In this document: piece after piece, positions 1-64,000 of the stretch
Layout of the letters: each line of letters starts with the position of its first letter
Numbering within the stretch: the first letter of the stretch is position 1
DNA from: Enchytraeus crypticus
Lineage: Eukaryota > Annelida > Clitellata > Enchytraeida > Enchytraeidae
DNA: 64,000 nt
Direction: 5' to 3'
NCBI GenBank assembly: GCA_905160935.1
Contig: CAJHZI010000433.1
Location: forward strand, 392,501 to 456,500
The notes under the pieces: generated by a model
Told to the model about the DNA's origin: nothing
Database searches by the model: none
What the model saw: the letters and a program-made list of their open reading frames with translations, nothing else
Made by a program: the position numbers and the translations under genes

Positions 1-400
1 CGAGTGTTTGACTGATTTCAGCCCCAACGGAGGACAATGACTCGTTTCAAATGTTCAACGTCGTGAATTGGTTCACGATACACTAATTGCCGAAGACAAT
101 AGTAAACAATCGAATAATAAATCGGGTTCAAATCAGGGGGAGGGCTGTTAGGTGGCCAGTTCTACGGTTCAATAAACTCTGGCAGGTTTACTTTCATACA
201 GGCGACCATAAGGCACGAAAATTACATATCGGCGACTAATGATAATTTCTCAAAGTTGTGTAATAGTATCTCTTTGGTATTTAGCAAGTTGATAGGGAAG
301 AGAACTGTCTTTTATTTAATGTATAAAGTATGACGTTTGGTTAACAATTGTCAAAGTTATTAACCCCAAAGTAGTTTCATTTATTCTGGACCACCCGGGA
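1..400 (-). mobile_element. Mariner-like element, 3' part, truncated by window start
   Basis: This stretch is the reverse complement of much of the element at 8573-9353. Shared blocks include the transposase tail region (about 1-130), the AACTGGCCACCTAACAGCCC-type segment and the terminal inverted repeat, which ends near GGACCACCCGG at 388-398 and abuts TA. It lies on the opposite strand to the other copy, so the two copies flank the DCST-like gene as widely spaced inverted repeats. Confidence 0.8.
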
Positions 401-420
401 TATATATATTTGTTCTAAAT

Positions 421-508
421 ATATCTTTCTCTGTATCTCTCTATATCTCTCTGTACAGCTCTGTATCTTTCTTTTCTTCCCTCCCTCTCCCTCTCACTTT
501 CTCTCTCA

Positions 509-559
<51 letters not shown>

Positions 560-560
560 A
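421..560. repeat. (TC)n microsatellite with degenerate flank
   Basis: A pyrimidine tract made of degenerate TCTGTATC/TCTCCC units grows into an uninterrupted CT repeat at about 507-555. It lies immediately downstream (gene sense) of the last visible DCST-like exon. Confidence 0.95.
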
Positions 561-657
561 GTAGCTCATACCGTCAAATGTAGTCTGCAAAATTATTCCT
601 TTTCCAAATACCTGAAACAAGTATATGCCTAGTCTAGCTAGAGATCATTTTACTAAC

Positions 658-3600
658 CTTCGCAAGTCAACTTCATCCTAGACTGATACTTTCCCATGAT
701 TTCCTTAGGGTTGGACTTACGACTAGCCCTCGTCATCTTGTGCTCGATCAGCTTGTTTAGCGAGGCGCTTCGAATCTCTTCTTGTTTCATCTTCTTTATT
801 CTTTCCTGTTTGGCCAGCGAGGTCTCGCTTTCCAACTGAATGTATATAGTGCAACAATATTACTATTAGTGCAATAATAACTATAAAAAAGGCACAAATA
901 AATATAAATGTGTAACAATAAATATACAAGTGCAATAATAAATATACAGTTAATTGTTGTATGCGATTTTACAGTAGAAATTAGTTATAGAATTATAAAT
1001 AAAATAATTCTAATTATTACAATTATAATATTATAATTATTATAATTACTATAATTATAATAATCCTAATAATTATAATTATTAGAATTATAATTATAAA
1101 TTATTAAGTACTTGAGTACTGAACTTTAGTCGTTTAAGGAAAGTTGAATTTGAAAAATTGAAAATAAAATAGTTTTATGAGTATGGTAACACTATACTTA
1201 ACTGTAGGTCCATATAATAATCCATCAGCTTGTTACATCTAACGATGCTGCAATGCCTAGTTTTATTGCTTAATTATATTTATTAGCTGGGTCGATTGAT
1301 TTTATGGATGGTAGCAAGCTAGTCTTTTATTTATTGGCCTTAGATTCGAATTTCAGTCAAACAGTGATCGGCACTTTCCGCAAGATAAGAATACAGACGA
1401 TTAAGTTAGCTTTATACTTTAGACTATCTTTTGCTTTAACTTTAATTAACTATATTCTATTAGTTTCCTTCCTTTTACGGACAGTAATTAATATGTATGG
1501 TTGCCATAGGCTCTACACTAGTCTACAGCATTCTGTAGAATGGAAGAATGGAAGACAATTAGTAAACGTATTTCTTATTCGTACTAGTTGCTACCGACTG
1601 CATTGCCTAACAGAACTTAGGCTCTTTTGTGGTTACACTCTTCGTTTTGATTATTTGTTTAGTTTCTAGATATATATATATATATGCTGTATTTGCTGTT
1701 TATTATGACATAAACAAACAAAAAGGTTGAAGGTAAAAAGTTAACTAATTATAGGGCCTACAGACTATCGAAGAGTTAGTAGTTTACTTCAAAAGAGTCC
1801 ATTTTATAATAATAATCATGGTTATTGTAGATATTAGCTAACCATCCATGCAGATAATTTTGGTTATCTAAAATATTTTCAACATATAATGTATATTAAT
1901 ATATAGATCACTGAAGAGCAGGTGATGCAATGATTTTTCTTCAGAGACTTATCGGTCGCTCACGTTGCAAGAAATTAATGATTTTTAAATTCATTGTGGC
2001 TCTGTGCTACACAAGACAACTTCCCCTGTGTACTTTGTACTTATTAACACTGTTACTTAAATTAATTAGCAGTGTTTGGTTGAGGGAGTAGAGGAGTGAT
2101 TAGATAATTGTTCTTACTTCATCCAGCATTGGATCGACAGTTCGAATTAGCTCGTCCGCGCTTTCCCTAACGTCATCGTTGCCTCCCTGAAAACAAGCAA
2201 ACAAGAAATGCAAATTGTTCTGAATTTTTTTAATGAAAATGGAAATCACTGTTTACGAAAGTAGCGAATTATACCTGCAATTAATGCCAGTTTCTAGGTA
2301 TGAAGATCACATCAGCGACGGATAGGCCGTTACTGATTTGTATTTTCATTTTGGCACTAGGATGAAGTGGAGTTCTTGATGATGAATTCAGAATGTTGAT
2401 GAACATTTTTGAGAGGCATTACGCTTCTGATTTTGCCTAAATAGGTGACTGAATAGTCGAATATTGATATTAACCAATTTGGATCATTTAAAGTGACTCG
2501 ATACTATACTGTAGGTTAATTTATTAGTTCACTGTTACCTGTCTGCAAGACATATTAGTAACTGAACGAGCATTAGATTTGAACCTTACACCTACTCATC
2601 CTCGTCGACAACTTTTCGACAATCTACCGGCTCAGCTGGTAAATTATATGGAACAATAACAGATCTTATACCTTTCAATATTAATAAAATTGTCCTAATA
2701 AATCAAAATTCGTGTTACACTAGCGACCCATCACTGCAACTTGGTACTAGTCCTTCTATGCCATCTTAGCAATAAAGAATTTGTAGCGAATCAATCGAAA
2801 TTTTTTTTGTAAATATTAACTTAAATTTTGTACTTATTGTTGTTGTCGGCTGTCTTACAGCAATAACCGTACTCAACCTTGTTAGTAACGTTATATAGAG
2901 TGTAACGACTGGCAGATATTGGGTTAGAGTCGTAGAACGAGTACAAGAAGGTCAATAACATACTAGACAACATTTAAAAGAATTTTAAGAACATTTAAAA
3001 GAATTTTAAGTCACTTAAAGTAATTAACATAAATTATCTTGCTAAAAATATGAAAAACCCAAATCTCTTTGCACTGGTCAACCTAATTGAAGCATTCATC
3101 ATCAACATCATCATCTCCCCTTAAATCCCAGTTTAGCTAGAGTTGGGATGCGAGCTAATCACTTCTATCCGGACTGGCTTTCGTTTAGGACCTTACTTCT
3201 CCTCAGCACATTTCTTTCGCAGATTGGTCCGGGTGAATTGATCTGTAGTGATGTGTGCTGTTGGGGACGTCCCTGACATCATCCCTGGATGAGGAGACGG
3301 ACTTTAAACCTTTATTATTATTATTATTATTCTACTAATTTCTCTACCAAACCATGTCAGTCAATCCCCTCCTATCAGTCAATCTAATTGAAGCATTATA
3401 CGCATAGATATCACTAAATTAAATTACACTACTTAATCGTTTTATTTTAATCACTTATATTGCCTTACTGATTTATCTTAATCTTGTTATGTTAAAAATC
3501 TAAATCATCGTTTACTAATCCATTTTAGTCATCCTACAATAATTAACCCAATCCTTTTCCAGATTCACTACGCATATCTAAGTAAAATCAGAGAAAAGGC

Positions 3601-6600
3601 ATTGGAAACAGGGAATCTATGTTTTGGACTCACAACAATGTAGATGAGAACATCAATGATGGGCATGAGCTTGAGCTTGAGCGAGGCGTGAGTCTGATTG
3701 AACATAAGAGCACAAGAGCACACCACTGATCTGCCAATCTCTCTCCCGCTTGATATTATACCCGTGATAGGCCCTGTCAATCATACATCAATTCCTTATT
3801 CCATCAATTAAATATCGACCGCTGACAATGATCGATCATACATCAAATCGTTATTCCATCAAATAAATAACGAACTGTAACACTGCATTCCACCGTAATA
3901 TGCATCTTTTGTGAAAATTCAGAGAGATTGGTTGTCAGCAATTTATAACAAGCATTCTTCGTTAAATAATTTCCTTCTAATTGCAATCCAATATGAGTTA
4001 TTCCATCGTTATTCCATAAATTTAAGTTTAGGTAAGTGCATCCAGCTTGTTACAAATCTTTGTCCTATACATTGAAGAAGTAAATCTCACGAAGTACTTA
4101 TCAGAAAATGTTAAGTGGGCTATGATGGCCAATTTTATACGACTTTAATTTGCTAACAAGAGCGGTACTACATTTAATAAATTCGAATCAGTAATTGATT
4201 TCTTAAAAACAAAGGCTTTGAACTTGGACCATTTAGGATTAAAATAATAGCAAGACACAAAAATGAGGAGCATTACGCTATTCAATATCTAATCTTTAAT
4301 TCTAATAATGCACAATAGCAAATACAATGTACATATTCCTATTAATAGTGTTGGAATGTGCTTAGTAATGAACAAGGTCAAAGTATATTACATCAAAATG
4401 TATATTATTTTCGCACAGGCTTGTGTTATAGATTGAAAATCTTACTTCAGAAAATATTTGTCATAGTCTTTCTCATATAGACTGAATGATACGGCATTGA
4501 GATATGGAAAGAAGATTAATATAAAAAAGACCAAGGTTATGAGGGTGTCCAATAATAAAGTTGAATTTAATATCACAATAAATGGTACGAAATTGGAACA
4601 GGTAAGGAATTTCAAATATTTGGGTCATACTATAACCGATGATGGGAAATGTGAGACAGAAATATGCAGTAGGATTGCACAAGCAAAAGCGGCCTTTGGT
4701 AATAGAAAGGAACCATTAACAAAAAGTCTGAAGAAAGATACAAAGATAAAGATAGTGAAAACTTTGGTGTGGACCACCCTATTGTATGGTTGTGAAACAT
4801 GGACCTTAAGGAAGGAAGATATTAGGAAACTGGAGGCATTGGAAATGTGAATTTGGAGAAGAATGGAGAGGATTGGTTGGACTCAAAAGGCTACAAATGA
4901 GGAAGTTCTAGAGACAGTAGGCACAGATAGACAGTTGATAAATGTATTAAGAAATAGGAAGAAGAGTTGGATAGAATACATTCTAAGGGGGGAAGGTCTA
5001 TTAAAAGAGGTCATAGAAGGTAGAGTGGAAGGAAAAAGAGGCAGGGGCAGGCCGAGATTAGGTATGTTAGATGATTTAAAGACCCACTCATATGTGGAAA
5101 TGAAGAGGAAGGCGGAAGACAGAGAAGAGTGGAGGCGTTATATACCATGGACCTGCCAGTAGGCAGTGCACTAAGAGACTCTTTCTCAGTATCTGCTCTA
5201 TTCGTCTTCCGAAACCCATGCAAGGTTTTTATTATTAACTATTAAAAACTTTCACCGATACACGACTAATAATTTCAGCAGTAGAAGCCTATAAGTAAGT
5301 ATTTAATTAAGAACGTTTTGAAATTAAGTTTTTAATCAAAAACTTCACATAATTATGTATTTAATCACAGACTTCCTATAGTTAAGTATTTAATTAATGA
5401 CTTCACATAATTTAAATATGTAATCAAAGACTTCTTATAATTAACTATTTAATCAAATAGTTCTCATAAGTAAATTAATGACTTCTTATGATGATATATT
5501 TAATTAAATAATTTTTTATACTTAAGCATTTAACGAGAGACTTTTTATCATAAAATGATAATTAAAGACTTCTTGAAATTAAGCATTTACTCAAAAACTT
5601 GTAATAAATAAGTAATTAATTAAAGACTTCTTATAATTAGGTATTTCAACGAAGACTTCTTATAAAGAATAATAATAACCTCCGAAAATTTGCATAGCGG
5701 TGTCATGGCCGGTTTCCGGTCTTCGAAACCGCTTTACAGATTCCTGACAGGTTATTATTAATACTTTCCGTGGTTAATCATAGCTTTGCAATTGATAGCG
5801 CCAATCGGCAGAAAGCTCCGATACAAGATTAACCTTCCATGGTCCCAAAGCAATATCCATCTTTACTTGACTGACCTGGGCTTTGAACCCAGGCCACTTG
5901 TATCGGAGGCGAATACTCTAACCGTTACGCCATATCCCATATCCAACGTAAGTATTAAGTACTATACTTATAAGATTATGACCTTATGACCTTGATCTTA
6001 TGGCTCGCCCGTCACTGACATCGCTTTCGAGTGAGGAAACTGACGTTAACCTTAGCTTTACCAGCCTTTTTACTTACAGTATATGATGCCAGGGACGTCA
6101 ACGTTTTTGACGTCCCCGACATTGCCTTATGGCGAGGAACCGGACGTTTAATTCTTGTTGATTGATTGATAAAAGTATTCACAAAATCACGTGACTCAGT
6201 AGCTCACTCACCCTGTACGAGTAGAGCCAGCATGAGTATGTTGACGCAGACTTGCCCTGTCAGCGTGAAGAGGTGCGGAAAGAAGAGCACGGTGAGACAG
6301 CGCACGGCTACGAACAACCCGAAGGCAATGGCGAAAGCGACGACGAAGAACATGCCGAATGCGACCTGTATGTCATCCGGGAAGTTCAGTCGTCGCAGTA
6401 CAAAATAAAAAATTGCTGCAAAATCAATCATCTAATAAAGATTTAACGTCCGATTACTCGTCAAAGGGCAATGTTAGAGAGTGCAAATACGGAGTATAAC
6501 ATTGTATTTAAATTAAACGAATAAGTAGAAACTCGAATAGTAACAGTAGCCATTAATGGACGATTGATTCAGTCAATAATTAGATACATCCCTGAATCAA

Positions 6601-7643
6601 TCAATCACTAAAATTCCTCTATTAAGCATCAATCAATCAATCAGTCCATCATTTTAATAAATAATCGAATTCTTTATCAATCTATTAAAACATAAGTCAA
6701 AATTATTTAATAAATCATCTTCTGAACCAATTAATAAAAAGACAATCAATACTTAAATCAGTATATAAACAACCAATCATGCAACTAGAATCCACGAACC
6801 CAAAGAACCTTACGGTCACCCAATCACTATTCGTTTTTCGATCAATCAATAGGCCTAAGAGTTTTCATGCCGCTCTGCTCAGTGAGCCAAATTAACATAA
6901 GCGGCCACCTGAGAGATAAGTTAGTAAAATCACGTGAGCGGTATGACAAGCTCTAGCAACAACCACAATTCATTGAGCCCATTATTTGAAAGTGGGTGTC
7001 ATCTTTACAGGTGAAGCAAATGATGGCTACGAAGCTACGTTAAAAGTAAGATTTGAAAAGTAATATTTAAAGTATTTTCCTATCACCACAAGGGAAACAG
7101 TTAAACTAGGACAGTTTGAGATCAAACCGAGAGCCTTAAGCAAATAGAATTAGCAAGCAGATCTCAGATCTGCTTGCTAATTCCATTTCTATTGATCCAT
7201 TAAAATATCAGAGAAGATCTGTGATCGCTAATCCAGCAAACATTAAAACTTGATTAATTTCGTCAACTTTCTATTTCATATTTATAGATACCGTATCCCA
7301 CAACGACGCCCAAAGGAATGAAGATGAGACTTTTGAAGTATCTGTATTCGCTGGCGTCACTGGACCAGAGATCAGAGAAGAAGTTCACTCTGATGTTCTT
7401 CCGCTTCATGCCTGCATCAAATACATAGATACATTCCTCATATATTTCTCGTCTCTTCCTTTCTTGTTTCTGTTTTAACTAGTGATATCTATTGTATGTA
7501 AGGGTTAACCAGCGAGTGGCATCTGAAGTATCTAAGTATTAGATCAACTTGAATCAATAGTATCAAGCAGTAAGACTAATTAATATTATTTACGGTAACA
7601 GGCCTGGTAATGCTAAATGCTACATGAATGGTGAAATCCAGCT

Positions 7644-7702
<59 letters not shown>

Positions 7703-8110
7703 TATATAGTATATACATACATTATATAGGCCTATATATCCATTTCTTCTACATTATTATAAAGTCATCGTTACCACACGATGAGATGAACGTTAAATTA
7801 ATAGCGATTGATTGATAGGGGAATGCTTACGTCCAGCTTTGAACTTGATCTGTCTTGAGGTCAGAAAGGCTCTGTAAGTCTTCAGCATGCCTCTGGTCAC
7901 CCAGGTCTTCCCCTTATCTCGAAGTTTCTTGTCAGCGCGTGTTGCTGGCAATACTTCGTCCTTTGCTGCTTCTTTGCCCTTCTTCCTCAAGGCCTTCCTC
8001 CTCTCCTTGGACATTTCCTGCATAAACATGTACTTATGCTCCTTCTTTCTCTTCGGCGGCTCCTTCTCACCTTTCTCCTTGTCATTCGGTTCCTTCTTAA
8101 CCGGCTCCAT
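658..8110 (-). CDS. DCST/DC-STAMP domain-like membrane protein, N-terminal exons
   Basis: I assembled six minus-strand exons with consistent phases: 7831-8110, 7292-7411, 6212-6415, 3634-3773, 2118-2186 and 658-835 (991 nt, about 330 codons). Exon 1 begins at an ATG directly after CCCAACAG, with an in-frame TGA 12 nt upstream, so this Met is the start or follows a non-coding 5' exon. Exon 1 encodes a lysine-rich cytoplasmic N-terminus. Exons 2 and 3 encode two membrane helices, with LGVVVGYAIFYFVL formed across the splice and then FGMFFVVAFAIAFGLF. Exon 3 also has the family-like RCLTVLFFPHLFTLTGQ segment. Exon 4 opens after QG with PITGIISSGREIGRSVVCS and contains FNQT, in the order expected of DCST1/DCST2/sneaky. 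Exons 5 and 6 look like the following hydrophilic helical region. DCST proteins act in sperm-egg fusion and male fertility. The DC-STAMP core and RING finger lie beyond base 1. The family call rests on recalled similarity of the N-terminal region. Confidence 0.78.
836..2117. other. Intron of the DCST-like gene, AT-rich
   Basis: No coding signal was recognised. Bases 1000-1110 are an almost pure ATTATAATT/AATTATAAT tract rich in short palindromes. A 121-codon open frame at 1304-1669 has no family resemblance and is treated as chance. Confidence 0.6.
3105..3336 (+). repeat. SINE-like repeat (family C) with (TTA)n tail
   Basis: The copy begins around AAATCCCAGTTTAGCTAGAG and ends at GACGGACTTTAAACC followed by TTATTATTATTATTATT. 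About 150 bp of its 3' half (GCAGATTGGTCCGGGTGAAT through the TTA tail) recurs inverted at 15622-15775, and a shorter inverted piece occurs near 6085-6160. A 3' trinucleotide tail and copies in both orientations suggest a retroposed SINE. Confidence 0.7.
4480..5215 (+). pseudogene. LINE reverse-transcriptase C-terminal fragment
   Basis: A 5'-truncated non-LTR retrotransposon lies in a DCST-like intron. Bases 4497-4850 and 4863-5162 are in the same frame and carry the post-polymerase part of an RT-type ORF2: KTKVMRVSNN, FKYLGHTITDDG, LLYGCETWTL, then GRGRPR and an EDREEWRR tail. An in-frame TGA at 4848-4850 replaces what is usually a Trp codon in this block. The 3' end includes TATACCATGGACCTGCCAGT and GGCAGTGCACT. 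Fragments of the same family occur at 17328-17575, 37325-37435 and 39440-39650. Confidence 0.88.
5240..5680. repeat. AT-rich minisatellite, unit about 30 bp
   Basis: About fourteen diverged units follow the pattern GACTTCTTATAATTAAGTAT plus TTAATCAAA. They run directly on from the 3' end of the LINE fragment and stop at the tRNA-derived SINE. Confidence 0.85.
5685..5950 (-). repeat. tRNA-derived SINE, near full length
   Basis: On the minus strand the copy starts near 5945 with a tRNA-like head: A-box-like TGGCGTAACGGTTAGAG, then B-box-like GGGTTCAAAGCCC flanked by CCTGG. A shared body follows (ATCGGAGCTTTCTGCCGAT, CTATGATTAACC, TAATAATAACCTG), then a 3' region rich in TCGAAGACCGG. A 5'-truncated copy of the same body is at 17571-17720 on the plus strand. 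The head does not fold as an intact tRNA, so it is not called a tRNA gene. Confidence 0.8.
6000..6165. repeat. Fragments of dispersed SINE-like repeats
   Basis: CGCTTTCGAGTGAGGAAACT with GACGTTAACCTT resembles 39661-39710 in inverted form. GATGCCAGGGACGTC through CCGGACGTTTAATTCTT resembles the family C repeat on the minus strand. Confidence 0.55.
7648..7697. repeat. (AT)n microsatellite
   Basis: About 25 uninterrupted AT dinucleotides lie within intron 1 of the DCST-like gene. Open frames of alternating Ile-Tyr across it are artefacts. Confidence 0.97.
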
Positions 8111-8572
8111 CTGTTGGGATCACACATACAGCTAGAGATATAGCAATACTCAATTTCAATTTGATGACATTTACAATTCCTACATTGAGAAATACAATTA
8201 AATAGTATCTTTAGTATTAGAAGTATCAATGAGCACAGTTTGGAAGCATCTTTCATTGTAGTATACAACAGTAAGGCGAAAGTAATAAATGGAGAGTCAA
8301 GGCTAAAATTTAGTCAGTTGGTAAGAAATCTTGAGGCGTAAATTTTCTGATAAAGCCCAAGTTAGCAAGAAAGGAAGTTCAATATGAAGAGCTAAAGGTT
8401 AAGTAATTCTAAGTAAATCTTTATAACAGATACCGTCAACGCTACCAGAAACAACAACGTATAACTAGAGTGCTACTGTCGTCCGTGACAAGACTGATCA
8501 TAATATGAAGCCAGAGTCTGAAGACTGATCATAATATGAAGCTATGAGCAAAAAGGTATACGATACAATGTA

Positions 8573-9353
8573 CAGGGTGGTCCAGAATAAATGAAAGTAC
8601 TTTGAAGGCTAATAACTTTGCTAATTTTTTTTCCAAACGTCTTACTTTATTCATTAAATTAAAGGAATTCTCCTTTCTATTAGTGAGCTAAATATCTAAG
8701 AGATACTATTGCACATGTTTGAGAAAGTATCATTAGTCGCCGGTATGTAATTTTCATGTCATTTGATCTTTTGTATGAAAGTAAACCTGCCAGAGTTATT
8801 GAACCGTAGAACTGGCCACCTAACAGCCCTCCCATGATTTGAACCCGATTTACTATTCGATCGTTAATTATTGTCTTCAGCAATTAGTCTATCGTAAACC
8901 AATTCACGACGTTGAACATTTGAAACGCGTCACTGTCCTCCGTTGGGCTGAGATCAGTCAGACACTCGTGGACTCGGCAATTGATCAGAGGTCCCAACGG
9001 GTGAATGCAGTTATTCGGGCACATGGTGGACACATTGAACATTTGTTTAATTAATTATCAATTCATTTAGGACATTGATAGAAACTGCAATGCGCTTTTT
9101 GAAATAGTTTAGGCCTAATGCATAATCTTGAATTCTTGATTTTTAGATTTTGAGTTTTCACGCAATTTAATTGAAATTTCATATCGGCGACTAATGATAA
9201 TGTCTCCAATATGTGTAGTAATATCTCTTAGATATTTAGAAAATTAATAGAAAAGAGAATTATCTTCGATTTAATGCATAATTAAGACTTTTGGATAACA
9301 ATTGTCAGGGTTATTAGCCTTCAAAACAGTTTTATTTATTGTGGACCATCCTG
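8573..9353 (+). mobile_element. Mariner/IS630-type element with about 180-bp terminal inverted repeats
   Basis: The element is flanked by TA on both sides (8571-8572 and 9354-9355). The left end CAGGGTGGTCCAGAATAAAT pairs with the right end read inverted as CAGGATGGTCCACAATAAAT. Similarity between ends continues for about 180 bp, as far as ATCATTAGTCGCCG. The interior holds only a transposase tail, so this is an internally deleted, non-autonomous copy. An inverted relative occupies 1-400. Confidence 0.9.
8839..9054 (+). pseudogene. Transposase C-terminal fragment inside the mariner-type element
   Basis: This frame carries DVEHLKRV, AEISQTLVDSAIDQ and VNAVIRAHGGHIEHLF, the kind of C-terminal tail found after the DDE domain in mariner/IS630 transposases of arthropods and molluscs. 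The catalytic DDE region and N-terminal helix-turn-helix are missing, so it cannot be a functional transposase. Confidence 0.75.
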
Positions 9354-9659
9354 TAAATGCACAAATGCAAATGTAGGCTCACTTAAATCTGTTCCTTTTG
9401 GAACAATATCAGTTAGCAGGCTAAAATTGACAGGCTAATCAGAACGTTGTTTACCTGAGATAATATTGCACAATTGCACTTTAATTATACTTACATTCGG
9501 TCAAGTCTGTGCTCTGCGCGAGACAAACTTTTATAACGGTATAATTTGTCAACTATTTTGCATCTAATGTATTATTTATTTACAATGTATATTGATGACG
9601 TAGTAAGTATTATTATTTTTAAATTTAAAACAGTATAAAAGTAAATCGCTGCAAGTAAA

Positions 9660-10025
9660 AACGTAACAAAACATACCAATAACTGGAGTGTTACAGTCAT
9701 CAATGACAACATCGAGCACTACTGAGACGAAATTAAATCGGATAGCAAATGGAAGGTCCAAAAACGGTATAAATTCCAAAATCCAGAAAATCAGTCCAAA
9801 TATAAAGGGATTAAAGAAAAGGATGTTTAGGCGCTGCATGGTCGTAATTCATGGACACTGGATGGAAAAGAGAGATGGAAGAAGTGGGTCTTCAACTGCC
9901 AACGGAACTGTTCGTAAGAAGGCAAAGGCCGATGTGATTTAAACGAAAACTTCCGAAGATTGGATGGAAGAGAATTCCAGATCTGCGGTGCGCATGCTGG
10001 AAAGAACGATTAGAACGATTAGACA
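9660..10025 (+). repeat. Dispersed repeat family A, long copy
   Basis: This is the longest family A copy. It begins at AACTGGAGTGTTACAGTCAT, passes through ACAACATCGAGCACTACTGA and CCAAAAACGGT, and continues to ATTCCAGATCTGCGG. Other copies or fragments: 10640-10780 (inverted), 11216-11290, 19755-19880, 26995-27250, 46635-46765 and 53270-53335 (inverted). At 26.8-27.3 kb it follows family B directly, so A and B may be parts of one larger element. Confidence 0.75.
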
Positions 10026-10639
10026 CGTAAACACGCATTGTGTTTACATCATATCTGCCTCGTTTAATACCACATGTTTAAAACGTTATGAATGTTAGTC
10101 AATTTTCCGTATAACCAGTTCCGTGAATGTCAAAGGTTTTAAACTCAGATCCTCGCGGCTGTTGATCGAACACACGAGAGTTCAATTCACCCCAGGATAT
10201 GTCGTTTAAAACTTCTTGATGGTGTCTGACGCCACTAACCACTACCCTTTGAGATATTCAAATAAAATATATTTAAATATAAAGCTGAATACATTGAAAA
10301 ATTACATATATCTGCATTAGGTATAATGGCTGCAATTTCTAAAAGTTATGAAGGAGATACTTGAGATCTCTGTCATTGCCGATCTGATCTGCCAGTCTGA
10401 CGTATAGAAATGATTTTCACCCTACGCATAATATTTTTGATGCGACTTAAATATCGTATGGAAGAAATTTAAAAATTGATACATGATTGTGGAAGTTCAG
10501 CGCCCAGCGTATGTATTGCTTAATGCCCGGCAACTGTACTTGAATGTCTAAACAGGCCGATAGATCTAGCATCAGGTAACTTCATGCAGTTAAAGTGCTT
10601 TCCCTGATGATATAAACTTATTTTTTTAAAATTTAATAA

Positions 10640-10780
10640 TGACTTTAATTCCCTTAATCTTCGGATTGGTTTTCTGGATTCTAGAATTTGCACCGATTTG
10701 GACCTACTGTTTGCTCGCTGGCTTTGTCGTGATAGTGTTCAATTTGTTCATGGACGACAGCAGCACGTAATTGTTGTTGT
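10640..10780 (-). repeat. Dispersed repeat family A, inverted copy
   Basis: GATTGGTTTTCTGGATTCTA and TTTGCTCGCTGG are the reverse complement of the family A core, with several indels. Confidence 0.65.
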
Positions 10781-10996
10781 TGTGTTACGTTACTTTGTGT
10801 TTTAATTTGACTCCAGGGCGCCTACAAGAGAACAAGTAGATTCCACGGGAAATTGATTAAAATCTGTTTAACGATTAAGAATCTGATACTGGAAGTGATA
10901 AATTTACACGTGGATTAATTAATATAGCTTCACAGAAATATATGTTTAGATGTTGACTTGCGGTGCCTGGAAAATCTAATAAGAATATATATATAT

Positions 10997-10998
<2 letters not shown>

Positions 10999-11050
<52 letters not shown>
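10999..11050. repeat. (AG)n microsatellite
   Basis: An uninterrupted GA dinucleotide tract of about 50 bp. Confidence 0.97.
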
Positions 11051-11051
<1 letters not shown>

Positions 11052-11624
11052 GTGCGAATATGTTTATTACAGCATTAGCTCGATACCATATGCACTGACA
11101 CCAACCAAAACAAAATAAGTAATGTTAGTATTTAGCTCAAGTCAGTCACTGTGAGTGATAACTTTTAAATAAACATTCTTAAGACTATCTAATAAACTGT
11201 TGTTGTGTAATGGAGTTAAATCTGCTACTGTCGTCCAAGACCACATCGAGTATTGTGAAGTTAGAGTCAAGCCTATATAAAGGATATAAAATAAAATAGC
11301 ATAAAATTAATTATCAGTGCCTTAAAATAAATCTAACATACGATAATAATACAAGGACTACCTTTCAATCTAATTAACTAGAGAATGCTAAGCACTGAGA
11401 TACTTTATCCTTGCTTTCTTCCTTGTTCACAATAATACATTACTGCTACTGCTCTCTACACAGTGTAGTGCTACCACTGAAGGCTGTTTTCTTCATTCAT
11501 TCATTCATTCACGCAGCATGGTAACACTGTTCAAAACATCCGCTATGCTACCACTATACCTTGCTTTCTGTATTCTCAAGTGTTTTAACTGCAATGGTAC
11601 CACTGTACTGATTTGACAGAGCTG

Positions 11625-12108
11625 CCACTGCCTGAGTATTTTCAACTCTCCTGAACACAGCTGGCTAATTACTCCCACATTCCTGCTCAACTTCTGCCAT
11701 TACTCCGTGCTATCTTCTATACAACTCATCGCTGGGTCATCAACCAGCCCCACCCGCTAGAAGAGCTTGTGAGTGGATAAGTGTTCCATTATCCCGTCGT
11801 GGAGATATCTCACGTCTGTGATGGTAGAGATCAGCCCACCAGGGCGTAGCACATAGGTGTACTCCGCTAGCAGCGTGGGACTGATGATGCGCCACTACGT
11901 CTTCTTGAAGTGAGGATCTGGGAACAAGAAGAACTTCTTCATCAACTGACCCTTGTGAAAATAGTTAGGCAGGTACTTCTTGGCATTGGTTAGCACGCAT
12001 GCTATATTGACATAGCGACCGCTTGAGGCTTAGCGCGGTGATGCGATCCATGACGTAATCTGAAACTTTGACCCTGACCTTCATGCCCAGCCCCAGCGTG
12101 TCAGGACG
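11625..12108 (-). pseudogene. METTL1: METTL1 (tRNA guanine-N7 methyltransferase) retrocopy, disabled
   Basis: METTL1, with WDR4, methylates G46 of tRNAs. On the minus strand this block reads continuously, without introns, through about 160 codons of the C-terminal half: RVKVSDYVMDRI, then [34 protein letters not shown] (containing the family FPDPHF motif), WRIISPTLLAEYTYVLRPGG, and finally a PAVFRR segment. It is broken by a frameshift after DRI, in-frame stops after HFKKT (where several bases are also missing), after KLF and after STE, and a further frame change near the end. Lack of introns together with accumulated stops fits a processed retrocopy. No poly(A) tail or target duplication was found. 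A decayed fusion of real exons is less likely. Confidence 0.88.
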
Positions 12109-12289
12109 AGAGAGATGTCAGAAATCCTCCGTAACCATAATTTAATATGACTGATGATAAAGTCTTCGCGAGGTTTACAATTTCAACAGAACTGATATTA
12201 TCTCTCGAAATATCAGTTCTCTTGAAATTGCTAGCTCTCGAAAAATATTAGCTCTAGAAAGAAGCGACTAGGAAGATATTTAGAATGAA

Positions 12290-12510
12290 AATGAAAATCA
12301 GAAGCCACATTTTCCCAAGTTAGAGGATATTTAAAGTATGATAAATGCATAAACATTAAGGTATAAATGAAATTGTTGGCTGATTTCAGAGTGCTCCTAC
12401 AGAGCTTGAATTCATACTTTGAGTAGAAATGTGTATCTTGATTTGCTTTGGCCTGTCACTATACTGAGCTATAGAGAGAGGGAGAGACAGAGAGAGAGAG
12501 AGAGACAACT
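12290..12510 (+). repeat. Dispersed repeat family B fragment plus (GA)n
   Basis: CAGAAGCCACATTTTCCCAA through GTGCTCCTACAGAGCTTGAA matches the family B body, which is fuller at 26800-27000. A GAGAGGGAGAGACAGAGAGA tract follows at about 12473-12505. Confidence 0.6.
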
Positions 12511-13235
12511 AAGGGAGATTGTAAAAATTTACCTAGTTCAACAAAAATAGGACGGCATATAATAATTATATTAAAAGCCGATAAATACTGAGAAGAATTG
12601 ATATTGTCATATTTGCCATATTTTAAATGTCCAAAAAATCCATACCATTTATCAGATAGCGGTTTGAGTTTGCCTGAACGTTTAATAATTACTCTAAAAC
12701 TTCTTAGTTCGCTAGGCACTTTCTAGTCTATACGAAACGAAAAATTGATTCAAATTTATGTTTTTGTCATCTGAATTCTAAACTACATGTGATTTTTGTA
12801 AATGTAACACTTTAATGAGGACACACGAGAATGCATTACGTACTTACAACACACAATGAAGCCCATAGACAACCCCATCTAGCTAGAAATAAATGTGTGC
12901 AAGTAAAATCGATTGAAATTTAAAACTTGAATGATGAAAAAAAATTAGGCAATGATGTGCTAGAAGTAATTACTTAACCGTGCTGTTTCCTGGCCATTGA
13001 ACAATAGACTATGTTATGTAAGTGTGACTAACTGAAAACTGCACGTATCATAACAGACCGCTGAGTAAGAATTGAGAATTCAAAGGGAAACCACTTCAGA
13101 TATTATATTGAATTGGTTCATACCCAAGCTCATGGTTACATGAAGACGTGGGTAGTCCTTTGTTCTAGTCCTTTTTAATTGGATTAACTAATTACATTAT
13201 TAATCACAATTTTTAAATTTTTGTCTTCTGAATTG

Positions 13236-13247
13236 GATATATATACA

Positions 13248-13286
<39 letters not shown>

Positions 13287-13342
13287 TATTATATATATAT
13301 TATATATATATATATATATATAATATACATGTATATATATAA
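13236..13342. repeat. (AT)n microsatellite
   Basis: An interrupted AT dinucleotide tract downstream of the NAXE stop codon. Confidence 0.95.
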
Positions 13343-13918
13343 ACTGTACGTGCAGTGCAAGAACAGGATTAGAGACAGAGGGCAACCGTGCAACAAATCT
13401 TTGTCACAATCTGGTAATGCAGACGGCCAACCCAAAGAAAGAAAGTCATACCAGTCTATTTAAAATCATTCCTTTAACATGTGTGGTTTAAAAATATAAA
13501 TCAGTATAATTTTCAAGCTTAAAAGCATGCCAACTGATTTAAAACCTGTACCAACTCTTAGTCTGAAATTTACCGATATGCTTCTGGCTAAGCTACTTAA
13601 CATAAAGCCCATAAGTAAATAGAAAGGACGAATAAAAACATCTTTTATTCATGATACAATAAAATAAGAGAAAAAGTTACTGACAAAGCCATCGATAATT
13701 TTAAATATCTGAGTCGTTGAGAGATTTATGATAAAGTATTCTAATAATTATAGTTATTTTTTACAGAATTTTACTTCGAAAGGATTTAATATATTCAATT
13801 CTAGACTTAAAATTGTCCAATGATATTAGTTGTAGTTTTATAATTATATAACTGATCAATATTTCAGTATATTACACGGTGATTTGTTTTTGAGTACTTG
13901 AAAACTTCATTGTTTGCT

Positions 13919-16900
13919 CTAATTATGAAGTAATTCCGCGACCACAGACTCCTCATCAGGTTCAATCTTTATCGGTTCACTCTTAGCCTCAAAGGGCAGG
14001 CCCTCGATGGGCAGCTCGACAACGGATTCAATGCCCGGGTACTTGGGCAGCTTCAGGCCGTACTTGTTGACCATATCTGGGGGCACAAACCTCCCGCCCA
14101 GAAAGTGATGGCGTCCTTTGAAGAACTTTGAGCAGGTCTTGGGCACTCCCAGCGACACGAGCACATCGGGTTGTATTCCGTTAGCGTCGCCTTTATCAAT
14201 GTCCCAACCTGTGGTTGTAGAGAACAATATAGCTATTATACGTGTAGATAACGATTATACAGAGCGATTATACATAACGATTATACAGAGCGATTATACA
14301 TAACGATTATACAGAGCGATTATGCATAACGATTATACAGAGCGATTATACATAACGATTATACATAACGATTATACATAACGATTATACAGAGCGATTA
14401 TACATAACGATTATACATAGCGATTATGCATAACGATTATACATAGCGATTATACATAACGATTATACATAACAGTTATACATGGTGATTATACACAGTG
14501 ATTATACATAACGATTATACATAGTGATTATATATAGCGATTATATATAGCGATTATACATAACATCACTATGTATAGTGTTTAACTATTGAGCTTATAC
14601 ATAACAATTATACGTAATAATTATACACAGATTATTCATGACGATATCACCAGGTTATTTGCTCGAGTTATTTTTTAATCGTAAATCTCTTTTATTTCTT
14701 TTGTGAAATAATTGTCAGTGTCTGTAAACCAATCCATAGAAGTATATCAAATTTAAATCGCAGATCAATGCAAATAAAAAGGAACTGCTAAAATATTTAA
14801 AAGTAAACTGGTCAAAATAGCAAATCAGTAAGGCAGTTTTCATCTCTAGTAGATGTAGGTTTGAAAATCCAAATGTTCAATGACACTGAGTTAATTTCTA
14901 CAAAGATACCAATAAATCAATAGTCGTATGGAAAATTTTGAAACCCTGCTATTGTACTTACCTATTCAATTTGCGATTTCTCCAAACCTACTAAGGAAAG
15001 ATATTAAGCCTTTTAAACCGTAATTTGGGTGAAATCAAGTACGATATAAAATTATAAAAAAATTAAGATGCTAACATATATCAGTAGGCTACTGTTTTAA
15101 TTTATAACAATTTTGTAATTTGTGTTTTTAAGTTGGTATTTCTTTATGTATGCATGATGGGTGGTCAACTAGATAGATTTGTATAACCTATTTGAAGGTC
15201 TAGTGTGTGTTATTGCATTTTTGCATGTTTTTTAAATAAATATAGTTCTCTCTTTCTATCTCCTCTCTCTCTCTCTCTCTCTCTCTCAAAACAAACGTTT
15301 GATTATCAAAGATCTAGGGCTAAAATACTTACTGGAAGAGGTATTTGAGTTTAAGCGATTATGATGTTTTTATCTAATTTTTATTTTATTTTATTATTTA
15401 TCATAGATATTATAATAATTCTATTTAATTTTACAACGGGTTATATTGCTATTATAGGCATACTAATAGTGCAATTTAATCGGCTGTTTCGTTATTATAG
15501 GCATATAATGATAGTGCAATTTAATTGACAATACATTATATTGGAATTAAATTTATAATAATAGCGGTAACGCGTAATGTCGTTTTCAGGTAAATCATAA
15601 TAGTGGTAATGCTCTATGTCGTTAATAATAATAATAATAATAATAGAGGTTTAACGTCCGTTTTCTCATCCAAGGAAGATGCCAGGGACTTCCCCACAGC
15701 ACACATCACTACAGATCAATTCACCCAAACCAATCTGCAAAAGAAATGTACTGCGGAGAAGTATTATAGGTATCATAATGTTACTATTTAATTGAAATGC
15801 TTTATATCGTTATTGTAAGTATTATCCTATTCGTAGTAACACGCGCTAATTAGCCGTGTTCCACACGTATTGAACCTCCGCACGGTGTAGCACTGACCTG
15901 AGGGGACGTCTATGCTGAGTATGGGGATCCTGCTGTGCTTCATTGTGTCTATCACAGAGTAAAACTCTGGGTTCAGCGGAGGAGTAAAGTTCACTCCAAA
16001 CATCGCATCCACGATGACATTGAACGCAGTGTAGACCAGTCGCTTCTGAGGCAGAAAGCTGAGGAACGGTATGTCCAGCTTCTGGCACTGCTTGATGATG
16101 TTCCGGAACAAGATCCTGTTGGGACGTTTTGGATAGAACACGGACGGATTATATCCCTGTGGCATAAAATACTATTGACAATATTGACCTTGACCGTGAC
16201 CATTATTTGAATTAAGTTGACTAAAGCAAAAGCAAAAGTCGTCTATAAATGTCTAACTCGACATTATAAGCATTGTAATTTTGTTGTTAAAAGCTAAAGT
16301 TCAAACAAATAATTAAACTTCCTAGTAAAACTTTAAGTAAATAAATAAAAATTTGCCAGTCAATTTCTAAAAATGGAACTATAACTAAATTGAAATTCGA
16401 TTTCAGAAATGTAACTTACTGCAACAGATATATTCTATTTGACTGAAGTAATACAATCAACTTTTAAAGAACGTGCGTTATATTTGACTCTTAAATACAT
16501 TTGACTACTCACAAAGAGTTTGAGGTGTCTGGCGCACACAAGGCCGTCCCCGCCGTTGAACCCAGGTCCACAGAGCACAAGCACTGATCGCTCCTTCTTT
16601 AGCAACGTCTCCTTCGGGTAGACCTGTTTGAAATTAATATGCAATTTGCGAACGCTTCCTGATACCACTGTTCAGCTGAGTAACTTCATTCATCATCATC
16701 GTCTTCCGTAGAATCCCAGTTTAACCAGGATAGACATATGAATAGACCTTCTCCAATTCATGCCATATCATTCCATTCGTTTAATTTTTTAGCAATTTCA
16801 GGAGCATAGGCGCTCACCAAACAAATGCCTTTCTAACGCTGGTTTGGATCTTAGTTTTATGTCGCTTGTTACGACACGTGCATTATACGGTTGGTCTATT

Positions 16901-18011
16901 CTTCAAGCAATCCGGACACTACACGGGGAGTTCAGTGGCTCCATTAATATGGTAAAATATTATTTCGTTGTAAACCGTTTTCTTTTGTCATTTATGGCGT
17001 GCACGTCTTTGATTGTTTAAGTCAGTTCATACTACAAGAATTTCCTGTAACTTTACTTGATTGTGGAGATCGTTATTACAATAGGCTTTTACTTCCTGCT
17101 TTTCTATACATCTTGCTCTTTTTAATCATGCAACAATTTTAATCTCTTTTGAATATTAAAGGAGGAAGATACAAAACAGATTCAACATTGTATAAGTTAT
17201 CGTTCTCAGAATGGCAATATTATTCAATTTATTTAATAACTTTTGATAAAATACTGTTCAGGCCTGATGGCCAGAAGAGTACTGCGTTAACAGTGCTGCA
17301 TCGCCATTATACGCTGGAGCCAGTGAAATGAAACTTAATATAACGAAAACCAAAGTGTTGAGAGTGTCTAGAAGAGGAGGAAAAGTCAACATAGAAATAG
17401 ACGATAGTAAGTTAGAACAGGTAGAGAATTTCAGATATTTAGGACACACATTTGCTGAAGATGGTTTCAATTGTGGAACAGAAATAAAATGTAGAATTGC
17501 TCATGCAAAAGAGGCCTTAAGTAGGAGGAAAGAATTACACAAAGTTTGAAGGAAGCTACGAAGATAAAGATGATTAATCTTGGATCGGAGCTTGCTGCCG
17601 ATTGGAGCTATCAAAAGCAAAAATATGATTAACTATGTAAAGGATTAATAATAACCTGCCAGGAACCTGTAAGGCGGTCTCGAAGACTGGACACCGACCA
17701 TGACAGTAATAAAAATTCATGCCTATTGCCTTTGAGACCCTGGGCCCCGTCAACTCTGTCGCATCAGACTTTATTGACGAAATAGGCAGGAGGACCAGCG
17801 CCATTACTGGTGATAAGCGCGAAAAAGCTTTTCTTTGGCAGCGACTATTGCTCTCCAGCGATTCAATGCAGTCTGTTTCAGTGGCACTTTGGCTAATGCG
17901 GCTTCCCAGAGTGTAGAGGAATTATTTTGATAGCTCTTTTTAAAACTTTTAATTAAATAAAGCCTCTTTTATCTTATTTTTAGCCCAGCAGCCCAGGGCA
18001 TTTAAAAAAAG

Positions 18012-18042
<31 letters not shown>

Positions 18043-18266
18043 GATGTATTTGTAAGGTATTTCAATTTGTTTATTATTTGATTTTATTGGTAATGAATTG
18101 ATGCCCCAGAGATCCAGAGATTGATCACAAAATTTTGATTCCATCGATTGATTCAATAATTTATTTATCGATTCATTCAATAACTGACCGGCTGATGGTT
18201 TGATTAATTATTTAATTGACTGATTAATTTTTTGTTTGAAATTATATTATATAGTATATATATGTA

Positions 18267-18312
<46 letters not shown>

Positions 18313-18443
18313 ACTTAATAAAGTCATGATAAACCGTAGCGAAGGCGACAGCACAGCTAAGTCCAGCGAGCTCCATTAGCTGATCTATGCTGTAGGAGTA
18401 GTCAGCGCATAAGTCCCTCTCGAAGTTCTGAGCTTCCTGTTGG
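13919..18443 (-). CDS. NAXE: NAD(P)HX epimerase (YjeF N-terminal domain), first exon missing
   Basis: NAXE interconverts the R and S forms of hydrated NAD(P)H so that the dehydratase NAXD can repair them. Four minus-strand exons keep phase: 18335-18443, 16513-16623, 15898-16156 and 13919-14208 (stop TAG at 13919-13921). Exon order follows the family: SQQEAQNFE and [14 protein letters not shown]; then SVLVLCGPG leading to [17 protein letters not shown]; then [26 protein letters not shown] and SIDVPSG; then [20 protein letters not shown] and [11 protein letters not shown]. The glycine loop, usually GNNGGDG, has Phe in place of the first Asn. A 30-40 residue acidic tail extends past the usual end of the human protein. 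Exon A ends ACG with donor GTTTAT; the next exon resumes GTC TAC. The start codon and any mitochondrial or secretory leader lie upstream of 18443 and were not recognised. Confidence 0.94.
14245..14585. repeat. 13-bp satellite (CGATTATACAKAR units)
   Basis: About 25 copies of GCGATTATACAGA / ACGATTATACATA-type 13-mers, often alternating as a 26-bp higher-order unit. Decay increases toward 14600. The array begins only about 40 bp intronward of the acceptor of the last NAXE exon (acceptor AG at 14209-14210, minus strand). Confidence 0.95.
15255..15290. repeat. (CT)n microsatellite
   Basis: A short CT dinucleotide run in a NAXE intron. Confidence 0.9.
15622..15775 (-). repeat. SINE-like family C, inverted copy with (TAA)n at its end
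   Basis: Reverse complement of the 3' half of 3105-3336: AACGTCCGTTTTCTCATCCA, then GATGCCAGGGACTTCCCCAC, CACATCACTACAGATCAATT and CCAATCTGCAAAAGAAATGT. The AAT repeat at 15623-15643 is the tail read on the plus strand. Confidence 0.75.
16690..16935 (+). repeat. Dispersed repeat family D
   Basis: CATCATCATCGTCTTCCGTA, AATCCCAGTTTAACCAGGAT, AGCAATTTCAGGAGCATAGG, GCTCACCAAACAAATGCCTT and TTACGACACGTGCATTATAC recur in the same order at 29640-29870 and 35420-35590, and inverted at 56900-57115. The copy lies in a NAXE intron. Confidence 0.72.
17328..17575 (+). pseudogene. LINE ORF2 fragment, same family as 4480-5215
   Basis: Encodes [28 protein letters not shown] and [10 protein letters not shown], homologous to 4500-4720. 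It is cut off by the tRNA-derived SINE body that starts at about 17571. Confidence 0.82.
17571..17720 (+). repeat. tRNA-derived SINE, 5'-truncated copy
   Basis: TTAATCTTGGATCGGAGCTT through TAATAATAACCTGCCAGG and CTCGAAGACTGGACACCGAC matches the body and 3' region of the minus-strand SINE at 5685-5950. The tRNA-like head is absent. Confidence 0.78.
18255..18310. repeat. (AT)n microsatellite
   Basis: A dinucleotide tract that begins about 25 bp past the donor of NAXE exon 18335-18443 (minus strand). A shorter AAT-type trinucleotide run lies at 18010-18040. Confidence 0.95.
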
Positions 18444-19319
18444 CTGCAACGCAGTGTAAGACAATGCAAGATGGCGTCATACACAACGCAATACAAATTA
18501 CGTGAGAAAAGCTATGAAATAATATTACATACAGAATGCAACTTTTGCATACATGCCAGTTGGATAGCTGAGTTCAAAATACGATTTACCGGAAATCAGG
18601 AGGCCGTAGATTGATTTTCATCTGTACTGCACCTGATATTTTCTCATGTAGTCGGAGTCAAGGGCTAATATAATTATTAGCCTTTATTTACTTCATAGGT
18701 TTTTGAAAATTATAACAACAGACTCTTATTCTAATCGCTGTATTTTTTAATCATGGGAATGCGCTACCAATTATTTTTTATTAATGTGCCAGTATTGTTA
18801 GCATTTAAGAACAAAAGTGGTATAATCGGTAACACTCGTACATGTAGTTTCTAAGACACTACATATAAATCTTTCATGTCTTATACATGTATAAATTCAA
18901 AAACCATTTTCAGAGTTTTCTGCTTAAATTTCCTACTAAAATTATTTTAAAACAGTAGAGTAAACTATAGCCTCAACGGCGCTAAGCCTAATTTAAAAAT
19001 TTAATATAATTTTTGTGGTGCCTCCATAGACCATTAAAGTCTCTTTGATCTATATATTAAACTGTAACATAACGCTAGCAAACTACTCTTATACTTCAAA
19101 AGTTCAATAGGAAATTTACTTTACAAATTTACTTAAGAGATTCTGTGCCCTTGTGTACATTTTTTACTTCATGATGTCTTTTAAAGTTTTATTTAAAATG
19201 CATTTAAACAGTCAGACATATACACGTATATGATATGTGCAGATTTATAGCTTTGGAGCACGCTAATTTATGCCACGAAATCGTGCAAAGAATTGCTACA
19301 ATTTATCATAGCGGCACAC

Positions 19320-19552
19320 TGAGTCAGGAAGCACAGATGCTTATTTAAGACCCATTTCCTCCTTCCTCTCCATGGTTATTAGTAATCTTTGCCTTTGATG
19401 GCGCATCAATTGCAGCCGGCGAGGATTTAAGAATAACCTTCCATCACCCTGGGATTTTTTCCTTCCTAAGCTTTTACCAACACTCGGTCTTCCAAGGTGG
19501 TCACCAACAAAGTACTAACCGAGGTCGATGCAGCTTAACTTCGAAATTCGAA
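19320..19552 (-). repeat. 5S rRNA-derived SINE (SINE3-like)
   Basis: Reading the minus strand from about 19545 gives the 3' two thirds of a 5S rRNA-like sequence: GAAGTTAAGCTGCATCGACC, GGTTAGTACTTTGTTGG, then GACCACCTTGGAAGACCG and GTGTTGGTAAAAGCTT. An unrelated tail follows (AATCCCAGGGTGATGG to GGTCTTAAATAAGCATCTGT, CTTCCTGACTC). The 5' third of 5S is missing, so it is not a functional 5S gene. A 5S head fused to an unrelated tail is the design of SINE3 elements. Part of the tail recurs at 40272-40322. Confidence 0.85.
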
Positions 19553-19754
19553 GGATATATTCTCTGTCTTGAAAATCATTGCAAATTTTCAATTATGAAA
19601 CTCTTCACTGAATCTCAGAATGCAATTTTATGACAATAGTTTTTTACAATTATCAGGGTGTAAAGAATTGATTTGTTTGACTTTAAAACGAAATACATCT
19701 ATTTCAGTATATGATTCCACTGAATCCATCTCATTGAATCAATCTGAAAGAAAA

Positions 19755-19880
19755 TATAATAATAATACCAACAACTACAGTGCTACAGTTATCAATGACA
19801 ACATCGAGCACTATTGAGTCAAAATCAAGCCGGCGAGCAAAACGAAGATCCAAAAACGGTGCAAATTCCAAAAAATATTT
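19755..19880 (+). repeat. Dispersed repeat family A copy
   Basis: ACTACAGTGCTACAGTTATC, ACAACATCGAGCACTATTGA, AAGCCGGCGAGCAAAACGAA and CCAAAAACGGTGCAAATTCC. This copy sits closest to the apparent consensus. Confidence 0.78.
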
Positions 19881-20434
19881 GATAGGAAACATGTTAAAAT
19901 GGCTCATTGATAGTCGTTGTGCTTTAGTATTACTGCCTAGGACTACTTTTACCGTGGCTGGTATGCAGTGATTATACAAGTAGCAGTATTTCGCCTAATG
20001 TTATTCGTACATATGCCAAATCATTGATTACGATTCGTCAGTAATGTAATGAAAATTTGTCACTTAACATTTTATATTACTAACATAAATGTAACTTTTC
20101 GCAATAAATGACTCGATTTGGATCATACAAGTTTTGATGATTTTGTAAGTCAATAAAGGTAATAAAAATTCCTTTGAACGATTAAGTTTGATTTGATTGG
20201 ATGAAAATTGTTGATATTTATTATAGATTGTTGATATCTCTTTCCAAACATGTCTAAAATAGCCAATATACCCTAATTAATAATCGGTTGGCGATTCGCG
20301 TAGATATGACGTAAATTCAGTGCTGGCATAAATGGATGGTACAAATTGTTTTTTTTCTAATTCAGTTTGTTTTCTTCTGCTACTCGTACGGAAAAATTCC
20401 CGTGTTATATCCAAGGAGTTGAAGAATAGACCAA

Positions 20435-20660
20435 TAGTTAGCTGCACGTGTCGTAAAAGGCGATTAAGCGAAAAGAACTGAGGAAGGTAAAGGGAAGCCA
20501 CGTCAAATGCCATATTTATAGATCTCAAATTTTAGACTACACAAGCTGCGGATAAAGCATAGCCTTTTGAAAGAATAAACTCGTCGATCTTTGGAGTATT
20601 CTTCATGGAGCGCGAACACAGACTGAAGTAGAACAGGCTATAGATAACGGACGCTAAACC
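20435..20660 (+). repeat. Dispersed repeat family B copy
   Basis: GCACGTGTCGTAAAAGGCGA, CTGAGGAAGGTAAAGGGAAG and GATAAAGCATAGCCTTTTGA, then GGAGTATTCTTCATGGAGCG. The same order is found at 26800-27000. Confidence 0.7.
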
Positions 20661-22514
20661 CTTATTATTAGTGCCTTGAACCTACCCTTCTCAGGATATT
20701 AGGCAGACTGAGTGCGGTGTAATAAGAATATTAGGCAAGCCGGTGATTTAGGCGTATAGTCACTATAGTATCTCTTAAAATTACTTCCTTTCTGAAACGA
20801 TTGGAAAATTTCCAATCCGCTTAGATGTGATTTTCTGCACTCGCGATCAGCACTCAGCAAAATTTTTCAAGCATTTCATACTTATCCAATTGTTCATCTC
20901 TGAGTCATGCATTCCATAATTTCTAGACGAATCACTACCGGTGTTCAAAGTTTTCTGTCTTGTAACGAGTCGTTAGTAGAAGATAATCTCTTCTCTCAAT
21001 TGCAAACAATTACCCAAAAATTAAAAAACAATTAAACAATTACATAATTAAATATATAAACCAAATACAATCATATAATTCTTATGTATGATGCGTGACT
21101 TAAAAAGTAAACCCGCATTATAGTGAAATGATCAACTATGTCGATATATATCACTTTTAATACCACATGTTTAAACCGTTAGGCAATTCAGTCCATTTTC
21201 CGTGTAACCAGTCCAGTGAATGTCCGAGATTTTGCTCTCAGATCAGCGCGGCTGAGATTTGAACCCGCAAGTCTTCCAATTCTAAACTTACAATTATAAT
21301 TCCTCAATTCCGCAATTCTAAAGTATTCCCAGTGATTTTCAAATTATAGGTTCAACTTGCAAAATACATCAAGTTTTTTTCATGGTAGATAGCGAGCACT
21401 TCTTTAGCTTGACATATAGGCCTATATCAAGTCAAACTCTTCATAGGATTTGTGCGGTTTTTTTAATATCCAAGTTTTATGCAAGACAAAGGTTATGCAA
21501 AATGGAAACTCTGTTGTAGCTGCTAATTGTTTTCCTGTGTTTATCTTAATGGCCTCATTTATATGAGCAGTATATGTTTTAGCAGTCCTTTAGTAGTCCA
21601 AAAAAACCTTGGAGACCTTTAGAAGTTAGTTTGAAAATGACAGAAAATATTGACAAGCCATTTCGATTTTTCTGGCTAAAGGCTCTTGCTGTAGTATTTG
21701 CAATACTCAGGCATATAATTGAGAGCATAGTTTTCTCTTGATCTCTATGTTGACGCTCAAATATTTAAGCAAACATGTAATGAGATGATCAGTATATGTT
21801 ACTATTAAACATCTGTAAAATATATTGGTAAAAACATAGCGGAAAGTTATAATTAAATGAAAGACTTTCCAACCTGAGGTAATGTTTACCAGCTTCATCG
21901 TGCGACATGCTCTTACACTGTGATAACATTTTCCTATCAAATCTCTCGCAATATCGATGAGAAGAGATATGCCTTGTTGATGTATATCACATCAGCATGA
22001 GCTATTAACTCTTTAACTGTCGTGTCTCTTGTATCTAATGCATCTACTCATATATTCTTCTGTAAAGCACGATCCGTGATGTTATTGCGTGTGATTGTTT
22101 AGGCCTTAAGAGAATATGTTTGATATACATGTCCATGTGTCAAATTTGTCAGGTGGAGAACAAGTACCCCCAAACGATGCGAACTAATATATGCTATGGT
22201 CATGACATCCAGTACGATTGAATAAAGAATCAATAACTAAAATAGTATACTGGCTTATTGTACATTGTACCGTATAATTTACTAATTTCCTTTTTATTGC
22301 GAAAATAGTTTTTAGTATTTTTCATTTAAATATTTCCACCTTTGGCTGGTCACATGTTTAAGGAGTTTTCATTTATTTGCTTCTTTTGTTTTTCAAGTTT
22401 CACATTTGTCAATGATAATGGCATCGGCATCATATTTATTAACAGTAGGTAAAGTAGTTACTTGTTTCGTGCAGGTCACTGTAGAATAAATCAACCGTAA
22501 ATTTCACGTGCAGT
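20661..22514. other. Intergenic, nothing recognised
   Basis: AT-rich single-copy-looking DNA. Around 21200-21290 the minus strand has a tRNA-like B box (GGGTTCAAATCTC), so a decayed SINE is possible. No exon or RNA gene could be supported. Confidence 0.5.
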
Positions 22515-22790
22515 AAGAGTTCACTAAGCAAGAGTTAGGTGTGGAAGGAAACGAGAAATCACTATAGAAGCCCTTATTTACAAAATATTGAAGTATAATA
22601 ACAAGGAAGTATAAAATAAGGCATAAATTTTCTGATGGGATTAACAGGTTGCCCAATGGAGCGCTCTTTATGGGACGTGACACCAGATTTCGAATAGAAA
22701 TATGTATACTGGACCGGCCGTTTGGCAGAAAACTAGAACAGACGAAGAGAGAGAGAGATAACGATAGAGAGAGAGAGAGAGAGTTTATTT
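22515..22790 (+). repeat. Family B copy followed by (GA)n
   Basis: GGAAGGAAACGAGAAATCAC through GGAGCGCTCTTTATGGGACG follows the family B order. A GAGAGAGAGATAACGATAGA tract of purine repeat ends it at about 22744-22782. Confidence 0.65.
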
Positions 22791-25700
22791 TATTTCAGAA
22801 TCACACGCTACAATAATATTACTAGTTAATAGAAGTCCAAAATTACATATGATTGATATGAATTCATCTCAGGATAAGCATTTCACTGACAATAATCACA
22901 AACAGCACATGAATCCATCAATGGGCCTACTAGTCGTACCATGTAGGACCTATTTGATCTGAAATAGAGGCTACCAAATCAGTGACTAGCGCTACCTAGT
23001 TGGTTCGCTCAATAAGAATCGAGGTAAGATAGCTGATGCAGAATCTGTTACATTTTTCAGAGAAAAATGACATGCTCAGTTATTCATGCCCTAGGTTGTT
23101 GAGGTTTTTGAAAAAAAGATTAAAAATAATAACAAGATTAAAAAATAACAGCCACGAATAGGTCTTTCCACTTGCAAATGCTATTTTTTATTCCTCCTTT
23201 TGCAGTTAAATTGGTCATCATAGGAGCACCACATCTGATCGCTAGCGTATCTTTCACTATTTCCTATAACATTATGCCATTTGGGTAATTTGTTAAAAAG
23301 CTCAATAAAGTAAAACATTAATTTTTCAAGTGTCGAAAAACAAAATAAATTAAATCCCCCTTAATGAATATTTTCAAAGCTTCTTCTATCTCTCAACGTT
23401 ATATCAGTAATTCCTGTCAGCGAATCTCTCATTGCTCAGTGTTTTGTCTCATCTTGCAACAATTGATCTGGCCAAGTTATTGATTTGTCGCAGAGCGGTT
23501 TAGGATCACAAGAATTCCTAGACGTCGCTCTGCTATCATTTACAGGTACATACGCATCTTCTGCTTGTATAATTTCAATATTATGAATTTCTTATAACGC
23601 TAACTGTGTTGCTAAATTTCGTATTAATCAATTCTTGGTTGCATGTGTCTTAAATGTACATTATGCTTTCAGTTCGATAACACTCTTCTTTTAGTTCTGC
23701 GTAAAGCACCGATTTCCCGAGGAGACTTGTGGACTCAATGGACTGTATCCGGCATAAGTGATGGAATCATTTTAAAATGATTCTGCCTGAAGCTAATAAT
23801 ATAAATGAATACCTTGTGATATATGAGTGCACCTCTAAGTTGATGACAAATGAGCATTCACCATTTTTTTCGTATGTATTCTATGCGTGTGTTGATTTTC
23901 TGCATTTTGCTTGATTCTGTGTATGCTTTATTGCCATGAACTTGGTAAAATAAAGATTATATAGGCCTACATAGGCCTACATTCAAAAAATGCTCATAGC
24001 AAAATCGCGAAACATACTTTTTAGGGGTTTTAAGGCACTCTAAACACGATTTTAATCATTTTAATAGTTGACTTAAACTGATCTTTCGTCCTGTCCGGGT
24101 CAAGCTGAGCCATCGCTATTCCTATATAATGGTCAAAGTGTATTGAGATGTTGACTACATGAAGTCAACTTCTTGAAGTCAATATTGCTCTGTACTAATT
24201 TATTTCGCTACGAAGCGACAATGTCGTTTGGTTCTTTCATTTAAAGGCAGCTATTACTCTTTTCATTTACATTTGTCTTAATTCAGAAAATCAGAAACGA
24301 TTAAATTGAAGCAGACCCACGTAATGACTAGGAGAACATAAAGATCAGCTTACACGAAAGACCAGAGAAAATGCCTGTTACGTGTGCAGTTGTTGCGCAC
24401 GCAAATATTATTTCATAGCATTGCATCTCACATTAATGCTGCTGCAGATTTCTATACACTTGTGTATCTAAATCTATACCTGCTTCTTGTACATTTATAT
24501 GCCAATTTACCTATAATATTTACCTCTACATGGCGTCACTACGAACCGATGCTTGTTACTGTCATACTTCAATTTTATTTACAGATTTTAATAAGCATTA
24601 GGTATATATTTAATAATTATATTATAATACCAGACAGTTAAGAAATACTGTCACTGAGTGTATGTTTATTATTCAGTGGAGACCATATTATTTTATAATA
24701 TTTTGGATTTATTAAATCATTTTGGATTTTACGCTGATAAAGCAATGCTGCATTAAAAGGCAATGCTCAATGAACTGGCGTGCGTGCGTGCGTTAGTATC
24801 TCCTTGTAGGTAACCCTGTACTTATGTCTGCCCGTTTGGTAGTTCTAAAGGTGGATATCTTTGGACTATATATGAGGTTATTAGAAGTCACTTGCACTTG
24901 ATTTGTCAGGCTACTGGCTAGTCCTTACGTCTACTTAGTTTGGTCAGCTCTTCCTCTTAAGTCTTGCTGTCGGCGGGCTAAGCTGTTTGACCAGTATAAC
25001 AGGTGACGAAACCGGAGTTTAGACCCTGTAAAGTAAGAATGTTAACCGACTAATGGGATTCACTCCCCTCTTTGTTGCCGAAGAAATTGTGGATGTAGTC
25101 GTGTGAAGGCTTTGAAACTTGAATTTGATTTAATAAGGTAGGGCCTACTGTAAGCAAAACAGTAACCTTTTGAACTAAACTGAAACTAGTATCAAGCGAC
25201 ACAAACACTGCAAATTAAAAATTTCGATTATCTTTTTTACTTGTATGACATATATTGCTAATATTTGAATGCGTTTGATTATTGCACTAAATATGCTGTA
25301 AGAATATTATTGTAGCTTAATATTTGTAATATAATTTGATATTCGGAAAAGAGTATCACAATGAAGAATATCCTTCATGAAGATGAAGCCAAATTGAACA
25401 TCCCAGACCCTTCGTGCACTTTGATCTGCTACTGAGTTAAACCACAGAATACTTAGAAGTCGATCCACAATAAGAATAAGATGCAAGTATTCTTAGAGAC
25501 TTCTCCTCTTTTCCTTTCCTAAGTTGAACAATAGACAATTAATCGTATATGTCACTGATGCTGTCCAATGTAAATTTAGAGCAGTGAGCCAAGAAATACA
25601 AAGTTTATTATTAATTTAACTTTTGGTCATTTTTTATATTTATATTCTAGGAATCTATTAGACAACAATGATCTCTGCAGAAACTTGATCCAGCGAGTCT

Positions 25701-25860
25701 CAGCATGCTCGATGTGCGAGTATTAACATGGTCACGGCTGAGGATAATAGGCAGGAATCGATCCACAAGCAGAGCATTTAAAGTACGTCATTAATCAAAA
25801 GTTTCAAGTCTTTGTTTAGTATGAAGGGATGAAGCTGAGGAAATGTAGTTATGAGTCAGC
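22791..25860. other. Intergenic, nothing recognised
   Basis: No homologous exon was found on either strand. A short GTGC repeat (TGCGTGCGTGCGTGCG) lies at about 24779-24796. An 85-codon open frame at 24384-24641 has no family features. Confidence 0.5.
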
Positions 25861-25862
25861 GG

Positions 25863-26016
25863 TCAGCAAAATGTTATCATTCCCATAGATTTGAACAAAA
25901 TATTAGCAAAATGTCATATTTCTCCACAGATTTTAAAAATGTTAGCAAAATATTATAATTCTCCACATATTTGAAAAATGTTAGCAAAATGTTTTAATTC
26001 TCCACAGATTTGAGTC
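25863..26016. repeat. About 40-bp tandem repeat, four units
   Basis: Units follow TTAGCAAAATGTTATAATTC then TCCACAGATTTGAAAAATG, with length and base changes between units. Confidence 0.88.
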
Positions 26017-26039
26017 AAACCCCATTTCGAAAAGTAACA

Positions 26040-26128
26040 AGCTCACCCCACCCACTCCACCCCACCACAACCTATAAAATAATCCACGGGGTGTGAGAGT
26101 GGGTGAGTGGGGTGGGGGGGGGGTGACC
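26040..26128. repeat. C-rich/G-rich imperfect inverted repeat
   Basis: The left arm CTCACCCCACCCACTCCACC at 26041-26060 faces a right arm containing GTGGGTGAGTGGGGTGGGGG. About 40 bp lie between them. The right arm has several G runs and could form a G-quadruplex. Confidence 0.7.
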
Positions 26129-26799
26129 TGGAACTCAATGACTCTTATTGCGGGATTTGACTCTAATCGATGTTCTAATAACATTTTTTTATTTGTTTTA
26201 TACACATTTTTTATTTGTTTTATTCAAATTTTTAATTTGTTTTATTTTGCACTTACAGGACATATTGCAGTTGTTACTTAGATTCTGATAATGCTTATTT
26301 AATTTTATTTGTCACACGTTCATTGATGTGATTACTCTGTGGATTTTGTGAAATAGAACATATTTTCTTGATGGAGTTTCAAAATTTAGCACCCGTCACG
26401 ACGACAACTAAATATCACTGAAGACTTTTTGAAATTCTCAAATTATTATGAAAACAAAAATATGAAATAATTAAAACAGAAAACATCAAATTGAGTTAAT
26501 AGCCACAAATAAATATCTAATTACTCTATGACCACATAAATATATAACCAAAAATTATCTACTCTAAAATTTAAGAACATTGACTTTTGCAGTCAGTTGC
26601 GGCATATCTGCTACACCAGTTCAAGTGGTACACTGGAAAAACTAACACAATTTATATATAGGAAATTAAACATTGCAGAAGTAATATTTCACCACTATGA
26701 CAAGGCTGCTTTAGGCATTCTAAAGACAATTACAAAGCAATTGTCAATTGCAGTAAAGATGTTGTGATAAAAAATTCTTGTAGTTAATCCATCTAACTG

Positions 26800-27300
26800 A
26801 GGAAGGCAACGGGAAACCACATCAGAAGCCATATTTTTCCCAAGCTATAGGCTATGTAAGGTATGAATAAGGCATAGACTTTGTGAAGGGATTAACTTGT
26901 TGATCTAAGGAGTGCTCTTATGGAGTGAGAAAACAGACTTTGAGTATGAATATGTACCTTGAACCTGGCACTTGGCAGTGCACTGAAGAAGAATGCAGAA
27001 TTGTAATGACTCTAATATAGTGCAATCGTTTTCAATCCCAACATCGAGCACTACGGAACCAAATCCAAGCTGAAGAGGAAAATATAAAAGGTCCTAAATC
27101 AAACATCAAGAAAACCTGTTCAACTGCCAATGGAATTGTTTTAAGAAAGCAAAGTTTGATGTGATTCCAAAGAAGTCTTTCAGTGAATTGACTGACGGAT
27201 GAGTATTCCAGATCTGCAGCGTGCTAGAAGGTACATTACAATGTAAAAGTTTGAAGTTTCTCCCAAGATTAGATAAGTCTCACATTCTTTAAGGAATTTA
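26800..27300 (+). repeat. Composite family B + family A repeat
   Basis: Family B (AACTGAGGAAGGCAACGGGA through CACTTGGCAGTGCACTGAAG) occupies about 26795-26990. A diverged family A copy follows (CAACATCGAGCACTACGGAA, then CAACTGCCAATGGAATTGTT and TTCCAGATCTGCAGCG). Finding both in tandem suggests one mobile unit of about 500 bp. Confidence 0.65.
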
Positions 27301-27474
27301 TGCGAAGTTCCCTGGACTATGAGTCTAGGACAGTGGTCATGGTAGAATGCAAGGTAGAATTAATAAAATTATTAATAAAGAAATTTATACATTCAAGAAT
27401 GGACATTGCATATCTTTGACCAAATAGAATATTTCTCTCTAGTGTTCTGTCAAGTGACAATTGCAAGGTGCATA

Positions 27475-27720
27475 TTCGTACTCAGAATCTGCTATCACGT
27501 TTCATAAAGAGCACTCTGTAGATCAACAAGTTAATTCATCAACAAAAGGCTATGCCTAACTACTGCTACTGCTACTAACTATCTATGCTTACTGCTACTG
27601 CTATCCTATCCATATCTTATCCAGCCTATAGCTTGGAAAAATATGGTTCTGAGATTGCTTTCCTCAGTTCTTATTTACTAGCCTCTTGCGACTAGTTAAG
27701 AGTATTTAACGATTACTCTA
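27475..27720 (-). repeat. Family B, inverted copy
   Basis: Reverse complement of the B body: CTCAGAATCTGCTATCACGT, AAGAGCACTCTGTAGATCAA, AAAAGGCTATGCCTAACTAC, CAGCCTATAGCTTGGAAAAA and GCCTCTTGCGACTAGTTAAG. It carries an internal CTACTG trinucleotide-like expansion. Confidence 0.68.
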
Positions 27721-28706
27721 TTCCGCAGTGTCCCAAACACAACATTAGAAATACACGTCATAGCATAGTGGAAGTGCTGAGTGTTATAGCTGTAGTATCA
27801 TTATGAAAATATCAATAATCCTAGTGGCTGCTACATGGTTGAGGACAAAGAGAACTGATAGAATGTTTGTCACACATCGCACAGGCGCTAGATCAATGTT
27901 CTCATGGTTACGGCGCAAACTGGAGGCAATAAACCGCTCAAAGAGAAAGAGCGTGGTCCATGTGAAAATATGAGTCAAGTTTATTCGAATATGAAAGAGA
28001 AAGTGTGGCTAAAATGTCCTTATATTTATTTTTGTGAACGTTTAAAAGTCAGGCTATACATATATTGCAAAGTAATGTAATACTGTATGTCACGGCTAAA
28101 TCAGTCGTCGTTTTATACATTCTCAAAGTACTTCTAATATTGTTTTGTATTCAGTCAATAATCAATAAGATTAGTACACTGACAAGCAATTTTACTAAAA
28201 TTACTCGTTAGAATCATTTAAAGTGCCAGTTGTGCATATGCCCGAAGGCACTATCGGCGCAAATTCATGATGGAGTTCAACTACTTGCTTTTAAGAAAAA
28301 GAAATGTTTCTGTTTAAATAATTAATTAAATTGCATAACTGTCACTGATATGTTTTGAGTCAGGAGTTTGATTATAATTATCTAGCTTGTCTTAGACCTA
28401 AACTTTCTAATTAATTTTTTTAAGCATAAAATGTTTGATGTGCAAACATGGCAACATAGATTCGCAACCGTACTTGCTCTGATAGGTCGCATCGTGACGT
28501 TAAATGTGCAACAAAAATTAACTATAGAAAAAAGAATCTTAGCAAAGGATTTGCATTATTATCGTCATATCCTATCATACTCTGACGCAGAACTAAGAAA
28601 TTAACGTGCAGTTCTCCCTTCTAAGATTAAATAACTTTAACGCCACTCTCAAATGTCCCACCCGCTCCCGTGTTGATTCATTCCCACATCCAGCCGTTGG
28701 ATACGC

Positions 28707-28740
28707 TATAAAGGCTCAGGTAAACAGACTATCTCAACAA
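28707..28740 (+). promoter_or_regulatory. Probable beta-tubulin core promoter (TATA plus initiator)
   Basis: TATAAAG at 28707-28713 is followed about 25 bp later by ATCTCAACAA, a plausible initiator. This would give a 5' UTR of about 85 bp before the ATG at 28819. Confidence 0.6.
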
Positions 28741-28818
28741 CGCTCATTCCTCTACCGAAAGCATTCCATCGCAAAAGTCTTCGAGAACTATTTGCTCTAA
28801 ACGCCGTCATCTTAAACC

Positions 28819-35388
<6,570 letters not shown>

Positions 35389-35419
35389 ACCTCCCGGCTC
35401 AGCATAATTGCATTATTAT

Positions 35420-35590
35420 CATCATCTTCTTCCCATTAACCCAAGTTTAACTAGCGCCGGTATTAGATAATTTTGAACAAATTCTGGAGCCTAGGTGCAA
35501 ACCAATCGAATGCCCTTTCTGACGTTGGTTAATTGTAGAATTAATTGTTATCTTCTAAGCAATCACTCGCTATTTTACTTGCCCAGGAAG
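35420..35590 (+). repeat. Dispersed repeat family D copy
   Basis: CATCATCTTCTTCCCATTAA, AAGTTTAACTAGCGCCGGTA, AAATTCTGGAGCCTAGGTGC and GAATGCCCTTTCTGACGTTG lie just downstream of the tubulin stop. Confidence 0.75.
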
Positions 35591-36696
35591 ACGAAACCAG
35601 TCGTTAAACCCATCTCTAGCCTGATGGACTGTTAACATAAATATCTTAATTACGACTATAGCAAAATATTGAAATAGTATATATAATTTACTTTTGAAGA
35701 TGCTAATGCAATTCAAAAACATTTTATAAGTAAATAGTTACCAAATTAGTAATAGTAGTGACTCTAGATATTCGTGGCAAATGTTAATTTCATTCATAGA
35801 AATGAATAAAATGGTTAATTTTATTTCGTGGAAACGCGTAATTCAGTCTTAGATGAAGCAAAAACTATTGCAACTGGACATATAAAATGCTATTAATGCA
35901 TCTAGATGCATACTAAAAATCATATTAACGAAGAGCTTTACAATGTTTCGATAGGATCTGCTTATTTCTTATTTGAATTCACTGTTGTCTAGAAAACAGA
36001 TCTTCACAGTCTGTCATGATTCAATAAAGCAAATCAATATTAAAGCAACTAGACTTTAAACTTTAAGCTCAACTACAATAGTAGCATTGCTACTGGTAGC
36101 CTAAAGCAACTGGGCAATAAAAGTAGTGATTCGATATTTATTGCATTTTTATAAAAATATAACTACAAAAATCGAAACCTAAGCAAGGAAACGATTACAG
36201 GAGAGTCTGTCTTGGGCGTCACTAAAAATAAATACTGAGATCCATTTTTTAAATTTTCTAACAGAGTCCCTAATTAATTTCACTTCATTGCAACACAATA
36301 AATGTATTGAATATTTCAGAGAACACGTCAGTCATAAAGTCTAAAAACACAATGTCATATTATAGCATTAATTAACACATTCAATATTTACAAATGTATA
36401 AGACTATAAATAATTCATTTATTACTTTTGATTAAAACAGTGTGACTGTATTTATTACCTGTGTTGTGTCCGGATTGCTTACACTACTACGTTTGAGCAT
36501 AACTAGTTCAAAAGTTTTAATACAACAACTTTAAATCAAACAAAATTCAGTTAGCATTAATTAATACACCATTTTTCGCAGTAAATTATTCTATATAATT
36601 AAATAGCACCAATAAGAACATACCACTCATACAATACTTAACTAAGCATCTTTAATGGCTCCTACCACTACTCATTTCACAACCGATGGGCTTGCA
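35591..36696. other. Spacer between convergent tubulin and ZZZ3 genes
   Basis: AT-rich DNA that probably holds both 3' UTRs. AATAAA occurs on the plus strand near 35804 and 36024, and TTTATT (AATAAA on the minus strand) at 36418-36423. No other feature was recognised. Confidence 0.5.
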
Positions 36697-39177
36697 TTAA
36701 TCTAATTTATAGTTGGGATCTAAGTAACTATACGTATCTAAAGTAGTGAAGTCGTAGTCTCTATCAATAGCCATAGAAACTTCAGACAATGAAGCATCAG
36801 CTCTTTCAAGAAGATGACTCGACTTATGGGTTCCATCTTTGAAATCAGTCTTAGAACACTGCGTACACAAGCAGGTCACTGAGCACTCAACACAACGCCA
36901 CGCCTCCTGTTTGTCCACTGCACTGCGACATATGTAGCACCTGTCAGCTGTTCGAGTTTCTTCCGATATCGCAGAAACCCGTTGCTGTTGTTGTCGTTTA
37001 AGGTAGTTCTTCCACATTTTCAGTTCCATATATTCACTCGATGCTTTCAAATGCTGTGGCGTAAAATGAAAAATAATAATACAGAAAACATATAGAACGT
37101 GTAAACTTTACAAATTACCAGTATAGCATTTCTTTTGGATTAATGCAGTTAAGACTGGAAATAATGCACTTTAAGCTAACGTATATTAAGACAGGGTAAA
37201 CAGGAGAGTGTTCTCAGTGAATGACGCCCCTGCTCAGTAAAAGTTAGTCGCAGCTCAGAAAGGCATAGGGGCCCAATTCGTCATAAGCAGAATCCCTCAA
37301 GAATGATGGCATATCACAGGTATGTAAGATAGTTTAAAGATCCACTTGTATGTGGACATAAAGAGGAAAACGGAAGTTAGGGATCCATGGAGGTTTTATA
37401 TACCATGGACCTGCCAGTAGGCAGGGCACTGAGAGAGATATTAAGACAGGCCATTTGCTTAGCCTACTTGAGGAAATTTCTTTAGCAAGTCTAAAATGAA
37501 TATATACTGGAAACAAAACAATTTGAGTTCATTGCAGAAGAACTTAACCAATGGTACTAGGCTGAAAGTTCATTCATAAGAAAGCAAGAAAGCAGTATAA
37601 TTGCAGATAATTAGGAAATATTTAGAAAAATTCCAAGCAAATATGTATACAGACATTTGAAAATTAGTTCTTTAATATTTAAAAGATTGTCTAGATAACT
37701 ATCACAACTCTTCATATAATTAATCACAATTATATTGTATAGTAATAATAATTTAGAATAATATACAATTACATTATTTCATTATATAACTGACAAATTA
37801 TACATATATTAATTATATCAGAGTCAGCTAGAGCATCTTGTTAGCATTAATTTCATCAAGTCCGGGTTGGTAACTTTATTAAGACAATATTCCAAAAAAC
37901 CGTAGCAAAAGATTCAAACATAACGAGGCAACAGATCTCAAATGTCTTACAGCCCCATTAAACATTCTTTTTAAATTAAAAAAAATAAATAAATAGAAAA
38001 ATAGGCTGTATATATGTAATTACACAAAGCTCATATATCTTACCTGTGGAATATCCTCATCAGAGTCATCCTCGCTAAGGTTTTCATTGTCGTACACACG
38101 GCTCGGAATAGACTCGTGTCCGGAAAAAGTATAACTGAATAGTCCAGTCCGATCATCCTTATCTGCCTCGGACATGTTAACAGGAACCTGGTATGATGCA
38201 AGGAACGTTGATGAAGATCCCGCAATACCACCTCGATATCTGTGTCTAATATTGCGACCAGTTCTGCGACGAAGTGCTGCAATATTTGGCTTTGGCCCTG
38301 GTATGGGAAGTTTCCTTTCCGCTAGCTTTAGAATATATTTCTGCATGTGTGAAGCAACTTGCGCAGTTGTGCGTGTTCCGAGCTCTTTAGCAATTTTCTC
38401 ATGACGTTTCGTCTGATTTCTCTCGGGAGGATATTTACGCAAAAGTTCTTCAAATCGCTTCTGTTCTTCTACACTCCATTTTTGATTAAATGTAACCGAT
38501 CTTCCCTTAACCTTGGATTTATCATCAGATGACTCATCGGTCACGCTAGCAGCACAGTTTGAATCCCTATCTGAAGCTGCTTTAACGTTCTCTCCACTGC
38601 TGCTACTTGGGCCACAAAGTATTTCAATTTTTGGTTTTAAGTCGGAAAATACTGCTGCTTTTAATTTGTTTCGAGTGAGTGGGACATTGCTACCTCTTCC
38701 AACGACACAAGAATTTATCACTGCATCAATATCATCGCTATATTTAGACCAATCAATCATAGGCAGATTAGCAATTTTTATAGGTCGAGGAAACCCCATA
38801 TCTACTCGCCTCTGAAGTTTGTCTACAAATGAAATTGGATCTTTCAGAGCCGCTTCTCTAAGTTCAATCAATGTATCGACATCCTTTAAAGCAGTCATTC
38901 GTTGAGCTTCGAGTAACACGATAGCTTGCAGTAGATCCCGGTAATCTGGATTATTTTTCAAGGCAGCTTCATCCGTCTCAAAACAGAATGGCTCATCTGT
39001 AGTGTTCTCATCTTGATTCTCTCTGATATCGTTAATATTTGTCACGCTATCCTCTCTCTCCACTACTCTACTGCTCTCACTGTCTTCAGCATAACCAACA
39101 GTCATTGGTTCCTCCTTGACTGCCAGCATCTCTATACCCGATATTCCAAGTTGCTCAAAACTCAACAAATTATTCAT
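36697..39177 (-). CDS. ZZZ3: ZZ-type zinc finger protein ZZZ3 (ATAC complex), two exons
   Basis: ZZZ3 is a subunit of the ATAC acetyltransferase complex, where its ZZ finger reads the histone H3 tail. Exon 1 is 38044-39177 (378 codons, donor CACAG/GTAAGA) and exon 2 is 36697-37053 (118 codons and stop), in phase 0; total 496 residues, shorter than the roughly 900-residue human protein. A SANT/Myb domain spans residues 232-290 (WSVEEQKRFEELL, KRHEKIAKELGTRTTAQVAS, then PIPGPKPN). An acidic stretch follows (NLSEDDSDED). The ZZ finger starts at about residue 417 with CYIC, WRCVEC, CLCTQC and HKSSHL as zinc ligands. The start Met is the first in the open frame. The single intron contains a LINE 3' fragment. 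Upstream non-coding exons are possible. Confidence 0.93.
37325..37437 (+). repeat. LINE 3'-end fragment in the ZZZ3 intron
   Basis: TTTAAAGATCCACTTGTATG, TATACCATGGACCTGCCAGT and GGCAGGGCACTGAGAGA match the 3' end of the LINE at 4480-5215 (around 5070-5185). Most of the coding part is absent. Confidence 0.8.
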
Positions 39178-39439
39178 TATTTGATATCAATATTTATCAA
39201 ATGTCAATAATTAGAAAGTTATATTTTCCATCTGTATGAACTAAAAAATAAAAATATACAATTTAAGATGATGGACTAATAGACAGAAAAGCAGAAACTG
39301 ACATACGTAAATAAATCATAACAAACATAAATTTTTATAGTTTAATAAGATAGTAAAAGTAGCAAAAGTGAATGGGAATCACTAGATTTAATAAATTATA
39401 TCAAAAGTAAATACCTTCTGCTAATTAAGGAAAAAAATT

Positions 39440-39655
39440 ACAGAAGATGTGAAACAAAGATAAAATGTACAATTGCAAGCAAACAGGCTTTCAGTATGAG
39501 GAAAAAACCACTGACCAAAAGTTTGAAGAAATCCACGAAGAAAAAGATTGTAGAGACTTCAGTATGGACCACACTTCTGTCATGGCAGTAAAACAAGGAC
39601 GCAATGAAAGCAGGACATCAGGAAGCACTCAAAAGTGGCTATTAAAAGCTTTAAA
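39440..39655 (+). pseudogene. LINE ORF2 fragment, same family as 4480-5215
   Basis: In the frame starting near 39447 it reads KCTIASKQAFSMRKKPLTKS followed by a Lys-rich segment and VWTTLLSW, matching residues around FGNRKEPLTKSLKK of the first copy, then stops. Confidence 0.78.
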
Positions 39656-39790
39656 AAGTTAAGGTTAACGTCAGTTTCCTCACTCAAAGGCGATGTCAGT
39701 AATGGGCGACCCCAGAATTTGAACCCCGTACATACTGATCCGCGGTCGAGAATCTTACAGACTTACCTTACCTGCTTCCATTCAGAAGCA
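39656..39790 (-). repeat. tRNA-like SINE fragment
   Basis: On the minus strand GTCTGTAAGATTCTCGACCG is followed by a B-box-like GGGGTTCAAATTCTGGG, then CCCATTACTGACATCGCC and AGTGAGGAAACTGACG. The last part also occurs at 6020-6050. Similar tRNA-like pieces are seen near 57655-57790 and 58315-58410. Confidence 0.55.
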
Positions 39791-40529
39791 TGTTGTAATC
39801 ATTTATGATTGGGGATTGAAATAAGCTCTTGGCTTTCTTCCCTTGTTCCTGCTACCTAAGTTTGACTAAAGCTTGGAATAACAAAAGATGGTAGCAGTTC
39901 TGGTAAATTCTGGTAAATATAATCAATTTGATTTCTAACACGTTTTAGATTTTTCCCTAGATGTTGTTATTGAATAACTAAAAAAGATTTATCCCTAATG
40001 TCCTAAAATTTTGCACAAGGACTACTAATGACAATCTGCAAACACTGTTAAAATTTGGTGAAAATCAAACAATGGGATCATAGAGAGGGGCGTTATCGTA
40101 TAAATTCTCAATTACTATTGTTAAAATTAAAAAGCCAAGTTAAACAACTCTCGATTCTAGATTTAAGTTGCTGGAGTTCCTCAAAAATAAATGTTTTTTT
40201 CATTCAACATTAACAATTTATGAGCTAATGACTTAAATTAATGACGAGATAATGAGTTAACATAACATAACATTATAGAGTCAGGAAGCAATAATATGCT
40301 TGTTTAAGACTCATCAGGCTCTTAACTAAAAACCAATTAATATTCATAACACATAGTTCAATATATAGCTGAAAACTACATTATACAAGTACAATTACCA
40401 AAAAGAGCCAGTGCCCAACTAAGCCTTGAAAAAAAAATCAAAACATACAGACTTCTTGTCAACATGTCAAATTTATACATAGCCTCTATATAACACTGAA
40501 CAAGTAATTAGCATCTAATTTACATGTTC
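39791..40529. other. Intergenic; SINE3 tail fragment only
   Basis: TAGAGTCAGGAAGCAATAAT at about 40275 with TGCTTGTTTAAGACTCATCA repeats the tail of the 5S-derived SINE at 19320-19370. Otherwise nothing was recognised. Confidence 0.5.
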
Positions 40530-41973
40530 TTATGTTTATCATATTTAGTTTTAAAAGCATTCACTGATTCCGCTTCCACAACTTCGCTTGGCATACTATT
40601 CCAAGCATTTATAACTCTCTGACTAAAGAAAAATTTCCTTAAATCTAGTCTACTTCTACATTTACTAAGTTTATAAATATGTCCCCTAGTGTTTCTGTTG
40701 TTTGATAAATTAAATCAAATACTATGGTTAACTTTGCTGAAGCCTTTGAGTATCTTAAAAACTTCTATTAAATCTCCTCTGGTTCTTCTCTCACTTAAAG
40801 AGGTTAATTCTACGAATTTTAATCTATTCTCATTACTAAGTTTTTGACAGTCAAATACCAGCCTTGTTGCTCTGGCTTGCACCCTTTCTAATTTATCGAT
40901 ATCTTTCTTAAGATATGGGCACCAAGCCTGAACGCAGTATTCAAGTTTGGGCCGTACAAGTGCCTTATATAGCCTTCCCACAATATCTTTATTTCTACAT
41001 GCAATTGTTCTTTTAATCATTCTTAATACACAATTAGCACTATTTGCAACTTTATTACAATTTTCACTAAATTTAAAAGAGCTATCCACAAAGACTCCTA
41101 AATCCCTCTCACTGTTTGTGGATTTTAGTTTAATATTGTTCAATGTATACTCAATTTCTATATTATTATTCCCTATATGCATAACTCTACATTTCTCAGC
41201 ATTGAACTCCATTAGCCAATCCCTAGACCAGTTCTGTAATATTTTTATATCATAATTTAAAATCTCAGCATCTTCAATGTTGTTTACTGCCTTTGCTACT
41301 TTAGAATCATCTGCAAATTTACTAAATTTAGATATAATATCTATGCCAATGTCATTGACGTAAACTAAAAATGACAGAGGTCCTAAAACAGAGCCCTGTG
41401 GCACACCACTCTTCACGGCTGCCCATTCAGAGAACTCGTCCTCGAAACACACCTTTTGTTTTCTATTGCTTAACCAATTACCTATCCACTATAAAAGTTT
41501 GCCCGTTATTCCATGTGCTTCCAACTTACTATGTAATCTTTTATGTGGAACTTTATGAAACGTTTTAGCAAAGTTTAGATATAAGATATCAATGCTATTT
41601 TATTATCTACTTCCTTTGTAATATATTCTAAAAAATCTAGCAAATTAGTTAAACTAGAACGCCCATTAATAAAACCATGCTAACTATTTCTAATTAAGTT
41701 ATATTCTTCCAAGAAACTAATTATTTTATCCTTAATAATGCTTTCAAATGTCTTACCGACACTTGTTAGGCTTATACTTGTTAAGCTTATAGGCCTATAA
41801 TTTTCTGCTTTATCCCTATTTCCCTTTTTATGGATTGGTACAACATTAGCATTCTTAAAATCTTGAGGAACCACCCCTGTTTTCATTGAAGCTTTTAGCA
41901 GCTTTAATAGAGCTGGTGCTAATTCATCTCTTAGCTCCGAAACCAGTTTTCCATGAATCTCATCTGGACCTTG
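40530..41973 (-). pseudogene. CR1-like LINE, reverse transcriptase and C-terminus
   Basis: The 5'-truncated minus-strand copy opens in the RT at GPDEIHGKL. It continues through GVVPQDFKNANVVPIHKKG, ENYRPISLTS and HGF with stops and frame changes. Then a long clean stretch (40715-41452) has SGVPQGSVLGPLSFLVYVND, the FADD catalytic box, and the thumb/C-terminal region EYCVQAWCPYLKKDI with ERVQARATRLV. It ends toward 40530. The 5' truncation point abuts the 5' end of the plus-strand LINE at about 41974. Confidence 0.9.
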
Positions 41974-42154
41974 TTAAGTTAAAGGCACAATATAATATAT
42001 ATCTGCGCTAAAATTGCAGACAAAATAAATTGAATTAAAATCTCTGACTGAATTGAAAGTGGCTTTGGGTGATGTGAAGGAGATAAGGGATGGATTGGAG
42101 GAGATTGGACATTTAAAGATTAAGTTAATGAAATGAGAGAAAGTAAAGAAAATT

Positions 42155-42829
42155 TTGGAAGAGGTTGAAGAATTAAAGGTACTTAAGAGGGTTGTAGAGA
42201 ATGACCTCAAGGAGGCTAAGAAGGAAGTAAAGGATCTGTCTGGAATTAAGAAAGGTTTGGACAACAATACGAAAATTGTTGAGGACCTACAGAAAGATGT
42301 TGGAAAGGTAGAAGAATGGAGGACGATAGTAAGCAAAAATTCAAAACAGGTAAAGCTAGTATCAGAGCAACTCGATATGGAGCAAAGGAAGCTGAATGTA
42401 ATTGTACATGGCGTTAAAGAAAGCTTAACAGGAGACAATGAGGAAATTGATAGGGAGAAGGTTAACAATATTTTTAGTAAAGGGCTCAACATGAAGACCA
42501 AGCATGTCTTAAAGGTATCTAGGATAGGCAAGTTGAATGAAGATAACGAGAGGCCTAGGCTTATTAAGCTTGAACTAAGCTCAGTTGAAGGAAAGGTAGA
42601 GGTTCTAAAGAGAGCTAAGCAACTCTGAGAATCTGAGGACTACAAGAAGATTTTCGTAGTGCCTGACCTCACTAAGAAACAACAGTTATTGGACAAGGAA
42701 CTTAGGGATAAGGTTAAAGAATTTAGGTCAGAAGGAACAAAAAATGTGGTAATTAGCAAAGGAAAAGTAGTAAAAAACGTAGATGGAAAACAGGTAGTGC
42801 TATACATTCCAAGTATAGAGAAGAAATAG
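42155..42829 (+). pseudogene. LINE ORF1-like coiled-coil/RNA-binding protein
   Basis: A charged coiled coil (EELKVLKRVVENDLKEAKKE) is followed by LNVIVHGVKESLTGDN, resembling the RRM-like core of LINE ORF1 proteins, and ends IPSIEKK. One in-frame TGA at 42626-42628 splits it, and another TGA truncates it upstream at 42134-42136. It presumably chaperoned the element RNA. Confidence 0.75.
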
Positions 42830-42904
42830 ACAAATGTATATATATTAGTCATAGTAGATTAGATCAATATGGTAGCTGTAATGAGGTTACATAATCAATT
42901 GATA

Positions 42905-43715
42905 AGTTAGACTGTATGTTTTGTAATGCTAGGAGTATTGTTAATAAACGTAATGAATTAGAATTATTGGTACAGCAGAATAATTATAGTATCATTGGAC
43001 TTATTCACTGAGACTTGGTTGAATAGTTCAATAGACAACTCTGAAATAGAATTAGAAGGTTATAAATTTTTTAGAATTTTTTTAGATAGAATCAGTACTT
43101 TTAAAACCAGAGTAGGAGGGGTTCTATTGTATATTAAGGATCATATAAATGTAGTGCAGAGAGATGACATATGTGATACCAAATTTCCTGAAAGCCTATT
43201 TTGTACCATAGAGTGTAATGGCGAAAAATCACTCCTAGGCATATGTTATAGATCCCCAGATAGCGCAGTTGATAATGACTAGGGTTATTCAATTTGTTTG
43301 AACAAGTTGCGATTGTAAAAATTGTGTGATATTAGGTGATTTCAACTACACGGAATTAGTATGGAATAATTTAGATTCATTATCAAATGACCATCCATTA
43401 ATAATCTGTATAAATGATAACTTCATGTTTCAGTTAGTTAGTGAACCGAGTCGAAATGGAAATTCTTTAGATCTATTATTCAGCTCTGATGAAAATATTG
43501 TAGAGAATATAATGGTTAGAGAACCTTTAGGAACTAGTGATCATAGCACGATAGATTTTCAATTAATCACTAATAAAATAAAAACTGAGAAAGAGAATAA
43601 AGTATTGAATTTTCACAAAGCAAACTATCAAGCTATAATTGCAGCTGCTCAAGTAAAGGGTTGGGATAACATATCCTTGAATAATGTTAATGATATAAAT
43701 TATGGTCAATTTTAA
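42905..43715 (+). pseudogene. LINE AP-endonuclease domain
   Basis: CNARSIVNKRNELELLV opens the domain. TETWLNSS carries the catalytic Glu. GVLLYIKDHI, CYRSPDS, ILGDFNYTELVW and GTSDHSTIDF complete the exonuclease-endonuclease-phosphatase motif series. Several frameshifts and stops (for example near 43008 and 43280) disable it. Confidence 0.88.
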
Positions 43716-44179
43716 AGAATGATATTTTACAAATCCGAAATAAATTGATACCTTTAACATATAGGTCAAAAGTAAAATGCAAATGGGCAACTAAATTATG
43801 CAAAAAGTTAAGGAGAGCAAAGAGACGAGCTTGGGATAAATATATAAAATCGGGTAGAAAATTGTCATATTACAATAAGTATAAGGAGAAATTAAGCAAG
43901 TCTACTAAGGCAAATGATGAGACAAGGAAAAAGTTTGAGATTAAATTAGCTAATAATGTAAAAAAATGAAAATAAAAGTTTCTTTGCCTATGTCAGAAAT
44001 AAAGAGAGGAACAAAGCTAAAGTAGGTCCATTGCGGGATGCTGATGGTATCATTATCATTGATGATGAGCTAACAGCAAACATGTTCAATGACTATTTAG
44101 CAGTGTTTTTACAGTAGAAAATCTTGATAATATTCCAATAGCAGATAGAATATTTACAGGTCTAGAATCAGAATGTTTA

Positions 44180-45480
44180 AGTGAATTAGTCTTTGATAAG
44201 GAAATAGTTTTAAAGAAACTTAGTGAAATTAACTGTAATAAAAGTCCAGGTTCAGATGATCTTCATCCTAAGTTACTATTTGAGCTGAGACACCCATTAG
44301 TAGGTCCCCTTACTAAATTGTTCAATCTATCGCTCGAAACTGGGATTGTACCTCAAGACTGGAAAGAGGCCAGGGTGTCTCCCTTGTTGAAGAAAGGTAG
44401 AAGAGACAAACCTGAGAACTATAGGCCAGTTAGTTTGACTAGTATCATAGGTAAGGTGTTTGAGAGTATTATTGAGGATAGTCTAGTTACACGTTTCAAT
44501 AGTTATAGATTAATTAGAAATAGTCAACATGGATTTACCAAAAATAGATTTTGTCTAACAAACATCTTGAGCTTTATGGAATCCGTCACAATGCATGTTG
44601 ATAACGGTAATCCAGTAGACATTGTCTATTTGGATTTTGCAAAGGCGTTTGATAAAGTCCCATACGAGAGATTGTTTTGTAAACTTGAAGCTCATGGAGT
44701 TACTGGCTCTGTCCTGAATTGGATTAGAAGTTGGTTAACCTTCAGGAGACAAAAAGTTTGCATTTCAAATCACGATTTGGCTTGGCACAGTGTCACTAGT
44801 GGCGTTCCACAAGGTTCAGTCTTGGGTCCAATTTTATTTTTGGTATACATTAATGCCTTAGACAACCGCATAATATCCAAAATGAGTAAGTTTGCTAATG
44901 ATACCAAATTATGTAAAAATATAGGTAACCTAGAGGATATTTTATCACTTCAGAGAGATTTAGACAGTTAGAATAATTGGGCAACTACTTGGTAGATGAG
45001 CTTCAATGTTGATAAATGTACAGTTATGCATGTAGGTCACAACAATAGTTGTAATCAATATAAGCTTGGCAATGAAGGACTAAAATCATCTATTAAAGAA
45101 AAGATCTAGATGTCATTATTGATAATACCCTAAAATTTTCGGAGCAGTGTAAATCAGCAGTAAATTGTGCTAATCGCACTTTAGGTTTAATTAGGAGAAC
45201 TATAAAAAGTCGTAATGAGTATGTAATAGTTAAATTATATAAAGCATTAGTAAGACCTAATTAGAATATTGCGTACAAGCGTGGAGACCTTTTTTAAGGA
45301 AGGATGTAGCATATGCTAGAACTAGAGAACATAGATTCAAAATAATAAAGGTTAGATCCATATTAGAGGTTAGACGAAACTCTTTCAGTCAGAGAGTTGT
45401 CAATATAAGGAACAGTGTTACCTCAGTATCTAGTAGAGGCAGAGTCAGTGAATGCTTTTAAGAATAGGCTAGATAAGTAT
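44180..45480 (+). pseudogene. LINE reverse transcriptase domain
   Basis: SPGSDDLHPKLL, then GIVPQDWKEARVSPLLKKG, ENYRPVSLTS, HGFTKNRF, VYLDFAKAFDKVPYE, SGVPQGSVLGPILFLVYINA and a palm motif degraded to FANDTK (normally FADD) identify it. The clean frame is 44318-44971. The C-terminal part to about 45480 has further stops. Confidence 0.92.
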
Positions 45481-45506
45481 TGGAAAGAAATACACTGAAT
45501 TGATAA

Positions 45507-45527
45507 ATTGTTTGTTTGTTTTATATG

Positions 45528-45625
<98 letters not shown>

Positions 45626-45750
45626 CACACATAAATATGCACATGTATACGTATGTATATATGTGCATATTTATGTGTGTATCTGTATATATATAGATAT
45701 ATTATATATATATATATATAATACAGATACCACACAAAATATGCACATAT

Positions 45751-45796
<46 letters not shown>

Positions 45797-45852
45797 TACA
45801 CACATAAATATGCACATATATACATACGTATACATGTGCATATTTATGTGTG

Positions 45853-45937
<85 letters not shown>

Positions 45938-45960
45938 AACAAACATATAGAGTATATATC

Positions 45961-46002
<42 letters not shown>
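45507..46002. repeat. Large palindromic microsatellite block
   Basis: The left arm (TTTGTTTGTTTTATATGT, (AT)n, (AG)n, GATACACACATAAATATGCA, CATGTATACGTATG) is mirrored as its reverse complement by the right arm (CATACGTATACATG, TGCATATTTATGTGTGTATC, (CT)n, (AT)n, AAAACAAACAAACATATA), ending near 45948. A further (AT)n lies at 45965-46002. All long open frames here are artefacts of the repeats. Confidence 0.93.
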
Positions 46003-46003
<1 letters not shown>

Positions 46004-46454
46004 ATGTGGGGTATGTTTGGATATATGTATATATGTTGGTGTGTATGCATGTACATGTATGTGAACATGCATGGGTGCATATATGTATGTGTATTTTTGC
46101 ATAGTTGTATACCTGTGCGTAAGTTTATACTTGAGCTGGTTATGTGTGTGTGTGGTTTGTTGGTGAGTGTTTAGTTTTTTTCTAATGTTCTTCTTTTGAA
46201 GCCTATCAACTTGTCAAGGTTTGTATCTTTTTTTCCCCCTTTACGGTCTGGTCTCTATGTTTAGAGGTGTGAAATTACAGCAAATACTGGTGTTACAGGT
46301 CTTTGTGACCTCCTTAACCAGTATAATTATGTTAAGTTAAGTTAAAATATTAATTTAATTAAATTGAATTTCACACTTCACGCTTTGAAGATAAACAAAC
46401 TACCCGAAGAAAAGATTAAGGATTAAGATTTTCATTATATAATGATTACGATTT

Positions 46455-46765
46455 TAATTTAACTTAATTATACTGGTTCGGGAAGTCCTTAAGACTTGTT
46501 ACACCCGTCTAATCTTAATATTATACCACATCATATATAAATTTGAAAAAGGTGAAAATATTAGAATTTCATGCCCTGATGAGCTAATCCAACTAATAGC
46601 AACAATTAGAGTGCTACCAAATGTATAAAATATAAATTTCTTTATTCTATGAGTGCTACAGTCATCAGTGACAGCAACGAGCACTATTGAGACAAAATCA
46701 AGCCGGCGAGCAAAAAGAAGGTCCAAAAACGCTGCAAATTCCAAAATATAGAAAATCAGTCCAAC
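46455..46765. repeat. Inverted LINE 3' end, then family A copy
   Basis: TTTAACTTAATTATACTGGT followed by CGGGAAGTCCTTAAGACTTG is the reverse of the 3' end at 46295-46345. A family A copy (GAGTGCTACAGTCATCAGTG, AAGCCGGCGAGCAAAAAGAA, CCAAAAACGCTGCAAATTCC) occupies 46640-46765. Confidence 0.75.
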
Positions 46766-49330
46766 TTAAACAAAGATATACATACCAGTCACGTACACCA
46801 CCTCCGTACAAGCCTTCCTAGTCTGCTCACCTAAAAACATATTTACCCAAACATTTATGGCGAATTCACATTCGTAGACGGATTAAATATGTGCGCTTGC
46901 ATACATTTTCATTGAATGTTTTATTAAAATCTGTAATTTTTATTCTATGGTTACGAGCCCTTGTGAACATATAGAGTTCTCCAATCCTCTCTCCGTTATA
47001 GGAGTTTGGAAATGGAATCGTGGGTTCGATTTTTCCAACTCTTCATGCTTAGGCGGTATTAATCTTGAGGATGCAAGGATATCTTGCTCATATAGCCAGT
47101 TAGAGGCTAAATCAATAAGACTGGAGCTGCTGTGAACAGAACTCATGCCTATTCGTCCAATGTATGATAAATTATAGTATTTGTGTATTATTTGTATAGA
47201 TTCTAACTAAATTAGAATATTGACACAAAAGCCAGTGATTTATTATCTCAAACGATTTATAATTAACAAAGAAACACGATAGCAATATAACGAGTTAAAA
47301 CATTAAACATAAAGATAGCATAGAATATTAAACTAACAATAGGTAACAATTAATAAAATGCTAAAAATAGGCGATAAATGTAAAGTCAGTCTACTTGCAA
47401 TCAGTTAGTTAAATGTCTGCATTTGCAATCAAAATAAGAGAGAGAAAATGGGAACGAGTTATTGGCTTCAAGGCACTCCTCGCTTATATGATTTGATACT
47501 TTCCCTCTTTTCTTCTTTAGTATGACTGTTAACACGTGAGGTGTTATTTCACAGTCGTTGAGTTAAATCTGTGAAAAAGACGCTTAACTAGAGTAGGCAA
47601 CTAGTAAATTGCGCTTTCCGCAGAATTCAGAATTGTAGTTGTTTAGCTGAAATCTATGAAAGCAACACCTATCTAGATTAGGCACTAGAAAATCAGTATT
47701 CTTCGTAGAATTTCGCTCTTTTCTGATTCTGTCTTCCTCTTCAATTTCTTTCTTCAATTTTCAGTCTTCTATCTTCACGGCCAACACAAAGTGTTGTAAA
47801 CGCAGCTATTCACCTGAATTGACGAGAAAACGCTTATCTAGATCTCTAGTAATCGGCGTATCTGGTACAATCAAGGATTTTTACATTCAATGGATTGAGA
47901 TATTGAAATGGATCGTGGTTATCCAACTCATTGAAGGTTAGACGACAATTCCACACAAAATCTGCAATCCCGTGAGGCACAATCGTTTCAATATAGATTT
48001 CGTACTTTTCGTGCTAACTATCACCGACCTATAGAAGGTGCATAATAGCAGTACTTTCTACGAATGCAATCAGAAGTTCAGAAGCTTGTATGGAATCTAC
48101 CAGTTTATGTATTTGTCGCAATAATTCATTAAGAATTATCTTTAGACAAGTTCAGCTATTCATTCCGCACATGCCAGAGTTCAGGAGTGAACTAACTTTC
48201 TACAGCCTGTTCTCTGGTAATATAGTCTTGATCGAGGCCATGCTCAACAGCCAATCAGAATCGAGCTCTTCATAAGCATTTCTCCACCCAACCCCCACGA
48301 GTGGTTGCGTTGCATGCATGTATCTTATGCATATAATTTTTATTATTGCTTTACATAATCTACTGTTTTATTGAATGTCATCTCATATTTAATTTAACAT
48401 CAGTTTTTACATGAATACACCAATAAGCAAAGATCATATCTCAGTATATGAAGGTTAAATTTCTAATAACATGTTAATTTGCATTTCCTCATTACTTATT
48501 TTAATATCCTCGTTTCATAACTTTGCAATTCTAACGCAAAATAAGTTCTAATGAACATAAGCTGAAATGAATACAAGTCTTGATGCACAAATATCAATTT
48601 AAACATCTAAATACTAAATGAGTGCAAATAAAATTAATTCCAAACATATGGGTGCGAAATAATTTATGTAATACATTTAGTTGCTCTACATTATAGTGAA
48701 ACGTCAAATCATCTTTTATTCCCACCTTACTTTAAGATTAAATTACAAATTATACATCAGTTTACAATATACCGTTTATTAAAATATCTCTCAATGCACA
48801 AATAGCGATTTGAAATAATGCACATCTTGTACATGGTACAGTTCAGAGCAATTTACAGTGATTTTTAATAGTAAATATAACTCGAGATTACTTGTTAAGT
48901 GCGATAAATTGAAACCACTACTTGTAATAGTGCAGCAAAAGATAAATATTCCCGCTGTCCCAGAGCCAGCCATGAAAATTGAATAAATTTTTAATTTCTT
49001 AAATCACTTTAAATGTATTACAAACTGAATTAAAATATAGCACTAGAATGGCTTCACAGTACATAAACCAGATTTCTTATAAACATATAATTTTTATTAT
49101 ACATATTACCTCTTTCCTCCATTTCCTTATATTGAAACTGATCACTTAATTTTGCACGGTTATCTGTTAATTTTTTCCGATCGATTTTGATTTCATTTCA
49201 TAGTACTTTATATTGTCATTGACTATTGCAATATTCAATTCGTTATCATTAATATCTTTCATTCATATCATTCGTAATGATTTTTAAAAGAGGGTGAAAA
49301 GTCAGTGATTATGGAACCAAGCGTAGGAAT
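46766..49330. other. Intergenic, nothing firm
   Basis: No homologous exon was found on either strand. Around 47020-47050 GTGGGTTCGATTTTTCCAAC looks like a tRNA B box and may mark another SINE. The rest is AT-rich. Confidence 0.45.
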
Positions 49331-49344
49331 AAGAATTAGGTTTT

Positions 49345-51060
49345 ATTTACATTTGAAGTAAACAGTAAAAGATGCTGCGACAAAATGAAAATGTAATAAA
49401 TATAAAAATAACCGAACACTTCAAAGATATATTTTACAACCAAAATACAGAAATATTAACTGAAATTAAACCTGAAAAAATGAAGACACCTTTCTCTACA
49501 GATGAAATAATAAATGCTGTTAGGAAATTAAAAACAAATAAAAGCCCAGGATCTGATGAAATCACAGCAGAACTAAAAAACTGTCCTGAAAAATTTACAA
49601 TGAAATTGCAAAAATATTCAATAAAATGGCTGAATCAGGAAAATATCCAGAAGAGATTAAACTAGGAATATTAATACAAAAGCCAGGAAAAGTAAAAGGC
49701 ACATGCAGAAATTTAAGACCCATAATTTTATTAAATCTTATCAGAACGATACTGTCAATTGTAATGATAAATAGAATATACAATAAAATTGACAAAATAA
49801 TGCCAGTCACTCAAGCCGCCTACAGACCAGGCAGAAGTACCACGGAACACGTCCTAACATTAAAACTTCTTATCGAAAAAGCAATAACAAACAAAAACTC
49901 TGAAATAGAAATCATGCTTCTAGACATGAGTATGGCGTTTGATACTGTCAATAGAAATAAATTATTAAAGGATTTAAGTAAAATAATTAATCAGGACGAA
50001 CTACATATAATAAAACTTATCATTGATGATGCAATTTTAAGAGTTAAAAATGGAGATGTAACTGGAAATGAGTTTGAAACTAATATTGGAATACCACAAG
50101 GAGATTGCTTAAGCCCGGTACTTTTCACATTTTACCTTGCAAATAGCTTAAACAAACATGGGAACCAAATTCAAATAGCAAACCAAATTGAAGAGCACTC
50201 ATACTCCAAAGAAAATATACCATATGAAGAATTAATTCCTAAACATACTATAGAATATAACTATAGCATAAATTGAGAAATGGGTATAATTATTGATCAG
50301 CAGTTTGCAGATGATATTACATATGTAAACACATGCAAAAATATAACAGACAAAATTCAAAAGGAAGTTAATGATAAACTGAATAAGAGAGATTTAAAAC
50401 TAAACACAGATGAAACAGAAAAATATACCATTGGAAACAAAAATGATCAGGAATGGAAGAAATGCAAATATTTAGGTTCTTACTTGGATACTGAAAGAGA
50501 CATGATCCATAGAAAGCAATTGTGTATGGCTATTTTTAATAAATACAAGATGAAACTAACAAATAGCAAAATAACAATGAAAACAAGAATAAATATATTC
50601 AATGCTTATATTACGCCAGTTTACTTATATAATAGTGAGCTATGGACATTAACTTGAAAACAGGAACATGAAATTGACATATTTCATAGAAGTCTATTAA
50701 GAAAAATACTTAAAATATATTACCCTCACATTATAAGCAACGATAACTTATACATCAGAACAAATGAAAAAAATGGAGTCTTGCAATTAAAATCACGAAG
50801 ACTAAAATGGATAGGTCACTTACTTAGGTTACCGAACAATGCACCTGTAAAACTTGCTTTAAATGAGAATAAAAAATCTCAGACAAAACAAAGAGGTTGT
50901 CAAAACAAACAAATATGGATCAAATTAGTAAATAAGATCTCAAAGATGTAAATCAGAATTTGAACATATTAGATGAGAGCATCTATGATCTGGCTGAGGA
51001 TAGAGCAAGGTGGAGTCAACTAACCTTGAAACCTACTGCTGGGTCCAAATAGGACGTAGC
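49345..51060 (+). pseudogene. LINE ORF2 (reverse transcriptase), decayed
   Basis: The reading order is KTNKSPGSDEI, then after a frameshift near 49630 LGILIQKPGKVKGTCRNLRP, AAYRPGRSTTEHV, LLDMSMAFDTVNRNKLL, IGIPQGDCLSPVLFTFYLAN, and after a TGA at 50275-50277 QQFADDITYV with the FADD catalytic box. A C-terminal part follows (YLYNSELWTL, RSLLRKILKIYYPHII, RRLKWIGHLLRLP, LAEDRARWSQL). The clade is not certain and is unlike the CR1-like copies. The 3' end runs into (TAG)n at 51068-51097. Confidence 0.88.
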
Positions 51061-51067
51061 GCAGTCT

Positions 51068-51165
51068 TAGTAGTAGTAGTAGTAGTAGTAGTAGTAAAGT
51101 GGTGATAAAAAATGGAAAATAGTAAAGTGGTGATAAAGTATTATATCATTTTATATTAGGCATTA
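51068..51165. repeat. (TAG)n and short direct repeat at LINE 3' end
   Basis: About nine TAG units are followed by AGTAAAGTGGTGATAAA at 51094-51110, repeated at about 51120-51137. Confidence 0.85.
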
Positions 51166-51375
51166 CTCTAATTTTGGCGGTTCGAGATTTAGTGTCGGAT
51201 ATTCTTCTTGATTTGGGGATCATGGAATAACGATCAAATTTATCTCGCACACCTTCCATATTCAAACGTCAATTTTTGACAGAGAATAAATTTGAACAAA
51301 AATTAGTCAATAAATAAATTGAATTAAATTTCAAATAGTGTGAAAAGAATAAATCTGTGAAAAAATAGTTACGTT

Positions 51376-54300
51376 ATGTCTACGGTAGCCGGATCCTCTG
51401 GCGCAAGTGGCGGTGGCTGGACCTCAACAAAATCAAACAGTAAATTGGATTGTAAGGATCTTCACTCATATATCAGAAGTTTAACTCCGCCAATATTGGA
51501 TCACTTATACAGGCATCCAGCAGCGTGTCTGACAGTATTCAGGTAATATTAAGTAAAGGTCAATATCTTATACTGAAAACTATAACATTGTAATTTATGA
51601 TATGAAAGTTTACGTCTTTAATGATTTAAACAGTGACTTGATTAATACATGTATGACATTATGTGTTTAAATATTTCTGTTAAGGAATACTTCTGTAAGA
51701 ATATTGTTAGCATTCATTAAAATGTCACAAGAATGTTTATAAAGAACCCGTTGCTGATACTGCCGTCTGACTGCCAAAGTGTTGTTAGAAATACAGCAGA
51801 AGACATTCTTTCGGTTTAGGAATCAATATAGCTTTACCTGTAGCCACTGTATAATTTATTACTATTGGCCTACATGGATGGCATTCAATGCTACATATTT
51901 ATTATTTTCCTACCTTAAGATAACATTACAATAAAAGTAACTAGTCCTTGAATTAATTAATATTTAATTAATTAATTTCTCATTTAATTTATTTAATATT
52001 TAATTAATTTCTCTTTTTAATTAATATTTGATTAATTAATATTTAATTAATTTCTCTAATAAATTCATAATGACAATACCTGCAATTCTACTATGCTCAG
52101 CTTTCAATCATTTAAGCTTTAAATTTGCCCTTATAAAAGTTATAATAGGCTTAATTTAATTTCTAGTATGTTAATTTTTAAGATGAAATTGTTTACATAA
52201 TTACAGTTTTTGCGTCACATAAATTAATGTTTTTGTTTATGATTGATTTTTTTCTCTGTAGAGATCTGTCGAATCTTGCAAAGCACTATGTGATGCGAGT
52301 TTTATTTGTCGAGCAATCTGTGACTCAAGGAGTGATGATAGCTTGGCTAACTGGTGAACATGCTAGGTAGTACAAGTGATTTTTGTAAATATAGTTTATC
52401 TGATAAATATATTTTACTAACATTTAGTAAAATTACTAAAATTCTAATTTACTTAGCTATTTATATTTTAGGACACTTATGAACTTACAAAACTTGAAAA
52501 CTCCTTATATCTAATCTTTTCCGTCCATCTACTATCTGCCTTGGTTTTGATTGTTTTTAAACTCTCCTCAAAAGTACTCTGCATTTGTACAGAAATATAG
52601 CTCTTTATTAGATAGATCTATAAATATTTAGTTACATTAAAGATTTAGGTATTTAAAAAAAATTTAGTTACTTGGTTTATTAAATTATATAATATTATTA
52701 ACAACAGTGTAATGCATTCACGATTACATTAACCTAATCCATAATAATTAAATCTGCGATTATGCCCTATAATAAAATTTTTGCAAAAGTAAATTTAACT
52801 ACTTTACTTTATAGACTTCGTTTCTTACTGCTAATCAAAGGATATTCATTTTGGACCTATCTTTACTGTTATGTTGCATTGCACATGCTGTTAGTGGTTT
52901 AGTTTTAAGAGCTCTCAGAGCTTGATGTTTGATTTTGTATCAGTCTACTAGTGAAATTCCTGTAGTAAACTTTAAATAGTTACCAGTCACCAATAAAATA
53001 ATAGTTACCCAATGTCACTTACTGCCTTAATACCTTTCAGCAGGCAGCACACGGATATCGTAAAGTCGCTGGTAGAGTTGCACATCTTTCAGGAGCAGCC
53101 TCAGTCTGGAGTTCAAGCGTGGAAGCTCAATGATACTTTCAGGAAAAGTCTAAAAATCGCTTTACTTGGAGGGTTTGTAGTCATCGTTTATCAAATGAAA
53201 TTTTTTAGACTACTTAATGTTTAATAGAGTATATCATGCAAATGCATTCCTATACATTCCTATAGAGCTCGGTGTTGTCATTGATGACTGTAGCACTCTA
53301 ATTGTTATTATCTTATGTTACTTTGCAACAATTACTTACAATAGCACAGGCAATATACAATAACATGCACATATACAAAATAGACAACAAGCTTCAAAAT
53401 ACCAAACACTATCGTCATTAATATAGCTAAAATACTAGAAACCGAGTGATACTTAAAAATATATACATATCCTTATGAAGTCAATAGTATATACTTTGGA
53501 TATTTACAAGTTTATTTATCTCTGGACAATTAATTAGCTTGGTTTCTTTTTAAGATTGCATGAATCTTAAAAACAGACATATAGATAGATTCCCTAAAGA
53601 TCGTGTAAGCGTGGTGGTTGCAATTGTGAACAAATAACTTGAGTCAACTATTGCTGATAATTAAGCTAGTGCAGATTGCAAGCATATTTAAGTATTTATG
53701 CACTCTGTAAACTGCTTTAGAATTGGTATAAATTTATAGCTCTAACGGAATGTTCAGCACTAAAGTGATAAGTAATGTGTAGAAATGCATATCTTAAATC
53801 TGCCATTTTGCAAAGATCTTGTGATTAATTTCTCTTGGTATTAGAATTATCATTAATTGCTTATCTGGTAGCAAACATTCTGCAAAATGTTTGATTATTC
53901 TTTGAAATTCTTGAGAATATGTATGATAATTCTCATGCTTTTCAGCCTAACATTCTCTTTGTTATATTATTGGTTATTCTCTCCAGTATTGACTTCCTTT
54001 CTGCGATGAGATGAATTGACCAATTGACGCTCTAAAATATAATGCGCTGGATGTATTGGTCTTGGATGATTTGTCTGGAGATCAGTTGTTAATGATAAAT
54101 AATCGAATCATTTCACTCTGCTGCCGTATTACTGCAGAGGTACAAGTTGGACTGGGGGCGGGCCTTTGCCGCCTGACAGGCATCCTAAGGATATCAAGAG
54201 TTTAGATAGCTATGCTATCGAACGTTGGGAGGTACTTATTTTTTACGCTTTAAGTTCTAGGCTAACCTGATTGGTTTGAGTAATTACTTCTGCAAGTCAG

Positions 54301-57300
54301 TTTTTATTTGTAGTATTGTAGGCCTACTGTTCTTTAGATATATACTTCTCTCCTAGTATTCTGCCAATTAGAAGATTCAAGGCATGTGTTCATATGCAGA
54401 GTTTGCTTTCACGCTCCATATAGAGCACTCGATAAATCAGCTAATTATTCCCTTCACAAAAGTCTAGGCTTTTTTCATTTCTGATATAGGCAATAGCTTT
54501 GGAAAAATATGGCTTCTTGGGTAGTATTGCCTTTCTTTGTTCTTGCTTAGTCACCTCTTGCAACGTATACAGTTAAGGTCAGTCTATTCTTCAGTGTCTT
54601 GGACACAGCATGGGTATATTTAGTGTTACAAAATTTTGCTGCTGGTATATAGTTTGTTTTAAAATATTTGATATTGTCAAATATGCCGTTGTTGTTAGAT
54701 TTTCAACGAAACCATATTCGAATATTTTAATTAACATTATCAAAAAACACCAAAAAGTGCCTTCTGTTTTAGTGTAGGCTCTTAGCAGAATTACATGAGA
54801 CATTTTGGACTTGACTAAATGCAGAATTTATCATTGAAAGCTAATTTTTCTTTGTTAATAAGTAATTATTATATATCGTTTAAGCTTAGTGAATTCTGTT
54901 TCTGCTGTCAATTAGGAGGATGTGCGTAACTTTGATCTATGATTTCTTTAATGTTGTTATTGTCAGTGAAGTTGTTTCATTTGATGATGTTTTCAGAGCG
55001 TGCTGCACTACATGGTGAGATCTCTGGGGGCTGGAGATAAGACTAGCCCCGAGGCTATTGACACACTGTTGCAGGCTGGCCTCATCAAAAAGTCTCTTCT
55101 TCTTTTTTGCTGTATTTGCTCTGTATATCATATGTTTGAAAGATTTCTGTTTATTTTTATATTTATTTATTTGTTCATTTATTTATGTAAGCTATTTGAA
55201 GTAGGTTTAGTAAAATTCTGTGTCTGTTCAGCAAAAATTTCGTGAAATGTGGCTGGTATTGGAAGTAGGACTTGTTGTTTGTCAGACAAGTTTGTTAGCA
55301 TCTTGATCATCTAACAAGTATAATGAGCATAGTGAGACCCAGTGTATTGAATTGTTCAAGAAATAATTTTCGTTTTGGTTTGCAAAGAATTTAATGTTAG
55401 TGATTGCCTTTAGTAGAGATTTTAAAGGGTTCTTAATGAAATTTTAATTAAATTAAAATCATTTATATATAAAGCTAATAATAATAAGAATAAGTGCACC
55501 TGTTAATACGTGCATCATGTCCTTTGTGAATAAATGTTTTTAAAAAGTTGATTGTGTGTTGTTTATTGACAGAGATGAAAAGGATGGCGATCATTACATA
55601 ACTCCTGCAGGATTTCAATTTCTGCTGCTGGATAGATCATCACAAATCTGGTACTTTCTGCTGAAATACATGGAAAATGCTGAGGTTTGTCATTCACTCT
55701 GCATATAAGGAAATATTTAACTTTAGTCATGACAATCAGATCATTCTCAGAGATGATAAAATTCAACCAATTCTTTTGTTACTGTGATTTGAGCAGTCAA
55801 GATATTAGTGTTGTAGACTTAGAGAAAAAACATAAAGTTAGTCTAATGTCAGTTTCATATTTTGAGAGTTTAACAGTGATGAAGCAAGCAGAGCAAAATA
55901 TGTGCCTTAAACCTATCATTTGCAAGACACTATATAGAAGGAGAGCTACTAATATTAATTTTACTAAATATTAATATTATTAATAATTATTGCTTAGAGC
56001 ATATTATTTATATTTTCTAAGTACTATTAATTTTATTTTAATACTGTTTTATTTGCAATGTGTAATTTCTACATAATATGAGCTCGTACTTAAATTTAAA
56101 CGAATTGACAAATTATTGACAATAAATAAGTTATCGAACACTAACTTACTGCCTCTAACTAACTTGCTTAAGCAGTCCGTTAGTGGCATAAAAATTGATC
56201 AAGTGTACTCTTGATATCGTAGAAAAGGTAAAAAGTTTATTTTGAGTTGTGCTATAGTCTTTCGAGGAAACAGTTGACTGTGAATGTGAATTTTTACAGG
56301 TATTTTTCTTATATAACGAGTGAGAAATAATTTAAAATTACTCAATTAATTACTTAATTGAGATAATTATGATTACTTACTCTTTCACAATTAATCTGCT
56401 GCAGGTTAACAGAGTTGATCTCGTTGAGTGCCTCACATTTCTCTTCCAGTTGAGTTATCTCCAACTCGGAAAGGTTTGTCTAATAAATTTTCTTTGTTGG
56501 AAATGAGAATTGTAAAGATGGACCATTTAAACAAACTTTTCTTCATGTTACCTCATATGATGAGTCTATTGTTGCCTCGAGAATCGAACAGTCTTAATTT
56601 GCTGTTTGTTATTGGTAGAATTGTTGCTAGTATGAGCAATAATGTTGATGACAACAACGTTAGTAGTAGTAATAGTAGTAAAACAATAACGATAGTATTA
56701 ATTAGAATAATAACAATAATGAAAATTTGAGTGAAATCAATATTACTAACAATAAGAAATCCATATTACTAACAATAACAACAACTATAATGTTAAAATA
56801 CGTACAGCAAACAATAAAAAGTATGATCTTCAATTCAGTGTACTTCTGTGAGCTTAAAGAGTGAAGAATACTTATTTTATACTATTCTTTTTTATTGATT
56901 TCCTTGTGTTGTGTCTTGGTTGCTGAAGAATACACCAATTGTGGACTGCACGTGTTGTAAAAGGCGACAAAGCATTAAGATCCAACCAGCGCCAAAAGAG
57001 GCATTCGGTTGGTGAGCGCTTAGACTCTAGAAATTGCTGTAAAATTTTCTAATCCTGACTGCAGTCATCATCATCATCTTCCTTTAAATCCCAGTTTAGT
57101 TAAACTGGGATTCATTTGAAGATGATGATGCTAATGTTATTTATAGATTTACTGATTGATATTTGTAGGATTACTCTACGGAAGGGATGACTCCCAGTCA
57201 GAGCAAGTTCCTTCAGTATCTGCGAGGTATTGGCCTCGTGTGTCAGAGAACAGTAAGTTCCTGTCCTACTCTATTGTTTGCTGCTATGCTTTAAGCTTAC

Positions 57301-57990
57301 TCTCAATTCAAGGTGTTAAATTTAGTGTATCAATCTTATTCTCAGCATTTTTCATTCTTAGAGCCAATCTCTCTGTCATCTATTTAGCATGTTTATCCCA
57401 GCCCTAGTCAAACTGAGATTTCAAACTGAAAATGATTATGATGATGTTTCAATCTTCGATACTACTTTCACTTCTTTACAAATGTAGCGCTGCTGTAAGG
57501 AAGACTACGACACCAGGATGCTTACAGCGTATTAGCTGTAGTTAAGTATGTATAAGTAGTTGTGAGCGATATGTTAAGCTTCTAAAATGATAAAGAAATA
57601 TGGCATTATTGAATTTGTTAAAGAATATCGAATATTTATTTTAACGCCGTTGCGGAGCTTAACGTTAAGTCAGTTTCCTATGTCGAAAACATGTCAGTGA
57701 AAGTGCGAGCTCTGGATTTGAAGCCTGTATCCACTAAACAACTGTCGGACACTCTACTGATCCTGCTGCTGGCTCAGCCCAATTTGATTTGTTCTGTGTC
57801 TTACACTCTGCTGTGATATTTTCCCTGATAAGTTTTAAAGTAATTTTATTACAGAAAAAGGCGGGAAGATTCTATCCGACTAGACTTGCTATCAACTTAG
57901 CTTCGAATGTTTCCAAGCATTCCTCATCTGACGTCATACAGCATGGATTTATTGTCGTAGAAACGAACTATCGAGTCTATGCATATACAG
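51376..57990 (+). CDS. GTF2H4: TFIIH subunit 4 (p52/Tfb2), exons 1-9, 3' end outside
   Basis: p52 anchors and stimulates the XPB helicase within TFIIH, in transcription initiation and nucleotide excision repair. Exons 51376-51542, 52262-52366, 53041-53172, 54138-54231, 54997-55091, 55573-55684, 56405-56473, 57169-57252 and 57855-57990 keep phase and give about 331 codons. Landmarks: [96 protein letters not shown] and [15 protein letters not shown]. The N-terminus is Gly/Ser-rich ([15 protein letters not shown]). Exon 3 could start at 53041 or 53044; the exon 5 donor AA/GTCTCT is weak. After exon 9 (phase 1) no continuation appears. A Polinton fills the intron from at most 59.0 kb to the window end, so the last third of the gene must lie beyond it, or is lost. 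Confidence 0.96.
51543..52261. other. GTF2H4 intron 1, AT-rich repeats
   Basis: Bases 51950-52065 are built from ATTAATTAATATTTAATTAA and ATTTCTC units; nothing else was recognised. Confidence 0.6.
53270..53335 (-). repeat. Family A fragment, inverted
   Basis: GCTCGGTGTTGTCATTGATG followed by ACTGTAGCACTCTAATTG is the reverse complement of the family A start. Confidence 0.65.
54365..54615 (-). repeat. Family B, inverted copy in GTF2H4 intron 4
   Basis: CATATGCAGAGTTTGCTTTC, AGAGCACTCGATAAATCAGC, ATAGCTTTGGAAAAATATGG and CACCTCTTGCAACGTATACA follow the reversed family B order. Confidence 0.7.
56900..57117 (-). repeat. Family D, inverted copy in GTF2H4 intron 7
   Basis: GACTGCACGTGTTGTAAAAG, GAGGCATTCGGTTGGTGAGC and CTCTAGAAATTGCTGTAAAA, then ATCATCATCATCTTCC and CCCAGTTTAGTTAAACTGGG. 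The last 20 bases form a perfect palindrome. Confidence 0.75.
57650..57790. repeat. tRNA-like SINE remnant
   Basis: GAGCTTAACGTTAAGTCAGT, GTCAGTGAAAGTGCGAGC and GATTTGAAGCCTGTATCCAC resemble the tRNA-like repeat at 39656-39790 in layout. Confidence 0.45.
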
Positions 57991-58479
57991 GTCCCTTGTT
58001 ACTATGTCTTACCAGTCTTTCTTAAAGTTATTTTTATTCTCAATTATTATACAATTGAATATGTAAATGGGAATGTTCTTTAAAATATATTCTTGCATAT
58101 AAAATTTTATAAATACTATATAATATTGTTCACAAATTTTTATTTTTATTTTCAGACATTTATGTTTTATTTAAAGAATTTGTTAAGCAAATAATTAATA
58201 GCTTACTATTTTATATATTTCTAATTGGATAAAGAATCTGTTTTTTATTTAAATGCATTAGTTGAAAGCTAGGAGGACTAATCAGTTTAACTAGCATCAG
58301 TTTTGTCTCATGACTTAAGTTTATTGCTAATGAGATGAGCACTGGATTTTAACTCTGTACCTCTTGATTCGCAGTCCTTTTAACGTACCAATCTGCTACT
58401 CTAGTCATCTCTAATAATGTAATTTTAACCATATAGATTATTATTCAATGCTAATTTTATGTACAATATAGCTATAGTA

Positions 58480-59020
58480 GTAGGATTATTGGGGGGCTGG
58501 CACATTATGATTTTTAAGCACAACCTAAGATTAAAACCTAGCTAAATTTCCTTTTTAGCCTTGCTCTGCCTTGATTAAGCATACTGAGATGAACGTTAAT
58601 CATTTCAAGCATAGAATAGCCTTAAAGCATAGCTAAATTCTATTTTAGCCTTGATGCATAAATGTTCCATGAATATTAAGCACAGACATGCCTTGAGTCT
58701 TGCTCATTTCTATTTTCTGCCTTAAAATTTACACCATTGCAATTGAAGCATAGCCTTGCCTATCAATAATCTAACACACAAGCGTAAAATCAAGCACGCC
58801 CACGCCCACAGCTCACGAGGACAAAAACGATTTCAATTCACATCATTTCATCCACAAGGCAGAGACAAAATGATTTTAACAGGCATCTTTAGCCTTGATA
58901 CCTAAGCTTATATCTATATTAGCCTTGTCATCAACGTATGTACTGAAAGTATGATAACCATTGTTTCATCAGCACAATTATGGTCACAGCCTGTCTTAAT
59001 AGTAAATATACTATTGAAAC
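58480..59020. other. Candidate left terminal region of the Polinton
   Basis: Gene-free DNA with recurring TTTTAGCCTTG (58553, 58643) and relatives (ATAGCCTTG about 58751, TTTAGCCTTG about 58889, ATTAGCCTTG about 58918), and TTAAGCATA/AAGCATAG pieces. Its position between the last GTF2H4 exon and the first element gene would suit a terminal inverted repeat, but the partner end is outside the window. Confidence 0.4.
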
Positions 59021-59022
59021 AT

Positions 59023-59511
59023 TCATTTAATGATTGTATATTTATGACATCCATTAACAATCTCTCCATCGTTTCTTCTAAAGAATGTTATACTGTGTTT
59101 AGTTTTTTTAACAGCTTCATATAAAGACTTAAATTCTTTAACTTCTCCAGTATCATTATTTTCATATCTGACAGGTTTAGGGTTATTTCTTATACCTCTC
59201 AAGTACTCATGCCTCTGGTCTATAATCTTTTTTGGTTGAACCTCTTTTAGTGGATATTTTCTTGGTCTTCCTCTTGCTCTTCTATGTTTGTCTTCTTCAT
59301 TTTGTGGATCAACCTCTTTTAGTGGATATTTTCTAGGTCTTCCTCTCTTTCTTGTTGTCGTATCTTCATCCTTTGGAGGAAACACTTCTTCTCTCTTCAA
59401 AAGTCCATTTTCAAAAGTCATAAACAACAACTCTGTTTTTCCAGCACGTAGAGCTGGTGTGATTTCAGCATCGATCAACATTTGTCTCAATTCGGCGGCC
59501 GAGTATTTCAT
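59023..59511 (-). CDS. AT-hook protein with C-terminal NUMOD-like motif (Polinton)
   Basis: This 162-residue basic protein starts at the Met of MKYSAAELRQMLIDAEI, chosen because ATATATAAA directly precedes this ATG, as at other element genes; the frame extends 17 codons further upstream. The N-terminal 35 residues look like a SAP-type helix pair. Two AT hooks lie in a duplicated segment (KRGRPRKYPLKEV and ARGRPRKYPLKEV). The C-terminus has FKSLYEAVKKTKHSITFFRR, like the helix-turn-helix of NUMOD modules found with homing endonucleases. A role in binding AT-rich element DNA is inferred. Transcription is divergent from the next gene. Confidence 0.82.
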   Translation of the reverse strand: MKYSAAELRQMLIDAEITPALRAGKTELLFMTFENGLLKREEVFPPKDEDTTTRKRGRPRKYPLKEVDPQNEEDKHRRARGRPRKYPLKEVQPKKIIDQRHEYLRGIRNNPKPVRYENNDTGEVKEFKSLYEAVKKTKHSITFFRRNDGEIVNGCHKYTIIK

Positions 59512-59627
59512 TTTATATATGTAAGAAAAAATATTTAAATAAAATGCAAAATTTACAAACAATAAACAAATAATTTTCTCGTTTGTAAATGTTTTATGTT
59601 AAAATAATAATTACACATAATAAAAAA

Positions 59628-60032
59628 ATGACAGACACAGTAGATGGCACTTCGCTTTCAAGTAAACTGAAAGCATTTTTAATTAGAAAGCTTGAAGAAA
59701 GGCAAACAGTTGTTAAAAAACTAAAGAAAAAGCGAAAGATTATAAAAACACTTTCCTACACTACCGCGGTGGCTTCGATCGTAATTTCCGCAGTGCTAGC
59801 TGCAACTGCTACAGCTGTTGTAATTCCACCCGTTGCTATAATAGTGTTATCCACTTCAAGCGGTATATTGACAGCCTTCGCCAATAAATTTAATTTTCAA
59901 GCTAAAAGTAATAAACTAAATACAGAAATTGAAAAACTAAATAAACTTAATGAAAGATTTGACTTTGTTGTCTCCTGTAACGGAAATCTTGCTGAGGCAG
60001 CCTATAATCAGATTATTTCTGAATTTACATAA
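59628..60032 (+). CDS. Small two-helix membrane protein (Polinton)
   Basis: 134 residues from the Met of MTDTVDGTSLSSKL. An upstream in-frame ATG at 59589 would add 13 residues, but AATAAAAAA directly before 59628 matches the start context of neighbouring genes. The N-terminal third is a basic helix (VVKKLKKKRKIIKTL). Two hydrophobic segments follow (about residues 48-68 and 70-92), separated by PP. A Lys/Glu/Asn-rich coiled coil ends the protein. Comparable small membrane proteins occur in other adintovirus-type elements; the function is unknown. It is convergent with the fibre-like gene. Confidence 0.8.
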   Translation: MTDTVDGTSLSSKLKAFLIRKLEERQTVVKKLKKKRKIIKTLSYTTAVASIVISAVLAATATAVVIPPVAIIVLSTSSGILTAFANKFNFQAKSNKLNTEIEKLNKLNERFDFVVSCNGNLAEAAYNQIISEFT

Positions 60033-60080
60033 AAATTTGTTAATACATTTATTAACGAATTTAAATATCGCAATTTACGG

Positions 60081-60353
60081 CTACACTTCCATCACAAACC
60101 TCATTAGTAGAGAATCTGAAGCGTAATGAAATCCTAAATCAACAAACGTTAAATTTTTTCGTAATATTAATTTCAAGTCTGATTTCTTTTGATCTGGATC
60201 TAGATCTCTTACAAGTTTTGAAATAAATTGCCTAATTTTCAATAAAGGTGTACCCTTTTCAGGTGTTGCTGTTAAATTAGCGCGAACTAGAGTTGTTTCC
60301 AAGTCACTAAACATATTTCTCGGTAGTTTTTCAATTTTGTTAAAAGTAAACAT
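60081..60353 (-). CDS. C-terminal frame overlapping the fibre-like gene (-1 frame)
   Basis: A 90-codon open frame starts with ATG at 60353 and lies in the -1 frame relative to the upstream fibre-like ORF, overlapping its last 67 nt. A TGA in this frame sits 9 nt before the ATG. It is globular and charged (LRKNLTFVDLGFHYASDS near the end) without membrane segments. It may be a separate small gene or the detached C-terminus of the fibre-like protein after a one-base deletion in a run of A. No canonical slippery heptamer was seen in the overlap. Confidence 0.65.
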   Translation of the reverse strand: MFTFNKIEKLPRNMFSDLETTLVRANLTATPEKGTPLLKIRQFISKLVRDLDPDQKKSDLKLILRKNLTFVDLGFHYASDSLLMRFVMEV

Positions 60354-61276
60354 TTCAAATCAGTTGTTAAAACTGAAAGAATTCCTTCAACGTCAGAATT
60401 AATTTCTTCATTATTAAATAATTTACTATATTCTAAGGTAATATTTTGCAAATGATTATATTTCATAAGAAATATTTCTCTGTAATTAATTCGTAGGCCT
60501 TGTTCTCTGGAATATTTTGATATAATGGTCAATACATGAGAACAAATAGCCATTAATTTCTTCAAATCAACATTATCTTTCATGCGAGCAATCTGTAGAT
60601 ACTTTTTGTTTAGCGCATCATATCCTTCACTAGGGAAACCGACATTAAAAATTAAATTATCCTTCATATCTAAATCTCCGTTCATTGAACCACCATTCAC
60701 ACTGAGTTTCGTATCAATATTTTTTTGTAGAGCAATGTCATTAGCAACAACATCTCGTTCTACATCCTTTAAGATATCTAATCTTAAATTTTGTCCAAAT
60801 TTGTTAACAAAACTGTCGCAGTACCTCTTTGTAACGACATCCAAATCACTTTCTGGAGGTTGCTTAACATTGAAAATTCTATTGTTGCTCATATCAACAT
60901 TTCCATTCATTGAACCACCATTCACACTGAGTTTCGTATGAATATTTTTTTGTAGAGCAATGTCATTAGCAACTACGTTTTGTTCTACTTCTTTTAGGAT
61001 ACCTACTCTCAAATTATCACCAAATTGGTTAACATAACGATCGCAGTACCCCTTTGTGATGACGTCCACATCGGTTTCTGGAGGATGTTTAACATTTAAA
61101 ATTCTATTGTTGCTCATATTAATGTCTCCAGTGATATCTCCTCCAGATTTGTCAACTTTTGTACTGTCGAGTCTATCAACAAGCTTGACAATTGGTCTGA
61201 AAACTGAGTCTACATGCTCCATCAAATCACCAGTTGTTGAATGCGATTTGCCACCAGTTTTCGATATAGTACTCAT
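60287..61276 (-). CDS. Fibre-like protein with 75-residue repeats (Polinton)
   Basis: 329 residues, start MSTISKTGGK at 61276. Three repeats begin at about residues 45, 120 and 195, each carrying a tail-fibre-type signature: GGDITGDINMSNNRILNV, GGSMNGNVDMSNNRIFNV and GGSMNGDLDMKDNLIFNV, the first two followed by PPE, D-V-TK and YCD. Repeats of this kind form trimeric fibres in phages and related viruses; an attachment role is inferred only. Repeats 2 and 3 are almost identical in DNA at 225-bp spacing. The last about 22 residues lie in the overlap with the next frame and may be aberrant if a base has been lost there. Confidence 0.82.
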   Translation of the reverse strand: MSTISKTGGKSHSTTGDLMEHVDSVFRPIVKLVDRLDSTKVDKSGGDITGDINMSNNRILNVKHPPETDVDVITKGYCDRYVNQFGDNLRVGILKEVEQNVVANDIALQKNIHTKLSVNGGSMNGNVDMSNNRIFNVKQPPESDLDVVTKRYCDSFVNKFGQNLRLDILKDVERDVVANDIALQKNIDTKLSVNGGSMNGDLDMKDNLIFNVGFPSEGYDALNKKYLQIARMKDNVDLKKLMAICSHVLTIISKYSREQGLRINYREIFLMKYNHLQNITLEYSKLFNNEEINSDVEGILSVLTTDLKCLLLTKLKNYREICLVTWKQL

Positions 61277-61330
61277 ATTTTAAATACATAAGATAAAAGT
61301 TTATAATAAAAATTTAAATGTTATATAAAA

Positions 61331-61903
61331 ATGTCAAAGTATACAAACTACGGTGTAACGTTGACTAAAGGTCAGGTCCAAAAACTAAAGAGCGCGTGCG
61401 ATCATGATAGAGAGGTTAAAATACGAATATTAAAAAAGAATTTGTCGGGTAATACGAATCTTCCTCTCACCCAAACTCAAATTAATAAAATTAAAAAGGC
61501 TACATCTGGAATAGAATTGTGTCTGAGTAGAGCACAATTAAAGTACATGGAAAAGAATGGAGGATTTCTGCCGTTGTTGGCAGCAGCCATTCCCGCCATC
61601 GTGGGAGCTATAGGTGGATTGGCAGGTGGAATTAGCTCGGCAGTGAATTCGACTAGACAGACAAATGAATTGAAGAGACATAATCAAGAATTGGAAAACA
61701 TAACCAAGCAACAACTCGGCGCAGGCTTAATCAGCGACGCAATAGCTCCAATCCCCGTTATAGGTAAAACGCTATCAAATGCGTTGAAGAAATTTGGACT
61801 CGGTGGATGCGTCAAGAATTTGAAAGGAGCTCAGTGGGGTAATGGATTGTATTTGGAAAGAGGTGGATCAGGAGTTTTTTTAGAAAGACAGGGGGAGGCA
61901 TAA
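61331..61903 (+). CDS. PX-like virion protein (Polinton)
   Basis: 190 residues; ATG at 61331 preceded by TATATAAAA. The N-terminal region is rich in Lys and Gln (LTKGQVQKLKSACDHD), typical of the DNA-associated small proteins in adintoviruses. A hydrophobic Gly/Ala segment (FLPLLAAAIPAIVGAIGGL) lies at about residues 79-97, then a helix rich in Asn/Gln, and Gly-rich ends (NGLYLERGGSGVFLERQ). Similar proteins have been compared with adenovirus pX/pVI cores; the assignment is by general resemblance. The gene ends TAA at 61901-61903, inside the loop of a hairpin placed behind a slippery heptamer (61876-61912). Confidence 0.8.
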   Translation: MSKYTNYGVTLTKGQVQKLKSACDHDREVKIRILKKNLSGNTNLPLTQTQINKIKKATSGIELCLSRAQLKYMEKNGGFLPLLAAAIPAIVGAIGGLAGGISSAVNSTRQTNELKRHNQELENITKQQLGAGLISDAIAPIPVIGKTLSNALKKFGLGGCVKNLKGAQWGNGLYLERGGSGVFLERQGEA

Positions 61904-61912
61904 ACTTCCCCC
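61876..61912 (+). promoter_or_regulatory. Putative programmed -1 ribosomal frameshift signal
   Basis: In the PX-like reading frame the codons GTT TTT TTA contain the heptamer T TTT TTA (61876-61882), the same slippery site as HIV-1 gag-pol. After an 8-nt spacer (GAAAGACA) comes GGGGGAGG (61891-61898), a 6-nt loop CATAAA, and CTTCCCCC (61905-61912), forming an 8-bp stem with one G-U pair. The zero-frame stop TAA lies in the loop. A -1 shift enters the protease frame, which is open from here to 62337. Confidence 0.75.
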
Positions 61913-62337
61913 AATTTTTAAACTCATTCAAATCTCTTAAACCGCTAAGCAACTTTGATATAATAAAAAAATGTAAAGAGCTAAATGTAAAAAATTTCAA
62001 AGGTGTATTCATGCGAGATGAGCTAAAGGGATCAGTTAGTAATAACGAAAGTTTAATTCTTAATATTGATGACAGCGAAGGGAACGGGACCCATTGGGTA
62101 TTTCTTTATAGTAAGAATGGCAAATGTCTATATTTTGATAGTTACGGCTTCATACCTCCATCAGAAGTTCAACATTATTGTAAAGGAAAGGAAAATTATT
62201 TTAACACTTTTAAAATTCAAGCACCAAACGAAGTCATCTGCGGTCATTACTGTATTTACGTGCTATATAAACTGAACAATGGGAGTCTATTCAAGGATGT
62301 ATTAGATGAATTATACGAAAGAAACAATTTAAAATAA
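61882..62337 (+). CDS. Adenain-type cysteine protease (Polinton), -1 frame extension of the PX-like gene
   Basis: This is the maturation protease of Polintons, related to adenovirus endopeptidase. Counted from the ATG at 62011, catalytic His28 is in GTHWVFLY, Asp43 in YFDSYG, Gln70 in IQAPNE and Cys77 in ICGHYC, the full family set. The family's N-terminal helix (LSNFDIIKKCKELN here) lies upstream of that ATG, at about 61945-61990, and no other in-frame ATG exists back to a TAA at 61840. The frame is -1 relative to the PX-like gene and is open across its stop codon. Expression is therefore inferred to be by frameshift at 61876-61882. Alternatives: start at 62011 with a clipped N-terminus, non-AUG initiation, or a mutated start. 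Confidence 0.88.
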   Translation, partial: RKTGGGINFPQFLNSFKSLKPLSNFDIIKKCKELNVKNFKGVFMRDELKGSVSNNESLILNIDDSEGNGTHWVFLYSKNGKCLYFDSYGFIPPSEVQHYCKGKENYFNTFKIQAPNEVICGHYCIYVLYKLNNGSLFKDVLDELYERNNLK

Positions 62338-62353
62338 TAACTACTACATAAAA

Positions 62354-63082
62354 ATGGTAGACTTGAATACTAACTATTCGAAAATTTATCAAAAAATTTA
62401 CGGTAGCAACTATGAGAGCAAGCATCACGATATATTTCCTAAAAATATATTTATGATACTAGCTGGCAGCACCGGTTGTGGCAAGACAAATCTAATGATG
62501 AACTTCATTATGAAAAAATTAGTGTACTATGATGATATGATGGTGTACACAATGACACCCGATCAAGACGCGTATAAATTCCTTCGGGATTGTAATGATG
62601 AATCAAGGAAGAAGTCTAAAACAAGTCAAGATATTGTTACTTTTCACAACCCAGATGATGGAATAGTTCACCCTTCTGAACTCGATAGAAATAAAACACA
62701 TATTGTAATATTTGATGACGTCATGAATGAAAATCAGAAAGATATGACAGATTACTTCTGTCAAGGTCGACATAATAATGCGAATGTATTCTATTTATGT
62801 CAGAGCATTCATAAGCTGAAAAAACATGGAATTCGACAAAATGCTAATATTTTTATTCTATTTCGACATGATAAAAAATCGCTTAAATATTTCTATGACA
62901 CTCACGTAAGTGGTGATATGTCATTTGAAGAGTTTGAAAAAATATGTAATGAAGCTTGGATGAATAAGCACGGTTACGTTGTTGTAAATCTGTGGGAGGA
63001 ACCTGAATGTGGTAGATATTTGTTAAATTACAATGCAATGTACATACCTGAAAAATATCTAATAATACCTAATAGTACCTAA
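62354..63082 (+). CDS. FtsK/A32-type genome-packaging ATPase (Polinton)
   Basis: 242 residues; ATG preceded by TACATAAAA and 16 nt after the protease stop. Walker A is AGSTGCGKTNLMM (about residues 37-49). Walker B is HIVIFDDVMNE (about residues 114-124). FYLCQSIHKLKKHGIRQNAN and FILFRHDK fit the sensor/arginine region of the FtsK-HerA packaging ATPases. Length is normal for the family. It would pump element DNA into a capsid. The last codons run into a tandem repeat. With the protease it is one of the hallmark genes identifying the element. Confidence 0.95.
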   Translation: MVDLNTNYSKIYQKIYGSNYESKHHDIFPKNIFMILAGSTGCGKTNLMMNFIMKKLVYYDDMMVYTMTPDQDAYKFLRDCNDESRKKSKTSQDIVTFHNPDDGIVHPSELDRNKTHIVIFDDVMNENQKDMTDYFCQGRHNNANVFYLCQSIHKLKKHGIRQNANIFILFRHDKKSLKYFYDTHVSGDMSFEEFEKICNEAWMNKHGYVVVNLWEEPECGRYLLNYNAMYIPEKYLIIPNST

Positions 63083-63200
63083 TAATACCTAAAAATACCT
63101 AATATCTAAAAATACCTAATAATACATAAAAATACCTAATAATACATAAAAATACCTAATAATACATAAAAATACCTAATAAATAAATATATGTATGTAA
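63060..63200. repeat. About 20-bp tandem repeat between Polinton genes
   Basis: AATACCTAATAATACATAAA units, four regular and several partial, run from the 3' end of the ATPase gene to just before the next ATG. The AATACATAAAAAT pieces resemble the start context of the element genes. Confidence 0.93.
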
Positions 63201-63204
63201 TAAA

Positions 63205-64000
63205 ATGATGATGGAGTTTGATATTAACCGGTATAACAAGGCCAAGAACGAAGTCAAACAAATGTTTCTGAATGAGAAACTAGGCAATCAACAGTCATAT
63301 GAGAGTCAAGCAAAGTTATTCAAACCGTTAATCGACACTACAAAGGAAACGGCTCAAATTCTAGAACAAAAGATTGTCGACAACAAACAAAACTTGAGTG
63401 ATATTTTAGTTCCCTTTACTAAGCAATTGATGCGTTCAAATGATCAGAGAGAGGCTATACAGGCAATGCCATTTTATGATTCACCTATTCCTGAACGTGA
63501 ATCCACACCAAGGAGGGATCCTGTAATTATTAATTTAGACAAGAATCTCAATGAAAGTGATCGAGAGAATCTAGATCTGCTCGACCTGAAACTTCCAAGT
63601 GAAGTCTATGAAAATAATGAAATTGAAGCAACATTAAAGGAGATTCAAACGCATAATAGACGAATAGGGCAGTTTTTAGGAAACAACAGTAAAAAGACTC
63701 CAGCTGAGAAAACGATATGCGAGTCTCAACAGAAAACACTGGAAAAATACAAGAGCATATTGACTAAGGTAAAAGCAGGGAGTGAACTCGTCGGAGAAGG
63801 ACTTAAGAAGAAGAAGAGAAAACTTGTAATGCCTGCAGGTAAACAAAAACGTGGACGAGGTAGACCAAAAGGAGATCAAGTTGTACACTATGAAAATCCA
63901 GATCAATTGGTCCATCTGCTGGTGGAAAATCTTGCAGCTCTAGAAGCTGGAAACAATGGAGCATACAATACCGCAGTTGGTATATTGGATGAACTGCTAA
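63205..64000 (+). CDS. Basic AT-hook protein (Polinton), cut by window end
   Basis: An open frame from a triple ATG (63205, 63208, 63211) to the last base gives at least 265 residues with no stop. AATAAA directly precedes the first ATG. The first 100 residues are helical and charged (FDINRYNKAKNEVKQMFL). A Pro-rich stretch includes YDSPIPERE. The C-terminal part has a polybasic segment (LKKKKRKL) and an AT hook (KQKRGRGRPKG), then a Leu-rich helix (DQLVHLLVENLAALEAGNNG). Genes with this GRGRPKG block commonly follow the ATPase in adintovirus-type elements; a minor virion or DNA-binding role is inferred. Confidence 0.8.
   Translation, partial: MMMEFDINRYNKAKNEVKQMFLNEKLGNQQSYESQAKLFKPLIDTTKETAQILEQKIVDNKQNLSDILVPFTKQLMRSNDQREAIQAMPFYDSPIPERESTPRRDPVIINLDKNLNESDRENLDLLDLKLPSEVYENNEIEATLKEIQTHNRRIGQFLGNNSKKTPAEKTICESQQKTLEKYKSILTKVKAGSELVGEGLKKKKRKLVMPAGKQKRGRGRPKGDQVVHYENPDQLVHLLVENLAALEAGNNGAYNTAVGILDELL

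Follow-up and report, generated by a model that had tools for sequence, protein, structure and literature searches.

Programmed -1 ribosomal frameshifting is the best explanation, and in our judgment a probable one, for how an element in the genome of Enchytraeus crypticus makes its adenain-type protease, namely, as a C-terminal extension of a PX-like virion protein; the reading is drawn from sequence comparison. The window, as we call it, is the whole 64,000-nucleotide stretch of DNA that was analyzed. Ribosomes translating PX would arrive at a slippery T TTT TTA, an 8-bp hairpin 8 nt downstream would stall them, and a minority would shift their pairing back by one base, so that they miss the PX stop in the hairpin loop and continue in the protease frame. 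The result would be a 335-residue PX-protease (184 residues of PX and 151 of the protease frame) beside the 190-residue PX. The fusion would then be packaged and release the protease; by analogy with retroviruses, the frameshift would restrict how much protease is made, and the fusion would bring it into the particles. Such a -1 frameshift between PX and protease had been proposed in an earlier note on this DNA. Conservation of the heptamer and stem and selection on proteases that have no ATG bear the proposal out, whereas relatives with an ordinary ATG count against it.

Anatomy of the PX-protease junction

The PX-like open reading frame (ORF) occupies positions 61331 to 61903 on the forward strand (190 amino acids, zero frame). 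It matches Adeno_PX (PF05829) with an E value of 0.0012, which is under the curated cut-off, and 153 relatives of the protein were found. The heptamer T TTT TTA lies at 61876 to 61882 in the PX-frame codons GTT TTT TTA and is followed by the spacer GAAAGACA (61883 to 61890), the 5' arm GGGGGAGG (61891 to 61898), and the 3' arm CTTCCCCC (61905 to 61912) of the hairpin, whose 8-bp stem includes one G.U pair. The loop, CATAAA (61899 to 61904), contains the PX stop codon TAA (61901 to 61903) as well as an ATA (61900 to 61902) at the position where the nearest relatives outside this genome begin the protease with Met; those relatives are protein sequences, their ATG being deduced from the Met. All of these features are on the forward strand, and heptamer, 8-nt spacer, 8-bp hairpin, and stop in the loop are each located where the earlier note had put them.

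The same note had placed the protease exactly in the -1 frame and had seen no ATG for its conserved N-terminal helix, and the sequence confirms this: the frame is open from 61843 to its stop at 62335 to 62337, and its first ATG (62011 to 62013) encodes residue 57, within the conserved FMRDEL motif. Counted from the codon that is read first once slippage has occurred, the protease extends from 61882 to 62337 (forward strand), and 302 relatives were found. By sequence, its similarity to known proteases is weak (Pfam Peptidase_C5, E value of 0.015, under the cut-off; 1avp, E value of 0.061). An AlphaFold2 model (pLDDT of 88) has adenovirus proteinase 1nln as its best PDB match in Foldseek, with an E value of 1.4e-7, and the protease is thus predicted to have an adenain-type fold. 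His, Asp, Gln, and Cys residues, which we take to be catalytic, are invariant among 18 sequences, and the protease presumably shares its active-site residue types with adenovirus adenain. In the model, two helices (residues 22 to 27 and 37 to 46) and a strand (52 to 57) start ahead of the ATG at residue 57, and therefore a protein begun at that ATG would miss part of the fold.

The 33-base segment that forms the stem has a folding energy of -15.5 kcal/mol (z of -4.3), and none of 200 shuffles was equally good. The window contains 309 slippery-type heptamers on the forward strand and 319 on the reverse strand; among all of them, this site alone is followed, 5 to 9 nt downstream, by an 8-bp stem that has 5 or more GC pairs, and it was hit twice because registers overlap within the T run. 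When the 5-kb element part was simulated in 200 first-order Markov copies, not one of their 8105 heptamers was followed by such a stem, and the 8-nt distance in the window is inside the 5- to 9-nt range for frameshift stimulators.

Heptamer and start codon in copies of the element

We searched the genome that the window comes from (524 Mb) and scored 150 of 656 candidate places. The resulting copy set of 150 sequences consists of 119 places with less than 100% identity, 30 further loci, and the window, which is present twice (as WIN and L007). Both PX and protease are intact in 104 of the 150, with the protease in the -1 register in 85, in the same frame as PX in 13, and in the +1 register in 6. 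T TTT TTA is kept in 80 of the 85 intact -1 copies. With heptamer and ATG scored together, 64 of these copies have the heptamer without an ATG, 16 have both, 4 have neither (L036, L076, L148, and L149), and 1 has the ATG only; by distinct junctions, the same classes number 21, 12, 3, and 1. L133 has the ATG and the hairpin, and its heptamer is absent. Under the frameshift reading, the four copies with neither signal should make no protease.

At the start position, 58 of the 85 copies have ATA, 9 have GTA, 1 has TTA, and 17 have ATG, and 68 of the 85 have no ATG anywhere between the slippery site and residue 40. The nearest relatives had hinted that the window might be a single decayed copy with a mutated ATG, a possibility that we reject given the 68 copies without an ATG. 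Selection on the protease (see below) also speaks against it, and so do copies identical to the window: 14 of the 104 intact sequences match it from the PX start to the protease stop, including the T run, and since two of these are the window itself, 12 other copies remain, so the ATA does not reflect decay of one dead copy.

A far clade of the same genome, represented by L160 and L167, which are known as stretches of less than 500 bases, has CTT TTT TTA and a -1-frame protease, and its codon at the place of the outside relatives' Met is GTG; L161, of the same clade, has an altered site. The stem of L160 is no better than shuffles (z of -0.67).

The ATG-bearing copies deserve separate attention. 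Start codon and PX stop overlap, with the letters ATGA in L046, L051 to L055, L059, L077, L117, L130, L133, L136, L139, and L146 and TAATG in L140, L142, and L147. Related elements in which an ordinary ATG directly precedes the protease helix, and in which neither heptamer nor stem is conserved, were what the earlier note had held to speak against frameshifting. The first half of this is found, both in relatives outside the genome and in 17 of the 85 copies, yet 16 of those 17 keep the heptamer as well. Copies that retain the ATG may use both routes.

Another group of intact copies is longer by a single base at the T run, with either one more T in it or an A just ahead of it (L047 to L050, L057, L060, L062, L063, L097, L113, L114, and L120; 12 of 104), which turns PX and protease into a single uninterrupted ORF whose length, 335 residues, is exactly what the frameshift reading predicts. 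We rejected the same-frame copies (13 of 104) as proof of a functional fusion. The copies with one extra base mostly occur singly beside copies with seven T's, and for this reason same-frame copies are counted as repeated mutation or homopolymer error; the extra base would stem from a mutational hot spot or from an error at the homopolymer. Could the T run itself be slippery for the RNA polymerase? Transcription through a run of 6 to 7 T's might add one U and give a fused mRNA, and the 12 copies with an extra base would fit that idea. We nevertheless consider transcriptional slippage very improbable: the run is short, slippage needs neither a hairpin nor a codon phase, and the scattering of in-frame DNA copies, mostly as single cases beside T7 copies, argues against it.

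Selection on proteases without an ATG

The proteases without an ATG are under purifying selection. Pairwise comparison of nine of them gave dN/dS below 1 in 36 of 36 pairs, with 35 pairs at 0.06 to 0.26 and the remaining one, based on few synonymous changes, at 0.60. In the 32 codons between the FPQ and MRDEL motifs, the pooled dN/dS of ten ATG-less pairs is 0.14. Purifying selection is thus already at work ahead of MRDEL, which places the start of protease translation before the first ATG. In 6 of 14 representatives, the -1 frame has a stop codon no more than 11 codons ahead of the heptamer; the first 20 codons behind the heptamer are free of such stops in all 14.

Such selection bears on a second reading, that of stop-start or internal initiation, in which the stop and start in the loop couple the end of PX translation to re-initiation on the protease, while the family of the window makes do with a weak ATA start or with protease supplied in trans. 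The overlap of ATG and PX stop in the copies named above, the hairpin that L133 keeps though its heptamer is absent, and the start of the nearest outside proteases at the hairpin position are all in its favor. A near-cognate start at the old position is impossible for GTA and TTA, however, since both differ from ATG at two bases, and the copies with these codons nevertheless have intact proteases under selection. Help in trans, for its part, should relax selection on the numerous copies without an ATG. Considering also the unchanged third bases of the heptamer codons described below, we give re-initiation little probability compared with ribosomal frameshifting.

In three copies (L046, L059, and L067), the junction of one subfamily is joined to the protease of another. 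Recombination of this kind between PX and protease blurs the pairing of protease and junction and is a caveat for the selection result, as a protease may have come to its present junction only recently.

Constraint on third codon positions

Codons were compared among 16 representatives of the 85 intact -1 copies, chosen at less than 93% identity. PX codon 182 encodes Val, Leu, Ile, or Pro; its first base was substituted five times along the tree, but T is its third base in 16 of 16. Where the amino acid is kept, Phe 183 is TTT in 15 of 15 and Leu 184 is TTA in 15 of 15; elsewhere in PX these codons are used at 79% and 24%, respectively, and of the 19 Leu columns the one with TTA varies least. 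The four columns upstream of the heptamer show 3 to 5 third-base changes each, the three heptamer codons show none, and the five columns downstream show 5, 2, 1, 2, and 4. Because PX contains a second run of three codons without a third-base change, and because 20 of its 187 columns have no such change, the freeze is suggestive rather than proof. In the 5' arm of the hairpin, Gly 188 is GGG in 12 of 12, compared to 6% elsewhere in PX; two other Gly columns are equally invariable, but with GGT, not GGG.

These patterns also bear on whether the signal could be a coding accident, with the heptamer merely representing the Phe-Leu codons of a terminal GxGLFL repeat in an AT-rich gene and the inverted repeat being maintained by template-switch mutation. 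The recurrence of the FL motif among PX relatives is what such an accident would leave, and so is a foldback found at the hairpin of one copy (L168, below). The frozen third bases of the heptamer, the GGG in the arm, and an ATG that is dispensable under selection oppose it, as do the G.T pairs at one stem position, which disfavor an origin by template switching. An accident thus appears extremely improbable to us.

Conservation and covariation of the hairpin

Among 46 distinct junctions, which are not independent because many are close kin, 38 fold better than shuffles at the 5% level; the other 8 are L051, L061, L094, L118, L133, L142, L147, and L148. Eighteen junctions could be aligned in register for the stem, and leaving out L142, which uses another register, reduced the set to 17. 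In L142 and L147, the stem is re-registered as GGGTAA/TTACCC, 12 nt downstream of the heptamer. Pairing is kept in 115 of 119 stem cells of the 17 junctions, and two-sided changes are found at pair 2 (L077), pair 3 (L130 and L154), and pair 4 (L159); the change in L130 alters both proteins. When the 3' arms were redealt among all rows, the observed pairing was matched in 5 of 20,000 trials, and with the 8 distinct arm pairs only it was matched in 259 of 20,000, making the latter a modest test. Pair 7 is G.T in 8 of the 17 junctions, which speaks for pairing in RNA. The junction alignment that the earlier note had called for therefore turned out in its favor, with heptamer and stem conserved across divergent copies and compensatory changes in the stem. 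The presence of the hairpin without the heptamer in L133 means that the hairpin may serve another role.

At the frameshift hairpin of L168 (G000:C425:2507040-2507510, minus strand), there is a foldback duplication of about 20 nt. It is a sign of template switching, through which the arms could come to match without selection on the RNA, mimicking covariation.

Splicing is a further way to reach a frame that has no ATG: TTTTTTTAG would be a 3' splice site, and a leader exon with its own ATG would be joined to the protease frame in the style of adenovirus late genes. A T-rich tract followed by AG occurs at every listed junction of an ATG-less intact -1 copy, including L036, L076, and L148, which lack the heptamer, and the sections of PMC8310308 that deal with adenovirus report more than 900 spliced transcripts and do not hint at recoding. 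Splicing predicts neither a compensated hairpin 8 nt downstream nor an all-T tract in fixed codon phase, and in the ATG copies L117 and L136, which carry TTTTTTAA, AG is absent directly behind the tract. On balance we regard splicing as unlikely.

Relatives outside this genome

The nearest protease relatives outside this genome (P0002 to P0009) are 74 to 85% identical to that of the window, and in these eight nearest full-length sequences the protein begins with a Met that aligns with the window's ATA or lies no more than 4 residues ahead of it. Together with the ATG in several copies of this genome, this means that a protease with its own ATG does exist nearby. Among 120 of the 302 protease relatives, as given in the matches listed, the called start of at least 11 is MRDEL, within the fold; a gene finder must begin there if an upstream ATG is absent, which would account for these starts. 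In P0019 and P0080, the upstream part resembles the -1 frame of the PX repeat and the usual start has no Met, suggesting that their DNA may carry T TTT TTA. Among 207 of the PX matches listed, P0189, a partial in-frame PX-protease fusion, is the only relative of at least 235 amino acids.

A search of viral contigs with P0001 as the query gave no match; with the alignment as the query, one remote locus was found, where the match is within a single 337-amino-acid ORF. Contigs of prokaryote genomes yielded two remote loci, both with an ATG for the protease ORF, which in one of them overlaps the preceding gene in a different frame. No match was found in the phage records searched.

A broader proposal is that a retrovirus-like Gag-Pro strategy, with PX-protease made by -1 frameshifting, is standard in many Polinton lineages and of such age that the start codon was lost repeatedly (ATA, GTA, TTA, ATC, or GTG), with the fusion delivering the protease into the particle. 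We hold this to be evenly balanced between right and wrong.

Comparison with known recoding systems

The gag-pro/pol signal of the HIV-1 type has the same heptamer letters as the junction described here, a short spacer, and a GC-rich hairpin. As in retroviruses, the protease would be a frameshift extension of a structural protein; the differences are that the protease is of the unrelated adenain type, a cysteine protease, that the element is a DNA element with PX in place of Gag, and that the stop of the upstream gene sits within the hairpin loop. In PMC8537868, frameshifting of the HIV-1 type is put at about 5%, and adenovirus adenain is said to come from the late L3 region. Compared with adenovirus adenain, the protease here is predicted to have a similar fold but has no ATG before it.

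Frameshifting to an adenain has been suggested once before. A preprint (PMC11071296) reports -1 frameshifts that KnotInFrame predicts in Penton of adintoviruses, as well as "potential Hexon-Adenain (Hexain)" fusions. The two cases are alike in that an adenain is possibly frameshifted from a virion gene in an animal DNA virus class; in the preprint, however, the upstream gene is Hexon and the prediction takes one sentence, whereas here it is PX, with tests of conservation, third bases, selection, and compensatory changes. Polinton/Maverick elements share the protease, the packaging ATPase, and the double jelly-roll capsid protein with the element studied here, and the parts of PMC4028283 and PMC8097293 that describe them give PRO as a separate gene and do not mention recoding. 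In the sampled text of the literature on Polinton/Maverick/adintovirus frameshifting and adenain, no PX-protease frameshift is described. The earlier note had known of no case in Polintons, and this holds for PX-protease but not for adenain as a whole, given the Hexon-adenain suggestion in PMC11071296. A PX-protease frameshift would accordingly be new for Polintons, as far as these partial sources go, while a frameshifted adenain from Hexon has already been suggested. Eukaryotic DNA viruses known to frameshift are relatively few, according to a review (PMC8310308).

If the frameshift reading is true, a Polinton would have converged with retroviruses by joining its maturation protease to a core protein, the dosing and particle entry of an adenovirus-type protease could be explained, and the gene-finder starts inside the fold of some Polinton proteases would be accounted for. 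The idea is directly testable, as one genome holds many natural variants.

The element and its neighborhood

Downstream of the protease, a packaging ATPase gene of the same element lies at 62354 to 63082 on the forward strand (Pox_A32, E value of 1.3e-5, above the cut-off). A double jelly-roll-like domain (PF21738, E value of 1.3e-39) is found within 3 kb past the window end (L169), as is a phospholipase-A2-like protein; the double jelly-roll capsid protein gave no sequence match to solved structures. We take the element to be of the Polinton/adintovirus type because PX-like, packaging ATPase, double jelly-roll, and phospholipase-A2-like genes occur together, an assignment made from gene content. 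PF03175 (protein-primed DNA polymerase B) has many matches in the genome, and among the matches listed, from the 79 of 475 candidates scored, none is on contig C340. The apparent capsid gene of the window's copy seems to be split over two ORFs of 101 and 341 amino acids (L169:1169-2547); this copy may be defective, or the capsid gene may bear an intron.

Several other features surround these genes. A tandem repeat with 10-nt units like CCTAATAATA occupies 63041 to 63201 of the window, at the end of the ATPase gene and beyond. On the minus strand, the neighboring ORF at 60287 to 61276 bears repeats and is fibre-like by appearance, and a Pfam search with it gave nothing above the cut-off; it contains two 225-bp tandem copies (83%) at 60642 to 61091, with GGDITGDINMSNNRI-type repeats. 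A small ORF at 59589 to 60032 has a weak DUF4231/SLATT match (best E value of 9.3e-5, under the cut-off), and a minus-strand ORF at 59023 to 59511 contains AT-hook-like RGRPRKYP repeats and two 72-bp tandem copies.
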